Shown here: positions 1-64,000 of the stretch, one piece after another
Layout: every line of letters begins with the position of its first letter
How positions within the stretch are numbered: position 1 is the first letter of the stretch
Origin: Longimicrobiales bacterium
GTDB lineage: Bacteria > Gemmatimonadota > Gemmatimonadetes > Longimicrobiales > Gaopeijiaceae
Assembly: GCA_951813395.1 (NCBI GenBank)
Contig: OX638356.1
Span: forward strand, 3,608,501-3,672,500
Direction of reading: 5' to 3'
DNA: 64,000 nucleotides
Translations under genes and position numbers: made by a program
Notes under the pieces: generated by a model
The model's database searches: none
The model's input: the letters and a program-made list of their open reading frames with translations, nothing else
What the model was told of the DNA's origin: nothing

Positions 1-892
1 GAAGATGCTGTTCCAGCCGTGCGACCGGCGCAAGGTTGACGGGCGCACGGGCGTCGCGGTGCGGCGCCGACGCGAAAGCGGGAAGCCAGTGCGCTGCGCG
101 GTCCATGGTCGCCATGGCCTGGTCGCTGCCCGAACTGGCGGGCACCTCCAGGCGCGCGATCCCCGCCCACGGACCCGCCCACGGACCGGCGTCGCCCACC
201 CGGATGTAACACGCGTACCTGTCGTTCTGCATGGCGAAGATGCTCGTCCGCTGTCGCACGGCGAGACCCGGCACGGCCTGCCAGTGCTCGACCGCAAGCG
301 TGCGCCGGTGGTGGGTCTTGACGTAACCGACCACGGGCGTCGTGCGGCTGCGGCGGATGCCGTGAAGCGGCCCGTCGAAGACGACCATCCAGCCTTCCGC
401 GAACAGGCGGTCGGCGATGTCCGCTTCCGTGTCCCGCATCAGACGCTGGAGGTGTTGCGACGCCGCGTGGAGCTCCTCGCTCTCGACGGACAGTGACTGC
501 CAGCGCCACCCCCCTGGATGCGCGCGCAGACGCACCTGCTCCCCGCCGGAAAAGATGACCGCGCGACCGATCTTCACGTGGCCGATGGCCGCGGGGCCAT
601 CCGGACCGATCAGTACTGCTCCCGCTCCCCACGCCCCCGCGAGCCCCGCAGTCGTGCCTCCCGCCGGGCTCGTATGCGTGAGATGGGCCTCGGTTCGGCG
701 CACTCCGTCCACGAAGCAGAGGCGTTCCGGCCGGCCTGCGTCGCGGGGGTGATGAATGCGGAAGCGACCCCCATCCTCCACGACCCGGCATTCGACGGTG
801 TGTTCATCCTCGTCGTCCGCACGAAAGGCGGCGCCGTACGACGCGTCGAACGGTTCGACTCCGATGAAGGGGCGGCGCTCGTCATCGTTCAT
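1..892 (-). CDS. NurA-domain nuclease-like protein (3' end beyond left edge)
   Basis: The reading frame starts at an ATG at 892 and stays open to the window edge, giving about 297 residues with no stop. The protein shows LCFVDGVRR near residue 60 and VVFDGPLHGIRR further on, the two aspartate motifs expected of the NurA nuclease fold, followed by VGYVKTHHRR, then PWAGIARLEVP and RDARAPVNLAPVARLEQHL, a tail typical of bacterial NurA-family proteins. NurA enzymes are 5'-3' nucleases that work with the HerA ATPase in DNA end processing; a herA gene would be expected to the left, outside the window. The start overlaps by four bases the stop of a 23-codon ORF. Family assignment is by motif memory, so the exact role is inferred. 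Confidence 0.72.
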   Translation of the reverse strand, partial: MNDDERRPFIGVEPFDASYGAAFRADDEDEHTVECRVVEDGGRFRIHHPRDAGRPERLCFVDGVRRTEAHLTHTSPAGGTTAGLAGAWGAGAVLIGPDGPAAIGHVKIGRAVIFSGGEQVRLRAHPGGWRWQSLSVESEELHAASQHLQRLMRDTEADIADRLFAEGWMVVFDGPLHGIRRSRTTPVVGYVKTHHRRTLAVEHWQAVPGLAVRQRTSIFAMQNDRYACYIRVGDAGPWAGPWAGIARLEVPASSGSDQAMATMDRAAHWLPAFASAPHRDARAPVNLAPVARLEQHL

Positions 893-960
893 TGGGCGGC
901 AGCAGGATCGCGGGCGCCGATAACGAGGCCGACGCGCGCAGAGGTCAATGGGTCGTTCAT
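889..960 (-). CDS. Short ORF (23 aa) preceding the NurA-like gene
   Basis: ATG at 960 follows an AGGA Shine-Dalgarno with six bases of spacing, and the TGA overlaps the next gene's ATG as ATGA. The product, beginning MNDPLTSARVGLVIGARD, resembles the extreme N-terminus of HerA-type ATPases only vaguely. It could be a translated leader that couples initiation of the nuclease gene, or the remnant of a deleted gene. No function is claimed. Confidence 0.3.
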   Translation of the reverse strand: MNDPLTSARVGLVIGARDPAAAQ

Positions 961-983
961 ATCCGGTCCTGAAGATAAGCCAA

Positions 984-1020
984 CGGCCCCGGGGCCGGCA
1001 CGAAACCGATCCCGGGGCCG
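984..1020 (-). terminator. GC-rich hairpin terminator after the TonB receptor gene
   Basis: A perfect 10-bp inverted repeat (CGGCCCCGGG at 984-993 and its complement at 1011-1020) with a 17-base loop lies about 30 bases past the receptor stop codon. On the minus strand it is followed by TTGGCTTATCTTC, a weak T tract, so it may be an imperfect intrinsic terminator. It separates the receptor operon from the NurA-like gene. Confidence 0.6.
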
Positions 1021-1050
1021 CCGCCCGCCGGAAAACCGTCGGGAGTCTGA

Positions 1051-3990
1051 CTACCAGCTGTAGTTCACCCGCGTGTAGTAGAAGCCGCCGTTGAATCCGA
1101 ACGGCGTGAACTGGCCGAAGCGGTTGCCGACGCCGGCCGCCGCCCCGGGATACTCCTCCGGGTAGGTGTTGAAAACGTTCTGGGCACCGACCGTGAGCGT
1201 CCACTGATCGGCGAACGTGTGCGCCCCCTCCATGTCGAAGAGGATGCGGGCCGGGTAGTCGATGGTGTTGTCCGGGTTCGACTCGTAGTAGGGCTGCTCG
1301 CCGTCGAAGTAGCCGCCCCAGTAGCTCCCCCGCACCAGGAAGCGCGTGCCGCCGGGGAAGACGTGATTCATGGCGAGGTTGCCACGCACGTTGGGAAGGC
1401 CTTCCTCGAGGATCCGGATGCGGTGGTCGGTCAGGGTGGTCGGATTGAAATCCGTCACCGTGGTCTGCGTCCAGTTCCAGGCGCTGCTGAAGGTCGTGGT
1501 GGAACCGCTCGCTCCAGCCACCTCATACGCGCCCACCAGGTCGATCCCGTCCGTCCGGGTCGCGAAGTCGTTGATGAAGAAGCGGAACCGCGCGAGCACC
1601 CCGCCGGGCCGGATGATGCCCTCGCCGATGAGCTGCTCGATCTCGGCCGGACTGAGACTCCGGTCCGCGCTGGTGGTCAGGCGGTCCGAAACCCGGATCT
1701 GGAAGAAGTCCATCGAGAAACTGAAGGGACCGTCGTCGTACACCGCGCCCAGCGCCATATTGATCGACTTTTCGGGCGTGAGCGGCTGGCCGCCGAAATT
1801 CATCGCCAGCGGTGATGTGGACGGGATCGTCCCGTTGTTGGTCAGATCCATGATCGCGGGATCGTAGATCGTGGAGATGTTGAAGGCGTTCTGCTGTCCC
1901 GGCGTGGGAGCGCGGAACCCCGTGCTGGCGCTCGCTCGCAGGCCGAGGTTCTCCGACGCGCTCACGCGTCCGGCCACCTTGCCGTTGATCGTGGTGCCGA
2001 AGTCCGAGAACCGCTCGACCCGTCCGGCGAACCCGAAGGTCCACAGGCCCTCCGGCTCCCGGATCTCCATGTCGCCGTAGGCGGCGAAGTTGTTGCGGTT
2101 CCAGTTGCCCACGGTAAGCGGACCGAACCCGGTGAAGCCGTTGGAGCCGGGTGTGAATCCCTGGGTCGCGAGCGAGCCCTCGGTCCACGACTCCGTGCTG
2201 CCCTGGATGATCTCGAAGCGCTCGTTGCGCCACTCCGCGCCCCCGGCCAGATTGACCCGCTCATTCACCGCGTAGGACAGATCCACGTTCAGGTTGACCT
2301 CCTGCTGATCGTAGATTCCCGGGTTGAACCATGGGGTGCACTGCTGGTTCGGCACCACGAAAGAGATCTCCCTGTCCGCGCCCGCGCACGGCTGGTTCGG
2401 CCCGAGCGAAGCGTTGACCGTGTTGTACATGTAGAAGTCCATGTTGGACTTGCCCCAGGACGCGCTCGCGTCCCAGTTGAGGTCGCCGCTGGTGCCCCTC
2501 ACACCCGCCACCGCGGAAGCGTCAAGGACGAACGCGCCAAACTGCGGGGTGAATCCACCGGGGAAGAGCTTCCGGAAGGTGAAGCAGTTGGGGTCACCCA
2601 TGACATGGTTGAACGCAGCCATGTTGTCCGGATCATTGATCACCACACCATCGCCGGTGACCCGGACGTCGGGACACATCGCCGATCCGTCGAGCTCACC
2701 GTCCTGCGCGTCAAGCATGTCGCCGACCAGAAGGATCGGGATCTGGACAGGATCACCATCATCGTCGAGAACAGTGTTGCCATTCGCGATGCTGTCCATG
2801 CTGGTCCCGAAAACGCCGCTGCGCGTGCCCGGGTTACGGAAGTAGAAGCCGCCCTCGACCTGCTTGCTCACGTAGTTGCCGTGCCCGTAGAACTGCGCGT
2901 TGTCGTTGAACAGGTAGCCCATGTTCGCCCAAAGCTTGACCTCGTTGGAGATCTGGGGCGAGCCCCAGATCTGCGCGGGGTTGCGAACGGAGTTGTTGCC
3001 GGCGCCGATCAGCGCCAGGGCGTCGAGGCGCTGCGTGCTCCGGTCCGTCGGGTTGGCGTTGCCGTACTCGCCGGTCAGGTTGAGGAATCCGGTCTCGCCG
3101 AGCGGCAGGCCGATGTTACCGGACAGCGTGTACATCTCGCCGTCCCCGGGGAACGAACCCGCCTCGAACGGCGCGCTGGTCTCCCCGAGGGGATACCCGC
3201 CGGTCTTGATCTCGATCGTGCCGCCGGAGCGGTCGTTCTTCAGCACGAAGTTCATGACGCCCGCGATGGCGTCAGAGCCGTACTGGGCGGACGCGCCGTC
3301 GCGCAGCACCTCCGCCTGTTCGAGCGCCAGCCCCGGGATGAGCGCGATGTCGGGGCCCTGCGAGCCGTCGGCCAGACCGTTGCCGTACCAGGTGATGACG
3401 GCCGTGCGGTGGCGCCGCTTCCCGTTGATGAGCACCAGCGTGTGATCCGGCGCCAGGCCCCGCAGGTTGGCGGGCCGCGCGAAGGTCGCCGCGTCGGAAA
3501 TCGGCTGGATGTTCACGTTGAACGATGGAACGACGTTGCGCAGCAGGTTGGCGAAGTCGGTATCGCCCTGCTGGACGATGTCCCGGGTCGGTATCACGTC
3601 AACGGGTACGGGCGATTCGGTCACCGTGCGCGGTCGCGCCCGGCTGCCAACCGCCACCAGACCTTCGAGTTCCAGCACGGCCGTGCTCAGCGACGCGTCA
3701 AGCCGGGTGGCCTGGCCGTCGGTGATCGTGACCTGGGTCCGGAAGGTCTGATAGCCGATCAGGACGATCGCGACATCGTGCGTGCCGGCCGGAATGCCCG
3801 ACACCGTGTAGCCGCCGTCTGCGCGACTGTTCGCGCCCAGGTTGAGATCCGGAAGCGACACCTGAGCGCCAGCCACAGCCGCGCCGGTGCCCTGCATGGT
3901 AACGGTGCCTTCAAGAGTTCCCTGCGCGATGGCCGCCGTGGGAGCAAGCAGGGCACCAAGCGCCCCGAGGAGGAGCAGTTTTTTCTTCAT
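1051..3990 (-). CDS. TonB-dependent receptor with carboxypeptidase-regulatory N-domain
   Basis: The 979-residue product is an outer-membrane active importer energised by TonB. It has a signal peptide (MKKKLLLLGALGALL...AIAQ), a carboxypeptidase-regulatory/beta-sandwich domain at about 25-105, a plug domain at about 120-250 (including LINGKRRHR and LRDGASAQYGSDAIAG), and a long barrel that ends in an aromatic residue (VNYSW), the usual barrel-assembly signal. The ATG at 3990 is chosen because it starts a clean signal peptide and has AAGGGG twelve bases upstream; upstream in-frame starts would add a charged tail. It lies two bases after the stop of the exported aminotransferase gene, so the two are surely cotranscribed. 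The substrate is unknown; the partner enzyme hints at an amino-acid or amine-containing ligand. Confidence 0.9.
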   Translation of the reverse strand: MKKKLLLLGALGALLAPTAAIAQGTLEGTVTMQGTGAAVAGAQVSLPDLNLGANSRADGGYTVSGIPAGTHDVAIVLIGYQTFRTQVTITDGQATRLDASLSTAVLELEGLVAVGSRARPRTVTESPVPVDVIPTRDIVQQGDTDFANLLRNVVPSFNVNIQPISDAATFARPANLRGLAPDHTLVLINGKRRHRTAVITWYGNGLADGSQGPDIALIPGLALEQAEVLRDGASAQYGSDAIAGVMNFVLKNDRSGGTIEIKTGGYPLGETSAPFEAGSFPGDGEMYTLSGNIGLPLGETGFLNLTGEYGNANPTDRSTQRLDALALIGAGNNSVRNPAQIWGSPQISNEVKLWANMGYLFNDNAQFYGHGNYVSKQVEGGFYFRNPGTRSGVFGTSMDSIANGNTVLDDDGDPVQIPILLVGDMLDAQDGELDGSAMCPDVRVTGDGVVINDPDNMAAFNHVMGDPNCFTFRKLFPGGFTPQFGAFVLDASAVAGVRGTSGDLNWDASASWGKSNMDFYMYNTVNASLGPNQPCAGADREISFVVPNQQCTPWFNPGIYDQQEVNLNVDLSYAVNERVNLAGGAEWRNERFEIIQGSTESWTEGSLATQGFTPGSNGFTGFGPLTVGNWNRNNFAAYGDMEIREPEGLWTFGFAGRVERFSDFGTTINGKVAGRVSASENLGLRASASTGFRAPTPGQQNAFNISTIYDPAIMDLTNNGTIPSTSPLAMNFGGQPLTPEKSINMALGAVYDDGPFSFSMDFFQIRVSDRLTTSADRSLSPAEIEQLIGEGIIRPGGVLARFRFFINDFATRTDGIDLVGAYEVAGASGSTTTFSSAWNWTQTTVTDFNPTTLTDHRIRILEEGLPNVRGNLAMNHVFPGGTRFLVRGSYWGGYFDGEQPYYESNPDNTIDYPARILFDMEGAHTFADQWTLTVGAQNVFNTYPEEYPGAAAGVGNRFGQFTPFGFNGGFYYTRVNYSW

Positions 3991-3992
3991 GG

Positions 3993-5135
3993 TCAAACCC
4001 ATCCCCTTGCGCGGAAGGTTCGTAGCGTTTCGCAAAACCGGCCCATGTCCTCGGGCAGGCCGAAGGAGAGCCGGTTCCAGTCAAGCATCGGAGGGAAATC
4101 CCTTCCCACCAGGAATCCCTCTTCCGCCATCCGGTTCCGATAGGTCGCCAGGTCACCGCTGATCCGGTGCATCAGAAAGTTGGCCTGGGTGGGCATGCAC
4201 TCCAGTCCCAGCTCATCCAGCGTGGATTCCACCATCTGCCGCGATTCGCGATTCACCTCGCGGCTCCTGGCAATGAGCGCCTCGTCCCGGAACGAAGCCC
4301 CGGCCGCGGCTATGGCCAGCTGGTTTGCGTTGTTTCTCGAAGCGAAGTCCATGAGGCGCGCGGACGTGTCGGGATGAGCGATCCCGTACCCGATCCGAAG
4401 CCCGGCCAGCCCGTAGATCTTCGAGAAGGTCTTCACGACGACGATATTGCGCTTCCTTGCGATCCACGGGAGCGAACTCCACATGCGGTCGTCATCGACG
4501 TATTCGATGTACGCCTCATCCGAGAGAAAGAAGACGTGCTCGGGGGCCTCGGCGATCCAGGCATCGATCTCCGCGCTGGGCGTAATCGTCGCCGTCGGGT
4601 TGTTCGGGTTGCACAGATAGACCAGGGCCGGACGTCCCGAGCTCTCGGCCGCCTCGCGCATCCGCCCGATGTCGTGGGCGTGGTCCGCGGTGAGCGGCAC
4701 CTTGACGAGTTCGTAGGCCTCGGTACGCTGGTAGTTCGTCACCGCCTCGTAGGTTGGGTCGGCCATGACCAGCCGTGCGCGAGGCGCAGCATACGCCTGC
4801 ACCACCATCTGCAGGACTTCTGCCGACCCCGTCCCGATCACGATCTGGTTTTCAGCAACCTCGTGGGCCGCGGCCAGCCTGGAGACGAGCTTGCCCTGCT
4901 GGTCCGAGGGATAACGGTTGGCGAGCACGATGGCCTCCACGAGCGCATCCCTGGCCGCGGGCGATATCCCCAGCGGGTTCTCGTTGGAGTTGAGGCGCAC
5001 CGCCCCGTCGCTCATCCTCCGCCCCGCAGCACCTACAAGTCCCTCGATTGGACTCCCGAGTCCCCCGAACGCGTTCGCGCCGGCTACGAAGCCCGAGACC
5101 GCCCCGGCCCTGATGAAGAAATCGCGTCTACGCAT
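3993..5135 (-). CDS. Tat-exported PLP aminotransferase, histidinol-phosphate aminotransferase-like
   Basis: A 380-residue fold-type I aminotransferase. It begins with a twin-arginine signal (MRRRDFFIRAGAVSGF), then RLNSNENPLG typical of HisC-like enzymes, YLCNPNNPT (substrate/PLP binding), and FSKIYGLAGLRIGY, whose lysine binds PLP. The ATG at 5135 has GGGAGG six bases upstream. Folding in the cytoplasm with PLP and export by Tat would be consistent with the signal; a periplasmic role is inferred. It is the first gene of a two-gene unit with the TonB receptor (two-base gap) and sits behind a tandem-repeat promoter region. A true cytosolic HisC is encoded in the his operon at 61972-63699, so this enzyme is unlikely to serve histidine synthesis. 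Confidence 0.88.
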   Translation of the reverse strand: MRRRDFFIRAGAVSGFVAGANAFGGLGSPIEGLVGAAGRRMSDGAVRLNSNENPLGISPAARDALVEAIVLANRYPSDQQGKLVSRLAAAHEVAENQIVIGTGSAEVLQMVVQAYAAPRARLVMADPTYEAVTNYQRTEAYELVKVPLTADHAHDIGRMREAAESSGRPALVYLCNPNNPTATITPSAEIDAWIAEAPEHVFFLSDEAYIEYVDDDRMWSSLPWIARKRNIVVVKTFSKIYGLAGLRIGYGIAHPDTSARLMDFASRNNANQLAIAAAGASFRDEALIARSREVNRESRQMVESTLDELGLECMPTQANFLMHRISGDLATYRNRMAEEGFLVGRDFPPMLDWNRLSFGLPEDMGRFCETLRTFRARGWV

Positions 5136-5164
5136 GTACAGCCTCCCGGAAAAAGGGGCAAACA

Positions 5165-5193
5165 ACCCTACATTTTGGCCGAAAAAGTCGCAA
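5165..5193 (-). promoter_or_regulatory. Candidate promoter of the aminotransferase/TonB receptor operon
   Basis: Reading the minus strand, TTGCGA (5193-5188) and TAGGGT (5170-5165) are separated by 17 bases, 29 bases before the ATG at 5135. The match to sigma70 consensus is partial (4/6 and 3/6), but the spacing is ideal and the -35 hexamer lies inside the third copy of the tandem repeat. Confidence 0.4.
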
Positions 5194-5238
5194 AACAGCC
5201 GATTCTGTCGTATCCTGTCCGAAATTGTCGTAGTGGCG
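5179..5238 (-). repeat. Three tandem 20-bp direct repeats, putative operator array
   Basis: On the plus strand three 20-bp units begin exactly 20 bases apart: CCGAAAAAGTCGCA (5179), CCGATTCTGTCGTA (5199) and CCGAAATTGTCGTA (5219), each followed by six less conserved bases. The last two agree at 11 of 14 positions, and all three share CCGA....GTCG.A. A TGTC core also recurs every ten bases between 5206 and 5229. The array is immediately upstream of and overlaps the candidate -35 box, so a regulator binding site is the natural reading. Confidence 0.6.
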
Positions 5239-5321
5239 CCTCATGCGCGGTTCCGTCAGTCGGTACCAATGCAATATCGTTGGAGAAGCTGGACCGCGCC
5301 AGCGAGACACGACAATTAACG

Positions 5322-6995
5322 TCAATTCACGTCCAGCAACGGGTCACGGATACCCGTCATCTCCCACCGCGTAAGCACCACGGGAATGACCCCCACCGCG
5401 AAGAACTCGTCGAAGAAGCGCTTTTGCGTGAAGGCGTCGCCCTCCTGCAGCGCCCACTCCGACATGAGGTCCTCGATCTGGATCTTGCCCGTGAGATAGC
5501 TGGTCCCGTATCCGGGCTGCTGCAGGTAGAGGTGCTGCTCGCCGCGCACGAGGGCGGCATCGGGCAGCCATCCCCGCGGCGTCCACCGGCCCGCGAAGTC
5601 GACGGCCTCCTCCATGTCGAACACGCCGCCGTGAAGGTAGAGACCCCCGAGGGCGCGCGCCGCCCGCTGGGCCAGCATGATCCAGACCAGTTCGCGGGAC
5701 CTGGGTTTCCCGTCGAAGAGCCCCGCGTGCATCATCATTTCCTCCATCCCGGTCGCGAGTCCCTCGGAGCGCGCGTCCCAGATGTTGTAGAGGAGCGGCA
5801 CGCTGCGGATGGGGCTCGGGTGCGGGACCTCGCGCATGGCCGCCAGTTCGATCCAGTGATGCAGGTGCGTCCTCATCACCACCGGGTCCCGGTAGTTCAC
5901 CTCGCTGAAGAAGTTGCGGATCTCGCCCGGGGCCGCCGGGGTGAATGACCCGTTCTTGGCACGGAGCGCCGGGTCCATCCACGCCTCGACGGTCTGGATT
6001 TCGTCGTCCTCCAGGAAACGCATGTACTCGGTCACGGCCTCGTTCAGGCGGGCGTCGTACGCCTCCCTCGTGTCGATCCGCTCGAGTTCGGGGAGGTGAC
6101 GGTTGCGGTGCTCCTCCAGCCGGAGCGAAGAGTGGGCCCTCGCCAGCTCGCGGCGCATCAGGGTCACCTGCTCCTCCCACGAAAAGGGCACGAGGTGGAC
6201 GTTGCGCATGTACCACGTGTAGTTGTCACGGCCGACGCCGGACGGACCGGTCCTGGAGTCGGCGAGCCCGGCGATCCAGTCGTGGAACTCGTCGGTTGCC
6301 GCCCGGGCCGAGGTGATGGCCGCGTCCAGGGCTTCGCTCGTGCCCGAAACCCGTTCGGCGAAGTCGTCCAGGTCGGACGCCTGCCCGCGGAAGGATCGCA
6401 GCCCGGCGACCCAGAGGTCGTGCGCGTCCCCGGTCAGGTTGGTGCGCGCTTGTTCGAGCAGCGCGGGGACCGTCCCGATGCGGGCGGCAAGCTCCGCTGC
6501 GTCCTCCGCCGAGAGCGGGTACTCGTAGGTCCACAGATCGACCCAAGCGTGGTTGACGGGGCCTTCATGCGCCGGCACGTCGCTCTCCGCGTCGAAGATC
6601 GTGACATAGAAGGCGGGATTCCGTTCCCACGGACGCCGTACGCGGTGATCGAAGTCGAGCCCGTTCATCTCGGCGCGCAGCAGATGCCAGTCAATCTGCT
6701 GGGTGACGGGCCATGATCCATGGTCCAGCGCGTCGAGCCGCGCCCGCCAGGCCGGCAACTCGGCGTACTGCGCCGCCATTGCGTCGGCTGTGTAGTCGGG
6801 CACCCCGTCGACAAGGTCGGGGGCTTCGAACTCCCGCCACTCGGAGAACAGCGTCGCCAGCTCCTCGTAGGCTCCCCCCACCGGAGCCGCCTCCGGAGTG
6901 TCGTCCGTCGTACAGGCCGGGAAGGCCAGGCCAACGATGGCGATGGCCGTGCCCATCCTCATGGCTGCGAAGCGATCCAGGTCGATTCCCTTCAT
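5322..6995 (-). CDS. DUF885-family lipoprotein
   Basis: A 557-residue protein related to the DUF885 family. The start at 6995 follows GGAGG at eleven bases and gives a lipoprotein-type signal with a possible lipobox ending FPAC. Family-typical features are GPSGVGRDNYTWYMRNVHL with FSWEE after it, and an acidic helix SEGLATGMEEMMMHAG where metallopeptidase-like relatives carry EGWA..E. I do not see an HExxH zinc motif, so catalysis is doubtful. It starts eight bases after the DinB lipoprotein gene's stop, so the two form an operon. Probably envelope-located; the substrate is unknown. Confidence 0.75.
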   Translation of the reverse strand: MKGIDLDRFAAMRMGTAIAIVGLAFPACTTDDTPEAAPVGGAYEELATLFSEWREFEAPDLVDGVPDYTADAMAAQYAELPAWRARLDALDHGSWPVTQQIDWHLLRAEMNGLDFDHRVRRPWERNPAFYVTIFDAESDVPAHEGPVNHAWVDLWTYEYPLSAEDAAELAARIGTVPALLEQARTNLTGDAHDLWVAGLRSFRGQASDLDDFAERVSGTSEALDAAITSARAATDEFHDWIAGLADSRTGPSGVGRDNYTWYMRNVHLVPFSWEEQVTLMRRELARAHSSLRLEEHRNRHLPELERIDTREAYDARLNEAVTEYMRFLEDDEIQTVEAWMDPALRAKNGSFTPAAPGEIRNFFSEVNYRDPVVMRTHLHHWIELAAMREVPHPSPIRSVPLLYNIWDARSEGLATGMEEMMMHAGLFDGKPRSRELVWIMLAQRAARALGGLYLHGGVFDMEEAVDFAGRWTPRGWLPDAALVRGEQHLYLQQPGYGTSYLTGKIQIEDLMSEWALQEGDAFTQKRFFDEFFAVGVIPVVLTRWEMTGIRDPLLDVN

Positions 6996-7002
6996 CGGGC
7001 GC

Positions 7003-7632
7003 TCAACCTCCGCTCGACCACGGGGGCACAACGCCGTTGACGCGTGCGTATGCGATCGACTGGCCCAGATGCTCATGGCAATGGGCCAGCGTGAAGGTCA
7101 TCGCGCCGCGCACGCTCGTGGCGCCGAACAGGTCCACGCCTTCGTCCCAGCCGTCGTCGCCGGTCGCCCCGATCGCCTCGGCCACGTAGTCGAAGGAAGC
7201 GGCCAGCGCCCCCACAACGGTCGCCTTGTCGGTGATCGACTCCGCGTCCTGACCGTACCACCCTTCCACCCCCGCGGGCGGATCGGTGCCCATGACCCGG
7301 GCCACGAGCCCGATGTTCGCGGAGGCCACGTGCATGTACACCTCCGAGACGGACCGCACACCTTCGCCGGGCCGCCATCCATAGGCGGACTCCGGCATGG
7401 CTTCGGCCAGGCCCACGTACTTCTCGCTCAGGCTCCCCAGATCCCCCAGCAGTTCGGACTGCACGGTGGACTGGGCGACCGCCGGTTCATCACCGGTGGC
7501 CATCTCGTCGGCAGCCTCCGCGTCGCCCGTGCCGGCCGGGGCGCACCCGACCACCACAAGCGCGCAAACGGCCGCAAACATGGCTGCATACTTCTCCGTC
7601 AGATACCTGCTGTTCATCGTGCCGCCTTTCAT
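7003..7632 (-). CDS. DinB-superfamily lipoprotein
   Basis: A 209-residue four-helix DinB-like protein with an N-terminal lipoprotein signal (lipobox VVVGC). The ATG at 7632 has AAGGAG seven bases upstream, better than the next ATG at 7617. Candidate metal ligands of the DinB triad are the histidine in EVYMHVASANIG and the pair in LAHCHEHLGQSIAY. Cytoplasmic DinB relatives include thiol-dependent transferases; here lipidation places it at the envelope and its activity is unknown. It is cotranscribed with the DUF885 gene downstream. Confidence 0.75.
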   Translation of the reverse strand: MKGGTMNSRYLTEKYAAMFAAVCALVVVGCAPAGTGDAEAADEMATGDEPAVAQSTVQSELLGDLGSLSEKYVGLAEAMPESAYGWRPGEGVRSVSEVYMHVASANIGLVARVMGTDPPAGVEGWYGQDAESITDKATVVGALAASFDYVAEAIGATGDDGWDEGVDLFGATSVRGAMTFTLAHCHEHLGQSIAYARVNGVVPPWSSGG

Positions 7633-7740
7633 CTTGCCACTCCTTGTGATGTGCAACCGGCAACCGCTATCGCCCCCCCGCCCGGGCAGGGGTTCGCGGC
7701 CGCATCCGGCATCGCCGTCCTGAACAGTCAATAGACGGTG

Positions 7741-8937
7741 CTAGGTCGCCGCGTGCCACCACCGGGACGGCTTCAGGCGCTTCCCTCGGCCGCTGGCCCG
7801 GTCAAGCCAGAGGGCCAGGCGTCTCAGTCCGGTGCCGGCCAGCCATCGCCAAAACCGGTTCCGCCAATCGCGGAAGTCGCGGTTATACGGGCACACCCGC
7901 ACGCAGATCGAGCAGTCCGTGTTCTGGTTGGCCCAGAAGCGGAAGCACTTCTCGGCGTCGGTGGTCCACTTGCGGATGCCCTGGATGTTGGACCGGTTGT
8001 GCACGACCCTGGACGGTTCGCCCCCGTCGATGGCCCTTGCCGGACATCCTTCGGTGCAGGCGCGGCAAATGTCGCATACCTCCCTGACGCCGAAGCGCAC
8101 GGGCGAATCGTGCGCGAGGGGCATGTCCGTGAAGACCTTGCCGATGCGGACGCGCGGTCCGAACTCGCGGGTGATCAGGAGACCGTGGCGCCCGTATTCG
8201 CCCAGCCCCGCCTTGATCGCGAGCGGGATCACCAGCGCGGAATCGTTCATGCTGGCCACCGCGCGATACCCCAGGTTGGTGACGTACTGGGCGATGGCCA
8301 GCAGCACGATGGTGTCGCGCGAATAGGTGGCGCCGGTCGCGGCGCCGCTCAGCGCCGACGGCGCGGTACGCAGGACGTCCAGGTCCATGGACTGGGCGAT
8401 GACGATGACGTTGTCGAGGTCGGCCGGGATCTCCTGCGGCTTCTCGACCTCGCCTTCGCGGCTGTACGCGTGCGTATACATCCAGCGTTCGTCGTACCCG
8501 GTGATCCCGACCAGGTCGGCGCCGAGCATGCGGGCCGCGTGCTTGACCTCTCTCGCCATCTCCTCGGGCGACTCGACGGGAAGCGCGCTGCCCGGCCCGT
8601 CGCGCACGACCGTGTAAGGATCCAGGAAGCCCTCGCGCCGGTCCGCGTCCTCCTTGAGCTCGGCGAAGATGTCGGTGACGTGCCACGAGGCGTTGCGCAG
8701 CGCGTAGTCCCGCCGGGTGAAGCCGTCCACGGACCGCCACTTCATCCGTGGAGTCCTGTACGTCTCATAGAACATGTCCGAACGGTGCGTGCGCACCTCG
8801 GGGTCCCAGAACGAGCGGCAGAAGATGTCGTCCCGCTGTGAGAAACGGCGAAAGTCGTCGTCTACCTCGAATCCGGCCTCGCGGTCGGAGGCTGCACTCG
8901 CGGCCGCGTTGCGTGTTCCCTCGGCTCCCTTGCCCAT
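7741..8937 (-). CDS. Reductive-dehalogenase-like corrinoid/Fe-S protein without Tat signal
   Basis: A 398-residue protein resembling RdhA and the related epoxyqueuosine-reductase fold. The central part shows GLGEYGRHGLLITREFGPR and IGKVFTDMPL, characteristic of the RdhA corrinoid domain. Two 4Fe-4S clusters follow: CDICRACTEGCP (four cysteines) and a second with a distant cysteine (EKCFRFW) plus CSICVRVCPYN, the truncated spacing usual for RdhA. There is no twin-arginine leader and no RdhB-like anchor next to it, so it is probably cytosolic and not part of organohalide respiration. The C-terminus is strongly basic and Trp-rich. The ATG lies nine bases after the ABC exporter's stop, so it is read from the same transcript. 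Substrate unknown. Confidence 0.75.
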   Translation of the reverse strand: MGKGAEGTRNAAASAASDREAGFEVDDDFRRFSQRDDIFCRSFWDPEVRTHRSDMFYETYRTPRMKWRSVDGFTRRDYALRNASWHVTDIFAELKEDADRREGFLDPYTVVRDGPGSALPVESPEEMAREVKHAARMLGADLVGITGYDERWMYTHAYSREGEVEKPQEIPADLDNVIVIAQSMDLDVLRTAPSALSGAATGATYSRDTIVLLAIAQYVTNLGYRAVASMNDSALVIPLAIKAGLGEYGRHGLLITREFGPRVRIGKVFTDMPLAHDSPVRFGVREVCDICRACTEGCPARAIDGGEPSRVVHNRSNIQGIRKWTTDAEKCFRFWANQNTDCSICVRVCPYNRDFRDWRNRFWRWLAGTGLRRLALWLDRASGRGKRLKPSRWWHAAT

Positions 8938-8946
8938 TGGGCCAAT

Positions 8947-10764
8947 CTACGTGTCGGTACGCTCCTCGCCCATGAGGGGCTGCAACTCCTCGCCCGGATT
9001 CACGAACCGATTCAGCTCGATCCTGTACTGGCGGTCGTGCAGGTCCCGGTAGCGGCCGCCCGCGGCCATGAGCTGCTCGTGGGTGCCGCGCTCAAGGACC
9101 CGGCCCTCCTCGATCACGAGGATCTGATCCGCGCTGCGTATGGTGGACAGACGATGCGCGATGACGAACGTCGTCCGGCCCGACCGCAGCGCCTGCAACC
9201 CCTCCTGGATCTGCGCTTCACTCTCCGAGTCGAGGCTCGACGTGGCCTCGTCCAGCACCAGGATGCGGGGGTCGGCCAGGATCGCCCGGGCAATCGCGAG
9301 GCGCTGCCTCTGGCCACCGGAGACCTTTACGCCGCGCTCACCGATCACGGTGTCGTAGCCATCCGGGAAGCCCATGATGAACTCGTGACAGTGCGCCAGC
9401 TTCGCGGCGTGCACAACATCCTCCCTGGACGCGCGCGGACGGCCGTAGCGGATGTTGTACTCGACCGTGTCGTCGAAGAGGAAATTGTCCTGCAACACGA
9501 CGCCCACCTGCCGCCGGTACTCGTCCAGCCGGATCTCCGCCAGGTCGCGGCCGTCCACGAGCACGCGGCCCGAATCCGGGGCGTTGAAGGACAGCACCAG
9601 TCCGGCCAGGGTGCTCTTGCCGGACCCCGACGACCCAACCAGGGCGGTCGTCGTGCCGGGTGGCGCCTCCAGCGAGACATCCCGGAGGACGGGCACATCG
9701 TTTTCGTACGCAAAGGACACGTTCTCGAACGAGATGCCTCCCAGGATCTGTCCCAGGGGCTTCTTGCCCAGGTCCCGGTCGGCCTCGGTGCTCATCGTCC
9801 GCAATTCCCGGATGCGGTCGAGGCCCGCGAACGCCTCGGTGATCTGCGTGCCGATGCTCGCGATCTGGACCAGCGGACCCGCCATCATCCCCGTGAGGAT
9901 CAGGTACATGACGAAGTCGCCGAGGGTCATGGCTTCGGTGACGATCGCCCGGCCTCCGACAAGGATCATCACGACGCTGATGAGCCCGATGATCACCGAC
10001 GAGAACGACGTTACGGCGGAGACGCCGGTCACCGACCGGGCCACGTTGCGCAGGAGGCGGTGCGCCCCCTTTGCGAAGACCCTGTCCTCCGTCCGTTCCG
10101 AGGTGTACGCCTTCACGATGCGCACGCCCGCCAGACTCTCGCCGAGCCGGCCGGTCACCTCCGCGTTGATCCGGCCCCGCTCCCGGAACAGCGGCCTGAG
10201 GCGCCTGAAGGCGATGGCCATGGCGCCGCCGAAGACAAGCAGGATCGACATGGTGAAGAGGGTGAGGACCCAGTTGACGTACATCAGGATGGCGAAGCAG
10301 GTCGCCGACATGATGAGGCCGCCGGTCAACTGCACCAACCCCGTTCCCACGAGGTTCCTGATCCCCTCGGCGTCGGTCATGATCCGCGAAATCAGGACGC
10401 CTGACTTGGTGGAATCGAAGTAGTTGACGGGCAGGCGCGCGACGTGGGCCTGCACCGTCTTGCGCATTTCCGTAATGGCGCGCTGAGCGGTCACGCCGAG
10501 TATCTGGGACAGCGCGAACGAGCTTCCGCCCTGCACGAGCGCCGCCACTCCCACCACGAGCGCGAGGGGCAACAGGAGATCGGTCCGCCCCTGACCGACC
10601 ACATCGTCGATCAGGAACTTCGACGAAGCGGGCGCCACGAGTCCCGCCAGGCGGCCGATGACCATCACCAACAAACCGAAGGCGACCCGCCGGCGATACC
10701 GCCAGATGATCGCCCTGGCCTCTCTCCACACCCTCGCCCGTTTCAGCTTCTTCTTCTCCGTCAC
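8947..10764 (-). CDS. ABC exporter, fused permease and ATPase (MsbA/BmrA type)
   Basis: A 605-residue half-transporter. Residues about 20-320 form a type IV exporter transmembrane domain with six predicted helices; about 350-600 are the ATPase, with GSSGSGKST (Walker A), VSGGQRQR (signature), ILVLDEATSS (Walker B) and VIAHRLST (switch). A GTG at 10764 preceded by GGAGG nine bases away is chosen, because the in-frame extension upstream is not protein-like. Members of this family export lipids or drugs as homodimers; the substrate cannot be told from sequence. It is followed at nine bases by the reductive-dehalogenase-like gene. Confidence 0.9.
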   Translation of the reverse strand: MTEKKKLKRARVWREARAIIWRYRRRVAFGLLVMVIGRLAGLVAPASSKFLIDDVVGQGRTDLLLPLALVVGVAALVQGGSSFALSQILGVTAQRAITEMRKTVQAHVARLPVNYFDSTKSGVLISRIMTDAEGIRNLVGTGLVQLTGGLIMSATCFAILMYVNWVLTLFTMSILLVFGGAMAIAFRRLRPLFRERGRINAEVTGRLGESLAGVRIVKAYTSERTEDRVFAKGAHRLLRNVARSVTGVSAVTSFSSVIIGLISVVMILVGGRAIVTEAMTLGDFVMYLILTGMMAGPLVQIASIGTQITEAFAGLDRIRELRTMSTEADRDLGKKPLGQILGGISFENVSFAYENDVPVLRDVSLEAPPGTTTALVGSSGSGKSTLAGLVLSFNAPDSGRVLVDGRDLAEIRLDEYRRQVGVVLQDNFLFDDTVEYNIRYGRPRASREDVVHAAKLAHCHEFIMGFPDGYDTVIGERGVKVSGGQRQRLAIARAILADPRILVLDEATSSLDSESEAQIQEGLQALRSGRTTFVIAHRLSTIRSADQILVIEEGRVLERGTHEQLMAAGGRYRDLHDRQYRIELNRFVNPGEELQPLMGEERTDT

Positions 10765-10913
10765 GCCCCTTGCCCTCCAGGTTCGCCGGCACCGGAACGA
10801 AGGGTAGCGTAGACGCCGGGAGACCGCCAAGCCGGGTGGGGTCACGTGGCGGGGCACGGCGCGCCAGCTCAACGTGTGAGCAGCGGCCGTGCCCGTCCCG
10901 TACGGCCGGCTTG

Positions 10914-11786
10914 TCAGGCGCCCAGGCCGTGCGGCCACGGATCGCCGTCCGGAGGGCCGCGCCGTTCACGTGTATATCTCTCGGCCAGCTGACCCGTCAC
11001 AAACGCGTCCAGCTCGCGCATGTCCCTGCCGGACCCCTCCACGGCCGCCAGCAGGTTCTTCCGGAACAGCGGGTTCCCACCGTCGAGGGTGACGGCAAGC
11101 GCCAGGGGCCCGATCGCGTCCTCGAAGCGGCCGTGTTCGATCAACAGGTACCCCATGTTGTTGAGCGCCCACACGTCCTCCGGGTCGACCCCAAGTGCCT
11201 CTTCGTAGCTGGCGAGCGCGCTCGAGCAGTCACCGCTCTCGGCCTGCGCGCGGGCCATGGTGCGCCACGCAGCGGCCGACCCGGGGTCGAGATCGGTCGC
11301 GATGCCGGCGTGTTCCCGCGCCTCATGGGGACGGCCGATCTCGATGAGCGCGCGCGCCAGGTTCACGCGGCCCTTCGCGTGATCGGGCCATTGCGCCACC
11401 CAGACCCGCAGGTGCTCCTCGGCGCCCTCCGGATCGCCGCCGCGCCACGCCGCGATCCCCAGCGAATAGCTGTCCGACGGTGCGACCGCTTCGTCGTCCC
11501 CCGGAGAGGCATCCCGAATCGGTGCCGGAGCGTCCGTCGTCGTGTCCGCCGGGCTCTGCACCCGCTCCGCCTGGATGGTCACGGACCCCTGTTTCGCCGC
11601 GGGCGCCTCGATCGCCGCGGGCGCCACGGGCGCCTCCATCTCCGCGATCGCCAGGTCTGCCACAGGCGATTCCCCGTCCTCGCCCGCGCATGCCACCACT
11701 CCCGCGAAGAACGCAAGCGCCAGTCCCACGGCACTCCAGCGCAGCAACGCCTCCGACCGATCCCGTTCCGTCGTCGTGTACATCAT
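10914..11786 (-). CDS. TPR-repeat lipoprotein
   Basis: A 290-residue protein with an N-terminal membrane segment ending in a possible lipobox (GVVAC), a low-complexity Pro/Ala/Glu linker to about residue 110, and four or so tetratricopeptide repeats (for instance ALASYEEALGVDPED and ALNNMGYLLIEHGRFEDA). TPR proteins serve as envelope scaffolds. GGGAGG lies seven bases before the ATG. It is downstream of the two-component operon with a 267-base gap, so possibly independently expressed. Confidence 0.75.
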   Translation of the reverse strand: MMYTTTERDRSEALLRWSAVGLALAFFAGVVACAGEDGESPVADLAIAEMEAPVAPAAIEAPAAKQGSVTIQAERVQSPADTTTDAPAPIRDASPGDDEAVAPSDSYSLGIAAWRGGDPEGAEEHLRVWVAQWPDHAKGRVNLARALIEIGRPHEAREHAGIATDLDPGSAAAWRTMARAQAESGDCSSALASYEEALGVDPEDVWALNNMGYLLIEHGRFEDAIGPLALAVTLDGGNPLFRKNLLAAVEGSGRDMRELDAFVTGQLAERYTRERRGPPDGDPWPHGLGA

Positions 11787-12053
11787 TTTCCGGCCTCCCG
11801 AAGCCTGGCCCCGTACCGCCGTCCGAATCGATCCCGGTTTGCCGGCGCGAGGTGTTTGTGTTCGACCCGGGAGAGCGCAACGAGCGGGCCAAACAGCACC
11901 CGGGAGGCACCCCAGACCTCAAAGCGTTGCGGGGGCGGGAGTTGGCCGCAGGAGTGCGAGTCGTCGGCCTGCCGGGCTCCGATCCGGGTCGTGTCCGGAT
12001 GGACACCGGCGGCCGGCTCGACCGTGGCCATCGCGCCACGCCGACGAGCCCGG
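11787..12053. other. 267-base gap between TPR gene and response regulator; doubtful ORF
   Basis: No recognisable gene. A minus-strand frame from 12031 to 11783 (82 codons) ends overlapping the TPR gene start, but it lacks a Shine-Dalgarno, resembles no known protein to me, and uses A/T in the third position more often than neighbouring genes. I treat it as leader DNA of the TPR gene. Confidence 0.4.
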
Positions 12054-13445
12054 TCAGTTGCCCGGTCGGCGGACTCCGAGCCTGTTCATGATCTTCAGGA
12101 GACTCGAGTGATCGGCCAGTCCCAGCGCTTCCGCCGTCCGGCCGACCTTCCAGTCGTGGGTCTCCAGGGCACGGCGGACGATGGTCTGCTCCGCCGCGCG
12201 CTTCTGCTCCCGAAAGGTGCCCCTTTCGCCGATGGGCACGCTGGCCGTCGCGGGCTCCGCACCCCCGCCGGACACACCACCGCGACCGAGATCCGGGGGC
12301 AGGTGACAGGCATCGAGGAGCGGTCCGTCCGAGGCGATGATCATTCGCTCGATCGTGTTGCGAAGCTCCCGGACGTTGTTGCGCCTCCAATCCCGTGCCT
12401 GGAGAGCATCACGGGCATCATCCGATACAGGACGCGCCGAGCGGCCCAGGGGCGGAGCGAGCGTCGCCGCGAAATGGTCGGCGAGAAGCCCGACGTCCCC
12501 GCCGCGTTCCCGGAGCGGCGGCACGCGGATGACGTGCACGTTGAGGCGGTAGAACAGGTCCCTCCGGAACGTTCCGGCCTCCACTCCCGCGTCGAGATCC
12601 CGATGGGTCGCGGCCACCACGCGCGTTCCGACAACGATCGGATCCTCTCCACCCAGCCGGTTGACCTCGCCACCTTCCAGCACGCGCAGGAGCCGGGCCT
12701 GCAGCGCGCCCGGCAATTCACCGATCTCGTCCAGGAAGAGGGTCCCCGCCGACGCGCGCTCGAAAGCACCCCGCCGTGCCTTGACCGCGCCGGTGAAGGC
12801 GCCGCGGTCGTGGCCGAAGAGGTCGCTGTCCACCAGTCCTTCCGCCATGCCGCCGCAGTTGACCGCCACGAACGCCTCTGCGCGCCGTCGACTCTGCCGG
12901 TGCAGCTCACGCGCCACCAGTTCCTTGCCCGTCCCGCTTTCGCCAAGGATCAGCACCGGACTGGGAATATCCGCCAGCTTCCCGATCGCGGAACGGAGAT
13001 CGGCCATGGGCCCGCTCTCACCGATCAGCGTCGGCCGCCGCGCTTCGCCCTCCAGCTCCTCGAGCCGTTCACGAAGATCGGTCTGGCGGAGCGCCAGCCG
13101 AACCTCATGCACCACGCGCTCCATCGGCTCGGACTTGTCCACGAAACTGAACGCGCCGAGGCGCACGGCTTCCACGCAGCGGTCGAAGCTGCCGGTGCCG
13201 GTGTACACGATCACCGGAACATCGATTCCCCGGTGCTCCATCGACCTCAAAACGTCGAAGCCGTCGAGTCCCGGCATCTCGAGGTCGAGGATCACACAGT
13301 CCACGGCCTCCCGCATGAGAATGTCCAGCCCCTCCGAACCTCCCGCCGCAACGCGCGTTCTGAAGTCCCCGAGGCGCTGCAGGTCGTACGCGTACTGCGT
13401 GGCCAGGGGCTTCACGTCGTCGACGATCAACACGAGCGGATTCAC
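12054..13445 (-). CDS. NtrC-family sigma54-dependent response regulator
   Basis: A 463-residue regulator with receiver domain (acid pair D9-D10, phosphoacceptor D54 in VILDLEMPG), AAA+ sigma54-activation domain with GESGTGKE (Walker A) and DRGAFTGA, the loop that contacts sigma54, and a C-terminal Fis-type helix-turn-helix (WKVGRTAEALGLADHSSLLK). It therefore activates -24/-12 promoters when phosphorylated by a partner kinase. The start is GTG at 13445, overlapping the kinase gene's stop by four bases (GTGA), so expression is coupled. Targets are unknown. Confidence 0.92.
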   Translation of the reverse strand: MNPLVLIVDDVKPLATQYAYDLQRLGDFRTRVAAGGSEGLDILMREAVDCVILDLEMPGLDGFDVLRSMEHRGIDVPVIVYTGTGSFDRCVEAVRLGAFSFVDKSEPMERVVHEVRLALRQTDLRERLEELEGEARRPTLIGESGPMADLRSAIGKLADIPSPVLILGESGTGKELVARELHRQSRRRAEAFVAVNCGGMAEGLVDSDLFGHDRGAFTGAVKARRGAFERASAGTLFLDEIGELPGALQARLLRVLEGGEVNRLGGEDPIVVGTRVVAATHRDLDAGVEAGTFRRDLFYRLNVHVIRVPPLRERGGDVGLLADHFAATLAPPLGRSARPVSDDARDALQARDWRRNNVRELRNTIERMIIASDGPLLDACHLPPDLGRGGVSGGGAEPATASVPIGERGTFREQKRAAEQTIVRRALETHDWKVGRTAEALGLADHSSLLKIMNRLGVRRPGN

Positions 13446-15160
13446 CGCACTTCCTCTCCGGCCGCCTTGAGGACCATTTCGATTCGTGTTCCCTTCCCGA
13501 CGTCGCTCTCCAGGATGATCCTGCCACCGACGTCCGCGACCAGTCTGCGCGCGATTGCCAGGCCGAGGCCGGTTCCCTCGGAACGGGTCGTGAAGAAGGG
13601 TTCGAACACCCGGTCGCGCAACTCGGCTGGAATTCCGGGCCCATTGTCCTCGACAAGGAGGCGGTACTCCGGCGACGCGGAGTCGGCCACGGCTTCGACC
13701 CCGATCCGGACTTCCCCGTTCGTCTTGCGGGCCGCCGCCACAGCGTTAGCCACCAGGTTCTCGACCACCCTGCGCAGCGAGACGGTGTCCATCTCCACCC
13801 ACGCAGGATCGGCTCCGAGCTCCGGCGCCAACCTGACCCCGTACCCCCTCCCCGTCCCCGCCTCGACCACCGAATGGGCGACGGCGCGAAGATCGGACCG
13901 CTCCCTGGCCCCGTGTACCGCCACTGCCCGGTACTGGTCCGCCAGTGCACCCAGATAGTCGAGACTCTCGGTCACGGTGTCGGCTCTCGCCTCGTACGTC
14001 TCCGCCAGCGCACCGGAGCCGGTCCGATGCGCCTCGTCCAGGTGCCGCATCACGTTGCGGATCGGTATGAGGCCGTTGCGCACGTCGTGGTTCACCTGCC
14101 GCGCCAGCTCTCCCAGCGTGGCCCGCTTCTCGGCATCGCGAACCCGCGCCAACCCTTCCCGAATCCGTCCCAGCATCCCGTTCAGAAAGAACCCCAGGCG
14201 ATCCAGTTCGCGGGCGCCACCGCGCGTGAAGGCGACATCGAGCCGCCCCAGGTGAACACGTCGCGCAGTGGCCGCCAGTGCCTCCACGGGACTCGAAAGA
14301 CGCCGCGCCATCGCCATCCCGAGGAGCAACGCGAGCACGGCGGACCCCGCAAGCGCAAAAAGGAGGACCCTGTCCCAGGAGCGCACCATGGTCGCCAGCA
14401 AGGGGTCCCGCCACGCGACTACCAGGTCTACGGGCACTATTTCGTTGCCTCCATCCCAGCCCTTCCACGCAACGCTCGCGATACGACGGCGGCCCTGAAA
14501 CCCGGCAGCCTCCGGCGTGACCGACCCGCCCATCCCAATCCTCCGCGGCGCCTGGTCCTCGTCCGCGCCCCGGGCCGGGACGGCGAGCAGAGACACCTCG
14601 CTGTCACCCTGCACGGCTGCGAGGTCTCCCAGCTCGGCCCCCACGATCGCAACCGCGCCGACCCCGCCCACATCGAAACGGCGCGCCAGGACCACCGCCG
14701 CGACGTCACCGGTCGGAAGCGGCACGCGGGCGATCATGGGGCCAGCCGCGTCGTCCGCGAGGCCGGCGAGGTCAGGATCGTGCCGGCCCGCGTCGCCCGG
14801 GAAGTGACTCGCCGCGAGGATCGTCCCGTCCCGGTCGGTCACATACGTGATCGTGCTTCCGCTCGACGCCGCAAAACGCCCTACCGCGCCCTGCAGCGCG
14901 CCCGCCTCTCCCGACCGGAGCGCGATCCTCGCCACGTTGTCCCGAGACAGCAGGGCTTCCAACACGTCGAGGCGCCCGCCCAACCGGCCGGTGTCGTGCT
15001 CCCAGCTCCGCGCGATCCGGTCCACGCGCTCCTCCATCCTCCGTTCATTGGCCTCGGTCAGCCGGCTGGCGCCCACCGAGCGCATAAGCAGCCCCATGCA
15101 CACGACCGGTACCCACGCGGCGATGAGCGCCCCGACGACCAGGCGGGTCCGAAAACTCAC
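13442..15160 (-). CDS. Membrane sensor histidine kinase, partner of the NtrC-type regulator
   Basis: A 572-residue kinase with a transmembrane helix at about 6-28, an extracytoplasmic sensing region of some 200 residues, a second helix (VLLFALAGSAVLALLLGMAM), a HAMP-like linker, a dimerisation helix with the phosphoacceptor H358 in NHDVRNGL, and an ATPase domain with VENLVANAV (N box), DNGPGIP (G1) and GTGLGLAI (G2). GTG at 15160 is preceded by GAGGG and overlaps the upstream lipoprotein stop by four bases; the apparent upstream extension is a shadow of that lipoprotein gene. The periplasmic part has no family I recognise. Confidence 0.9.
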   Translation of the reverse strand: MSFRTRLVVGALIAAWVPVVCMGLLMRSVGASRLTEANERRMEERVDRIARSWEHDTGRLGGRLDVLEALLSRDNVARIALRSGEAGALQGAVGRFAASSGSTITYVTDRDGTILAASHFPGDAGRHDPDLAGLADDAAGPMIARVPLPTGDVAAVVLARRFDVGGVGAVAIVGAELGDLAAVQGDSEVSLLAVPARGADEDQAPRRIGMGGSVTPEAAGFQGRRRIASVAWKGWDGGNEIVPVDLVVAWRDPLLATMVRSWDRVLLFALAGSAVLALLLGMAMARRLSSPVEALAATARRVHLGRLDVAFTRGGARELDRLGFFLNGMLGRIREGLARVRDAEKRATLGELARQVNHDVRNGLIPIRNVMRHLDEAHRTGSGALAETYEARADTVTESLDYLGALADQYRAVAVHGARERSDLRAVAHSVVEAGTGRGYGVRLAPELGADPAWVEMDTVSLRRVVENLVANAVAAARKTNGEVRIGVEAVADSASPEYRLLVEDNGPGIPAELRDRVFEPFFTTRSEGTGLGLAIARRLVADVGGRIILESDVGKGTRIEMVLKAAGEEVR

Positions 15161-16260
15161 GGAAGGTCCCTCGAAGCGGCCCCGATCGCGAAGGCCCCCG
15201 TCTCGCCGACGACAAGCACTGTCACCGCGCTTTTGGCGCCCCCGCCGCCCCACCCGGCCAGCCCTTCCAGAGCCTCCGCGTACAGGGAACAGGGGTGCAC
15301 CGGTCCGGCTGGCACCCGCGCCACCGCGGCCACATCTCCGGGCGCCCGCCCCGCGCTCCCGGCATTCGCCGCCCGGACCGTCAGTCGGCCGCGGGCGCCG
15401 GTGAGGTCGGCCAGCACCGCGGCCATCGCGTCGGCTCGCAAGGCCGTCGAAGCCAGGCGCTCCGCAAGCTGCCGCGCGGGGAGGTCGCCTTCGGGATAGC
15501 TCACCGACTGGTCGTCTCCGCCCGCGTCGCGACCCCGTGGGCCGGTATCGGGAAGGCCGGGGTCCGCCGCCGGGCCCTGTCCCGCCGGCGAGCAGTCGGC
15601 CGAGATCATTTCCCAGGAAAGCGCAGAAAGGCGCCGCGTGCCCACCGGACCCCATCGCACCCAGTCCGCGCCCACCGCCGCGGCCAGCGCTTCCGAGTCG
15701 GCCGGCTCCGAAGTCCCCGGCAACACAACGAGATAGGCGCGGTCGAAGGCCATCAGGCGGACCGGGATCCCGATGGATCTCGCGTACTCGATCGAGGCAC
15801 CGTGCCGGGTGACGATCCCCTGCTCACTGCGGTCGATCGCGTCCCGCACGTCATGATCTCCCGCAGTCGCGATCGGGCCCGCCAGTCTCGGGTCCGCGAA
15901 GACTCGTGCTATGTCCGGCGCGGGATCCCGGAATGCCACGCTCACACGGTTGCCGGTGACCACTATGTCCTCCACCCGATGACCGATCCAGGGCGGCTGG
16001 TTCAGCGGTGGCCACCGAGCCACGAGATCCCTGCCCTTGACTCCCGGCGAGGCCGATTCGAAATCCAGCGTAACCACACCATCCGCGACCACCCAGGTGG
16101 CTCGGCCGGCTTGCAGCTCCCCGTTGCAGCCCAGGCGCAACAACGCCTCGGGGTAGCCGATCCCGCCGTCGCCGGCCTCGCAACCCGGGGACGGATCCGG
16201 AGGTGCCGAGGCACAGGCGGCCACGAGAGCGCACAGTGCAAGCCGCGTCCAGTAGCTCAT
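15157..16260 (-). CDS. Lipoprotein, first gene of the two-component operon
   Basis: A 367-residue protein with a lipoprotein signal (LCALVAAC). A stretch VSVAFRDPAPDIARVFADPRLA-like around residues 110-130 faintly recalls peptide-binding solute proteins of ABC systems, but the protein is too short for a full one and I cannot name a family. Its four-base overlap with the sensor kinase gene suggests it works with the kinase, perhaps as a periplasmic ligand-binding partner; that is inference. No Shine-Dalgarno precedes the ATG; a TAGAGT box seven bases upstream suggests leaderless expression. Confidence 0.65.
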   Translation of the reverse strand: MSYWTRLALCALVAACASAPPDPSPGCEAGDGGIGYPEALLRLGCNGELQAGRATWVVADGVVTLDFESASPGVKGRDLVARWPPLNQPPWIGHRVEDIVVTGNRVSVAFRDPAPDIARVFADPRLAGPIATAGDHDVRDAIDRSEQGIVTRHGASIEYARSIGIPVRLMAFDRAYLVVLPGTSEPADSEALAAAVGADWVRWGPVGTRRLSALSWEMISADCSPAGQGPAADPGLPDTGPRGRDAGGDDQSVSYPEGDLPARQLAERLASTALRADAMAAVLADLTGARGRLTVRAANAGSAGRAPGDVAAVARVPAGPVHPCSLYAEALEGLAGWGGGGAKSAVTVLVVGETGAFAIGAASRDLP

Positions 16261-16267
16261 GTCACAT

Positions 16268-16273
16268 ACTCTA
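16268..16273 (-). promoter_or_regulatory. -10 box for a leaderless transcript of the lipoprotein/kinase operon
   Basis: On the minus strand TAGAGT ends seven bases before the ATG at 16260. A -10 hexamer at that distance places the transcription start on the start codon, and no ribosome-binding site is present. Confidence 0.4.
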
Positions 16274-16294
16274 ACGATCCGGACCACGTCGGGT

Positions 16295-16300
16295 TAGAAT
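16295..16300 (+). promoter_or_regulatory. -10 box for a leaderless sulfurtransferase transcript
   Basis: TAGAAT (5/6 match to TATAAT, preceded by GT) ends six bases before the ATG at 16307; no Shine-Dalgarno is present. It faces the opposite box at 16268-16273 in a 46-base divergent region. Confidence 0.45.
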
Positions 16301-16306
16301 CGACAT

Positions 16307-17209
16307 ATGCACGATTCCGCCGCCTTTCCCGGCCCGGGCATCCCCGGACCTGCAGTCTCCGCCAACTGGCTGGCCACGCACCTGGGCTCGTCCGGCCTGG
16401 TGGTGCTGGACGGATCATGGTACCTGCCCGGTTCGGGTCGTGATCCCGTGCGCGAGTTCGAGGACGCGCGCATTCCGGGAGCGCGCCACTTCGACATCGA
16501 CCGCTGCAGCGACCCCATGGCGGGGTTGCCGCACACGGTTCCCGCCCCGCAGCACTTCCGCAGGTGCGCCGAGGAGGTGGGCGTCTCGGATGCGTCCAGC
16601 GTGGTGGTGTACGACGCCTCCGGCGCAAACCTCAGCGCGGCCCGTGTCTGGTGGATGTTCCGGTATTTCGGGTTCGACCGAGTGGCGGTGCTGGACGGAG
16701 GCCTTCGCCACTGGCGGGCTTCCGGACACCCCGTCGAGTCGGGCCCGGCGGCACGAACGCTCGAGGCCGCCGCGCGCTTCACGGCCACGGCACGGCCGCA
16801 CCTCATTCGCTCGCTGGAGGATATCGTCGACGCCATCGGTGCTGCGCGCACCCAGGTTGTCGACGTCCGTCCGGCGGGACGCTTCGCCGGCACCGCGCCG
16901 GAGCCGAGGGCCGGTCTTCGGGGCGGCCACATTCCGTCGAGCCGCAACCTGCCCTACACCAGTCTCGTGGATTCCGGGACGGGCCTGGCGATCGGCGGAG
17001 ACGAACTGGCGCACGCGCTGCGCGAAGCCGGGATCGATCCCGCCCGCGAACTGATCGGAACCTGCGGTTCGGGGACAAGCGCGTGCGCCTTCGCCTGGAT
17101 CATGGCCCGGTACGGCCATGGGGACGTGGCAATCTACGACGGGTCCTGGTCGGAGTGGGGCGGTCGCGACGATGTCCCCGTCGACACCGGTCCGGCCGAC
17201 CGGCCCTGA
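16307..17209 (+). CDS. 3-mercaptopyruvate/thiosulfate sulfurtransferase (two rhodanese domains)
   Basis: A 300-residue tandem rhodanese. The N-terminal domain (about 15-140) is structural; the C-terminal domain (about 160-295) carries catalytic C253 in the loop CGSGTSACAF, close to the CGSGvTA loop of 3-mercaptopyruvate sulfurtransferases rather than the CRxGx[RT] loop of thiosulfate-specific enzymes. It would move sulfane sulfur to thiol or cyanide acceptors in the cytosol. Expression appears leaderless. Confidence 0.88.
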   Translation: MHDSAAFPGPGIPGPAVSANWLATHLGSSGLVVLDGSWYLPGSGRDPVREFEDARIPGARHFDIDRCSDPMAGLPHTVPAPQHFRRCAEEVGVSDASSVVVYDASGANLSAARVWWMFRYFGFDRVAVLDGGLRHWRASGHPVESGPAARTLEAAARFTATARPHLIRSLEDIVDAIGAARTQVVDVRPAGRFAGTAPEPRAGLRGGHIPSSRNLPYTSLVDSGTGLAIGGDELAHALREAGIDPARELIGTCGSGTSACAFAWIMARYGHGDVAIYDGSWSEWGGRDDVPVDTGPADRP

Positions 17210-17222
17210 TCGCCAGACGGGG

Positions 17223-17594
17223 CTAACGGAGCCTGGTGGCGGTCACCGTGCCGCGGCGCGTGCCCATGACCCAGTTCCCCGCAAGGGACGACTCGTCGCC
17301 CGCCAACCTCAGGACAAGGCTGCCGGACTCGACGGTCGCGGTGACGTGCATCTGGTTCACATCCACCTCGACTCCGACGATACGCGCGTTCATGCCTCCG
17401 GCCGCCAAAGTACCGCGATACGCGCCCGGCACACCCCGGATCGACATGGTCCCTTCCGAAACCAGACTCTCGGAAGACAACGTTACTTCGTACTCACCCA
17501 GCGGATTGAGCATCGCGTCGCCGACAACCGGGCCGTGAGCGCAACCCCATAGAAACGCGGCCGCGGCTGCGACCGTGCCAGGGCGACGTCTCAT
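17223..17594 (-). CDS. Small lipoprotein of unknown function
   Basis: A 123-residue product with an Arg-rich start, a hydrophobic stretch and a possible lipobox (FLWGC). The remainder is predicted beta-rich with repeating short strands (YEVTLSSESLV, YRGTLAAGGM, GTVTATRLR), a simple lipocalin- or jelly-roll-like envelope protein. ATG at 17594 is chosen over a TTG at 17645, which would overlap the neighbouring gene by 26 bases. No clear ribosome site. Confidence 0.5.
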   Translation of the reverse strand: MRRRPGTVAAAAAFLWGCAHGPVVGDAMLNPLGEYEVTLSSESLVSEGTMSIRGVPGAYRGTLAAGGMNARIVGVEVDVNQMHVTATVESGSLVLRLAGDESSLAGNWVMGTRRGTVTATRLR

Positions 17595-17619
17595 CGCGCG
17601 TGCGGGAAGTCTCGCCAGG

Positions 17620-17859
17620 TCAGCCGGAGAAAGCGGTCGCGGCAATCCAGTCGGCTACCGTCCGGATCCCGGTGATTACGCCCTCGCCCAGCGCCACCAG
17701 CACATCGCCCACCATCGTCTTGTCGAGCAGACCCAGCCATACGGCCACGGCCAGAAGGATGGCCGCCGGAACGAGGACCCGCAGGGCGATTCGCGCAAAC
17801 TCCCTGAAGATCATCCAGGTCAGCGCGAGCAACAGCAGAAACACCACGAGCTCGCCCAT
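17620..17859 (-). CDS. Small two-helix membrane protein
   Basis: About 79 residues with two hydrophobic helices (LVVFLLLLALTWMIF and VLVPAAILLAVAVWLGLL) separated by a short basic loop. No family recognised. The start is uncertain: ATG at 17859 has no ribosome site and GTG at 17886 is the next option. It sits just upstream of the small lipoprotein and may be cotranscribed. Confidence 0.45.
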   Translation of the reverse strand: MGELVVFLLLLALTWMIFREFARIALRVLVPAAILLAVAVWLGLLDKTMVGDVLVALGEGVITGIRTVADWIAATAFSG

Positions 17860-18058
17860 CAAGGCAGGAGCAACGACTTCTGTCACCTGGCAGTCCGTGG
17901 ATAGGAGGAGCGTCAACTCAATATACAACGAAGACGAGGCGACTCCGGTTTCCGAAGCCGCCTCCCCGTCTCCTGCGGCGAACACTCACGAATGGGCGAG
18001 TCTCGCCAATCTTCACCGGAAGCGTCGCCAGGGTCCTCCGGCGCGCTTCATAGTTATC

Positions 18059-18343
18059 CTACGAAATCCTGTCCTTGAGGCCCTTGGCGGCCTTGAACGC
18101 GGGATACCTCTTCGCAGCGATAGTAATACTCTCGCCCGTGCGCGGGTTGCGGCCGCTGCGGGCCCCCCGATGACGCGCCTCAAAAGTCCCGAAACCTCCG
18201 ATCGAGACCTTTCCGCCCGCGTCGAGTTCGTCGGCAACGACGCCGTGGACGGGGTCGAACACGAAGTCCAGGACCTCCGCGGCCCTCGCCTGGGTCAATC
18301 CAGACTTTGCGGCGACCTTCCTGGCCATCTCGGACTTGTTCAT
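18059..18343 (-). CDS. HU-family DNA-binding protein
   Basis: A 94-residue nucleoid protein: dimerising helices (MARKVAAKSGLTQARAAEVL), GGKVSIGGFGTF, and the DNA-binding arm with RNPRTGESITI and a proline tip, ending FKAAKGLKDRIS. AAGGAG lies nine bases before the ATG at 18343. The arm sequence is HU/IHF-type; HU is favoured because no IHF-specific feature is apparent. About 240 bases of upstream DNA face the divergent dehydrogenase gene; a TTGACA hexamer lies at 18463-18458 on this strand without a convincing -10. Confidence 0.93.
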   Translation of the reverse strand: MNKSEMARKVAAKSGLTQARAAEVLDFVFDPVHGVVADELDAGGKVSIGGFGTFEARHRGARSGRNPRTGESITIAAKRYPAFKAAKGLKDRIS

Positions 18344-18582
18344 CTGCTCTTGCTCCTTCGGGGTGGTTTGCCTTCTCCCGCGCTCGTCGCGGGATTCGGT
18401 CCTGATGCGACGCACCGACGAGCGCGCCGCGCTTCGGTGCACTATCATCCTGCCTTGTGTCAAAAACTCCCCAATCCGCCGATCCCCTGAAGAGTTCCCG
18501 CGTATCACTGTGATGGAAAACGCCTCGGAATGGAAGGGGACAGGCAATACCGCCGGGCACCGGCCCAACCAGCGAGATCAGA

Positions 18583-19626
18583 ATGAAAGGCGCGATCTAC
18601 CGCGAATACCGAGGTCCGATCACCGTGGAGACCCTGCCCGACCCCGTGCCACGGCCGGATGGGGTGGTTCTGCGCGTCGCATCGAATGGCATCTGCAGGA
18701 GTGATTGGCACGGGTGGGTGGGACATGACCCGGACATCGTCCTGCCGCACGTGCCGGGGCACGAGATCGCCGGGGTGGTGGAGGAAGTCGGGAAGGACGT
18801 CAGGCGCTGGAAGACGGGTGACCGCGTGTCGGTGCCCTTCATCGCCGGGTGTGGCCGGTGCCGTCCGTGCCGGGCAGGCAACCAGCAGGTCTGTGATCGG
18901 CAGTTCCAGCCGGGATTCCACGGCTGGGGCGGGTTCGCAGAGAGGGTAGCGCTCCGGCACGCAGACCTCACCCTGGCCGCGCTCCCCGACGGTGTGGGCT
19001 TTGTCGACGCCGCGAGTCTGGGCTGCCGGTTCGCGACTTCGTTCCGGGCGGTGCAGGCCCAGGGACGTGTGACGGGGGGTGACTGGGTCGCCGTGCACGG
19101 GTGCGGCGGGGTGGGGCTGGCCGCGGTGATGATCGCGGCAGCCCTGGGTGCCCGGGTGGTCGCGGTGGACATCCGGGACGAAGCCCTGGCGATGGCGCGC
19201 AGCGTGGGCGCGGCCGAAACCGTCAACGCCTCCGGGTCCGCGGATACGGTGCAGGAGATCCGCGAGATCACCGGCGGTGGCGCCCACGTGTCGATGGATG
19301 CCCTCGGTCACCGCGACACCTGCTTCAACTCGGTGGCCTGCCTGCGCAAGCGGGGACGCCACGTGCAGGTGGGCCTCATGACCGCAAATCACCGCAATGC
19401 GGCCGTACCGTGGAATCTCGTGATCGCCTGGGAGTTGGAGATGGTGGGCAGCCACGGACTGCAGGCGCACGAGTACGACCGCATCCTGCGCATGGCAGCG
19501 TCCGGCTCGGTCGACCCATCGAAGCTCGTGACGCGGACCGTCTCGCTGGAGGAAGGCGTGGATGTCCTGACCGGAATGGACGACTACAACGTGGTGGGCG
19601 TCGTCGTCATCGACCGCTTCGCATAG
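18583..19626 (+). CDS. Zinc-dependent alcohol dehydrogenase (MDR family)
   Basis: A 347-residue medium-chain dehydrogenase. Catalytic zinc ligands C38, H60 and E61 (GICRSDWHGW, PGHEIAG), structural zinc ligands C90, C93, C96 and C104, and a Rossmann motif GCGGVGLAAV for NAD(P). It oxidises or reduces an alcohol/aldehyde pair in the cytosol; the substrate is not determinable. The 3' end overlaps the convergent metalloprotease gene by 20 bases. Confidence 0.9.
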   Translation: MKGAIYREYRGPITVETLPDPVPRPDGVVLRVASNGICRSDWHGWVGHDPDIVLPHVPGHEIAGVVEEVGKDVRRWKTGDRVSVPFIAGCGRCRPCRAGNQQVCDRQFQPGFHGWGGFAERVALRHADLTLAALPDGVGFVDAASLGCRFATSFRAVQAQGRVTGGDWVAVHGCGGVGLAAVMIAAALGARVVAVDIRDEALAMARSVGAAETVNASGSADTVQEIREITGGGAHVSMDALGHRDTCFNSVACLRKRGRHVQVGLMTANHRNAAVPWNLVIAWELEMVGSHGLQAHEYDRILRMAASGSVDPSKLVTRTVSLEEGVDVLTGMDDYNVVGVVVIDRFA

Positions 19627-22153
19627 CCGGGCTCCAACCGGTCCAGTCCCGAACCCAGTCGCCGATCCAGTCCATCCCCGGCGACCCGATCGGCGCTCCG
19701 GGAGGCGCATTCGGCGTCGCAACGGGCGACCACGGCGCGTACGGACGGTCCTCGAAGCGCTGGATGTCCCGGGCCAGCAGCGCGAAATGGGCCCCCTGCG
19801 CGTCGTCGCTCGAAGCCAGGCCGGCGGCCATCGATCCCAGCTGACCGAGGTGCCGGGCCGCGACCGCGCGCACCTGCGACATCGGTGCCCCGTCGGCAAG
19901 CCGCATCAGTCCGTCCGCGACCACCCGCCCCACCGCCCTGCGAACCTCCGCCTCGTACGGCCCATCGCCAGCGTTCGGCTCGCCGACTTCCACCAGGGCA
20001 GCCACCACGTCGCCCAGACCCGGGAGCGATGCGTCGAGAACACGCTGCTCCAGCAACCGCGCAGCCCGGCTCGGATTCAACACCTGGTCCACCACGTGCG
20101 CCGCGGCGACGACGGCCGGGGAGATCGCGTCGAACATCGGCCCGGTGTAGCGCGGGAAGAGCTCGCGCGTACGTCCGTACCCGGCCGGTCGGGGCGGCAG
20201 CTCTGCCAACACACCCTCGGGAATGGTCAGTTCGGCGGGCTGAAGCGCGCGCACGAGCGCGTCCAGGGCCCTGTTCTGCTCCGCGGCCGAAGCCGGCCGC
20301 ACCGGGTCGAGCCCGTCGCCGCGGACCGCGTACGTGTAGTGCATGCCTCCGAGCACCGAGGCAGCCGCAGTGACCTGATAGCGATGGTGCAGGTACAGTG
20401 GGACAAGTGCCTCCTCCATCTGCGCCATGGGACGCCCGGCGCGAATCGCCCGCTCGCCGAAACGGTCGAGGGCGGCGCGGCGAACATCCAGCATGCGGTC
20501 CAGTTCGGCACCCGCGTCCGTCCCGTTCGACCATTGATCGGCCCGAGCGTGTGCCGAGACATCCTGGTTCGTGAAGAAGCGGACGTCCTCTTCCCAGGCC
20601 TCGTCGAGGATTCGCTGCAGTTCGGCCGATTCGTCGGCGCCGGCCGGGAAGACCTCGTAGCCGTACCGGATCGCGACCTTGTCCCACTCCCCGATGTCCG
20701 TGTCGTAGACCTCGGAGTAGTCGAAGCCGTCACCTTCCAGGGTGATGAGCGGGTGCGGGTAGTCCAGCACCGAAATCCTGCCCGCCTCGCTGTCGTAGTA
20801 GTTGTGCGAGAGCCCCAGCGTGTGCCCCACCTCATGTGCCGAAAGCTGGCGAATCCGGGCCAGCGCCCACTCCGCAACATCGTCCGCCGTCTCGTCGCCG
20901 TTCTCGTACGGGGCCAGCAGGCCCTCGGCGATCAGGTAGTCCTGGCGCACGCGCAACGAGCCGAGCGTCACGTTGCCCTTGAGGATCTCGCCCGTGCGCG
21001 GGTCGGTGACCGAACCGCCCGTGCTCCACCCCCGGGTTGAACGGTGCACCCAGTTGATCACGTTGTAGCGGACGTCGTGGCTGCTCACGTCCTCGGGCCT
21101 CAGTTCGACGCGGAAGGCGTCGACAAAGCCCGCGGCCTCGAAGGCCTGGTTCCACCAGCGCGCCCCGTCCAGCAGCGCCGACCGCACAGGTTCCGGGGTC
21201 CCGGGGTCGAGGTAGTAGACGATGGGCTCGACGGGCTCGCTCATCGCGGCGGAAGGGTCCCGCTTTTCCAGCCTGTGCCGGCGGATGAAGCGCTTCGTCA
21301 TCGGCTCGCCAAGAGGCGTCGAGTAGTCCTGGAAGGAGAGTCCTCCGTACCCGGCGCGCGAATCGTGGGCGCGAGGCGTGTATTCCCCCAGCTCCGGGAG
21401 CCTGATGAAGGAGTGATGCATCCGGATCGTGGCCGCCGCCGAGGAAGCCGCAACGTTGCCGACCCCCTCGAACCCGCCGCCACCGCCTCCGAAGCCCCCG
21501 AAGCCTCCACCCCCGCCGTCCTGTCGCACGAAGGTGAGCGAAGCCTCCATTTCGGTGTTCTCGGGGAAGTTCATGACCATGGGCAGGTACACCGCGCTGC
21601 GGCTCGCGTCGAGCCGGTAGGTGCCGGGCCGCATCCTTCCGGCGAAACCCGCGATGTCCTGGAGCAGGAACGGCGTGAAGTCCACCAGCGCGCGGTCGCC
21701 CGTCGCCGCCCCCACCGTGAACCCCCACAGCGTCGATGGCGCAAAGGCGTCTTCCACGGCCTTGCGCTCGGCGGCGTTGTCGCTCGACGCGCGAAACCGG
21801 TAGTTGGGCTGAATCATCAGCACCTTGGGCCCCACCCGGTGGAAGCGCACCACCCGCGACCCCGCGAGCTGGCCCCGGTCGATGCCGATGTCGTTGGAGC
21901 CGAGCCCCGCTCCGATCCCGGAAGCGTGAAGCACATCCGTGTCCCACTCGCCGATCTCCAGCCAGATCCTGCCGGTCGACTCCTCCCAGTAGAGCGGCAT
22001 GAAGCCGTCCATCGGCCGCATCGAAGCGGTTCTGTCCTCGATCGTCGGCAACTCGCCTCCGGACTGCGCCCCCGCCTGTGCCGAAACCGGGGCCTGGACC
22101 AATGCCAGAAAAAGTGTCACGGCCGCGCCGCGGCCCACGCGAATGCTCGTCAT
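19607..22153 (-). CDS. Exported zinc metalloprotease, DUF5117/DUF5118 type
   Basis: An 848-residue secreted protein with a signal peptide (to about residue 26) and a metzincin-like site HEVGHTLGLSH at about 440-450 (zinc ligands H440, H444, H450; E441 catalytic). The N-terminal region has a glycine-rich insertion near residue 215. The layout matches the large DUF5117-DUF5118-zinc protease proteins common in Bacteroidota and Gemmatimonadota. GGAGG lies eight bases before the ATG. Likely periplasmic or cell-surface peptide degradation; the substrate is unknown. Convergent overlap with the dehydrogenase gene. Confidence 0.88.
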   Translation of the reverse strand: MTSIRVGRGAAVTLFLALVQAPVSAQAGAQSGGELPTIEDRTASMRPMDGFMPLYWEESTGRIWLEIGEWDTDVLHASGIGAGLGSNDIGIDRGQLAGSRVVRFHRVGPKVLMIQPNYRFRASSDNAAERKAVEDAFAPSTLWGFTVGAATGDRALVDFTPFLLQDIAGFAGRMRPGTYRLDASRSAVYLPMVMNFPENTEMEASLTFVRQDGGGGGFGGFGGGGGGFEGVGNVAASSAAATIRMHHSFIRLPELGEYTPRAHDSRAGYGGLSFQDYSTPLGEPMTKRFIRRHRLEKRDPSAAMSEPVEPIVYYLDPGTPEPVRSALLDGARWWNQAFEAAGFVDAFRVELRPEDVSSHDVRYNVINWVHRSTRGWSTGGSVTDPRTGEILKGNVTLGSLRVRQDYLIAEGLLAPYENGDETADDVAEWALARIRQLSAHEVGHTLGLSHNYYDSEAGRISVLDYPHPLITLEGDGFDYSEVYDTDIGEWDKVAIRYGYEVFPAGADESAELQRILDEAWEEDVRFFTNQDVSAHARADQWSNGTDAGAELDRMLDVRRAALDRFGERAIRAGRPMAQMEEALVPLYLHHRYQVTAAASVLGGMHYTYAVRGDGLDPVRPASAAEQNRALDALVRALQPAELTIPEGVLAELPPRPAGYGRTRELFPRYTGPMFDAISPAVVAAAHVVDQVLNPSRAARLLEQRVLDASLPGLGDVVAALVEVGEPNAGDGPYEAEVRRAVGRVVADGLMRLADGAPMSQVRAVAARHLGQLGSMAAGLASSDDAQGAHFALLARDIQRFEDRPYAPWSPVATPNAPPGAPIGSPGMDWIGDWVRDWTGWSPAMRSGR

Positions 22154-22233
22154 GGTGCTGTTCCTCCAAGGTTGAACTGCTGTTTCCGAGCCGGACGAAC
22201 CATCGATTGGTCCTCCGGGCCTGCCCTCCAGGG

Positions 22234-23412
22234 CTAACCGTTGTCGTTGCCGGCGCCCCTGCCAAGCTGGGCGCGCACGGCCTCGGCCACCAGCATCATC
22301 TCCTCCGCCGTGTTGTACAGGTGCGGCGAGACGCGGATGCGGCCCCTCCGCAGCGACACCACGACACCCGCTTCGGCAAGCCCCTCTTCCAGTTGCTCTC
22401 CGTCAACGTCCGGGTGACGGAAGGTGAGTATGTGCCGGCGCTCGCCCGGGTCGGGAGCGGTCACGCACCCCAGAGCCTCGAGCCGCCCGGCAAGATCGTC
22501 GGTCAGCCCCCCGACATGCTCCGAGATCGCGTCGACCCCGGCCTCCTCGAGCAGCTCAAGCGCGGCCAGAAAGCCCGCGATCAGCGGATACGCGAGACTG
22601 CCCTCCTCGAAGCGGCCGGCGTCCGGGAGCAGTTCGTAGTGCACGCGGTCGAAGTTGAACGCGTCGGTGGTGCTCCTCCAGCCAACCAGGGGCGGATGGA
22701 CGCTGCCCACGAGCGAGCGGTCCACGAAAACGGCGCCGATGCCCATCATGCCGAGCATCCACTTGTGGCTGTCCGCGGACAGAACGTGAATGCCGTCCTT
22801 CTTCACGTCGGTCGGAAGCGCGCCTACCGTCTGGATACCGTCCACGCACAGCAGCACGTCCCGTTCACGACAGAGTTCGCCGAGTCCGGCCAGGTCGGTG
22901 ACGGCGCCGGTGGCGTACTGTGCCGAACTGACGGCGAGCACGCGCGTCGCCGGTTTCAGGGCACGGGCGGCCGCCTCCACGGTCACCGTACCCGCTTCGT
23001 CGGCGGGCAGGACGTCGAGGGACGCGATTCCACGCCGGTCCAGATCGATCCACGGGTATGCGTTGGACGGGTACTCGACCGAGACCGCAGCCGCGACGCG
23101 GTCGCCGGGGCGCCAATCGAGGCCCGCCGCGAGAAGCGAGAGGCCGTGCGAGGTGTTTCGCACGAACGCGACTTCGTCTGCTTCGCAACCGATCAAACGG
23201 GCGAAGCGTTCGCGGCACGCCTGGGCAAGCGACTCCCAGTCGTCGAACGACGGCCGGCCCATCCGCGCCATGGCGTCCATGAACCCGTGAACCGCCCGGA
23301 CGACCCGCGTCGAAGTGGGCGAGACGCCCGCATGGTTGAGAAAGATGTGGGTGCGCGAAACCGGAAACTCGTCGCGATAGGATTGCGGGAGGGTTCGTGG
23401 GGAAGCGTTCAT
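22234..23412 (-). CDS. Class V aminotransferase (cysteine-desulfurase-like fold)
   Basis: A 392-residue PLP enzyme: FLNHAGVSPTS at the start, FVRNTSHGLSLL, CVDGIQTVGALPTDVKK and SADSHKWMLGMMGIGAVF, where the lysine binds PLP. It lacks the mobile catalytic-cysteine loop of true cysteine desulfurases as far as I can see, so it may be an aminotransferase, lyase or epimerase-type member. ATG at 23412 overlaps the GT4 gene's stop (ATGA), so it belongs to the envelope-glycan operon. Confidence 0.83.
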   Translation of the reverse strand: MNASPRTLPQSYRDEFPVSRTHIFLNHAGVSPTSTRVVRAVHGFMDAMARMGRPSFDDWESLAQACRERFARLIGCEADEVAFVRNTSHGLSLLAAGLDWRPGDRVAAAVSVEYPSNAYPWIDLDRRGIASLDVLPADEAGTVTVEAAARALKPATRVLAVSSAQYATGAVTDLAGLGELCRERDVLLCVDGIQTVGALPTDVKKDGIHVLSADSHKWMLGMMGIGAVFVDRSLVGSVHPPLVGWRSTTDAFNFDRVHYELLPDAGRFEEGSLAYPLIAGFLAALELLEEAGVDAISEHVGGLTDDLAGRLEALGCVTAPDPGERRHILTFRHPDVDGEQLEEGLAEAGVVVSLRRGRIRVSPHLYNTAEEMMLVAEAVRAQLGRGAGNDNG

Positions 23413-24506
23413 GCGTTGTCCCGGCTCCTGACCGCCTGGCGGTAGACCTCGATGTTGCCGTCCACCATGGCGTCCACCGAGAATCGGCTCTCGATCCGTT
23501 CGCGGGCGCGCCTGCCCATCGCCCGGGCGGCCTCGAGATCGGAAAGAACCGACGCGAGTGCCGTGGCAAGCGCCCCGGCATCGCCGGGAGGACAGAGCAG
23601 GCCCGTGCGCCCGTCCTCGATAATCTCCGGAATCCCGCCGGCACGGGAGCCCACCACCGGCACGCCGGCCGCTCCGGCCTGCAGCGCTGCCACACCCAGA
23701 CCCTCCCGCAACGGCGGGTGCACGCAGAAGTCGAAGGATCCCAGCCATCTGTGCAGATCGGTCCGGAAGCCGGCAAAGCGGATCTGGTCCGCGACCCCCG
23801 CGACTTCCGCCAGCGACGCAACCTTTTCGCCCATGGGGCCGCGGCCGAACAGAACCACGGGCGGGGTCATGCCCCGGCGCTTCAGGATGGCCAGCGCGTC
23901 GACGAGCACCCAATGACCCTTGCGCGGAATGAACTGGGCGACCATGGCCCCGACCGGCCCGCCCGGCGCGATTCCGAACTCGGCATCGCGCTCCTCGCAC
24001 GCGACCGGCTCCACCCAGTCGCCCGCCTCCACCGCCGAGTGCACCAGCGAGATCTTGTCACGCGACACGCCCTGATCGACCAGGACCTCCCGCACGGCTG
24101 CCGATATCGCCACCACGCGCCGGTACAGCCCGTACTTCGCTCCCACGATCCATCCCACCTCGCGGTTGTCCACGCGGCGCGTGACCACGACCGGCACGCG
24201 GGCGACCGTGGCGGCCACGGCCCCCAGCGTGTCGGCGCCGCGGCGCGAATGGAGGTGCACCAGTTCCACATCGGCGCGGCGAAAGCGCGCGACCATTCTC
24301 GCCATTGACAGGACATCTCCCTCGCCGCGGAACGGGAACTCCTCCACGCGCAGCCACCGATCCCGCGCCGCCGCCGCCACTTCCGAGCCGCGCGGGACCA
24401 TGAGCACCGACCTGATGCCGCGCTCCTGCAACCCCTGGGCGAGGTAGAGCACCTGCAGGGCGCCACCGTAGAGGTGCCGTCCGGTCTCGACATGGACGAC
24501 GCTCAC
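23409..24506 (-). CDS. Glycosyltransferase family 4
   Basis: A 365-residue retaining GT-B enzyme. N-terminal acceptor domain begins VHVETGRHLYGGALQVLYLA; the C-terminal donor domain has FIPRKGHWVLVDAL, FAGFRTDLHRWLGSFD and the E(x7)E-like HPPLREGLGVAALQAGAAGVPVV segment. Starts at GTG 24506 (GTGA overlap with the GT9 gene). With GT9 and waaA next door it probably decorates lipopolysaccharide core. Confidence 0.88.
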   Translation of the reverse strand: MSVVHVETGRHLYGGALQVLYLAQGLQERGIRSVLMVPRGSEVAAAARDRWLRVEEFPFRGEGDVLSMARMVARFRRADVELVHLHSRRGADTLGAVAATVARVPVVVTRRVDNREVGWIVGAKYGLYRRVVAISAAVREVLVDQGVSRDKISLVHSAVEAGDWVEPVACEERDAEFGIAPGGPVGAMVAQFIPRKGHWVLVDALAILKRRGMTPPVVLFGRGPMGEKVASLAEVAGVADQIRFAGFRTDLHRWLGSFDFCVHPPLREGLGVAALQAGAAGVPVVGSRAGGIPEIIEDGRTGLLCPPGDAGALATALASVLSDLEAARAMGRRARERIESRFSVDAMVDGNIEVYRQAVRSRDNA

Positions 24507-25642
24507 GAGACCCTGACGACCGGCAGGTTCGGAGCCCGGCCCTCCCGGCCCGCGCGACCCGCGCGGAAGTCGCGAGGCGGCGCCCCCGCCCCGGGCTCAC
24601 GCAACACCGCCCCCACAGCCCCCACCACCTCGTCGACCGTGATGTCCCTCATGCAATCCACCCGCCCGTCACAGGTCAGCTTGCCGCGGCAGGGCGAGCA
24701 GCTCCTCCCCGAATGCAGGATCCTGACGCCCGGACCCGGCGGATCCAGGTACGGCGTGTTCGACCCGAACAGGAGCACCGCCGGGCGGCCGTACGCGTGA
24801 GCCATGTGACCGAGTCCCGTGTCCACGCCCACCAGCACGCTGCAGCGCGACACCACCGCGGCCGCCTGCCCCAGCGCGGTCCGGCCCACCAGGTCCACGA
24901 CGGGGACCCGTACCCCCTCCAGGATCCGATCCGCCGCCCCGCGGTCCCCGGGGCCCCCGAGCACCACCACCCCCACGCGCATGCCGGCGCCGAGCCTGCG
25001 AATCACCTCGGACCACCGCTCCTCCCGCCAGTGCTTGTGGAAGCGCGTCGTGAACGGACACACGGCCACGAACCCCGCCTCGAGCCCTTCCCGCTCAACG
25101 ACGCGCGCGGCCATCCTCACCTCTTCGGCCGAGCGCGGGATCTCGAGCGGGAACGACCGGGTGTCCAGCCCCAGCGCTTCGGCCAGATGGACGTACTCCG
25201 AAGCGATCCGGCGCGCATCGCCGGCGCGCTCAATCACCTCGGTCATCAGGGCGCGCGACCCCTCCCGCGATCCCAGTCCGATGCGCACCGGAGCGCCCGT
25301 GAGGAAGGCCAGCACGCCGCTGCGCAACAGGCCCTGCGCGTCGATGGCGACATCGAAACGGGCGCCCCGCAGGCGGTCGAGCAGGTCCGCCGCGGCGCGT
25401 GCCAGCGCCCCCCACCGGCCCGTTCGCAGCATGCGCTTCCACGCCGCGCGCTCCCACACGACCACCTCGTCCAGGTGCGGATTGTGCCGGATCACGTCCG
25501 CCGCGCGTTCCTCGGCCGCCCAGGCGATGTGGGCATCGGGGTGGCGGCGGCGCAACGCGCCCGCGAGAGGTGAAGCGAATACGAGATCGCCGCGCGCGGA
25601 CAGGCGCACGACCAGGATCTTCCGGGCGTTTCGAGGTATCAT
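24503..25642 (-). CDS. Glycosyltransferase family 9 (heptosyltransferase-like)
   Basis: A 379-residue GT-B enzyme: ILVVRLSARGDLVFASPL at the N-terminus, FDVAIDAQGLLRSG, and the donor site VGVDTGLGHMAHAYGRPAVLLFGS with the family's D-T-G-x-x-H pattern. A Cys-rich patch near the end (RSCSPCRGKLTC, DCMRDI) is seen in many family members. It adds heptose or a related sugar to lipid A-core. ATG at 25642 has no ribosome site but a TAACCT box seven bases upstream, suggesting a leaderless message. Confidence 0.88.
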   Translation of the reverse strand: MIPRNARKILVVRLSARGDLVFASPLAGALRRRHPDAHIAWAAEERAADVIRHNPHLDEVVVWERAAWKRMLRTGRWGALARAAADLLDRLRGARFDVAIDAQGLLRSGVLAFLTGAPVRIGLGSREGSRALMTEVIERAGDARRIASEYVHLAEALGLDTRSFPLEIPRSAEEVRMAARVVEREGLEAGFVAVCPFTTRFHKHWREERWSEVIRRLGAGMRVGVVVLGGPGDRGAADRILEGVRVPVVDLVGRTALGQAAAVVSRCSVLVGVDTGLGHMAHAYGRPAVLLFGSNTPYLDPPGPGVRILHSGRSCSPCRGKLTCDGRVDCMRDITVDEVVGAVGAVLREPGAGAPPRDFRAGRAGREGRAPNLPVVRVS

Positions 25643-25649
25643 CGAATGA

Positions 25650-25659
25650 AGGTTATGAT
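25650..25659. promoter_or_regulatory. Overlapping divergent -10 boxes between GT9 and waaA
   Basis: TATGAT (25654-25659, plus strand, 5/6 to consensus) would serve waaA with a leader of about 26 bases. TAACCT (25655-25650, minus strand) would start the GT9 message at its ATG. The two hexamers overlap by two bases, so only one polymerase could occupy the site at a time. Confidence 0.4.
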
Positions 25660-25691
25660 TGGCTGTTGCCGTCACAACTCCCCAACCAGGC

Positions 25692-26936
25692 ATGATCGGA
25701 CTGTTTCGCGACCTCGCACTGGGTCTGGGTCTTGTCGCCTACGCCGTGCGCAAGCGCATCGGAAAGGGGAGCTGGCCCGCGGACCTCCGCAGCCGCAGCG
25801 GCCGGCTGGCCCGACCCCTGCGCCGGGCAAACGGACCACGAATCCTGGTACACGGCGTCAGCGTCGGCGAGGTCCACGCCCTGGAGCCGCTGGTCGAGGC
25901 GCTGTCGGCCTCCCCCGCCGCGCCGGACGTCGTGGTCAGCGCCAGCACGTCGACCGGGTTCGAGCGGGCACGCGGGATCCACGCCCCGGACCGCGAGGTC
26001 GTGCGGTTCCCGCTGGACTTCACCTGGATGACGGCCCGCTTCCTGGACACGGTCCGCCCCGACCTCGTCGTACTGGCCGAGCTGGAGCTGTGGCCGTCCT
26101 TCCTCGCCGCATGCGCGCGCCGCCGCATTCCGGTCTGCGTCGTGAACGGCCGGCTCTCGGAACACAGCTTCCGCGGCTACCGGCGGCTGCGCGCGCTGGC
26201 CCGCTCCATGTTCCGCCAACTGGCCCTCGTGGCGGCCCAGACGGCCACGTACCGGGACAGGTTCGTGACCATGGGCGTGCCGGCCGACCGCGCGGTGGTG
26301 GGCGGCAGCCTGAAGTGGGACGCCGCGCCGGCGGATCCCGATCCCGCCGAGGCTGCCGCCCTCGCGGCCGCGCTGGGGATCGACCGGTCCAGGCCCCTGA
26401 TCGTCGCCGGGTCGACGGGGCCGGGTGAGGAGGAGGCACTGCTGCGGGGCCTTCCCGATGGGTGGCAGCTGCTCCTGGCCCCGCGGCACCCCGACCGCTG
26501 GGACACCGTCGCGCAGCTGGTTCCGGGCATGCCGCGCCGATCGCGGGCGACGGCGCACCGGTCGCGCAAGGCACACCGGGCCTTTCTTCTCGACTCCATC
26601 GGCGACCTGGGGGCGGCCTACCTCCTCGCCGACGCGGTCTTCGTCGGCCGCAGCCTCACCGCTCTCGGCGGCTCCAATCCCCTCGAGGCGGCGGCACTGG
26701 GGAAGCCCGTCGTAACCGGTCCCCACTACGAGAACTTCACCGGCGTGGTGAGCGCTCTGCGGCAGGAGGGGGGGATCGCGGTATCCCCCGATCCAATGGC
26801 GGTCATCCGCGGCTGGCTCGCCGACCCCGAGGCCGCCGCCGCGGTCGCCGAAGGCGCGCGAAGGGCGATGGCGCGACATCGGGGCGTGGCGCGATCGACA
26901 GCCGACCGCGTGCTTCGGCTGCTTGCAGAAGGTTAA
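25692..26936 (+). CDS. waaA: 3-deoxy-D-manno-octulosonic acid (Kdo) transferase
   Basis: A 414-residue GT30 enzyme that transfers Kdo from CMP-Kdo to lipid IVA at the inner membrane. Signatures are ILVHGVSVGEVHAL, LAELELWPSF, NGRLSEHSFRGYRR, VAGSTGPGEEE and GGSNPLEAAALGKPVVTGP with HYENF after it. The N-terminal helix anchors it to the membrane. ATG at 25692 is preferred; a TTG at 25659 lies inside the -10 box. Its presence shows lipopolysaccharide synthesis. Confidence 0.93.
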   Translation: MIGLFRDLALGLGLVAYAVRKRIGKGSWPADLRSRSGRLARPLRRANGPRILVHGVSVGEVHALEPLVEALSASPAAPDVVVSASTSTGFERARGIHAPDREVVRFPLDFTWMTARFLDTVRPDLVVLAELELWPSFLAACARRRIPVCVVNGRLSEHSFRGYRRLRALARSMFRQLALVAAQTATYRDRFVTMGVPADRAVVGGSLKWDAAPADPDPAEAAALAAALGIDRSRPLIVAGSTGPGEEEALLRGLPDGWQLLLAPRHPDRWDTVAQLVPGMPRRSRATAHRSRKAHRAFLLDSIGDLGAAYLLADAVFVGRSLTALGGSNPLEAAALGKPVVTGPHYENFTGVVSALRQEGGIAVSPDPMAVIRGWLADPEAAAAVAEGARRAMARHRGVARSTADRVLRLLAEG

Positions 26937-26953
26937 CTATAGATGAACTTTCA

Positions 26954-28171
26954 CTACCAGAAGAACACGCTCGCCGACAGGTAGCCCACCCGGGGCAGCG
27001 CCCCGAACTCAGACCCCAGCGACAGGTCCGCGCCGTCCAGCGACGGCCCCTCCCCGAACCCGAAGAACGCCCCGGCGCTCAAGCCCAGGCTTTCGGTTGC
27101 CGAGTACGCCATGCCGGGAGCGAAAATGAACGAGCCGTCGCGGAGGCTCCCGAGCATCAGCGCGCTGGTGGAGAGCAGCGGATGCAGCGGGTACGACATC
27201 TGCAGCGCCCCCACGTCGCGGCCGAGCACCTGCATCTCGCCCTGCCCGAACGCCCGGCTCGTGGCGGCATCCAGCAGTCCGTCCGGCGTGGTGGCCCCAA
27301 GGCCGTCGCGCTGGTACTCCACCACCAGGTAGAGGTCACGTCCGGCCACCGGAAACGTCCGGTCCAGCCCCACCGTGCCGCGCACCACGACCCTGTCTTC
27401 CAGGTCGCGCACCTCGGCTTCGGCCCGGAGCGCCCACAGACCCGCGGAACCGCTCAGAAACGCCGCAGCCCCGAACGTGTCATGCACCACGCCGCCCCAT
27501 GCCCCCAGATCCCAGCCGCCCCGGTTCGAGCTGACGCGTCCGAGCAACGTCAGCGTCTCCCGATCGCCGTGGAGCGCGGGGCGGGCCACGACCTCGAACT
27601 GCGTGAACGATCCGCGGTAGTAGCGGAGCCGCGCCGCATCCACTCCGGGGCGGTATTCGCGAAAAGGGTCCGCCGGATCGAAGGGCGAAAAGGGGTCGGC
27701 GGGCGTGAGGATCAGCGTCGTCGCCCACGACACCGGCTGCCGTCCGATCACCAGGTCCGCGCTGCCGCCCAGGTCGATGCGCGCGCTCAGCCGGTCCACC
27801 CGGTGCCTCCATACCGCCTGCGCACCCGACCGGATCTCGCCGCCAAGGGACAGCCAGTCTCCACCCGATGCGGTTCCCGCCGCGGTGAAGAGCTGAGCGC
27901 CCAGCGCGCCTTCCTGCCTCAGTGTCAGCGAGTGTTCATAGGCCGCGTCCAGGCGCACGGCCCCGGCCGATCCGTTCCACATGAGCCGGAGCCGCTGGAA
28001 TTCGGTGACCCCGGCGGGCGCAAGCACGCTCTCCGCCACGCCCGTGAACACGTTCAGGTAGTACCCCGAGAGCCCCGGCTGCTGGCCCTCCGCACCACGC
28101 GGAACCAGCGCCGCCAGCAGCGGAGCCGCGAGCACCGCCCGACGCAGCCGCGGGAAGCTACCCGGCGCCAC
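26954..28171 (-). CDS. Outer-membrane beta-barrel protein of the ABC operon
   Basis: About 405 residues: a signal peptide (LRRAVLAAPLLAALV...GAEGQ), then amphipathic beta strands alternating with Gly/Asp turns up to a terminal SASVFFW, a barrel-assembly signal. It overlaps the ATPase gene's end. The start is unsure: GTG at 28171 (after GAAGAG) is preferred, TTG at 28192 is possible. As last gene of the LolA-like/FtsX/ATPase operon it may be the outer-membrane element of that export system. Confidence 0.65.
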   Translation of the reverse strand: MAPGSFPRLRRAVLAAPLLAALVPRGAEGQQPGLSGYYLNVFTGVAESVLAPAGVTEFQRLRLMWNGSAGAVRLDAAYEHSLTLRQEGALGAQLFTAAGTASGGDWLSLGGEIRSGAQAVWRHRVDRLSARIDLGGSADLVIGRQPVSWATTLILTPADPFSPFDPADPFREYRPGVDAARLRYYRGSFTQFEVVARPALHGDRETLTLLGRVSSNRGGWDLGAWGGVVHDTFGAAAFLSGSAGLWALRAEAEVRDLEDRVVVRGTVGLDRTFPVAGRDLYLVVEYQRDGLGATTPDGLLDAATSRAFGQGEMQVLGRDVGALQMSYPLHPLLSTSALMLGSLRDGSFIFAPGMAYSATESLGLSAGAFFGFGEGPSLDGADLSLGSEFGALPRVGYLSASVFFW

Positions 28172-28892
28172 CGGACACGATCTCTTCAGCAACTCGGCCG
28201 TCGACCAGCCGGATCAGCCGGCTCGCGCGCTCCATGACCCTGGGATCGTGCGTCGAGAATACGAACGTGGTCCCGTTGTCGCGATTGAGCTGTTCCATGA
28301 CGTCGAGCAGCGCGTCCGCCGTCGCCGAGTCGAGGTTCGCCGTCGGCTCATCCGCCAGCACGAGCGCGGGTTCGCCCAGCACCGCCCGCGCCACCGCCAC
28401 GCGCTGCTGCTGGCCCCCCGACAGCTTGCGCGGACGCCGGTCCTCGATTCCCTCGAGGCCGATCCTGTCGAACAGGCGCCGCACCCGCCGCCGCCGTTTT
28501 GCCGCGGGCACGCCCTGCAGCAGCAGCGTGAACTCCGCGTTTTCGAGCGCCGTGAGCACGGGAAGGAGGTTGTAGGACTGAAAGACGAATCCGATCCGCG
28601 AGAGCCGTACCTGGGCCAGCACCCTGTCCGGAAGCGCCGATATCTCGCGGCCTTCCACCCACACTTTCCCCCGTGAAGGGCGGGTCAGTCCTCCCAGCAG
28701 GTTGAGCACGGTGGTCTTCCCGGACCCCGATGGTCCCGCCATCACTACGAATTCACCCGGCGCGACCGCGAGATCGACGCCCCGCACGGCCTCGACCGGA
28801 CGGGGATCCTGCGGATAGATCTTCCAGAGATCATCGGTGCGGACAGCGTGCTCGGAGGCGGCAGGCGCCGCGGAGTCGGAGGTCGTGTTCAT
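28158..28892 (-). CDS. ABC transporter ATPase, LolD/MacB type
   Basis: A 244-residue ATPase with AGPSGSGKTT (Walker A), FVFQSYNLLP (Q loop), LSGGQQQRVAVARA (signature), LVLADEPTANLD (Walker B) and FSTHDPRVM (switch). These features are those of the LolD/MacB/FtsE branch that drives mechanotransmission through FtsX-type permeases. ATG follows the permease stop directly (TAGATG). Confidence 0.92.
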   Translation of the reverse strand: MNTTSDSAAPAASEHAVRTDDLWKIYPQDPRPVEAVRGVDLAVAPGEFVVMAGPSGSGKTTVLNLLGGLTRPSRGKVWVEGREISALPDRVLAQVRLSRIGFVFQSYNLLPVLTALENAEFTLLLQGVPAAKRRRRVRRLFDRIGLEGIEDRRPRKLSGGQQQRVAVARAVLGEPALVLADEPTANLDSATADALLDVMEQLNRDNGTTFVFSTHDPRVMERASRLIRLVDGRVAEEIVSGGAG

Positions 28893-30155
28893 CTATTCCA
28901 CCTTCACGGATTCGGCAGGGTCCAGACGGGCCGCGTGCCACGCCGGATACAGCGACGCGGACAGCCCGATCACCGTGGTCAGCGCCACGCTCTGGACCAG
29001 GTGCCTGAGTTCGATTGCGGGGTGCATGACCGGATTGAAGACGATGCCCCCGAAAGTGATGTCTGCCGGCATCATGTCAGTCAGATCCAGTCCATTGCGG
29101 AAGAAGACCCAAACCAGGGCGAATCCGAGCGCCACGCCCACGAATCCGCTCGCGACCGTCAGCAGGACGCCCTCCACAAAGACCACCAGCCCCGTCTCCG
29201 CCCCGCTCAGGCCGAGGGCGCGCAGAAGACCCAGTTCACGCTTGCGGTGGAGCACGGAGATGAAGACGGCGTTGAGGATGGCCAGCGTCACGATGGCGAA
29301 GAGTATGAGGTGGAAGACCCAGTCCCCGGCATCGTCGATCCTGACCGCGGAGTAGAGTTCCCGGGCGGTCTCGGGCCACCCGACCACCTCGATCCCGGAA
29401 CCCTCCAGGGTGGCCCGCGCCCCTGCCAGCACCGGATCGGTGAGTGTGGAATGGGGCAGGACCATGGAGACGCTCGTTGCGCCCTCCACACCGAGCCAGC
29501 TCCGCGCCACCGGCAGCGGTATGTGGACCAGGGCTTCGTCCAGTTCGTCGAGTCCGGTGCGGTAGGTGCCCGCGACGCGGACGAGCTGCCCCGCGATTTC
29601 GCCCGAGGCCACCTGTGCGGTCAGCACCATTCTCGATCCGGTGCGCAGCCCGAGCCTGGCGGCCATTCCGGCCCCGATGAACGCCTGCAGGCGGTCGCCC
29701 TCCTGCAGGTAGCGCCCATCGGCGGGTTCCGCGCCCAGCTCGGAGAACGCGAGTTCCGACGCTGGATCGACACCCACGATCAGCGCCGGCAACGCACCGT
29801 CGGCCGACGATGCGAGCCCGCGCGTCGCGACCCGCACGGTCGTGATCGTGGGCCCGGTCGAAGACGTCGGGACGGTGGCCGCGGCGGCCGCCAGCGTAAC
29901 CTCGACCTGCCCCGCGGTCAGGCGGTCGTCCAGGCTCTCGCTGTCACGGTAGCCGGGCGCGTTGAACGAGACGTGACCCGACGCGAGCCTCACGCCCGAG
30001 TCGATCCAGTCCTCGTGCGCTCCGTCCGCAAGTGTTCGGGAGAGGATGAGCAGCGCGAGCCCCAAGGTCATCGCGGCGGCGGTCAACGCGCTTCGCCGCA
30101 TTTCGCGCCCCAGGTTGCGCAGAGCCAGCCAGGCCAGCGTGGGGAAGCGGATCAT
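28893..30155 (-). CDS. FtsX/MacB-type ABC permease (second of two)
   Basis: A 420-residue permease: N-terminal helix after MIRFPTLAWLALRNLGRE, a periplasmic domain of about 230 residues, then three helices (around LILFAIVTLAILNAVF, FVEGVLLTVASGFVGVALG and LTTVIGLSASLYPAW), ending ARLDPAESVKVE, the usual coupling tail. ATG at 30155 overlaps the stop of the other permease gene. It pairs with that permease, LolC/LolE-like, around the shared ATPase. Confidence 0.88.
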   Translation of the reverse strand: MIRFPTLAWLALRNLGREMRRSALTAAAMTLGLALLILSRTLADGAHEDWIDSGVRLASGHVSFNAPGYRDSESLDDRLTAGQVEVTLAAAAATVPTSSTGPTITTVRVATRGLASSADGALPALIVGVDPASELAFSELGAEPADGRYLQEGDRLQAFIGAGMAARLGLRTGSRMVLTAQVASGEIAGQLVRVAGTYRTGLDELDEALVHIPLPVARSWLGVEGATSVSMVLPHSTLTDPVLAGARATLEGSGIEVVGWPETARELYSAVRIDDAGDWVFHLILFAIVTLAILNAVFISVLHRKRELGLLRALGLSGAETGLVVFVEGVLLTVASGFVGVALGFALVWVFFRNGLDLTDMMPADITFGGIVFNPVMHPAIELRHLVQSVALTTVIGLSASLYPAWHAARLDPAESVKVE

Positions 30156-31414
30156 CGGTCGGCGAGTACGTCCGCCGGAGGCAGGCGTGCCGCTCTCCAG
30201 GCCGGGAGAAGCGCCGAGACGATGCCTGTGCCCAGAAGCGCCACGGCGCTCACCAGGGGTTCCTGGAAGGAGTATTCGACGGTCAGCAGGGGCCTGATCG
30301 CCGAGCCCATGAACGAATAGGTCCCGACGAAGGAGCTCAGGTCGATCGGATTCGCGTGGATGTGGGCCAGCAGGAGAAACGCCAGGACCGCGCCCGCCGC
30401 CAGGGCGACCACGCCGAGCAGCAGGCCCTCGTAGACGACGATCCGTCCCAGCGCGCCGCCCGAGGTCCCCAGCGCCCGCGCGACCGCGAATTCGCGGCGG
30501 CGCTCGAAGGTGGCCAGGAGCATCGTGTTGGCGACGCCGAAGACCGCCATCCCGAAGATGATGAACGCGACGATCGAGTTCATTGCGCTGGCCAGGCTCA
30601 CCACGAAGTAGAGCTGTCCGAGAAACACCGACCACGGCTCGGTAACCAGATCCGGCGACAGCCCCGCCACGGCCACGGCCACCCTCTCCGCCACGTCGTC
30701 GGCGTCGCGCACGCGGTCCACCGAAATCGCCACCTCATGGATCCGGGTGCGATCCATCGCCAGGAAATCCTGCAGCGTGCCCAGTTCGAGAAGCGCGTAG
30801 CTGTCGTCGAAGCCGCCGAGGTCCATTCGGTAGATTCCCGCCACGACGAAGAGGTCGTTGCCCGTCGACCCGTCCGCCGCGGGGGCCACGAGCACCGCCT
30901 CGTCACCCACCGCGATGCCGATCTTTTCAGCCAGCGCGGCTCCAACCGCAACCTCTCCCGGCCCCGGCATCCCCCCCTCCACGAAGACGCTCGCGAAACG
31001 GCTCACACCCGGCTCGCGCGCCGGGTCCACGCCCATGAACACGGCTCCCACCGTCTCGTCGCCGGAGCTGACCAGCCCTCCCCCGTAGAGGCGCGGCGCG
31101 ACTCCCGCCACGCCCTCCTGCGCTGCCGCAGCGGCCACCAGCGCGCTTATGTCCAGGCCTTCGCGGCCACCCATCGTGCCATGAATGCTGCGTTCGGGAC
31201 GATACCCCTCGGCATGGATCTGGATCTGCCCCGTCACCACCTCGGTGCCGTTGGAGACCATCTCCTGCATCATGCCGTTCATGAATCCCATCACGAGGAC
31301 CGCGGCGACGAAGCCGAAGGAGAGCGCGGAGGCGGTCAGGACCGTGCGGCGCCGGTTGCGCCACAGATTCCGCCACGCCATCCGCCACCAGATGTCCCGG
31401 GTGCTGCGGCTCAT
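30152..31414 (-). CDS. FtsX/MacB-type ABC permease (first of two)
   Basis: A 420-residue permease of the same length and topology as its neighbour: start MSRSTRDIWWRMAWRNLWRN, one helix, a periplasmic domain, three C-terminal helices, and tail ARLPPADVLADR. ATG at 31414 is chosen because the upstream in-frame extension overlaps the LolA-like gene and is low-complexity. A heteromeric pair of FtsX permeases is the LolCE arrangement; lipoprotein traffic or substrate extrusion are both possible. Confidence 0.88.
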   Translation of the reverse strand: MSRSTRDIWWRMAWRNLWRNRRRTVLTASALSFGFVAAVLVMGFMNGMMQEMVSNGTEVVTGQIQIHAEGYRPERSIHGTMGGREGLDISALVAAAAAQEGVAGVAPRLYGGGLVSSGDETVGAVFMGVDPAREPGVSRFASVFVEGGMPGPGEVAVGAALAEKIGIAVGDEAVLVAPAADGSTGNDLFVVAGIYRMDLGGFDDSYALLELGTLQDFLAMDRTRIHEVAISVDRVRDADDVAERVAVAVAGLSPDLVTEPWSVFLGQLYFVVSLASAMNSIVAFIIFGMAVFGVANTMLLATFERRREFAVARALGTSGGALGRIVVYEGLLLGVVALAAGAVLAFLLLAHIHANPIDLSSFVGTYSFMGSAIRPLLTVEYSFQEPLVSAVALLGTGIVSALLPAWRAARLPPADVLADR

Positions 31415-31448
31415 GGCGGCCCGGGGCCGGCCACCGCCACCCCGCCGG

Positions 31449-32207
31449 TCATTGCCGCGCGCGCAGGTTGCGGAGGCTGAAGAACTCCTCTTCGAGACCG
31501 ACATCGAAATCGAGCTCGATATAGGTAATGACCGTGCGCTCTTCGCCGTCCGCGGGCTCGATCACCATGCGCGTTGGAACGGTTCTCCCGCCCATGGCCC
31601 GGATATCGGAAAAGGTCATGGTACGCGCCAGGGTTCCGTCCTCGTCGTAGTAGTGCGCCCAAAGGGGCATGCGGTCGCGCTTGCGGATCCGCTGCTCGAT
31701 CCGGCCCCAGATCACCGGCGCCTCCGGCCTGGGGGTCATCGTGAACTCCCAGACAGCCTCGCCGTCCCGGTCCCCCTCGTAGGAGATGACGATGTCGTAG
31801 TCGTCGATGAGCCGGCTCTCCTTGACCAGGTCGTCGTTCGTCACGTGCGAACCCATCCACGAGCCCAGCATCATGGAGGGGGGGATCTTGATCGTGCGGT
31901 CCGCGCGCGGCAGGTAGTTCCAGACCTCGTTGTCGACCTTCAGGGTGGCGGTGCCGGCTTCGCGCGCCGGGCTCTCCACCCGGATCAGCGAGTAATCGGT
32001 CCCCAGCGACCAGATCTGCATCTCCAGCGAACGCGACCAGTGCTCGGTGTCGATCTCCATGCGCATGCTGCCCGCGCTCGACTCGCCCTGCCACATCCGG
32101 TCGACGTCGTCCAGGATCTCCAGGATCTCCGGATCGGTCTGGGCCGCCACCGGCGCGGCGGCAAACACGATGGCCATCAGGATGAACGGGATCGCTGCCT
32201 TCTTCAT
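31449..32207 (-). CDS. Outer-membrane lipoprotein-sorting (LolA-like) protein
   Basis: A 252-residue periplasmic protein: signal peptide MKKAAIPFILMAIVFAAA...AQ, then a LolA/LolB-like half-barrel with WNYLPRADRTIKIPPSMML, SWMGSHVTNDDLVKES and long alternating strands. Proteins of this type accompany RND/ABC exporters and are thought to ferry lipidated or lipid cargo. GAGGAGG five bases before ATG 32207 fixes the start. First gene of the operon LolA-like, FtsX, FtsX, ATPase, barrel. Confidence 0.82.
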   Translation of the reverse strand: MKKAAIPFILMAIVFAAAPVAAQTDPEILEILDDVDRMWQGESSAGSMRMEIDTEHWSRSLEMQIWSLGTDYSLIRVESPAREAGTATLKVDNEVWNYLPRADRTIKIPPSMMLGSWMGSHVTNDDLVKESRLIDDYDIVISYEGDRDGEAVWEFTMTPRPEAPVIWGRIEQRIRKRDRMPLWAHYYDEDGTLARTMTFSDIRAMGGRTVPTRMVIEPADGEERTVITYIELDFDVGLEEEFFSLRNLRARQ

Positions 32208-32359
32208 ATCTGCCTCCTCAAACCCGTCGCGACTACTCTCTGTAAACTGGCCCCTGTGCACCCGAAACACTATTGTGCCGCGCTGTCGGGAGCCAACCCG
32301 GCGACGATGCCCGGCAGCTTCCCGCCCATCGATGACATTCTCTCGAAAGGAGCGCGATC

Positions 32360-32920
32360 ATGGTTACGATTACGGCCCTCTGGGCCCCGATCCTTCTATC
32401 CGCGCTGGTCGTCTTCGTGGTGAGCGCCATGGTCTGGATGGTCATGCCGCACCACAAGAACGACTTCGCGCGGGCCGACGACGAGGATCGCCTGATGGAC
32501 GCCGTGCGCGACGGCGCGGGCGGCCCCGGCATGTACATGTTCCCGCACGCGCCGGACAGCGAGATGAGCAACGAGGCCTACCGCGAGAGGCTGAAGGCGG
32601 GACCGGTCGGGATCCTTCGGGTTCGGGATCCGCAGAGCGTCCTCGACAGGAAGCCGGCCATGGCCAAGTCGATCCTCCTGTACCTGGTGGTTGGCGTCTT
32701 CGTCGCCTACCTGGCGTCGGTTACGCTGGATTCCGGCGCCTCGTACCTGTCGGTCTTCCAGGTCACCGGCACCGCGGCCTTCATGGCCTACGGATTCATC
32801 GGCTACCAGGAGGCCATCTGGTTCGGACTTCCGGCCTCCGCCGCCTTCAAACACAGCATCGACGGCGTGGGCTACGCCCTTCTCACGGCCGGTATCTTCG
32901 GATGGCTGTGGCCCGCCTGA
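32360..32920 (+). CDS. Four-helix membrane protein of unknown function
   Basis: A 186-residue protein with one N-terminal helix (ILLSALVVFVVSAMVWMVM), a cytoplasmic segment of about 65 residues containing GGPGMYMFPHAPDSEMSN, and three C-terminal helices ending GIFGWLWPA. AAGGAG lies eight bases before the ATG. I have the impression of a conserved bacterial family but cannot name it. It ends 22 bases before the OsmC-family gene, so they are likely cotranscribed. Confidence 0.7.
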   Translation: MVTITALWAPILLSALVVFVVSAMVWMVMPHHKNDFARADDEDRLMDAVRDGAGGPGMYMFPHAPDSEMSNEAYRERLKAGPVGILRVRDPQSVLDRKPAMAKSILLYLVVGVFVAYLASVTLDSGASYLSVFQVTGTAAFMAYGFIGYQEAIWFGLPASAAFKHSIDGVGYALLTAGIFGWLWPA

Positions 32921-32942
32921 CAACCACGGGAGTCTGCCGCAT

Positions 32943-33401
32943 ATGAGCGACATCGTCTACGAAGCCAGCGTCAGGATCGAGCGTGTACGCGGTCCTGAGC
33001 GTCTCGCGTACATCCCCGCCCACGAGGGCCCCGTCGAGTTCGGCGTGCACGGCGCCATCGCCGAGCACTACGGCGTCCGCCCGCGAACCGAGACGTCCAC
33101 AACCCTCGACTACGTGATCGCCGCGACGGGCGGCTGACTCGTCGGCACCTTCGGAGGCGTGCTGGAGGCACGCGGGATCAATGCGTCGGGAGGCAGGCTC
33201 TCGGCGGAAGTCAACGGGAAGGTCGGCAAGGAGGACGGGGTTCTGGTCATCCGGCAAATCCACTGCAAGTACCTGTTGAAGGCGGCCGAAGCGGACGGAA
33301 AGGCCATTCAGCGGGCTTTCGAGCTGCACCCCATGCGCTGTCCCGTCTACCGGACGCTGTATCGATGCATCGAGATCACGACGGAGCTGGCGATCGTATA
33401 G
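32943..33401 (+). CDS. OsmC-family protein with in-frame TGA at the catalytic cysteine; probable selenoprotein
   Basis: A 153-codon frame runs from ATG 32943 (GGGAG ten bases upstream) to TAG 33399-33401, broken only by TGA at 33135-33137, codon 65. The residues before it (TTLDYVIAATGG) and after it (LVGTFGGVLEARGI) are what OsmC/Ohr-type proteins have on either side of the first, peroxidatic cysteine. The second conserved cysteine is intact in MRCPVYRTL near the C-terminus. Reading TGA as selenocysteine gives a full-length 152-residue OsmC protein, presumably a peroxide or hydroperoxide reductase. OsmC-like selenoproteins have been described from marine metagenome data. A hairpin starts four bases after the TGA. 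The alternative is a nonsense mutation or sequencing error splitting a pseudogene. SelA-D genes are not in the window. Confidence 0.8.
33142..33165 (+). promoter_or_regulatory. Candidate bacterial SECIS hairpin
   Basis: Folded by hand, TCGGCACC pairs with GGCGTGCTGG-side bases through a bulged C at 33158 (pairs 49-57, 48-59, 47-60, 46-61, 45-62, 44-63, 43-64 and 42-65 of 331xx), leaving an apical loop TTCGGAG at 33150-33156. Bacterial SECIS elements are hairpins just downstream of the UGA with G residues in the loop; here the loop GG begins 16 bases after the TGA. No folding program was run. Confidence 0.5.
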
Positions 33402-34573
33402 CCGGCGCAGCCCGGGCCGGGCTGGACAGGAGGCGGTGGCTCCGGCTCGCGGGCGGTGCGCTGGCCGGCGGCTGGGCGGCCGGTTGCTCGACCGCGGGGG
33501 CCGCGCGGTGGGCGTGGAGCGCTCCGGCCCGTGCTCGCGTCACGGCGGCGCTGGTTTCGCCGGACCGGGTCATCCGGGTCGTCGCGGGGCTGCGGCCCTA
33601 TCGCCCCGAGGGCTTCGTGGTGCGCGCCGAGTCGTTCGCGGACAAGCTCCTGGTGCACAACTACGGCCACGGCGGCGGTGGCGTGAGCCTGTCCTGGGGA
33701 ACCGCCGAGATGGCGGCGGACCTTGCGGGCGATGGAGGGGACGGCGAGGCAGCCGTTATCGGCGCGGGGGCGGTCGGGCTTGCGACGGCACGCCTGCTGC
33801 AGCGGCGCGGCCGCGCGGTGACCATCTACGCGCGGGACCTGCCGCCGAACACGACCTCGGACATCGCGGGGGCGCAGTGGTCGCCGACCTCGGTGTCGGA
33901 CAGCCTCGACGGGCCGTTCGGGATCCGGTTCGAACGGGCGTCGCGACTGGCGCATCGTCACTTCCAGAACCTCGTCGGGCCCGACTACGGCGTCCGCTGG
34001 ATCGACAACTACTTCCTGTCCGACAGCCCGATGCGCGTCCCGGACTACCAATCCCGCATCCGGGATCTATACCCGGAATGGGAGGACCTGGAGGCCGACC
34101 AGCATCCCTTTCCGACCCGGTACGCGCGCCGGGTCGCCACGATGTTCATCGAGCCGCCGCGGTATCTGCGCGCACTCCTGCGCGACTTTCGCATCGCCGG
34201 CGGACGCGTGGTCGTGGGCGAGATCGCGGACCCGCGCCAGCTGGCGGCGCTTCCCGAGCCCGTCGTGGTGAACTGCACGGGTCTCGGCGCGAGGGCGCTC
34301 TTCGGCGACCGGTCGATGGTCGCGGTCAAGGGACAACTCGTCGTGTTGAGGCCGCAGCCGGGCGTCGACTACCTGACCGTCGGAGGCGGCCGGTTTTCGA
34401 CGGAGGGCAGCCAGTACATGTTCCCGCGGGACGACGGTATTCTGCTTGGAGGCACGTTCGAGCGCGGGGTGGAGACCCCGGAGCCGGACCAGGCCCAGAC
34501 CGAGCGCATCCTGCGCGACCACTGTATGTTCTTCCACGCAATGGAGGACAAGAGGAGAGCGGTGAACCCTTGA
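33365..34573 (+). CDS. Tat/lipoprotein-type FAD oxidoreductase, circularly permuted D-amino-acid-oxidase-like
   Basis: A 402-residue flavoprotein with a twin-arginine leader (DRRRWLRLAGGALAGG) ending AAGCS, a possible lipobox. Residues about 70-120 carry GLRPYRPEGFVVR and NYGHGGGGVSLSWGTAE, which in D-amino-acid oxidases are the C-terminal end. The dinucleotide motif AVIGAGAVGLATARLLQ comes only afterwards (about 130), then LPPNTTSDIAGAQW, and the chain ends MFPRDDGILLGGTFERG plus a short helix. So the DAO fold is present in permuted order. It probably oxidises a D-amino acid or related amine on the periplasmic side; donor unknown. It overlaps the OsmC gene by 37 bases and has no ribosome site, so translation is probably coupled to read-through of OsmC. 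Confidence 0.8.
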   Translation: MHRDHDGAGDRIAGAARAGLDRRRWLRLAGGALAGGWAAGCSTAGAARWAWSAPARARVTAALVSPDRVIRVVAGLRPYRPEGFVVRAESFADKLLVHNYGHGGGGVSLSWGTAEMAADLAGDGGDGEAAVIGAGAVGLATARLLQRRGRAVTIYARDLPPNTTSDIAGAQWSPTSVSDSLDGPFGIRFERASRLAHRHFQNLVGPDYGVRWIDNYFLSDSPMRVPDYQSRIRDLYPEWEDLEADQHPFPTRYARRVATMFIEPPRYLRALLRDFRIAGGRVVVGEIADPRQLAALPEPVVVNCTGLGARALFGDRSMVAVKGQLVVLRPQPGVDYLTVGGGRFSTEGSQYMFPRDDGILLGGTFERGVETPEPDQAQTERILRDHCMFFHAMEDKRRAVNP

Positions 34574-34660
34574 CGCCACGCCAAACGTAGAGTTGCCTGT
34601 TCCGCATGCGTGAATTGCCGATAGCCAGCCGGAAGACACCGAACCGAAGGGACAAAGGTC

Positions 34661-34723
34661 ATGGTCCAGATCCTCAAGACCGTCGCGCGCGCCATCCTGA
34701 GGTGGCTTCTGAAGAAGATCTGA
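34661..34723 (+). CDS. 20-residue cationic amphipathic peptide ORF
   Basis: ATG at 34661 is preceded by GAAGGGACAAAGGTC, a purine-rich possible ribosome site. The product is MVQILKTVARAILRWLLKKI, a clean amphipathic helix with five basic residues and no acidic residue. It sits between the flavoprotein and the cytochrome gene and overlaps the proposed cytochrome start in another frame, so it could be a translational leader. Confidence 0.35.
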   Translation: MVQILKTVARAILRWLLKKI

Positions 34724-35868
34724 CCGGGAGCGCGGGGCGGCCGTCCCTGGTCGCCGCTGTCGCCGTCGCGGCGTTCCACTTCGCCATCGCCCTGCCCGCC
34801 ACCGGCGCCCAGTTCCCGCAGGCCGCCAACGGCGAAGACCTCGCCGACGCGCCCGGCGAAGCCATCTACGCCGCCTCGTGCGCCAACTGCCACGGCCTCG
34901 ACGGAACGGGCGTCCCACCGTCCCTGCTCGCCTTCGAGGAAGAGGTTCCCGACTTCACCGACTGCGATTTCGCCGCGCGCGAGCCGGACGCGGACTGGAT
35001 TGCGGTGGCTCACGAGGGCGGCCCCGTCCGCGGCTTCAGCGAGATGATGCCGGCCTTCCGCGGCGCGCTGACCGAGGAGCAGCTGGCCCGCGTGATGGGC
35101 TACATCCGCACCCTCTGCACCGACGACAACTGGCCGCGCGGCGAACTCAACCTGCCGCGTCCCCTCCTGACCGAGAAGGCGTATCCGGAGGATGAATGGG
35201 TGGTGGAGTTCGGTCTCGATCACGGAGACGACCGCAGCGCGTCGGCGGCGTACGTGTACGAGCAGCGGTTCGGGCCGCGCAGTCAGGTGGAGATCGTGAT
35301 CCCCTACGGATGGCGGCGGGCCGACGGCGACCTGAGCCACGGACTCGGCGATGTCGTGGTCGGCCTCAAGCACGCCCTGTATCACGACCTCGACGTGGGC
35401 ACGATCTTCTCGATCGGCGGCGAGGTCATACTCTCGACCGGCGACGAGAGCGTCGGGCTGGGCGCCCCCGGCAACGCGCTGGAGGCCTTTGCCTCGCTGG
35501 GCCAGATCCTGCCCGGCGACGCGTTCGTACAGGCGCAGGCCGGCTACAAGGCGCCGCTGTACGCGGACGGCGCAAACGAGGGATTCGGCCGCGTCGTGCT
35601 GGGGCGGAGCTTCACGCAGGGGCAGTGGGGGCGTGCGTGGACGCCCATGCTCGAGGTTCAGGTCAAGCACGACTTCGAGTCGGGCGCTGAGCCGCGCCTC
35701 GATCTCCTGCCCCAGGCGCAGATCTCGCTTAATACCAGGCAGCACGTCCTGGCCAACATCGGGGTGCTGGTACCGGTCGGAAGCGATGCCGCGGACGCGC
35801 GACCCGTCCGCTTCGTCACCTATATCCTGCTCGACTGGTTCGACGGCGGGTTCTTCGAGGGATGGTGA
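34702..35868 (+). CDS. Cytochrome c fused to an outer-membrane beta-barrel-like domain
   Basis: About 388 residues: a signal peptide ending near ALPATGAQF, a monohaem cytochrome c domain with ASCANCHGLDGTG (covalent haem) and candidate axial methionine in GFSEMMPAFRG, then from about residue 160 alternating amphipathic strands typical of a small barrel, ending FFEGW. The start is uncertain: GTG at 34702 is used here; an ATG at 34606 would place 50 charged residues before the signal peptide. Its stop overlaps the first codons of the multihaem cytochrome gene, so both are cotranscribed. The pair suggests electron transfer at the outer membrane; that is inference. Confidence 0.7.
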   Translation: MASEEDLTGSAGRPSLVAAVAVAAFHFAIALPATGAQFPQAANGEDLADAPGEAIYAASCANCHGLDGTGVPPSLLAFEEEVPDFTDCDFAAREPDADWIAVAHEGGPVRGFSEMMPAFRGALTEEQLARVMGYIRTLCTDDNWPRGELNLPRPLLTEKAYPEDEWVVEFGLDHGDDRSASAAYVYEQRFGPRSQVEIVIPYGWRRADGDLSHGLGDVVVGLKHALYHDLDVGTIFSIGGEVILSTGDESVGLGAPGNALEAFASLGQILPGDAFVQAQAGYKAPLYADGANEGFGRVVLGRSFTQGQWGRAWTPMLEVQVKHDFESGAEPRLDLLPQAQISLNTRQHVLANIGVLVPVGSDAADARPVRFVTYILLDWFDGGFFEGW

Positions 35869-35870
35869 AG

Positions 35871-37652
35871 ATGAAAACGCGAGGGCGCTGGCTGGCACGG
35901 GCGGGTTTTCCGGTTTCCTGCATTGCCTGCCTGACAGTGGGCAGCGTCGCCATGGTCGGCAGGGGCGGCCCCGACATCCCCGGGGGAAACCCACCCATCC
36001 TCGACCCTAACGTAACGTCAGGGTTGGCGGAAAAGTTCTCGGGCACCGCGCACCCGGTTCGGGACACCGTCACCATGGGCGATCCCGCCGACAACTTCCG
36101 AACCGCCGATCGCTGCATCGCATGCCACGTGGGGGTCACGGCCGCGGACGGAACCGACGTCTCCATCGGCTTCGACTGGCGCGCCTCCATGATGGGCAAC
36201 GCCGCCCGCGACCCCTACTTCCAGGCGGCCGTGCGGCGCGAAGTGTTGGACTACCCCGAGGCCACCGCCGAAATCGAAGGGGAGTGCGCGCGCTGCCACA
36301 TGCCGATGGCCACCATCGCGGCGCTGCAGGAGGGGCGCTCCGGCGAGGTCTTCGCCAACCTGCCCATCGGCGGCGGCGAGGGCCCCTACGCCGACCTCGC
36401 CGCCGACGGCGTCTCCTGCGCTCTCTGCCACCAGATCCAGCCCGACGGGCTCGGCATGGAGGAGACCTTCACGGCCCGCTTCCACGTTTCAACTGAAACG
36501 CCTCCGGAGGGCCGCCCCGTTTTCGGCCCGTTCGAGCCCGACGAGGGCGGAGTCGGCATCATGCACTCCGCGACCGGGTTCCGCCCCACACTCGGCGAGC
36601 ACGTCGCCTCGTCGGGGCTGTGCGCGTCGTGCCACACGGTAATCACTCACCCGGTGCAGCCCGGCGGCCCCGGTCCCGGTGGTGCCGCGGGACCCGCGTT
36701 CCCCGAGCAATCTCCGTATCTCGAATGGCAGGCGAGCATCTACGCCGAGGGCCGCGAGCGCGAGCACAGCTGCCAGGACTGCCACATGCCCGAGGTCGGC
36801 GGGGACGTGCCCGTCACGCGCGTCCTGGGGCGCGCCCGCCCCGAGGTTTCCCGTCACGTCTTCCGCGGCGGCAACTTCTTCATGCTGCACATGCTCAACC
36901 GCTACCGGGCCGAACTGGGCGTCACCGCGCTGCCGCAGGAGCTGGAAATCGCGGCGCAGCGAACGGCCGACCACCTCCGCACCGCAACCGCCACGATCGA
37001 ACTCGGCGGCGTGGGCGTCGGCGGGGGACGGCTGGAGGCCACCGTGACCGTGCGCAACCAGGCCGGCCACAAGTTCCCGACCGCGTATCCTTCCCGGCGC
37101 GCGTGGGTGCGGTTCGCGGTTACCAACGTGTGGGGCGAGCGCGTGTTCGAATCGGGCGCATTCTCTCCCGACGGCCGCGTCATCGGGGACGACCACGACG
37201 CCAACGGCTCGCTCTACGAGCCCCACCACACCGTGATTACCTCGCCGGACGAAGTGCAGGTCTACCAGGGCGTGATGGTCGACGGAAGCGGCGGAGTCAC
37301 CACCGGCCTCATGTCGGCGCACCGCTGGGTGAAGGACAACCGCATCCTACCCGACGGGTTCGACCCCGAGCGCGCCGATCCACGCGTGCGCGTCATCGGC
37401 CTTGCCGCCGGCGACCCCGACTTCACCGCAGGCTCCGACCGGGTCCACTACACGGTCACGGTGAACCCGGAAGACGGCCCGTTCACCGTCGAGGCCGAAC
37501 TCTGGTTCCAGCCGATCGGTTACCGATGGGCGGAAAACCTGGCCGACTACGACGCTTTTGAGACGCGCCGGTTCGTGCGGTACTACCGGGAGATGGCCGA
37601 AGGCTCGGCGCTGCTGCTGGCGCGGGCTGAAGGGGTCGGCGACCCGAACTGA
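35871..37652 (+). CDS. Five-haem c-type cytochrome
   Basis: A 593-residue exported cytochrome with five CxxCH sites: CIACH, CARCH, CALCH, CASCH and CQDCH, spread over the first half (about residues 80-310). The C-terminal half (about 390-590) is a beta-rich domain without haem sites (LEATVTVRNQAGHKFPTAYP). A signal peptide spans about 1-32. ATG at 35871 has GAGGG nine bases upstream; ATG 35862 abuts that site and is unlikely. It probably passes electrons in the periplasm with the upstream cytochrome/barrel fusion. Partner reductase or acceptor is unknown. Confidence 0.85.
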   Translation: MKTRGRWLARAGFPVSCIACLTVGSVAMVGRGGPDIPGGNPPILDPNVTSGLAEKFSGTAHPVRDTVTMGDPADNFRTADRCIACHVGVTAADGTDVSIGFDWRASMMGNAARDPYFQAAVRREVLDYPEATAEIEGECARCHMPMATIAALQEGRSGEVFANLPIGGGEGPYADLAADGVSCALCHQIQPDGLGMEETFTARFHVSTETPPEGRPVFGPFEPDEGGVGIMHSATGFRPTLGEHVASSGLCASCHTVITHPVQPGGPGPGGAAGPAFPEQSPYLEWQASIYAEGREREHSCQDCHMPEVGGDVPVTRVLGRARPEVSRHVFRGGNFFMLHMLNRYRAELGVTALPQELEIAAQRTADHLRTATATIELGGVGVGGGRLEATVTVRNQAGHKFPTAYPSRRAWVRFAVTNVWGERVFESGAFSPDGRVIGDDHDANGSLYEPHHTVITSPDEVQVYQGVMVDGSGGVTTGLMSAHRWVKDNRILPDGFDPERADPRVRVIGLAAGDPDFTAGSDRVHYTVTVNPEDGPFTVEAELWFQPIGYRWAENLADYDAFETRRFVRYYREMAEGSALLLARAEGVGDPN

Positions 37653-37677
37653 CGCGAGCAGGTGGTCCGTTTCAAGG

Positions 37678-39657
37678 CTATCCCTCCAGCTCCGCCCGCC
37701 CCCTGAACTGCTCCAGCGCCTCGGGGTTGGCCAGCGCCTCCACGTTCGCCACCGGTTCACCGTGCACGACGGCCGTGACGGCCAGTTCCACGATCTTGCC
37801 GCTCCGGGTGCGCGGGATGTCCTCGACCTGAACGATTCTGGCGGGGACGTGCCGCGGGCTCGCCTGGGTTCTCAGCACCGTGCGGATCCGCTCCCGCAGC
37901 GCGTCGTCGAGCCGCAGCCCCGGCGCCAGCCGCACGAAAAGCACCATGCGCGTACCTTCGCCCCGGCGCTGGGCCACCGCGAGCGCTTCCGCGACCTCGT
38001 CCAGCCCTTCGACCGGGCGGTAGATCTCGGCCGTGCCGATCCGCACCCCATGCACGTTCAGGGTCGCGTCCGAGCGGCCGTGGATGACGTATCCGCCCGC
38101 GGGGGTCCTCTCCATGTAGTCGCCGTGGTGCCAGACCCCGGGGAACCGCCCGAAGTAGGTGTCCAGGTAGCGGCTCCCGTCGTCGTCGTTCAGGAAGCCC
38201 AGGGGCAGCGACGGGAAGGGGCGGGTGCAGACGAGTTCGCCCTTTCCCTCATCCATCGAAGACCCTCCGGGCGAGAACACGTCGACGGCCATGCCCAGCG
38301 CCGGTCCCTGGATTTCGCCCGCTCGGACCGGCCAGCCGGGGATCGCGCCCAGGAAGCACGCGCACAGGTCGGTGCCGCCCGAGATCGACACGAGGTGCAC
38401 GTCGCGCTTGACGTGCTCGTACACGTACTCGAACCCCGCCGCGGCGAGGGGTGAACCGGTGGACAGGAAGGTGCGCAGCTTCGACAGGTCGTGGGTCCCG
38501 CGCGGACTGACGCCGGCTTTGCGGAGCGCCTCCAGGTAGCCGGGGGAGACCCCCATCAGCGTCGTGCCCGTGCCGTCGGCGAAGTCGAAGAGCGCCTCGT
38601 TGCCCGGGTGCACGGGCGAGCCGTCCCAGAGCAGGATCGTCGCCTCGGACGCCATCGCCGAGACCAGCCAGTTCCACATCATCCAGCCGAGCGTGGTGAA
38701 GTAGAAGACGCGGTCGCCGACCTTGATGTCGCAGTGCAGCCGGTGCTCCTTGACGTGCTGCAGGAGCACGCCGCCCGCGCGGTGCACGATGCACTTGGGC
38801 ACTCCCGTGGTGCCGGAGGAGAAGAGGATGTAGAGGGGGTGATCGAAGGGGAGCCTCACGAAGTCGATCTCGCGGGCCTCGAAGGGACGGATGAAGGTGT
38901 CGAACCGGACCGCGCCGCGGCGTTCGGGCGCGTGGCTCGCGGGAGGCGCGGCCAGGTTCGGCACCACCACCGTGCGTTCGACGGTGGGCAGCCCCTCGAG
39001 GATCGCGGGGACGCGCTCCAGCGACTCGAAGCGCCTGCCGCGGTAGCTGTACCCGTCCGTGACGAAGAGGATGCGGGGGCCGACCTGGCCGAAGCGGTCG
39101 ATCACGCCGCGGGCGCCGAAGTCGGGTGACGCGGTGGACAGGACGGCACCGATGGAGGTCGCCGCGAGCAGGACCACGACGGCCTCGGGCACGTTGGGGA
39201 GCAGGGCGGCGATCCGGTCCCCGGGGCCGACACCCGAGTCGCGCATGGCCTGGGCGAGGCGCGAGGTGAGGTCGTGCAGCTCTCGCCAGCTCACCACCCG
39301 GCGCCGGCCATCCTCGGACCAGGCGATGATGGCGGGGTCGTCGGTGCGGCGCCGGAGGAGGTTCTCGGCGAAGTTGAGCCGCGCGTCCGGGAAGTAGCGG
39401 GCGCCGGGCATGCGGTCGCCGTCGATGAGTACGCGGGCACCGCGCTCGCCCACGATGCCGAACCAGTCCCAGGCCGCGCTCCAGAAGGCCTCCTGATCCT
39501 CGATCGACCAGCGCCACAGCGCCTGGTAGGCGGTGGGGAGGTCCCGGGCATGGCCGGGGCCCCGGCCATGCTCCGCCAGCCAGGCCGTGAACGCGGCAAG
39601 GTTGCTTGCGCGGATGCGCTCCGCGGGTGGGATCCAGAGCGGCTCCTTCGCGCTCAC
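37678..39657 (-). CDS. Acetoacetyl-CoA synthetase
   Basis: A 659-residue ANL-superfamily ligase that activates acetoacetate to acetoacetyl-CoA via an adenylate. The P-loop-like motif is SSGTTGVPKCIVHRAGG, followed by YFTTLGWMMWNWL, GRSDATLNVHGVRIGTAEIYR and the adenylation lysine in RTRSGKIVELAVTAVVHG. Length and the RIGTAEIYR form match acetoacetate-CoA ligases rather than acetyl-CoA synthetases. GTG at 39657 overlaps the amidohydrolase stop by four bases. Confidence 0.9.
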   Translation of the reverse strand: MSAKEPLWIPPAERIRASNLAAFTAWLAEHGRGPGHARDLPTAYQALWRWSIEDQEAFWSAAWDWFGIVGERGARVLIDGDRMPGARYFPDARLNFAENLLRRRTDDPAIIAWSEDGRRRVVSWRELHDLTSRLAQAMRDSGVGPGDRIAALLPNVPEAVVVLLAATSIGAVLSTASPDFGARGVIDRFGQVGPRILFVTDGYSYRGRRFESLERVPAILEGLPTVERTVVVPNLAAPPASHAPERRGAVRFDTFIRPFEAREIDFVRLPFDHPLYILFSSGTTGVPKCIVHRAGGVLLQHVKEHRLHCDIKVGDRVFYFTTLGWMMWNWLVSAMASEATILLWDGSPVHPGNEALFDFADGTGTTLMGVSPGYLEALRKAGVSPRGTHDLSKLRTFLSTGSPLAAAGFEYVYEHVKRDVHLVSISGGTDLCACFLGAIPGWPVRAGEIQGPALGMAVDVFSPGGSSMDEGKGELVCTRPFPSLPLGFLNDDDGSRYLDTYFGRFPGVWHHGDYMERTPAGGYVIHGRSDATLNVHGVRIGTAEIYRPVEGLDEVAEALAVAQRRGEGTRMVLFVRLAPGLRLDDALRERIRTVLRTQASPRHVPARIVQVEDIPRTRSGKIVELAVTAVVHGEPVANVEALANPEALEQFRGRAELEG

Positions 39658-41273
39658 CCCCCCGACGCCGCCGCCCGTGCCCTCTTCTGCTCCTCCACCA
39701 TGCGCGCCACGTCTTCGAGGAGCTGCCTGGCGTCGTAGATGATCCCGTCCTTGATCGTGTACCTGATCCCGCCAATGCGCTCCTTGACGCCCGTTTCGGG
39801 GTTGAGGCGCTCGTGGCCGGTGCCGTACAGCACCTTGAGGTTGTCGATCGGGTTCTCGGGCGAGATCACCAGGTCGGCAAGCAGGCCTTCGCGCACCATA
39901 CCGAATTCGGGCATCATGCCCTTGGGGTCGAAGATGGCCTCGGCGCCGTGCATGGTCGCGCCGCGGATGACTTCCAGCGGGTGAAAGCCGGCCTCCTGCA
40001 ATAGTTCCATTTCCTCAATCGTGGAGAAACCGAACAAATTGTAGATGAAGCCGGCGTCGGAGCTCACGGTCACCCGCCCGCCCATGTCCTTGTAGTCGTC
40101 GAGGAGGTCCATCCAGACGCGGTAGAAGTTCTTCCACCTGATCTCGTCGTGGCTGGTCCAGTCGTAGTAGTAGGAACCGTGGTTTTCGCGGCTGGGCTCG
40201 TAGAAGTCCCACAGGCTGGGCAGCGTGTAGCGCTCATGCCACTCGGCGGTGCGGGCGCGCATCACGTCGCGGCTTGCGAGGTAGGCGGTCATGGTGGGAT
40301 CGAGAATGACGTCGTAGGACAGCAGTTCCTCGAGCATGGCGTTCCACTCGTCGCTGCCCTGCGGGTGGATCAGGTCCCACTGGGCCGCGACCTGGCCGAA
40401 GCGGTGCTGCTCGTTGGCGTAGTTCATGTCGGACGGCCAGGGCTGCACGTCGTGGTCGTCGTAGAGCGCCTCGAAGAGCCCGTAGAAGTGCGTGACGGTG
40501 CCGAGGCCGAGCCGCGCGGCGTCGACGGCGTTCATCTGCGCGACGCCGAGTTGGGCGAGGTGGGCCACGCTGCCCATCCCCAGCTGATCGGCCTCGTCAA
40601 GGAGCGCTTCCATGATCTCGGGCGGGTATGCAACGAACTTGATCCCGTCGACGCCCTGGCCGTGCGCCCAGCGGACCCATTCGCGGGCCTGCTCCGGACT
40701 GCGCACGGGACCCTGGTCCCACCCCTGCCCCGGGCGCTGGTAGACGAACATGCGCGGCGCGGTGATCTCGTTGTTGTTGGCCCGATCGCGCTCCGAGAGC
40801 GAGAAGTCGACCGGACCGTACTCGATGCCGCGCCCCGCGGTCACCCCGTGCGCCATCCAGAGCTTGTAGACGTATTCGGCCCGCGGGGTCTTGGGCAGGC
40901 CGCCCGTGTGCAGGTGCAGGTCGACGAAGCCGGGAAGCACGTACATGCCGTGCGCGTCGATCTCGTAGTCGCCGGGGGCGGGACGGCGTGACTCGTCGAT
41001 GGGAAGGCCCGGGTAGCCGACGCCCGCGATCTGCGCGATGCGGTTGCCTTCGATGACGATGTCGACGGGGCCGCGCGGGGGCGCACCCGTGCCGTCGATG
41101 ACAATCGCGCCGCGGATGACGAGGCGGCCGAAGGGGCCTTCGCCCTCGGCGCGGTCCGGGCCCGGTTCGACGAACTGGGCAGCGGCGGGCACGGGAAGGA
41201 GTGCGAGGGTGGCGGCGAGGACGAAAGTGGCGGCGAGGGCGCCGGGAACGGCGATCGAGCGGCGGAGAATCAT
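39654..41273 (-). CDS. Exported amidohydrolase (imidazolonepropionase-like family)
   Basis: A 539-residue metal-dependent hydrolase with signal peptide (AATFVLAATLALLPVPAAAQ). Metal-site motifs are FVDLHLHTGG (HxH), a lysine in DGIKFVAYPP, histidines in GSVAHLAQLG and GTVTHFYGLF, and an aspartate in VTVSSDAGFIYN. Likely hydrolyses a cyclic amide or peptide-like compound in the periplasm. It precedes the acetoacetyl-CoA synthetase in the same operon; no functional link is obvious. No good ribosome site is visible at ATG 41273. Confidence 0.85.
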   Translation of the reverse strand: MILRRSIAVPGALAATFVLAATLALLPVPAAAQFVEPGPDRAEGEGPFGRLVIRGAIVIDGTGAPPRGPVDIVIEGNRIAQIAGVGYPGLPIDESRRPAPGDYEIDAHGMYVLPGFVDLHLHTGGLPKTPRAEYVYKLWMAHGVTAGRGIEYGPVDFSLSERDRANNNEITAPRMFVYQRPGQGWDQGPVRSPEQAREWVRWAHGQGVDGIKFVAYPPEIMEALLDEADQLGMGSVAHLAQLGVAQMNAVDAARLGLGTVTHFYGLFEALYDDHDVQPWPSDMNYANEQHRFGQVAAQWDLIHPQGSDEWNAMLEELLSYDVILDPTMTAYLASRDVMRARTAEWHERYTLPSLWDFYEPSRENHGSYYYDWTSHDEIRWKNFYRVWMDLLDDYKDMGGRVTVSSDAGFIYNLFGFSTIEEMELLQEAGFHPLEVIRGATMHGAEAIFDPKGMMPEFGMVREGLLADLVISPENPIDNLKVLYGTGHERLNPETGVKERIGGIRYTIKDGIIYDARQLLEDVARMVEEQKRARAAASGG

Positions 41274-41466
41274 GGCACGGACTCGTTCAGTTGGCGTTCG
41301 GTGATGCGACGACAACAAGCTGGGCCCGCCCGGGCGACTGCGCCAGCGAGCGGCGCCATGCGCAGGGAACAAGGGAACCCCGGGGTACCGTTTGATGTAG
41401 TGCGTGTAGGCCGGGTCGTCCCTACATTGACTGGAGCCGGCCGCGGAGAGCCGACAACCACTTCCG

Positions 41467-42234
41467 ATGCGAGCCCGCCCCATGACGAAACCGCGCCCGA
41501 TACACACGCTCGTCCCATCGTTGGCTGTTCTGGGTGCGGCCGCCGGGTTTGCCTCTCCGGCCGACGCACAGGGGCAGAAACCCGTCTGCATGGACGACGA
41601 AGTCCGGATCGTCGGGGTGATCATCGACGCCGACACCGAGACGCCGCTGGCGGGTGCGTACGCGTCGGTCGAGGCCTCGGACTGGGGATCGTTGACTACC
41701 GACGACGGCCGTTTTCTGCTGTGCGGGATCGGAGCGGGAGCCCACCTGGTTACCGTCGAGAGGCTGGGATACGTGACTCTGGAGTCCCGGATCGAGGCCA
41801 ACTCGTCAGGCGAACCGGTCGCTCTTCCGCTGCGCCCCGATCCGGTGCTCCTGGAAGGCCTGGAGATCGTAGCGGACCGATTCGAACGCCGGCGACGGGC
41901 CGTGGCGACATCGGTTCGGGCCTTCGATCAGGAGGCGATCGCGAGTAGCGGTTACTGGTCGGCCGCCGACTTCGTGGACAGGCAAGCCGGGGTCATAACG
42001 ACTCCGTGCGGCATAAGCCGGTGCGTCTACTACCGGGGACAGCACGTCGACCCGACGGTGTATCTGGACGAGTTCCGCCTGATCGGGGGGTGGTCGCAAC
42101 TGGAGACCATACCGACCAGCATGCTGTACATGGTCGAGATCTACCGCAGGGGAACCCACATCCGGGCCTACACGCACCACTTCATGAAGCGGGCCGCTAC
42201 GGTTCGGCTGGCGCCCATGGTGATCTGGGACTAG
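41467..42234 (+). CDS. Plug-only TonB-receptor-like protein with carboxypeptidase-regulatory domain
   Basis: A 255-residue exported protein: signal peptide ending ADAQG, a carboxypeptidase-regulatory beta-sandwich at about 45-120 (IIDADTETPLAGAY, GRFLLCGIGAGAHLVTVERLGY), then a short plug-like part with FERRRRAVATSV, a cysteine pair TTPCGISRCVYYRG, and MVEIYRRGTHIRAYTHHF. There is no barrel. A paralogue lies at 56534-57283. Such proteins may be periplasmic partners of TonB receptors; function unknown. ATG at 41482 is an alternative start. The stop shares a CTAG with the convergent transporter gene. Confidence 0.72.
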   Translation: MRARPMTKPRPIHTLVPSLAVLGAAAGFASPADAQGQKPVCMDDEVRIVGVIIDADTETPLAGAYASVEASDWGSLTTDDGRFLLCGIGAGAHLVTVERLGYVTLESRIEANSSGEPVALPLRPDPVLLEGLEIVADRFERRRRAVATSVRAFDQEAIASSGYWSAADFVDRQAGVITTPCGISRCVYYRGQHVDPTVYLDEFRLIGGWSQLETIPTSMLYMVEIYRRGTHIRAYTHHFMKRAATVRLAPMVIWD

Positions 42235-43967
42235 TTCCGGGACTGGTTCGCCCAGCCGAGCCCCTCCCTGAGTTCGCCCACAAAGCTGCGGAGTCCGCGG
42301 CGGACGACCGAGCGGAGGAAGAGGCCGGCAAGCAGCAGCAGGCTGACCTGCTGGAGCAGACTGGGCAGCTCCTCCGTGAGGGCCGCGAGCGACGGAACGG
42401 AGAGGGCGCCGAAGGCTGCGTTGACGGCGACGCCGGAAGTGACCGCAAGCGTCACCATGACCGCGGCGAAGGAGATCGCGGCGCGTCTCCCGTGCAGGCT
42501 GCTCAGCAGACCCAGCGTGGAGATGTTGGTGGCCGGTCCCGTGATGAGAAAGGCGATGCCGGCACCGGGAGACAGGCCGGTGGCAAGAAACGCCGCGACC
42601 AGCGGCGTGGCGGAAGCGGCGCACACATAGGTCGGGAAACCCAGCAGGGCGAAGAGGAAGACGTCGGCGACGGGCGGCAGACGACCCAGCCACCCGCTCT
42701 CGAGGAACGGGGTCACGAGGGCCGCCACACCGAGTCCGAGGAGGATCCAGGGCGCCGTATGATCGACCACTTCGCCGGTACCGGTCCGCACCGCGGCGGC
42801 AATGCGCCGGGACGTGCCCGGCCGCTCACCCGGTGCGGCTGCCGCCTCGGGGGCGCGTTCGGGCGCCTTCAGTCGGCCCCCGACCCACCACCCAACGAGC
42901 AGTGCAACAAGGGCGGCCGTGCCCAGGCGAAGCAGGGTCACCTGGGGTCCCAGCAACGGAATGGACAACAGGATCGCGTCGAGCCCCAGTTCCGGCGTGG
43001 CAACGAGGAACGCCATGGCCGCTGCGGGTGGAGCGCCTCTCTGAATCAGGCTCCTGTACAGGGGCACGACTCCGCACGAACAGATGGGGAACGGCAGCCC
43101 GATCAGCATGCCCCGTCCCGCCTGCGACATCGCCCCGCCGCGCTCCATCCAGCGCACGGACCGCTGGGGAAGGAACGCGCTGAGCAATCCCGCGCACAGA
43201 TACGCCACGAGAAGCGCGGGTGCGCTCTCGGCAGACAGGACGTATAGCCGGGAAAGGAAAGCCGTGGCCCCGTCTGCCGAAGCTCCCATGCGCACTGTGT
43301 AAACGGCCAGGAGCAACACCACGGCGACGACCGCCCCCCAGCCTTCGCGCCGCCGATCCGGCGGCCCGCCCACCACCTCGCGCTGATGCATCACCACATG
43401 GACGAGAGACCCCCCGACGGCCGCCTGAAACAGCGTCACCCCTCCCGAGCCGGCCACGCTCAGTGCCGCCGGCCCGCCGAGCGCATACCCGACCGCGGTC
43501 GCAGCCATCAGCAGGGCCAGCGCACCGGTCGCGGCCCGCCGGTTCTCCTCCTTCGTGACCAGCCACCACACCGCCACGCCCACCGGCAGCCGGTGCAGGA
43601 TGGCCGCCAGAGGGAGCGAGACGGGCGCGGCGGGAGAGAGTGTTGCGAGCGCCGCCCCGTCCAGCGCCGCGTGGAGAGCGACCCCCGCGAGACCGGCCAG
43701 CAGTGCCCAGCGGTGGGTCCTCCCGCCCGCCCGCCGGGAGGTTCTCTCGGCCGCAATTGGAAGCGCAAACCCGGCCGCGAGAGCGAGGAGGACACTCCAA
43801 TCCCCCTCCCCGATCGCCGACGGCACGAACTCCAGGAAGATCAGTCCCGGGATGGCGACCATGACGAGGCCGTCGAGCACCGGGGCCAGATCGCTGCGAC
43901 GGGATGTGCCCGCGCCAAGCAGAGGTCCGGCTGCGAAGGCCGCGAGCGCGGCAATCAGGAAGATCAT
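42231..43967 (-). CDS. ZIP-like domain fused to SO_0444/ArsP-type permease, probable metal efflux
   Basis: A 578-residue polytopic protein. Residues 1 to about 215 look like a ZIP transporter: HAALDGAALA and ILHRLPVGVAVWW correspond to the two metal-binding helices, though the usual HExPEG glutamate is replaced (HRLPVG). Residues about 250-570 are a DUF318/ArsP-type permease with FPICSCGVVPLYRSL and FLVATPELGLDAILLS in one half and LLGFPTYVCAASATPL with FLITGPATNIST in the other, the cysteine-bearing signature of SO_0444 Cu/Zn exporters. ATG at 43967 has no strong ribosome site. Divergent from the PKS gene. Confidence 0.8.
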   Translation of the reverse strand: MIFLIAALAAFAAGPLLGAGTSRRSDLAPVLDGLVMVAIPGLIFLEFVPSAIGEGDWSVLLALAAGFALPIAAERTSRRAGGRTHRWALLAGLAGVALHAALDGAALATLSPAAPVSLPLAAILHRLPVGVAVWWLVTKEENRRAATGALALLMAATAVGYALGGPAALSVAGSGGVTLFQAAVGGSLVHVVMHQREVVGGPPDRRREGWGAVVAVVLLLAVYTVRMGASADGATAFLSRLYVLSAESAPALLVAYLCAGLLSAFLPQRSVRWMERGGAMSQAGRGMLIGLPFPICSCGVVPLYRSLIQRGAPPAAAMAFLVATPELGLDAILLSIPLLGPQVTLLRLGTAALVALLVGWWVGGRLKAPERAPEAAAAPGERPGTSRRIAAAVRTGTGEVVDHTAPWILLGLGVAALVTPFLESGWLGRLPPVADVFLFALLGFPTYVCAASATPLVAAFLATGLSPGAGIAFLITGPATNISTLGLLSSLHGRRAAISFAAVMVTLAVTSGVAVNAAFGALSVPSLAALTEELPSLLQQVSLLLLAGLFLRSVVRRGLRSFVGELREGLGWANQSRN

Positions 43968-44097
43968 GACTTCAGAGGGTCGATACGCTATCTCCGCGTA
44001 CAGCGGAACGCTATTTTGAGGGGCATGCTGCCACGCTAATCTGCCCGGCCCTCTCCCACAAACCGAGAATCCGCGGTTCGACCAGAAAGCTGACTGA

Positions 44098-47000
44098 ATG
44101 TCGAATCCGACCTCCGAACCTATCGCCATTGTAGGCATGGCGTGCCGCTTTCCCGGCGCCGACGATGTTCAGGCCTATTGGCGGCTGCTCGAATCCGGCG
44201 GCAATGCGGTCACTGAAGGGGTGCCCGGTTCGGGAATCGGGCGGTGGGGACAGCTGTTCGGGGACCGAGCCGTTCAGAGTGAAGCGTGCCGTTTCGGGGC
44301 CTTCGTGGACGACATCGATCAGTTCGACGACTCGTTCTTCCGGATTTCACCGGTCGAGGCCCAACTCCTGGACCCGCAGCAGCGCATGATGCTGGAAGTG
44401 AGCTGGGAGGCCCTCGAGGACGCGGGCATCAATCCCGACCGGCTGAAAGGCAGTCGCACCGGTGTCTACACCGGGATCAGCAACGACGAGTATCGCATGC
44501 TGGTCGTGGAATCGGCCAAGCCTTCCGAGGCTGCGGCGTGCCTCTACGCGCTCAGCGGCACCAACCTGAACGGCACGGCCGGACGGGTCTCGTTCGTGCT
44601 CGGGCTGACGGGGCCGGCGAAGGCCGTGGACGCGGCCTGTGCGTCGGCAATGGTGGCAATCCACGACGCCGTGGCGGACCTGCAACAGGGCAAGGCCGAT
44701 CTGGCCATTGCGGGGGGCGTGCAGGCCATCCTCAACGGCCGCATCTACGAACTGCGCGCGGACGCGATGATGCTGTCGCCCGACGGACGGTGCAAGACGT
44801 TCGACGCATCTGCGAACGGTTACGTGAGGGGCGAGGGTTGCGGCGTGGTGGTCCTCAAGCGCCTGAGTGATGCGGAGGCCGACGGCGACCCGATCTGGGC
44901 AGTCATCCGCAGTACGGTAATGAACCACGGCGGAACCGGTGTGGGGCTGACGGTCCCCAATACCCCTGCGCTTGAGCAAGTGATGACGGAAGCGCTTGTA
45001 CAGGCGGGGGTGGCACCGACGGAGGTCGACTACCTCGAAGCACACGGGACGGGAACGGCGGTCGGAGACCCGATCGAGCTGAACGCCGTGGCCGACGTCT
45101 ACGGCAGGGAACGCCCGGCCGACCGCCCGATCCTGATCGGCTCGGTAAAGACCAACGTCGGACACCTGGAATCGGCCGCGGGGGTTGCCGGATTGATAAA
45201 GGCGGCGCTCGTGGTGAAGCGCGGGGTGATACCGAAGCACCTGCACTTCCATGATCCCAACCCGGAGTTCGATTGGAAACGGGCGCCGTTGCGGGTGACC
45301 TCGTCCATGATGGACTGGCCGGACCGCTCCGGACGGCCACGGCTGGCGGGGGTCAACTGCTTCGGGATCTCCGGGACGAACGCACACCTCCTTGTGGAGG
45401 AGTACCGGCCCGCGGAGCGACCGGCGCATATGCGACCCGCAGCCGGTTCGGCAGGAGCTGTCACGCGACGGCCGAGCCGCCTCCTGCCTCTGTCGGGCAA
45501 GGTGGGCGCCGCTTTGCAGGAACTGGCGGGGCGCTACCTGTCCTGGCTGGACGAACGGTCGGGCGAACTCGATTCGGGTAGCGGGGCTTCCCATCCGCTG
45601 CTGTCGGACATGGCGTGGACCGCGGGCGTGGGGCGAAGCCATTTCAACCATCGTGCGGGGGTTGTCTTCCACGACGTGAGGTCGCTGAGAGAGCGTTTGA
45701 AATCGGTGGCGGAACCGGCCGGTGAGCCAGGTGCCCAGACCCCCGCGACCAGGGTGGCGTTCGCATACACCGGGCAGGGCAGCCAGTGGTCGGGCATGGG
45801 ACACGCGCTCTACGAGAACGAACCCGTCGCAAGATCGGTCATGGACCGCTGCGAGGCCGTCTTCCGGGACGAACGGGGCGCTTCTCTGCTGGACGTGATG
45901 TTCGGCCGGGCCGGAAAGGACAATGGCGATCTGGGCGACACCGCCTGGGAGCAGCCGGCTCTTTACGCTCTGGAAAGCGCACTCACGGCGCTCTGGGCAA
46001 GTGTCGGCGTGCGGCCTGCGGTGGTGGTGGGGCATAGCGTCGGGGAGATCGCCGCGGCTCAGGCGGCCGGCGTGTTCAGCCTGGAAGACGGAATGCGATT
46101 CGCGTGCGCGCGGGGAGCGCTGATGTCCGGCATGGAGCCGGGTGCCATGGCCGCGGTCTTCGCGCCGCTGGAACGGGTTCAGTCGGCCGTCGAAGCCTGG
46201 AACGCGGGTTCGGAAGCGGTCGGCTTGGACATTTCCGCCGACAACGGCGCGCACCAGGTGGTCAGCGGCCCGGCGGCGGCGGTCGAGGCGGTCTCGAGAC
46301 AACTGGAGTCGGAGGGGTTGCGGGTTACGCGCCTGAATACGACCAAGGCGTTTCACAGTGCCCTGGTCGAGACGATCCTGGACGCGCTTGAAGCGTCTCT
46401 CGACGGCATGGAGCTCTCCCGGCCTTCGCTCACCGTGGTGAGCAACCTGACAGGCCGTGCAGTGGATCCGGACCAAACGCTCGACGGAGAATATTGGAGG
46501 CGGCACGCCCGGCGGGCGGTGGCCTTCGCCGGCGGAGTCAGAACGTTGGCGGAACTGGGAGTGGACCTGATAGTCGAGATCGGTCCACGCCCGGTGCTGG
46601 CGCCCATGGCGCTGTCCGCCTGGCCCGAATCCCCCGACACACCCGCACCTCGTGTGCTGTCTAGCCTGCAACCGTCGTCTGTCGATGAGTCGGCGACGCC
46701 GGGTTCGAGCGCTTTCGTTCAGGCCGTCGCGGAGGCCTATGAGGCGGGCCTCCCGGTTCGCTTCGAGGGATTGTTCGCAGGGGAATCCCGAAGGCGGATT
46801 TCGCTTCCGAGCTATCCCTTCCAGCGCACCCGCCACTGGCTGGACGCCCCGAAGCGGCGGCGCGGGGACGCCGGACATCCTCTACTGGGAGACCGGCACG
46901 AATCCGCGCGTGGCGAGATTACCTTCGAGACCGAGTTGTTCCCGTCGGACCCCCGGTGGCTGGACGACCATCGCGTTTTCGACAGGGTCATCGCTCCGGG

Positions 47001-50000
47001 TGCGCTCTACGGCGCGATGGCGGCGTCCGCAGCCCTTGTCGAGGGCAGGGGAATGGTGGTCGTGGAGGACTTCCAGCTCCATAACGCAATGGTCTTTCCC
47101 GACGAGGACTCGGCCAACGGCAACGGAGGAGCGGGTCGCCAGCTTCAGTTGGTGTTCGATGAATCCGACGAGCGTTCCCGTCGTATCCAGATTTACAGCA
47201 AGGGAAGCGAAGGCGGTTGGATCCAACACGTGGAAGGGCGCGTGTCGTCGGGCGGCCCGGTGCCGGAGGCCGATGACCGATTGGATGTCGACCGGCTCAA
47301 ACCCGGTCTTGCACCCGTGGATGTGGACGGTTACTACCGCGCCAGAGCTGCTACGGGCGTGGATCTCGGTCCCTCCTTCCGCACGCTGGCGAGAGCGTGG
47401 TCCCGACCGGGCGAGGCGCTCGCTGAGGTGTCCCTGCCGGAGGGTCTGGGCGGCGACGGTCTGGACATTCATCCGCTGGTACTGGACGGTTGCTTCCAGA
47501 CCGTAGGCGTAGCGCGCGATCTTTCCGGCCCGCACGGCTCGGTGACATACCTGCCCTTTGGGTGGGACAGATTCTGGCTGACGAGCGGGCGCCTGCCTGA
47601 CCGCGTGATGTGCCATGTGCGCCTGAGCGAGGACTCCCGGAACGCCGACGCGGATCAAGGCGACGCACCCGAGGTCCTGACCGCGGAGCTGCGCATCTAC
47701 AACCGCAGCGGCATCCAGCTCGGCGGCTTGAGCGGCTATGCGATCAAGCGAGCGACCCGGGCAGTGTTGCTGTCGGCAGTGGACGGCGTCAAGGATCTCC
47801 TGTATGAGGTCCGCTGGCGCGAGCGTGCCCTCCCGCAGGGAATGCCATCTGCCGACTTCTTCCCCAACCCCGGAAGCATCAAGGCCGGCGCACAGCTGTT
47901 CACGGGCTATCTCACGGACGCGGGAGTCGATCCGGACGACCGGGACGCGCTGCTGGCGGATCTGGAAGCGTGGTCGTGGTCATACGCGCTCGCGACGCTG
48001 GACCGGCTGGGGTGGCGCCGTCGGCCGGGTACTCTCGTGGACTCGGAGGAGCTGCGCGAGCGGCTCGACGTAGACGCGGATCACCAGCGGCTCTTCCGCA
48101 GGATGCTGGAGATGCTTGTCAAGTCGGGAGTGCTGCGCGAGGAGGACGACGGTCGCTTCGCCGTGCTTGTGGGATCGGAGGATCCGTGGCCGGAGGTCTT
48201 GCCTCGCGACCCCGGCAGACACCATGCGGTCATGACGGACCGCTACCCCAACGGTCTGATCGAGGTCGGGTTGTTTCGTCGATCCGGGGGCGCCCTGGCC
48301 GAGGTGCTGCGCGGTCGCGAGGATCCGCTGTCCCTGTTGTTCAGCAGCGGGGAGCCCACCGCCGCCGATCTCTACCTCAAGGCACCGGTGGCGCGCGCGG
48401 CGAACCAGATGCTGGCCGAAGCCGTGCGAGCGCTCGTGGCCACTCTGCCGGAGGGCCGTCGCTTGAGGCTGGTCGAGGTCGGGGCGGGGACCGGGTCAGC
48501 GACTGCATCCGTTCTGCCCGAACTCCCGGAAGGGCGATTCGATTACGTCTACACCGACATCTCCGCAGGCTTCTTCGCCGAGGCCGAGGCGCGATTCGGT
48601 GACGGCGGCGGGTGCATCGAATACCGCGCGCTGGATATCGAGAGAGATCCGGTCGCCCAGGGGTTCGACGCTCACGGCTACGACGTGATCATCGCGTCCA
48701 ACGTGTTGCACGCAACCCGGTATCTGGACGAGACGCTCGGCCACTGCCGGACACTCCTGGCGCCGTCAGGGCAGATGATCGCGCTCGAGAACCTCAGTGG
48801 CCTGGGTTGGATGGACCTGACTTTCGGCCAGCTGGACGGTTGGTGGCGGTTCGCCGACGACTACCGCCCGCATCACGCCCTGGCGTCCCCCGCCGTGTGG
48901 CGGCAGGCGCTCGCCGATGCGGGTTTCGAGGCGGCGGACGTCCTGGGTGTGGACGAGTCGGACTCGACGCGGATCCCCGACAAGGGCGTGATCGTCGCCC
49001 AGGGTCCGACGACGGTGAGGGAGCCAGCGGGCATATGGATTCTTGCCGCGGACCGGCGTGGTCTTGCGGCCGAACTGGCGGCGGAGCTGGCGGCAAGAAA
49101 TCAGACCGTCCTGCTGGTAAGCGAAGAAGGACAGGACGACGCGATGCCGGACGCGGCCCGTCCTGGCGTGTTCCGCATGCGCGTGGACATGGCGCGGCGC
49201 GAGGCGTGGCGGTCTGCGGTCGAAGGACTTCCGCGCGACGCGGCGTTCAGCGGCCTCGCGCACTTCCTGTCGCTGGACGGACATGGTGCAGCGGCCACGA
49301 CTGAAGAGATCGGCGAAGACGTGGTGCGGGTGGGCGCGAGCGCGCTGGCAATGGTGCAGGGCGTGGGCGACGCAGACGCGACACCCGAGAAGGGCGTCTG
49401 GTTCGTAACACACGGGGCGCAGGTGCTGGAGCGTGAAAGTGGCGGGCAACTCTGCGGGGCTGCGCTGTGGGGCTTTGGCAAGGCAGTCGCCCGTGAAGCT
49501 GCGCATCTGCAGCCCAAAATGATCGATCTGGATCCCGCCGCGAGTGCACCCCCACCCGACCTCGCGAACGAGCTGATGTATCCTGACAGTGAGAACCATA
49601 TCGCTTTCCGCTCGGGACGCCGTCAGGTCGCCCGCCTGTTGCGTGCCAGCGACGAGGCGGAGCGGTTGACGTTGCCCGATGACCGGGAGTGGGTTCTGGC
49701 CCCGGATCCGTCCGGGGTCTTCGACCGCCCGTATGTCCAGCCGCTGCCGGCGCGTGCTCTGGAGCCCCGGGAAGTTCGGGTAGCCGTTGCGGCCGCCGGG
49801 CTCAACTTCTGGGACGTCTTCAGGTCGCTCGGCTTCCTCGAGGAAGGGCTCCTGGGAAGGGAGATGTGCGGCCGCATCCTCGACATCGGGTCCGAGGTCA
49901 CCAACGTCTCCGTTGGCGACCAGGTGGTCGGGCTGGGGTTCGGTGCCTTCGGGCCCCAGATGATCACACACGAGGAACTGGTGGCGAACGCACCCGCCGG

Positions 50001-53000
50001 CATCTCGGTGACGGGGCTGGCGACGGTGCCGAGCGCGTTCGTGTCCGCCGCGCTGTCCTTCGAGTTGTCTGGACTCAAGGCCGGCGAGCGCGTGCTGATC
50101 CACGCCGGTGCGGGCGGGGTGGGCCTCGCGGCCATCCAGCTCGTGCAGGCGGCGGGAGCGGAGGTCTTTGCCACTGCCAGCGCGCCGAAACAGGCCTATC
50201 TCCGGTCTCTGGGCGTGAAGCACGTCTTCGACAGCCGCACAACGGCGTTTGCCGCCGAGACCATGGAGGCGAGCGACGGCGCAGGTGTGGACGTAGTGCT
50301 CAACAGCCTGACGGGGGAAGGGTTCATCGACGCCAGCCTGTCCTGCCTGAGGCACGGTGGCCGGTTCGTCGAGATGGCACGCCGTGACATTCTGAGCGCG
50401 GACGAAATGGCCGCCGTGCGCCCCGACGTCGGGTATGACATCCTCGAGCTGGACGTGCTCAAGAAGACCGATCCGCAGTGGGTGGGACGGGTCCTGCGGG
50501 GCGTGCTGCGACGCGTCGCAGCAGGCGAGCTGAAGCCGATCGTCCACAGCAGATGGCCATTGGCAGAGGCCGGCACCGCGCTGAGCTTCATGCGCGCGGC
50601 CCGGCACCTGGGGAAAATCGTCGTGACCACGCCGCCGGTCGAGAACGGGCGGCTGCGGACGGATCGGACCTACCTGGTGACCGGCGGTCTCGGTGGAATA
50701 GGGTGCGCTGTCGCGGGCTGGTTGGCGGACCGGGGTGCGGGGGCCATCGTGCTCAACGGGCGGCGGGCCCCCGACGCCGAGGCCGAGAAGACAATCCGGC
50801 AACTCCGGGAACGCGGCGTCGACGTACGTGTGGAGCTCGCGGACGTCACCGACACCCGGGCGGTGGACAGGATTCTGTCACGGATCGACCGGGAACTGCC
50901 ACCGCTGGGAGGCGTGATCCACAGTGTCGGCGTGCTGTCGGACGGTGCGCTCACAAACCAGAGCTGGAGCAGGTTCGAGACGGTGCTATGGCCCAAGATC
51001 CTCGGCGCCTGGCACCTGCATCTTGCAACCCGGGACCGCGACCTGGACATGTTCGTGCTCTTTTCCAGCCGCGTCGGCGTCATGGGCAATCCGGGGCAGG
51101 CCAACCATGCCGCCGCGAACGCGTTTCTGGACCAGCTGGCCGGTCACCGCCGGGCGCTCGGGCTGCCGGGACAGGCCATCGCATGGGGGGCCTGGTCGGA
51201 GATTGGCGAAGCGGCGGAACAACGGGATCGGATCGACCGACAGCGGTCGGCACTCGGCGGTCGCTGGTTCACACCGGCGCAGGGGTTGAAGGCCTTCGAC
51301 CGGTTGGTGCGCGAGGATGTTACCCATTCGGTGGTGATGTCCATGGACTGGTCCGTCTTCGAGGACGCCGTGGACGAGCGCCCGCCCCTCGTGGAAGACT
51401 TGCTCTCGGCGGCCAGTGAAGTCGACACCGACGGAGACAGTGCCCCTGGGGACCTGCTGTCGAGTGCAAGGGAAGCACCCGCGTCCGAGCGCGAGAACCT
51501 TCTGGTGTCCTTCCTGCAGGGGGAAGTCCAGGCCGTCCTGCGTCTGCCATCGGCGCCCGCGCCCACGGTAGGGTTCTTCGACCTGGGCATGGATTCGCTG
51601 ATGGCGGTGGAGCTGCGCAACAGGCTCAACCGCGCGTTTTCCGGTATTTACACGGCACCCAATACCCTCGTTTTCGACTATCCGGACATCGCCACGCTCG
51701 CCGCCCATCTGGTCGGAGAACTCGTCCAGGACGGCGAGGCGAGCGCTCCTCCGGCTCAGCCGGAACCGGCATCTCAGCCGGCAGCCCAACCCGTGGCGCA
51801 ACCCGACGACGATGCGATCGCGATCGTGGGCATGGCGTGTCGCTTTCCCGATGCTCCGGATCTCGCGGCTTTCTGGCGCCTTCTCGAGGACGCGAGGGAC
51901 CTGGTCACCGACGGACGCCGGGACGCGGGTCCCTGGAACGGCGTCGCCGGAAATCCCGGCGAAGGAGACGCCTCTTCCCGGCGCGGAGCCTTTCTTGAGG
52001 ACATGGACAAGTTCGACGCCGGGTTTTTCGGGATTCGGCCGATCGAGGCCCGTATGATGGATCCCCGGCAGCGGCTCCTGCTGGAAACCACCTGGCACGC
52101 CCTGGAAGACGCGGGCGTCGACCCTGCAGAGCTGAAGGGCAGCCGCACCGGCGTCTATGTGGGGACCGGCAACGGCGACTACAGGGATGTCGTAGTGGCG
52201 GGCGGTGAAACCCACGGTTACCTCGGCACAACCATGAGCGTCACCGCCGGGAGGATCTCGTTCGCGCTGGGCCTCACCGGTCCCGCCGTGCCGCTCGACC
52301 TCGCGTGCGCATCGTCGCTGGCGGCAATCCACCAGGCGGCATCCGCCCTGCGGCAGGGCGAAGTCGACGCGGCACTGGTCGGAGGCGTCAACGCGATCCT
52401 GTCGTCGGAGGTGGCGACCTTCATGAGGGAAGCCGGCATGCTGTCCACGCAGGGCCGCTGCAGCACCTTCGATGCGGCAGCAGACGGATTCGTGCGCGGC
52501 GAAGGGTGCGGAGTCGTCGTATTGAAGCGCCTGGGCGAGGCGAGGGAGGACGGGAATCGCATCTGGGGCGTCGTCCGCGGGTCCGCTGTCAACCAGAACG
52601 GCACCAGCGCCGGACTGACGGCTCCGAACGGCCCGGCGCAGGAACGCGTGATCGAGGATGCGCTGGCGAGGGCGGGGGTGCAGCCGGCCGATGTCGACTA
52701 CCTCGAGGCCCACGGGGCGGGGTCGGACCTGGGAGATCCGATCGAGGTCCAGGCGGCGGCCGCCGTATACGGACGCGGGCGCGATCCGGGCAACCCCCTG
52801 CTGATCGGTTCCGTGAAAGCGAACATAGGACACCTGGAGTGCGCAGCGGGCGTGGCCAGCCTGATCAAGGCCGTCCTGGCCATGAACGAGGGGCAGATAC
52901 CCAGGCAGCTGCACTTCCGTAACCCCAGCCCGCATCTGGAGTGGGAACGCCTCCCGGTACGGGTGACCGCGGACGTCACCGAATGGCCGTCCCACCCGGA

Positions 53001-54363
53001 TCGGCCCCCACGGGCCGGGATCAGTTCGTTCGGGATTTCGGGAACCAATTCCCATGTCGTGGTGGAAGGGAACGGCGCACCCGAGGACGGCTCCGCGCCG
53101 GTCGGCTACCCGGCTTCGCCCGCGGGCTCCCCGCAGATCGTCGAGGCCGCGCTGCATGGCCGTGCGGCGGCGCTCCCTGCGCTGCCGGCGCCGGGCGAAT
53201 ACAGTCCGCGCGGGACCCGCATCCTCCCGCTCTCGGCCAAGTCGCACAAGGCCCTTCGAGAACTCGCACGGCTCTATGTTACCTGGCTCGACGAGTGCCA
53301 CGCGCCCGGCTCCGCCGCAGACGCCGCTTCAGCCTCGGTGCTCGCCGACATGGCCTGGACGGCCGGCATCGGCCGGAGTCACTTCGCCCACAGAGCCGGC
53401 GTTGTTTTCCGCGACCGAGAATCGCTCCACAACGGGCTTAGCGCTGTAGCCGCGAGCAGCGACCCGCCGGGGCCGGATTCCGTGCACCGATCGTCAAGCA
53501 GCCCGCCCAGGCTTGCATTCGTCTACGCGGGCGAAGGGAGCGTGCGTGAGGGGATGGGCAGGGATCTCTACGATCGCGAACCGGTTGTGCGCGCCATTCT
53601 GGACCGATGCGACGCAGTGTTGAGGGAAGAACGGGACGGGGCGTCCCTGCTCGATGTGATGTTCGGCCGCACAGGCGCTGTCCGCACCCTTCGCGCCCCG
53701 GAGTGGGCACAGCCGGCGGTCTACGCACTGGCCAGCGCGCTCACGGCGCTGTGGGCCAGCGTGGGCATCCGCCCGGGCGTGGTCGCGGGACAGGGCGTCG
53801 GTGAGCTGGCCGCGGCATGGGCCGCCGACCTGTTCACGCTGGAAGACGGGCTCCGGTTGGCTGCGGCTCGAGGAATGGTGTTCGCCCGCCCAAGGACCCG
53901 CATGGCGGCTGCAGTGCAGGCCGCGGAACCGTCGGAGGACCCGATGGCCGATCTCGAAGCGGCCCTGAGGCAGGTCGAGTTCTCGCCACCCTCGCTGTCG
54001 CTCCTCAGTCAGGTCACGGGGCAACCGTTGAACCCCGCAAGGGCGACCGACGTCGACCATTGGCGCGAACAGGCCCGCGCCGACCGGCCCCTCGACCATC
54101 ACGCCGACAAGCTGGCTGCACTGGACGTCGACATGGTCCTGGAGATCGGCACGCCATCGGCCGGGAGGCCGGTCCCGCTCGGCGCCTGGCCCGAATCGGC
54201 GGAGACGCCGCGTCCCCCCTTCGCCGAGGCCGTGGCGAAAGCCTACGAGGCTGGCAGTGAGGTCTCGTTTGCCGGACTGTTCGCCGGGGAAACACGGCGC
54301 CGGATATCCCTGCCGGCCTATCCGTTCCAGCGCAGGCGCCACTGGGTCGAAGTGGACCCCTGA
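44098..54363 (+). CDS. Type I polyketide synthase KS-AT-DH-cMT-ER-KR-ACP-KS-AT(null)
   Basis: A 3421-residue megasynthase. Module 1: KS (8-438; C181 in DAACASAM, EAHGTGT, NVGHLESAAG), AT (about 550-905; S647 in GHSVGE and AFHS at 751-754, the malonyl-CoA signature), DH (about 925-1225; H958, D1130), C-methyltransferase (about 1260-1650; EVGAGTG at 1460), a linker/structural KR half, ER (about 1880-2180; HAGAGGVG at 2002), KR (about 2190-2420; GGLGGIG, S2324, N2341, but H2337 where tyrosine is usual), ACP (S2500 in LGMDSL). Module 2: KS (about 2574-3000; C2737 in LACASS) and an AT (about 3170-3400) in which GHSxG reads GQGVG, so the nucleophile is Gly3233. The chain ends just after the post-AT YPFQRRRHW linker with no DH, ACP or thioesterase. 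One module would make a fully reduced, alpha-methylated chain, possibly iteratively. No strong ribosome site. Confidence 0.93.
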   Translation: MSNPTSEPIAIVGMACRFPGADDVQAYWRLLESGGNAVTEGVPGSGIGRWGQLFGDRAVQSEACRFGAFVDDIDQFDDSFFRISPVEAQLLDPQQRMMLEVSWEALEDAGINPDRLKGSRTGVYTGISNDEYRMLVVESAKPSEAAACLYALSGTNLNGTAGRVSFVLGLTGPAKAVDAACASAMVAIHDAVADLQQGKADLAIAGGVQAILNGRIYELRADAMMLSPDGRCKTFDASANGYVRGEGCGVVVLKRLSDAEADGDPIWAVIRSTVMNHGGTGVGLTVPNTPALEQVMTEALVQAGVAPTEVDYLEAHGTGTAVGDPIELNAVADVYGRERPADRPILIGSVKTNVGHLESAAGVAGLIKAALVVKRGVIPKHLHFHDPNPEFDWKRAPLRVTSSMMDWPDRSGRPRLAGVNCFGISGTNAHLLVEEYRPAERPAHMRPAAGSAGAVTRRPSRLLPLSGKVGAALQELAGRYLSWLDERSGELDSGSGASHPLLSDMAWTAGVGRSHFNHRAGVVFHDVRSLRERLKSVAEPAGEPGAQTPATRVAFAYTGQGSQWSGMGHALYENEPVARSVMDRCEAVFRDERGASLLDVMFGRAGKDNGDLGDTAWEQPALYALESALTALWASVGVRPAVVVGHSVGEIAAAQAAGVFSLEDGMRFACARGALMSGMEPGAMAAVFAPLERVQSAVEAWNAGSEAVGLDISADNGAHQVVSGPAAAVEAVSRQLESEGLRVTRLNTTKAFHSALVETILDALEASLDGMELSRPSLTVVSNLTGRAVDPDQTLDGEYWRRHARRAVAFAGGVRTLAELGVDLIVEIGPRPVLAPMALSAWPESPDTPAPRVLSSLQPSSVDESATPGSSAFVQAVAEAYEAGLPVRFEGLFAGESRRRISLPSYPFQRTRHWLDAPKRRRGDAGHPLLGDRHESARGEITFETELFPSDPRWLDDHRVFDRVIAPGALYGAMAASAALVEGRGMVVVEDFQLHNAMVFPDEDSANGNGGAGRQLQLVFDESDERSRRIQIYSKGSEGGWIQHVEGRVSSGGPVPEADDRLDVDRLKPGLAPVDVDGYYRARAATGVDLGPSFRTLARAWSRPGEALAEVSLPEGLGGDGLDIHPLVLDGCFQTVGVARDLSGPHGSVTYLPFGWDRFWLTSGRLPDRVMCHVRLSEDSRNADADQGDAPEVLTAELRIYNRSGIQLGGLSGYAIKRATRAVLLSAVDGVKDLLYEVRWRERALPQGMPSADFFPNPGSIKAGAQLFTGYLTDAGVDPDDRDALLADLEAWSWSYALATLDRLGWRRRPGTLVDSEELRERLDVDADHQRLFRRMLEMLVKSGVLREEDDGRFAVLVGSEDPWPEVLPRDPGRHHAVMTDRYPNGLIEVGLFRRSGGALAEVLRGREDPLSLLFSSGEPTAADLYLKAPVARAANQMLAEAVRALVATLPEGRRLRLVEVGAGTGSATASVLPELPEGRFDYVYTDISAGFFAEAEARFGDGGGCIEYRALDIERDPVAQGFDAHGYDVIIASNVLHATRYLDETLGHCRTLLAPSGQMIALENLSGLGWMDLTFGQLDGWWRFADDYRPHHALASPAVWRQALADAGFEAADVLGVDESDSTRIPDKGVIVAQGPTTVREPAGIWILAADRRGLAAELAAELAARNQTVLLVSEEGQDDAMPDAARPGVFRMRVDMARREAWRSAVEGLPRDAAFSGLAHFLSLDGHGAAATTEEIGEDVVRVGASALAMVQGVGDADATPEKGVWFVTHGAQVLERESGGQLCGAALWGFGKAVAREAAHLQPKMIDLDPAASAPPPDLANELMYPDSENHIAFRSGRRQVARLLRASDEAERLTLPDDREWVLAPDPSGVFDRPYVQPLPARALEPREVRVAVAAAGLNFWDVFRSLGFLEEGLLGREMCGRILDIGSEVTNVSVGDQVVGLGFGAFGPQMITHEELVANAPAGISVTGLATVPSAFVSAALSFELSGLKAGERVLIHAGAGGVGLAAIQLVQAAGAEVFATASAPKQAYLRSLGVKHVFDSRTTAFAAETMEASDGAGVDVVLNSLTGEGFIDASLSCLRHGGRFVEMARRDILSADEMAAVRPDVGYDILELDVLKKTDPQWVGRVLRGVLRRVAAGELKPIVHSRWPLAEAGTALSFMRAARHLGKIVVTTPPVENGRLRTDRTYLVTGGLGGIGCAVAGWLADRGAGAIVLNGRRAPDAEAEKTIRQLRERGVDVRVELADVTDTRAVDRILSRIDRELPPLGGVIHSVGVLSDGALTNQSWSRFETVLWPKILGAWHLHLATRDRDLDMFVLFSSRVGVMGNPGQANHAAANAFLDQLAGHRRALGLPGQAIAWGAWSEIGEAAEQRDRIDRQRSALGGRWFTPAQGLKAFDRLVREDVTHSVVMSMDWSVFEDAVDERPPLVEDLLSAASEVDTDGDSAPGDLLSSAREAPASERENLLVSFLQGEVQAVLRLPSAPAPTVGFFDLGMDSLMAVELRNRLNRAFSGIYTAPNTLVFDYPDIATLAAHLVGELVQDGEASAPPAQPEPASQPAAQPVAQPDDDAIAIVGMACRFPDAPDLAAFWRLLEDARDLVTDGRRDAGPWNGVAGNPGEGDASSRRGAFLEDMDKFDAGFFGIRPIEARMMDPRQRLLLETTWHALEDAGVDPAELKGSRTGVYVGTGNGDYRDVVVAGGETHGYLGTTMSVTAGRISFALGLTGPAVPLDLACASSLAAIHQAASALRQGEVDAALVGGVNAILSSEVATFMREAGMLSTQGRCSTFDAAADGFVRGEGCGVVVLKRLGEAREDGNRIWGVVRGSAVNQNGTSAGLTAPNGPAQERVIEDALARAGVQPADVDYLEAHGAGSDLGDPIEVQAAAAVYGRGRDPGNPLLIGSVKANIGHLECAAGVASLIKAVLAMNEGQIPRQLHFRNPSPHLEWERLPVRVTADVTEWPSHPDRPPRAGISSFGISGTNSHVVVEGNGAPEDGSAPVGYPASPAGSPQIVEAALHGRAAALPALPAPGEYSPRGTRILPLSAKSHKALRELARLYVTWLDECHAPGSAADAASASVLADMAWTAGIGRSHFAHRAGVVFRDRESLHNGLSAVAASSDPPGPDSVHRSSSSPPRLAFVYAGEGSVREGMGRDLYDREPVVRAILDRCDAVLREERDGASLLDVMFGRTGAVRTLRAPEWAQPAVYALASALTALWASVGIRPGVVAGQGVGELAAAWAADLFTLEDGLRLAAARGMVFARPRTRMAAAVQAAEPSEDPMADLEAALRQVEFSPPSLSLLSQVTGQPLNPARATDVDHWREQARADRPLDHHADKLAALDVDMVLEIGTPSAGRPVPLGAWPESAETPRPPFAEAVAKAYEAGSEVSFAGLFAGETRRRISLPAYPFQRRRHWVEVDP

Positions 54364-54395
54364 CCGCCCAGCTGTCCCCGGTGACCCGCCCTCCG

Positions 54396-56480
54396 ATGCG
54401 CGCGATCAGACGACTGGCTCCCGCTCTCGCCATCTCGGCGGTCGCCTGCGCCGGTGAGGCAGCCCCTCCCGTACCTGCATCCCTGACCGTCCTCCCCGGC
54501 GCCCTCTCCTTCGCTTCGCTGGCCGACACCGCCCGCCTTGCCGCAACGGTTCGCGACGAAAACGGAGAGATCATGCAGGGCGCCACGATTGTCTGGGCGT
54601 CCCGGGACGCAGCGGTGGCCCGGGTCGCCCCCCCGGAGCGTGCTCCCTCGGTGCTGGTCACCTCCGTTGCGGATGGCAGCACCGGGATCACCGCCACCGC
54701 CGGCAGCGCCAGCGCCACCGCGATCGTGCAGGTCGAACAGGTAGCCACGACCGTAGAGGTCACCGCGCCCACCGACTCGCTCATGGTCGGCGACTCGGTC
54801 CGGATGACCGCCCACGCGACCGATGCGGTCGGATCGGAAGTGGTCGGCGCCCTCTTCTCCTGGGAATCCAGCGATCCCGCGGTCGCCACGGTCGACGACG
54901 ACGGCTGGGTTCGTGCACGCGCCCCCGGTTCGGCCGAAATCACGGCCACTCTCGGAGCGCTCCGCGCGTCGGTGCCCTTGACGCTGCTGCCCCTGCCCGA
55001 GCGCACGGTGCTCCAGGCAATCTACGAGGCCGGCGGCGGCGCCTTGTGGAAGGACAACACCAATTGGCTCACCGACGCCCCGCTCATCGAGTGGTACGGG
55101 GTCCACCTGAACGACGACGGCCAGGTCGCCCATCTGTTGCTCACCGACAACGGGCTCATCGGTACGCTACCGCCCGAAATCGCCAGCCTGAGCCACCTCG
55201 AGTCACTGCACATCGGCCTGAACGACCTGACCGGGCCCCTGCCGCCCGAAATCGCCCACCTCAAACGACTCAAGTCCCTCGAACTGACGTACAACGCGTT
55301 CGACGGCCCCATCCCGCCCGAGATCGGGGGCCTCCAATCCCTGGAATGGCTCGGCGCGTTCGGCAACGCGTTCACCGGCGAAATCCCGCCCGAAATCGGC
55401 AGTCTCGGCCAACTGCAGTCCCTGGACCTCTGCTACAACCGCCTCACCGGCCCCATTCCGCCCGAGATCGGCAACCTTGCCAGCCTCAAGCGCCTCGCAC
55501 TCTGCGGCATAGACGCCAACCCGACCGAAGGCAACCGCCTCAGCGGCGAAATCCCCCCGGAAATCGGCAAGCTCACAAGCCTCAGCCTGCTGAGCCTGGG
55601 CGCCAACCGCCTGACCGGTCCCATCCCGCCCGAAATCGGCAACCTGACCGCACTCGACTCGCTCCTCCTCTACAGCAACGAACTGACCGCCATCCCCCCC
55701 GAAATCGGCAACCTCGAGCGCCTCGAATGGCTCATCCTTTACGGGAACCGCCTCGCCGGCCCCATCCCGCCCGAAATCGGCAGCCTGCAAAGCGTGCGCA
55801 TCATCAACCTGGGCTGGGGATGGGCCAGCGGACGCAACGAGATCACCGGGTCCATACCGCCGGAGATCGGCAGCCTCGCCCGCCTTGAACAGCTGGACCT
55901 GGGCGGCAATCAGCTCACCGGTCCCATCCCGGCCGAAATCGGCAACCTCCGCTCCCTGACCAAGCTCGAACTGGGCACCAACGCCCTCGATGGCCCCATC
56001 CCGGCCGAGATCGGCAACCTGACCCGCCTCACTTCGTTCGCCGCCTGCCCGAACAAACTCGAAGGACCGATCCCCCCCGGCTTCGGCAACCTCCGGCAGC
56101 TGACCCAACTCTTCCTCTGCACCAACCGGCTGTCCGGTCCCATGCCCCCGGACCTCGGCAATCTGCACCTTCTCCGCCAGTTCATCGTCGCCGGGAATCG
56201 CCTGACCTCCGCGGTCCCCGCGTCGATGGTCTCGCTCCGCCGGCTCCGCGAATTCTACTGGCAGAACAACGACGGACTGTGCGTCCCGCTGCTGACGGAT
56301 TTCGACTCGTGGCTCGCCCGGATCCCGGCCCATGGCGGTGACCGTTGCGCCCCGGCGTCGGCGCATGCCTCCGAATCGCTCAAACCCATCGGCGACATTC
56401 GCACGGGTGCGCATATGCATGTAACTGAAGTGCGACCCCTGCCGCCCCGCCCGGTCGCGGACCTTCTCCGCCGCCGGTAG
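54396..56480 (+). CDS. Ig-like (BIG2) plus plant-type leucine-rich-repeat lipoprotein
   Basis: A 694-residue surface protein with lipoprotein signal (AISAVACAG), two bacterial Ig-like domains (about 28-110 and 115-205, each ending SADG/RAPGSAEITAT-like), a segment WKDNTNWL that commonly precedes bacterial LRRs, and some thirteen 23-24-residue repeats of the form LxxLxLxxNxLTGPIPPEIGN. The LTGPIP type is known from plant receptors and from bacteria associated with eukaryotes or surfaces. A short Cys-containing cap (CVPLLTDFDSW, RCAPAS) closes the array. ATG 54396 is preferred over GTG 54381. It starts 32 bases after the PKS stop. Confidence 0.85.
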   Translation: MRAIRRLAPALAISAVACAGEAAPPVPASLTVLPGALSFASLADTARLAATVRDENGEIMQGATIVWASRDAAVARVAPPERAPSVLVTSVADGSTGITATAGSASATAIVQVEQVATTVEVTAPTDSLMVGDSVRMTAHATDAVGSEVVGALFSWESSDPAVATVDDDGWVRARAPGSAEITATLGALRASVPLTLLPLPERTVLQAIYEAGGGALWKDNTNWLTDAPLIEWYGVHLNDDGQVAHLLLTDNGLIGTLPPEIASLSHLESLHIGLNDLTGPLPPEIAHLKRLKSLELTYNAFDGPIPPEIGGLQSLEWLGAFGNAFTGEIPPEIGSLGQLQSLDLCYNRLTGPIPPEIGNLASLKRLALCGIDANPTEGNRLSGEIPPEIGKLTSLSLLSLGANRLTGPIPPEIGNLTALDSLLLYSNELTAIPPEIGNLERLEWLILYGNRLAGPIPPEIGSLQSVRIINLGWGWASGRNEITGSIPPEIGSLARLEQLDLGGNQLTGPIPAEIGNLRSLTKLELGTNALDGPIPAEIGNLTRLTSFAACPNKLEGPIPPGFGNLRQLTQLFLCTNRLSGPMPPDLGNLHLLRQFIVAGNRLTSAVPASMVSLRRLREFYWQNNDGLCVPLLTDFDSWLARIPAHGGDRCAPASAHASESLKPIGDIRTGAHMHVTEVRPLPPRPVADLLRRR

Positions 56481-56533
56481 TGTATCAGGGGAGTCAGGAT
56501 TACGGACCCACCGCCCAGCCCCCCGGACGTCGA

Positions 56534-57283
56534 ATGGCTGCCTTTCCCAACGCATTGCCGCTCGCTGCGGCTGCGGCCGCTGCCCTCATCGCCTCCGCCT
56601 CGCACGGCGTCGCCCAGGACAACCCCGACGAGGACGTGGCATTCCACCTGGTTGGCCAGGTCGTCGACATTACGACCGGCGCGGCCGTGTCGGGGGCGCG
56701 GGTTTCCGTCGCGGGTTCCGAGTGGATGTCGGTGACCAACCGGGAAGGGCGCTTCATCCTGCCCGGCCTGGATCCGGGGATTCACACACTGACGGTGGAA
56801 CAACTCGGCTACCGCACTCTCGTCACCCAGGTACAGGCCGCCAGGAAAACACCGCCGCTACAGCTTGGCATGCAACCGGACCCGGTCGTTCTCGAAGGCC
56901 TCGAGGTGGTGGTCAGACGCTTCGAGAGACGGCGGCGCGCCACGGGCTTGAGGGTCACCGAGTACGACCGCCAGGACCTGGCGGCCAGCACCAACACTTC
57001 GGTGGCTGAGATGCTGGAGCAACGCATTCCGGTTCAGCGAGCCCGGTGCAGCGGAGGCGGGTTCGAGTGCATTGCCTTCCGCGGCGCGAGCCTTCGTCCC
57101 GTCGTGTGTATCGACGAGACCCCGATGATCGATGCCTGGAACGCGCTCGCGGCCTACAGTCCTCAGGAGTTCTACATGATCGAGGTCTACGGCCGAGGCG
57201 GTCTCGTTCGCGCCTATACCCACAACTTCATGGAGCGCGCCGCCCGCATCCGGTTTCTTCCGGCCACGATCGGCTCCTGCTAG
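56534..57283 (+). CDS. Plug-only TonB-receptor-like protein, paralogue of 41467-42234
   Basis: A 249-residue exported protein: signal peptide ending SHGVAQ, carboxypeptidase-regulatory domain (VVDITTGAAVSGARVSV, GRFILPGLDPGIHTLTVEQL), then PDPVVLEGLEVVVRRFERRRRA, a cysteine pair RARCSGGGFECIAFRG, and MIEVYGRGGLVRAYTHNFM. Architecture and several blocks match the protein at 41467-42234, including the FERRRRA and RAYTH motifs. There is no barrel. ATG at 56534 gives a normal signal peptide. The stop shares a CTAG with hisD. Confidence 0.72.
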   Translation: MAAFPNALPLAAAAAAALIASASHGVAQDNPDEDVAFHLVGQVVDITTGAAVSGARVSVAGSEWMSVTNREGRFILPGLDPGIHTLTVEQLGYRTLVTQVQAARKTPPLQLGMQPDPVVLEGLEVVVRRFERRRRATGLRVTEYDRQDLAASTNTSVAEMLEQRIPVQRARCSGGGFECIAFRGASLRPVVCIDETPMIDAWNALAAYSPQEFYMIEVYGRGGLVRAYTHNFMERAARIRFLPATIGSC

Positions 57284-58572
57284 CCGGCGTCGCGCATCTC
57301 CGCCGCGCGGGCATGTGCCTCGAGCCCCTCCATGCGGGCGAGCGCGGCCGCGTCCTTCGCCACCAGGTCGCGTCCCGGCCCCGGCTCCAGGTGTAGCCAG
57401 GTGGGCCTCCGCAGGAAGGAGAGCACGGACAGCCCGCCGGTGAACCGCGCCGTGCCGCCGGTGGGGAGGGTGTGGTTGGGACCGGCGCCGTAGTCGCCGA
57501 AGACTTCCGCGACGGACTCGTTGACGAACAGCGACCCGAATCGGTTCAGCGTCTGCGCCCAGGCATCGGCGCGGCCCCCATGAAGCTGCAGGTGCTCGGG
57601 GGCGAGGGCCTCGCAGCTGCTCAGGGCTTCGGCTTCGGGAGCCACCACGGCGAAACCGTTGCGCAGGGCGGCGATCGCGGTTTCTGCGGTAGGCAAACCA
57701 CGTAGTTGGCGGTCGATTTCGTGCTCCACCCGTCCCACCAGGTCGGCGGACGTGGTGATGAGGACCGGAAGCGCAGCGGGGTCGTGCTCGGCCTGCGCCA
57801 GCAGGTCGGCCGCGATGAGCGCGGGATCGCCGTCCGCGTCCGAGAGGACAGCCAGTTCGGATGGTCCAGCCAGCAGGTCAATGCCGACCGCGCCCGACAA
57901 GAGGAGCTTCGCCGCGGTCACCCACCGGTTTCCGGGCCCGACGACCACATCGCACCGCGGCACCTCGGCGACGCCGTACGCCATGGCCGCCACGGCCTGC
58001 GCCCCCCCCACCCCCAACAACCCATCCACCCCCGCCACCGCCCCCGCCGCCATCACCACCCGGGACGGCTTCGGCGAGGCCAGCCACACCTCACGCACGC
58101 CGGCCACCCTGGCCGTCACGGCCGTCATGAGCACGGACGACGGCAGCGGAAACCGCCCTCCCGGCGCATAGCACCCCGCCACCCGCACGGGCACCACGCG
58201 ATCGCCGGCCGTGCCCCCCTCGACGGCCACGGAAACCGGCGCGACCGCCTCCATCTGGGCGCGCGCGAAGTGCTCGATCCGGCCGGCGGTGCGCTCCAGC
58301 ACCTCGCGGTCCGCCCCCGGCAGCGAATCGAGGGCGGCCTCCATCTCGCCGGGAGTCCTCACCAGCGCCCCGCCGGCTTCGAGACCGTCCCACCGCTCCG
58401 CGTACTCGCGCAGCGCGCCCTCGCCGCCCTCGCGCACAGACTCGATAACCTCCAGCACCGCCGGGATGATCTCGCGCGGCACGGCGGGCTGGCGCGCGCG
58501 GTCCACGTCCTCGGGCGGTACGCGTCTCAATCGCACGCGATGGGGCCGCCCACCCCGACCCTCACCCACCAC
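57280..58572 (-). CDS. hisD: Histidinol dehydrogenase
   Basis: A 430-residue enzyme for the last two steps of histidine synthesis (histidinol to histidine, two NAD). Seen are GCYAPGGRFPLPSSVLM, GPGNRWVTAAK, LAGPSELAVL, the AQAEHDP segment, APEHLQLH with catalytic Glu/His, and the zinc-site GPNHTLPTGG. GTG at 58572 is taken as start, overlapping the hisA/I/E stop by eleven bases; GTG at 58536 is possible. Last gene of the his operon. Confidence 0.92.
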   Translation of the reverse strand: MVGEGRGGRPHRVRLRRVPPEDVDRARQPAVPREIIPAVLEVIESVREGGEGALREYAERWDGLEAGGALVRTPGEMEAALDSLPGADREVLERTAGRIEHFARAQMEAVAPVSVAVEGGTAGDRVVPVRVAGCYAPGGRFPLPSSVLMTAVTARVAGVREVWLASPKPSRVVMAAGAVAGVDGLLGVGGAQAVAAMAYGVAEVPRCDVVVGPGNRWVTAAKLLLSGAVGIDLLAGPSELAVLSDADGDPALIAADLLAQAEHDPAALPVLITTSADLVGRVEHEIDRQLRGLPTAETAIAALRNGFAVVAPEAEALSSCEALAPEHLQLHGGRADAWAQTLNRFGSLFVNESVAEVFGDYGAGPNHTLPTGGTARFTGGLSVLSFLRRPTWLHLEPGPGRDLVAKDAAALARMEGLEAHARAAEMRDAG

Positions 58573-59857
58573 CCGCCCCCTTCGGCGCCGACGCCGCCCT
58601 CCGCTTCACCTTGAGGCTTCTCCGGTCCAGTTCCCGCTCCACATCGGCCAGGCGCACCCCGGCGCGCTCCAGCGCCACGGTCAGGAAATACATCACGTCC
58701 GCGGCCTCCTCGACCACCCGGTCCGCGACACCCTCCCCACGCCGCCCCGCCAGCGCCGCCTCTCCCAGTTCGCCGGCTTCCTCCACCAGCTTGCCGCCCA
58801 GGAACTCGCCGTCGTCGATCAGCCGGCTCGTCAGCGACCCCGGCACCGCCCGGGCCCGCCGCGACTTCACCGTTTGCTCCAGCCTGCGCATTCCGTGCGC
58901 CGGGCCGAAGCAGGTCCAACTGCCCTCGTGGCAGAACCCGGCCCCCGCCTGCCGGACTGCGAACCGCAGGGCGTCGCGGTCGCAGTCGACGTCGATCCGA
59001 AGCAGCGCCTGTGTCGCACCCGAGGTCGCGCCCTTGCGCCACAGGCCGCGCGAGCGCGAATGGTACACGCCGATGCCATCGTCGATCGCCGTCCGGACGC
59101 TGTCCAGGCTGGACCACACGAGGCCCAGCGCGCCACCCCGCTCGTCGCACACGACCGTCGGCCAGAGCCCGTCGGTTCGCTCGCTGCGCAGCGGGGCCGT
59201 GAACGCCTCGGCCAGTCCCAGGTGGCCGCGGTACAGCGCCATCCCCACCTGGGCGTCGGCTCCCGAGCGGTCCAGCCACGCGATCTCCTCCGCCGTCGTG
59301 ATTCCCCCGGCAACGGTAAGCCGTGACGTGCCGGCGGCTTCCGCCAGGGCCGCGATCTGGTCCCGGGGGAAGCCTCCCTCCTTGCCCTCGCCTTCGACGA
59401 AAGTCACCAGGAAGCCCCCCGCGAGGCCGCTCAGCTCGCGCATGCCCTCGTAGATCGTGCGGCCCGTGCGCTCGGTCCACCCCTTGACCACCACCTCGCC
59501 CTCCCACGCGTCCAGCGCGGCCACAACCCGGTCGCGCGGCAGCCCCTCCAGCACTTCCGGGACGGCCGCCGTCCCGAGCACCACCCTGGCGGCCCCGCGA
59601 TCGAGCCATTCGAGCGCCCCGTCCCGGTCGCGTATGCCGCCCCCAACGCGGCACGGCGCGATCGCGCACAGCTCCGCCATCACCGCCGCGTTGGAGCCCC
59701 TCCCCAGCGCCGCGTCGAGATCCACCACCGCGACCTCGCCCACGCGGCCGAAGCGCTCGGCAAGCGGACGCGGATCGCCCGCCTCCAGCACCTTGCGCCG
59801 GCCCTGCACCAGCTGCACGGCCTGGCCGTCCATCAGATCGATCGAGGGAATGATCAC
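58562..59857 (-). CDS. hisA: Trifunctional HisA-HisI-HisE fusion
   Basis: A 431-residue protein joining three histidine enzymes. Residues 1 to about 225 are HisA, ProFAR isomerase (VIIPSIDLMDG, VGGGIRDRDGALEWL, VAALDAWEGEVVVKGW, VAGGITTAEEI). About 230-335 is HisI, phosphoribosyl-AMP cyclohydrolase (YHSRSRGLWRKGATSG, DVDCDRDAL, CHEGSWTCF, the zinc cysteines). About 345-420 is HisE, phosphoribosyl-ATP pyrophosphatase (GGKLVEEAGELGEAAL, VVEEAADVMYFL). HisI-HisE fusions are common; an added HisA is not. GTG at 59857 overlaps the hisF stop (GTGA) with a G-run eight bases upstream. Confidence 0.92.
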   Translation of the reverse strand: MIIPSIDLMDGQAVQLVQGRRKVLEAGDPRPLAERFGRVGEVAVVDLDAALGRGSNAAVMAELCAIAPCRVGGGIRDRDGALEWLDRGAARVVLGTAAVPEVLEGLPRDRVVAALDAWEGEVVVKGWTERTGRTIYEGMRELSGLAGGFLVTFVEGEGKEGGFPRDQIAALAEAAGTSRLTVAGGITTAEEIAWLDRSGADAQVGMALYRGHLGLAEAFTAPLRSERTDGLWPTVVCDERGGALGLVWSSLDSVRTAIDDGIGVYHSRSRGLWRKGATSGATQALLRIDVDCDRDALRFAVRQAGAGFCHEGSWTCFGPAHGMRRLEQTVKSRRARAVPGSLTSRLIDDGEFLGGKLVEEAGELGEAALAGRRGEGVADRVVEEAADVMYFLTVALERAGVRLADVERELDRRSLKVKRRAASAPKGAGGG

Positions 59858-60726
59858 GGTGTCCGCCCCCCGACCCCGCCCGCGGCTCGCGCCATTCCGC
59901 GCGCACCGGAGTACGCCGGCCGCGCCGACACGCCGAGTCGTTCCAGCGCTGCCTTGACCCCCTCCACCGTCCAGTTGCCCTGGTGGAAGATCGAGGCCGC
60001 CAGCACGGCATCGGCCCCGGCGCGCACGGCGTCGGCCATGTGTTCGGGGGAATCCGCACCCCCCGACGCCACGATCGGCACGCGCACCGCGGACCGCACG
60101 GCGCCCAGAAGGGTGAGCTCGTAGCCGCTGCGCGTTCCGTCCCGATCGATGCTGGTCAGCAGGATCTCGCCGGCCCCGCGCTCCACCGCCTCCCCCGCCC
60201 ACCCCACCGCATCCCGCGCCACCGGCCTGGTCCCGGACCGCACGACCACCTCGTAGCCGCCCTCCCCCCCCAGCGCGTCGATCGACACCACCACGCACTG
60301 CGACCCGAAGCGCGCGGCCAGGTCGGTCAGCAGCGACGGACGCCGGAGCGCGGCAGTGTTCACGGCCACCTTGTCCGCGCCCGCCTCGAGGAGCGCCGCC
60401 GCATCCTCGATTTCGCCGATCCCGCCCCCTACGGTGAGCGGCACGGACAACCGTGCCCGCACGGCGGCCACGGTGTCCAGACGGGTGCCGCGTCCCTCGG
60501 GGGTGGCCGTCACATCGAGAACGACAACCTCGTCCGCCCCCTGCTCCTCATAGGCGAGGGCCAGCGCCGCCGGGTCGCCCTGATCCTCCAGGCCCCTGAA
60601 CCTGACGCCCTTGACCACCCGGCCGTCGCGGACGTCGAGACAGGGGATGATCCGTACGGGGAGCATCGGGACGACGCCGCCGGAGGCGTCCGCGCGCCCG
60701 AACCCGGCTCTCGCTCCGGCGGGCAT
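59854..60726 (-). CDS. hisF: Imidazole glycerol phosphate synthase, cyclase subunit
   Basis: A 290-residue beta/alpha barrel: RIIPCLDVRDGRVVKG (catalytic Asp), LDVTATPEGRGT, VGGGIGEIEDA, VSIDALGG, LLTSIDRDGTRSGYE (second catalytic Asp), VASGGADSPEHM. It uses ammonia from HisH to make imidazole glycerol phosphate and AICAR. ATG at 60726 has GGAGG eight bases upstream, so a 20-residue N-terminal extension before the barrel seems real. Starts three bases after the hisH stop. Confidence 0.94.
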   Translation of the reverse strand: MPAGARAGFGRADASGGVVPMLPVRIIPCLDVRDGRVVKGVRFRGLEDQGDPAALALAYEEQGADEVVVLDVTATPEGRGTRLDTVAAVRARLSVPLTVGGGIGEIEDAAALLEAGADKVAVNTAALRRPSLLTDLAARFGSQCVVVSIDALGGEGGYEVVVRSGTRPVARDAVGWAGEAVERGAGEILLTSIDRDGTRSGYELTLLGAVRSAVRVPIVASGGADSPEHMADAVRAGADAVLAASIFHQGNWTVEGVKAALERLGVSARPAYSGARGMARAAGGVGGRTP

Positions 60727-60729
60727 CGC

Positions 60730-61344
60730 TCAGGCCTCCAGCCAGCGCGTCAGGAGCGCCTTGCCGTAGTCGCCCGACAGCTCCGGGTGGAACTGGCAGC
60801 CGACCACGGGGCCACGCTCCACCGCCGCCAGAAAGCGGCCCGCGTACTCGCACCAGACGGGCAGCCAGCCGCGGGGAGCGGTGGCGAGGCGGTAGGAGTT
60901 CGCGAAGTATGCGTAGCCGCGCGGCACGATTTCGCACTGGGCGTCCGGGGACACCAGGTTCCACCCCATCTGGGGGACGCGCCAGCCCTCTTCCCCGCCC
61001 TCGTAGCTGCCCACAACGCCGTCGAACACCCCGAGACCGGGGACACCGGGCGCCTCCTCGCTGCTGCCCGCCATCAACTGCATGCCCAGGCAGATCCCGA
61101 GCGTGGGCCGTCCCCGCTCGATGCGTTCCCGCAGGGGATCCTCCAGACCGTGCGCCGCGATGGCGCGCCGGGCCGCGGCAAAGGCGCCCACACCCGGGAG
61201 CACCAGACGCCCGGCCGCCGCCACCTCGCCGGCGTCGGCGGTAGAGCGGACACGGCATCCAAGGCGCTCGAATCCGGTCAGGACCGAGGCCAGGTTGGCG
61301 GTGCTGGTGCGCACGACGGTGACCGCAGGGCGCCGAGGCGTCAC
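60730..61344 (-). CDS. hisH: Imidazole glycerol phosphate synthase, glutaminase subunit
   Basis: A 204-residue class I glutamine amidotransferase: nucleophile in [10 protein letters not shown], and the His-Glu pair in [23 protein letters not shown] is the usual HisH loop. GTG at 61344 overlaps the hisB stop by four bases. Works as a heterodimer with HisF. Confidence 0.94.
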
Positions 61345-61979
61345 AGGACCCCCTTCGTGGACGGCACTCCGCGTCCGCCGGTGGACGCCAGCGCCACCCT
61401 CAGCGCCAGCGCCGTCGCCTTGAAGCACGCCTCGATACGGTGGTGGTCGTTGGCGCCCCGGATCACGTCGACGTGCAGCGTCAGGCCGGCGGCCTGCGCG
61501 AAGGAGCGGAAGAAGTGCGGCACCATCTCGCACGACAGGCCACCCACGCGTTCCCGCTGGAGACCGAGTTCGCCGGCGAAGGACGGACGCCCCGATACGT
61601 CGACCACGGCGCGCGCCAGCGCCTCGTCCAACGGCGCATACGCGTGCCCGAAGCGCGCGATGCCGCCACGGCCGTCGCCCAGCGCCCGCGCGACCGACTG
61701 GCCCAGCGCCAGTCCGGTGTCTTCGACGGTGTGATGGTCGTCGACCTCGAGGTCGCCTTCGCAGGTCAGCTCCAGCCCCCACCCCGCGTGGAAGGCCAGC
61801 GCGTGCAGCATGTGATCGAAGAAGCCGATCCCGGTGTTCACCCGGATGGCGCCGCGCCCGTCCAGATCGAGGCGCACCTCGACCCTGGTCTCGCCGGTCT
61901 CGCGTCGCACGCGGGCGCCTCTCGCCCCTTCGCCCACCGCAACCGCTCCCCCATTCTCGCCCCTGCCTGAATCACCCAT
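61341..61979 (-). CDS. hisB: Imidazoleglycerol-phosphate dehydratase
   Basis: A 212-residue monofunctional IGPD with two manganese-binding repeats: [30 protein letters not shown], then [15 protein letters not shown] and [17 protein letters not shown]. There is no N-terminal phosphatase domain, so histidinol-phosphatase must be encoded elsewhere (see the HisC fusion). GGAGG lies eight bases before ATG 61979; the gene overlaps the preceding one by eight bases. Confidence 0.94.
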
Positions 61980-63699
61980 CGAACAGTCCTCCAAAGTCGC
62001 TGTCAGCGTTGACGATGCGAGCGGCACCCGCGTCCTCGAGCGCGGCCCACAAGGCCGTGGCCGCCTGCTCGGCCTGCCCCGGCGGCACGACTCCCACCGG
62101 CACCACCCCCGCCCCCACCGCCGCCCTCACGTCGTCCGGCGTGTCGCCCAGCATCCACGCGGTCCTCGCGTCCAGCTGCTCCAGCGCGGTCCGCACGGGT
62201 GCCGGATCGGGCTTGAGCGGCGCGTCCTCGCGGCAGACCACCGCGCTGAAACACCCCCGCACCCCCTGCTCCCGCAGGAAGCGCCGGGCGTCGGCGCGCG
62301 GCCTCCCGGTCACGATCCCCAGCCTGAACGACCGTGCCAGCCGATCGAGCAGCTCGCGCGACGGGATCAGCGTCTCGCGGCGGCGCAGCCCCGGCGCCTC
62401 GTCGGTGCCCTGGTAGATCTCCTCGAAGCGCGCCGTCACCTCCTCCAGCGAGGCCTCGATCCCCGCGCTCTCAAGCACCCCGTGCGTCACCGCCCAGTCG
62501 TCGTTGGCGCTTCCTGCCGCCTTCACGGCGCCGATCAGCTCGTGTCCGGCCTCCACCCCGAACGACGCGCACGTCCGCACGATCGCCTCCCGGTACGACC
62601 GCCGCACGTCGGCCAGCACGCCGTCCATGTCCAACAGCACCGCGTCGGGCCCGCGCCGCGAACCGCCCACCGCATCCTTCGCACCCTCCGCACTCACCCC
62701 GCCAGCCCGCCCCGCGAGACACCTCAGCGCCCGCTCCACACGGCGGAACTCGCCGTCGTCCCGCGGCACCGTGATGCGCACGTACTCCGGCAGGTGCGGG
62801 AAGTAGCGCACCAGGACGCCCTGCGCGGCCATGCCCCGCTGGATCCAGCGCGCGTCCGGAAACGACGAGAACAGGAAGTTGGTCTGCGACGGCTGCGGCG
62901 CCCCTCCCACCTCCCGGATCACCCCGGCCAGGCGCTCCCGCCGCGCACGCACGTACTCGACGAACCCGCGCATCTCGTCCACCCCGTTCCTCAGCCGGTC
63001 CAGCGCGATCGCGATCGATGGCCCGGTCAGCGCGTACGGCCCCCCGAAGCCGCGCAGCACGTCGACCCGCTCCTTCGCGCCGACCGCGAAGCCCACGCGC
63101 AGGCCCGCCAGCCCCCACGACTTGGACATCGTGCGCACCATCACGGCGCGCGGGATCTCCAGGAGCGCCGCCGTGTGGTCCTCGTCCGCGAATTCCGCGT
63201 ACGCCGAATCCACCAGCAGCACCACCTCGGGAGGCAGCGCGTCCGCCAGCCGCAACAGCTCCCGTGTGGTAAACGCCCGTCCCGTCGGGTTGTCCGGCGT
63301 CAGCACCGCCACCACGCCCGTCCGCTCGTTCACCTCGGCCAGGATCTCGTCGTGGGGCAGCGTTCCCCATTCGTACTCGACGGGCACGAGCCGCCCCCTC
63401 GCCATGCGCGCACACGCCGGGATCATCTCGAAGGTGGGCGTGGGGAAGACCATCTCCCGGTCGGGACCCAGAAACGCCCGAAAGATCCGGTCGATCGCGT
63501 CGTCCCCCCCGGTCGTGGCCAGCACGTTGGCGGGGTCGGTGCCCAGGTACGCCGCGTACGCCTCCTCCACCGGCCGCGGATCCGCGTACTTGCGCAGAAT
63601 CCCGGGCCCGATCCGATCGAGCACGTCGAAGCACTCCCGCGGTGGCGGTTCGCCCTCGTTCATGCTGAGGTCGATCAAGTCCCTCGTGGCCGCGCTCAT
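61972..63699 (-). CDS. hisC: Histidinol-phosphate aminotransferase fused to a HAD phosphatase
   Basis: A 575-residue bifunctional protein. Residues 1 to about 345 are His[40 protein letters not shown] and the PLP lysine in [16 protein letters not shown]. After a short Gly/Ala linker, about 360-570 is a HAD subfamily I hydrolase: nucleophile [23 protein letters not shown] and [12 protein letters not shown]. The fused order and the absence of any other phosphatase in the operon suggest the HAD half is the histidinol-phosphatase, acting directly after HisC. ATG at 63699 overlaps the hisG stop (ATGA). Confidence 0.9.
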
Positions 63700-64000
63700 G
63701 GCACGATCTGCTGCGGTTCCGACACGACCAGATCGGTGCCGCCCCGCGCCTTCACCTCGAGCAGCAGCGCCGGCAGCGCCGTCCTGGGCACCGCCGCCCG
63801 CACCGCGTAGGCACTCTCGCCGTGCAGCCTCGACACGGTGGGCTCGCGCATGCAGGGCAGGATGGAGATGACGTGCTCGAATTCCGCCTCCGAGACGTTC
63901 AGCTCCAGCATCACCCGCCGCCGCGCCTCCAGAACCGACTTGAGGAGGAGAACGAGGTCGTCGATCCGGGCCCGGCTTGCCGGGTCGTCAAGGGCTGCCG
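63696..64000 (-). CDS. hisG: ATP phosphoribosyltransferase, C-terminal part (5' end beyond right edge)
   Basis: The last 100 or so residues of a long-form HisG. VMLELNVSEAEFEHV, ILPCMREPTVSRL and GGTDLVVSEPQQIV are the C-terminal regulatory (ACT-like) domain that binds histidine for feedback inhibition. The frame is open to the window edge. First visible gene of the his operon; the promoter lies outside. Confidence 0.92.
   Translation of the reverse strand, partial: AALDDPASRARIDDLVLLLKSVLEARRRVMLELNVSEAEFEHVISILPCMREPTVSRLHGESAYAVRAAVPRTALPALLLEVKARGGTDLVVSEPQQIVP

Follow-up and report, generated by a model that had tools for sequence, protein, structure and literature searches.

A predicted selenocysteine-containing OsmC-like protein of a Gemmatimonadota bacterium and its relatives in other phyla

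The locus and its reading frame

The window, the whole stretch of 64,000 nucleotides that was analysed (C1:3608501-3672500), is part of a single-contig, finished 4.09 Mb Gemmatimonadota genome. It harbours a frame of 152 codons with a single internal TGA, 64 codons lying ahead of the TGA and 87 sense codons behind it, at a distance from a Shine-Dalgarno-like site that is given with the other features in Table 1. Read with selenocysteine (Sec, U) at the TGA, the protein is MSDIVYEAS...AATGG-U65-LVGTFGG...HPMRC133PVYRT...AIV and scores 45.9 bits with the Pfam OsmC profile (PF02566; cut-off 27.5). Upon alignment of a subfamily profile with solved OsmC-family proteins, residue 65 coincides with the first cysteine of 2opl, 2onf and 1ml8, and C133 with the second cysteine of 2onf and 1ml8, while a phmmer search of the PDB with the single protein sequence gave a chance match only. 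Ordinary annotation would split this gene in two.

An earlier note on this DNA had described a frame that is intact on both sides of the TGA, flanking residues that match the OsmC family around its first redox cysteine and an intact second redox cysteine, and all three observations hold upon re-reading of the sequence, in the profile alignment and in the relatives, respectively. In its case against a random nonsense mutation the open frame carries little weight; the support comes from the relatives, which retain the TGA. Counted over all six frames of this window, whose GC content is 69%, 92 of 1213 TGA triplets possess equally open flanks (at least 64 codons before and at least 87 after), so that the long open frame around codon 65 is weak evidence by itself.

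Besides an OsmC of the cysteine type, the same genome encodes a second TGA-containing OsmC protein with the sequence AAAAGULLGTLNGALEVRGI around Sec and the hairpin variant GGCGCACT-GGA-GGTGCGC, which is placed by the tree in a lineage, clade B, apart from that of the window gene.

Table 1. Features of the selenocysteine-containing OsmC-like gene and of related genes in the same genome; positions without a contig name refer to the window.
Feature	Position	Strand	Remarks
Shine-Dalgarno-like site, GGGAG	32928..32932	+	10 nt 5' of ATG; direct sequence
Predicted Sec-containing OsmC-like gene	32943..33401	+	152 aa with Sec65; stop TAG
TGA codon 65, predicted to be read as selenocysteine	33135..33137	+	at the family's first redox cysteine position
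SECIS-like hairpin, 5' arm GCGTGCT	33157..33163	+
SECIS-like apical loop, GGA	33164..33166	+	26 nt past TGA; two G invariant (64 distinct rows)
SECIS-like hairpin, 3' arm GGCACGC	33167..33173	+
TGT codon 133, second (resolving) cysteine	33339..33341	+	invariant, 77/77
Second TGA-containing OsmC, clade B	C1:600584-601030	-	same genome (G000); equals L102:1480-1944 (-)
Cys-type OsmC	C1:800523-800804		same genome
selD (L098)	C1:73954-74880		own in-frame TGA at the usual Sec site, LSHGAGUACKLG

Conservation of the TGA codon, the hairpin and the selenocysteine machinery

The GTDB species collection provided 80 loci with relatives of 95-45% identity, which belong to Gemmatimonadota, Acidobacteriota, Calditrichota and Acidimicrobiia; TGA is present at the aligned codon in 80/80, and no further internal stop occurs. 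Among 395 Gemmatimonadota genomes surveyed, 115 gave strong matches, with one TGA in every match listed, a statement that covers the strong matches listed, the codon of some weaker matches lying outside it. Six other Gemmatimonadota genomes have weak matches only (E >= 4e-9), which are stop-free; the frames inspected in three of these genomes encode normal OsmC proteins of the Cys type, on long branches from the Sec clades in the tree. The survey of 396 Acidobacteriota genomes retrieved a match in 33 genomes and one TGA in 33 of the 34 matches listed, the 34th lying at a contig end and beginning only beyond the Sec codon, on its 3' side, and a plasmid collection yielded no relative. As far as can be read from the sequences, the subfamily is always Sec wherever the codon is seen, and no close cysteine counterpart turned up in anything searched (Gemmatimonadota, Acidobacteriota, GTDB species relatives, plasmids). 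Its predicted Sec motif is U-x-x-G-T, with Gly at U+3 in 77/77 and Thr at U+4, and the invariant residues of the alignment are Cys133, P134, T69, G68, R77, R124, D56 and R20. 3' of the TGA, dN/dS against ten relatives amounts to 0.19-0.37.

One TGA in an otherwise intact frame is also what a nonsense mutation or a sequencing error would leave in an ordinary cysteine OsmC gene, and at such a GC content chance alone often produces long open flanks. A pseudogene or error of this kind is nevertheless improbable in the extreme, ruled out by a TGA that is shared across four phyla by all 80 relatives, and the low downstream dN/dS, the invariant Cys133 and the covarying hairpin described below equally oppose it. 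Sequencing error is excluded because it cannot recur in 80 independent loci, which settles the concern that resequencing might reveal a cysteine codon. Orthologues without the TGA and with a decayed downstream frame had been named as an outcome that would speak against Sec; the orthologues in sister genomes retain the TGA, with the downstream frame under purifying selection.

RNAalifold, run unaided on 64 distinct sequences, folds the region downstream of the TGA into a consensus hairpin of 7 bp with the GGA loop. In the counted structure 98.7% of the pair cells are paired, compensatory swaps have replaced C-G by U-A in 5 distinct sequences and G-C by A-U in 7, and both the percentage paired and the covariation score exceed those of all 500 shuffles and of all slid registers. 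Covariation was used because the folding of single hairpin sequences did not differ significantly from that of shuffles; a Rfam scan of the window gave no match. Mean normalised synonymous entropy is 0.49 in codons 66-79 versus 0.78 elsewhere, Ala73 being encoded by GCG in 46/46 and Leu74 by CTG in 52/53 representatives. The swaps link the codon pairs GTG73/GCA76, GCG73/GCG76 and GCA73/GTG76 and would in this way couple synonymous choice at one residue with an amino-acid change at another, a pattern which, we infer, selection on the protein alone would not yield. In the bacterial SECIS consensus (PMC13188914) the stem measures 4-16 bp, the loop counts 3-9 nt and begins with two G, and the spacing is 16-37 nt; stem length, loop and spacing of the hairpin all lie within these limits. 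Three relatives from the Gemmatimonadota family f7 (L158-L160) do not keep the register and pairing of the common hairpin; in these loci a hairpin shifted towards the TGA, GGGC-GGA-GCCC at a spacing of 18 nt, may take its place.

The genome encodes tRNA-Sec (selC; anticodon UCA, 79.7 bits), a SelB of 651 aa, selA and selD, so that the complete set of sel genes which the earlier note had proposed to search for was found. Genomes with the gene contain selA in 108 of 115 cases versus 174 of 280 without it (395 genomes; Fisher p 9e-12, uncorrected for kinship), and selA is present in 6/6 genomes holding relatives outside Gemmatimonadota. At E <= 1e-60, selA was not found in seven of the 115 (G211, G339, G377, G146, G334, G348 and G378), which may be due to assembly gaps or an unusual SelA.

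A retained in-frame TGA could equally be expected if the codon were reassigned genome-wide, for example to Trp, Gly or Cys, a reading with a negligible chance of being correct: TGA is the own termination codon of the gene in 41/76 relatives and terminates the gene immediately upstream (32360-32920), the very use as a terminal stop that refutes reassignment, and tRNA-Sec, selA, selB and selD are all encoded. Somewhat different is the reading that an amino acid other than Sec is inserted at the TGA, or that translation terminates and re-initiates at the GTG at 33159, from where an 80-aa ORF extends, to give two products; in no Sec gene does read-through have to be complete. This is very unlikely, as it is the catalytic residue that is conserved, residues 68-72, encoded after the TGA and before the GTG, hardly vary among relatives, and a SECIS-like hairpin and the Sec machinery are present.

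That 32943-33401 encodes a selenoprotein of the OsmC superfamily is thus judged, by comparison, to be close to certain, a grade which applies to the selenoprotein reading and not to an enzyme activity. Shared TGA, hairpin and machinery bear out the earlier proposal of a probable selenoprotein. The accompanying claim of a new taxonomic instance holds in part, since the gene is not isolated: it belongs to a widespread subfamily with a second member in the same genome.

Fold, genomic context and a putative redox mechanism

The AlphaFold2 model of the protein (pLDDT 93.6) finds its best matches among solved structures exclusively in OsmC/Ohr proteins, such as 2onf with Z 15.2 and an rmsd of 2.1 over 139 residues, VIA-align 2 matches to non-OsmC folds (Z below 8) having been set aside as generic. 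Membership in the OsmC superfamily is supported by the fold of the model as well as by the above-cut-off profile score. In the model, Sec65 is part of the long central helix (residues 54-76), and Cys133 immediately precedes helix 134-139.

In the proposed mechanism, SelB together with Sec-tRNA(Sec) would read UGA65 as selenocysteine because the GGA-loop hairpin 26 nt downstream, inside the coding sequence, would act as a bacterial SECIS. The product is predicted from model and alignment to fold as an OsmC/Ohr-type alpha/beta protein with Cys133 as the redox partner of Sec65 in the central helix. Sec65 might attack an organic hydroperoxide or similar electrophile and reduce it, being itself converted to a selenenic acid; this would form an Se-S bond (selenenylsulfide) with Cys133, which a thiol or dihydrolipoyl donor could reduce again. 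Reasoning from analogy, we lean slightly towards this cycle.

In the Ohr of Xylella fastidiosa (XfOhr), the very reactive peroxidatic cysteine (Cp) depends on Arg19 and on Glu51, located 10 residues before Cys61 (PMC5962072). At the corresponding position 55 (Cp-10) the subfamily has Leu, Ile or Val, followed by the invariant Asp56 at Cp-9, and its invariant arginine R20 is known as a sequence position only. Because the position of the Ohr glutamate is hydrophobic, peroxidase activity, if considered by analogy, is uncertain. Of the earlier designation 'peroxidatic cysteine', the placement of the TGA at the first redox cysteine stands, whereas the word 'peroxidatic' is an inference, the Ohr glutamate being absent and the protein resembling the YhfA/OsmC-like branch. 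It is a speculative thought that the high reactivity of Sec stands in for the Arg/Glu activation of Ohr.

The genomic context is mostly uninformative. No neighbour gene is shared across distant clades, and candidate clusters of shared neighbours proved to be local synteny or antisense frames. In the Acidobacteriota loci L049, L054, L056, L057 and L059 the gene is preceded on its own strand, at a distance of about 45-115 nt, by a protein with AhpC/TSA and DsbD_N domains, for which the Pfam assignment was made in L049 alone. Genes for DUF1223 and DoxX proteins occur nearby in some Acidobacteriota (L042). In two kin of Palauibacter (L031, L032) a NifU/SufU-like gene precedes the gene at a distance of about 1.6 kb, and more apparent SUF genes lie upstream of that one.

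Compatible with a selenoprotein, and concerning its activity only, is the alternative that the protein is no peroxidase but catalyses Sec-dependent thiol/disulfide exchange or another redox or detoxification reaction on an OsmC fold. The hydrophobic residue in place of the Ohr glutamate and the invariant Asp at Cp-9, as in YhfA-like proteins, favour this alternative, as YhfA forms the one branch that is not counted among the thiol peroxidases (PMC4069020), and several Acidobacteriota have the gene about 50 nt after the AhpC/TSA-DsbD_N protein, with DUF1223 and DoxX near. The same neighbourhood fits peroxide defence equally well, though, and both redox residues are kept, so that we regard the alternative as a serious contender which falls somewhat short of an even chance.

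Significance and relation to known systems

Most selenoprotein families exist alongside abundant cysteine homologues, and for this reason it is hard to test why an organism pays for Sec. That a subfamily is found solely in its Sec form in several phyla suggests that Cys is no adequate substitute, and such a subfamily offers a clean system for comparing Sec with Cys. The wider reading, on which we are evenly divided, is that of an ancient Sec-only OsmC subfamily of two paralogous lineages without a close Cys form, widespread in Gemmatimonadota and Acidobacteriota, which would be a common selenoenzyme missed by annotation and whose Sec may take over the role that Arg/Glu activation has in Ohr. 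Annotation may split any gene of this kind into two fragments or omit it. Gemmatimonadota and Acidobacteriota are named neither in the text of the 2022 nor in that of the 2026 selenoprotein review, and a frequent selenoprotein, sometimes two per genome, is here added to phyla absent from that discussion.

Like bacterial SECIS elements (PMC13188914), the hairpin has a short stem, a GGA loop closed by a U-G or U-A pair and a position within the coding region; unlike them it has its own stem sequence, without a Rfam match in the window. With the Ohr proteins of X. fastidiosa and C. violaceum the protein shares the fold, the first redox residue in the central helix and the second Cys in a C-P motif, but it lacks the Glu at Cp-10 and has Sec instead of Cys; none of the NCBIfam Ohr models recognises it, and the OsmC subfamily model TIGR03562 gives 16.7 bits against a curated cut-off of 85.8. 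The YhfA/OsmC-like proteins 1ml8, 2onf and 2opl agree in fold, provide the best profile matches and, in 1ml8 and 2opl, have an acidic residue at Cp-9, whereas they possess Cys where Sec is predicted here and are about 14-18% identical.

An OsmC-like selenoprotein was predicted in 2005 and 2008 from the Sargasso Sea and GOS metagenomes with 3 and 5 sequences, respectively, and the motif UxxT (PF02566/COG1765; PMC1088965, PMC2398784), in agreement with the earlier remark that such proteins are known from marine metagenomes, and representatives appear in the 2022 and 2026 reviews. Published representatives include MBR72571.1 and MCS5647933.1. Both groups combine the OsmC family with Sec at the redox cysteine position and a bacterial SECIS. 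The published family has many Cys homologues, whereas for the present one no close Cys form turned up in anything searched, and U-x-x-G-T, without Thr at U+3, differs from UxxT. The 2026 review treats different Sec motifs as different subfamilies, and because Gly stands at U+3 and Thr at U+4, the present group would by this rule form a subfamily separate from the published one, set apart by the tabulated motif and not by sequences.
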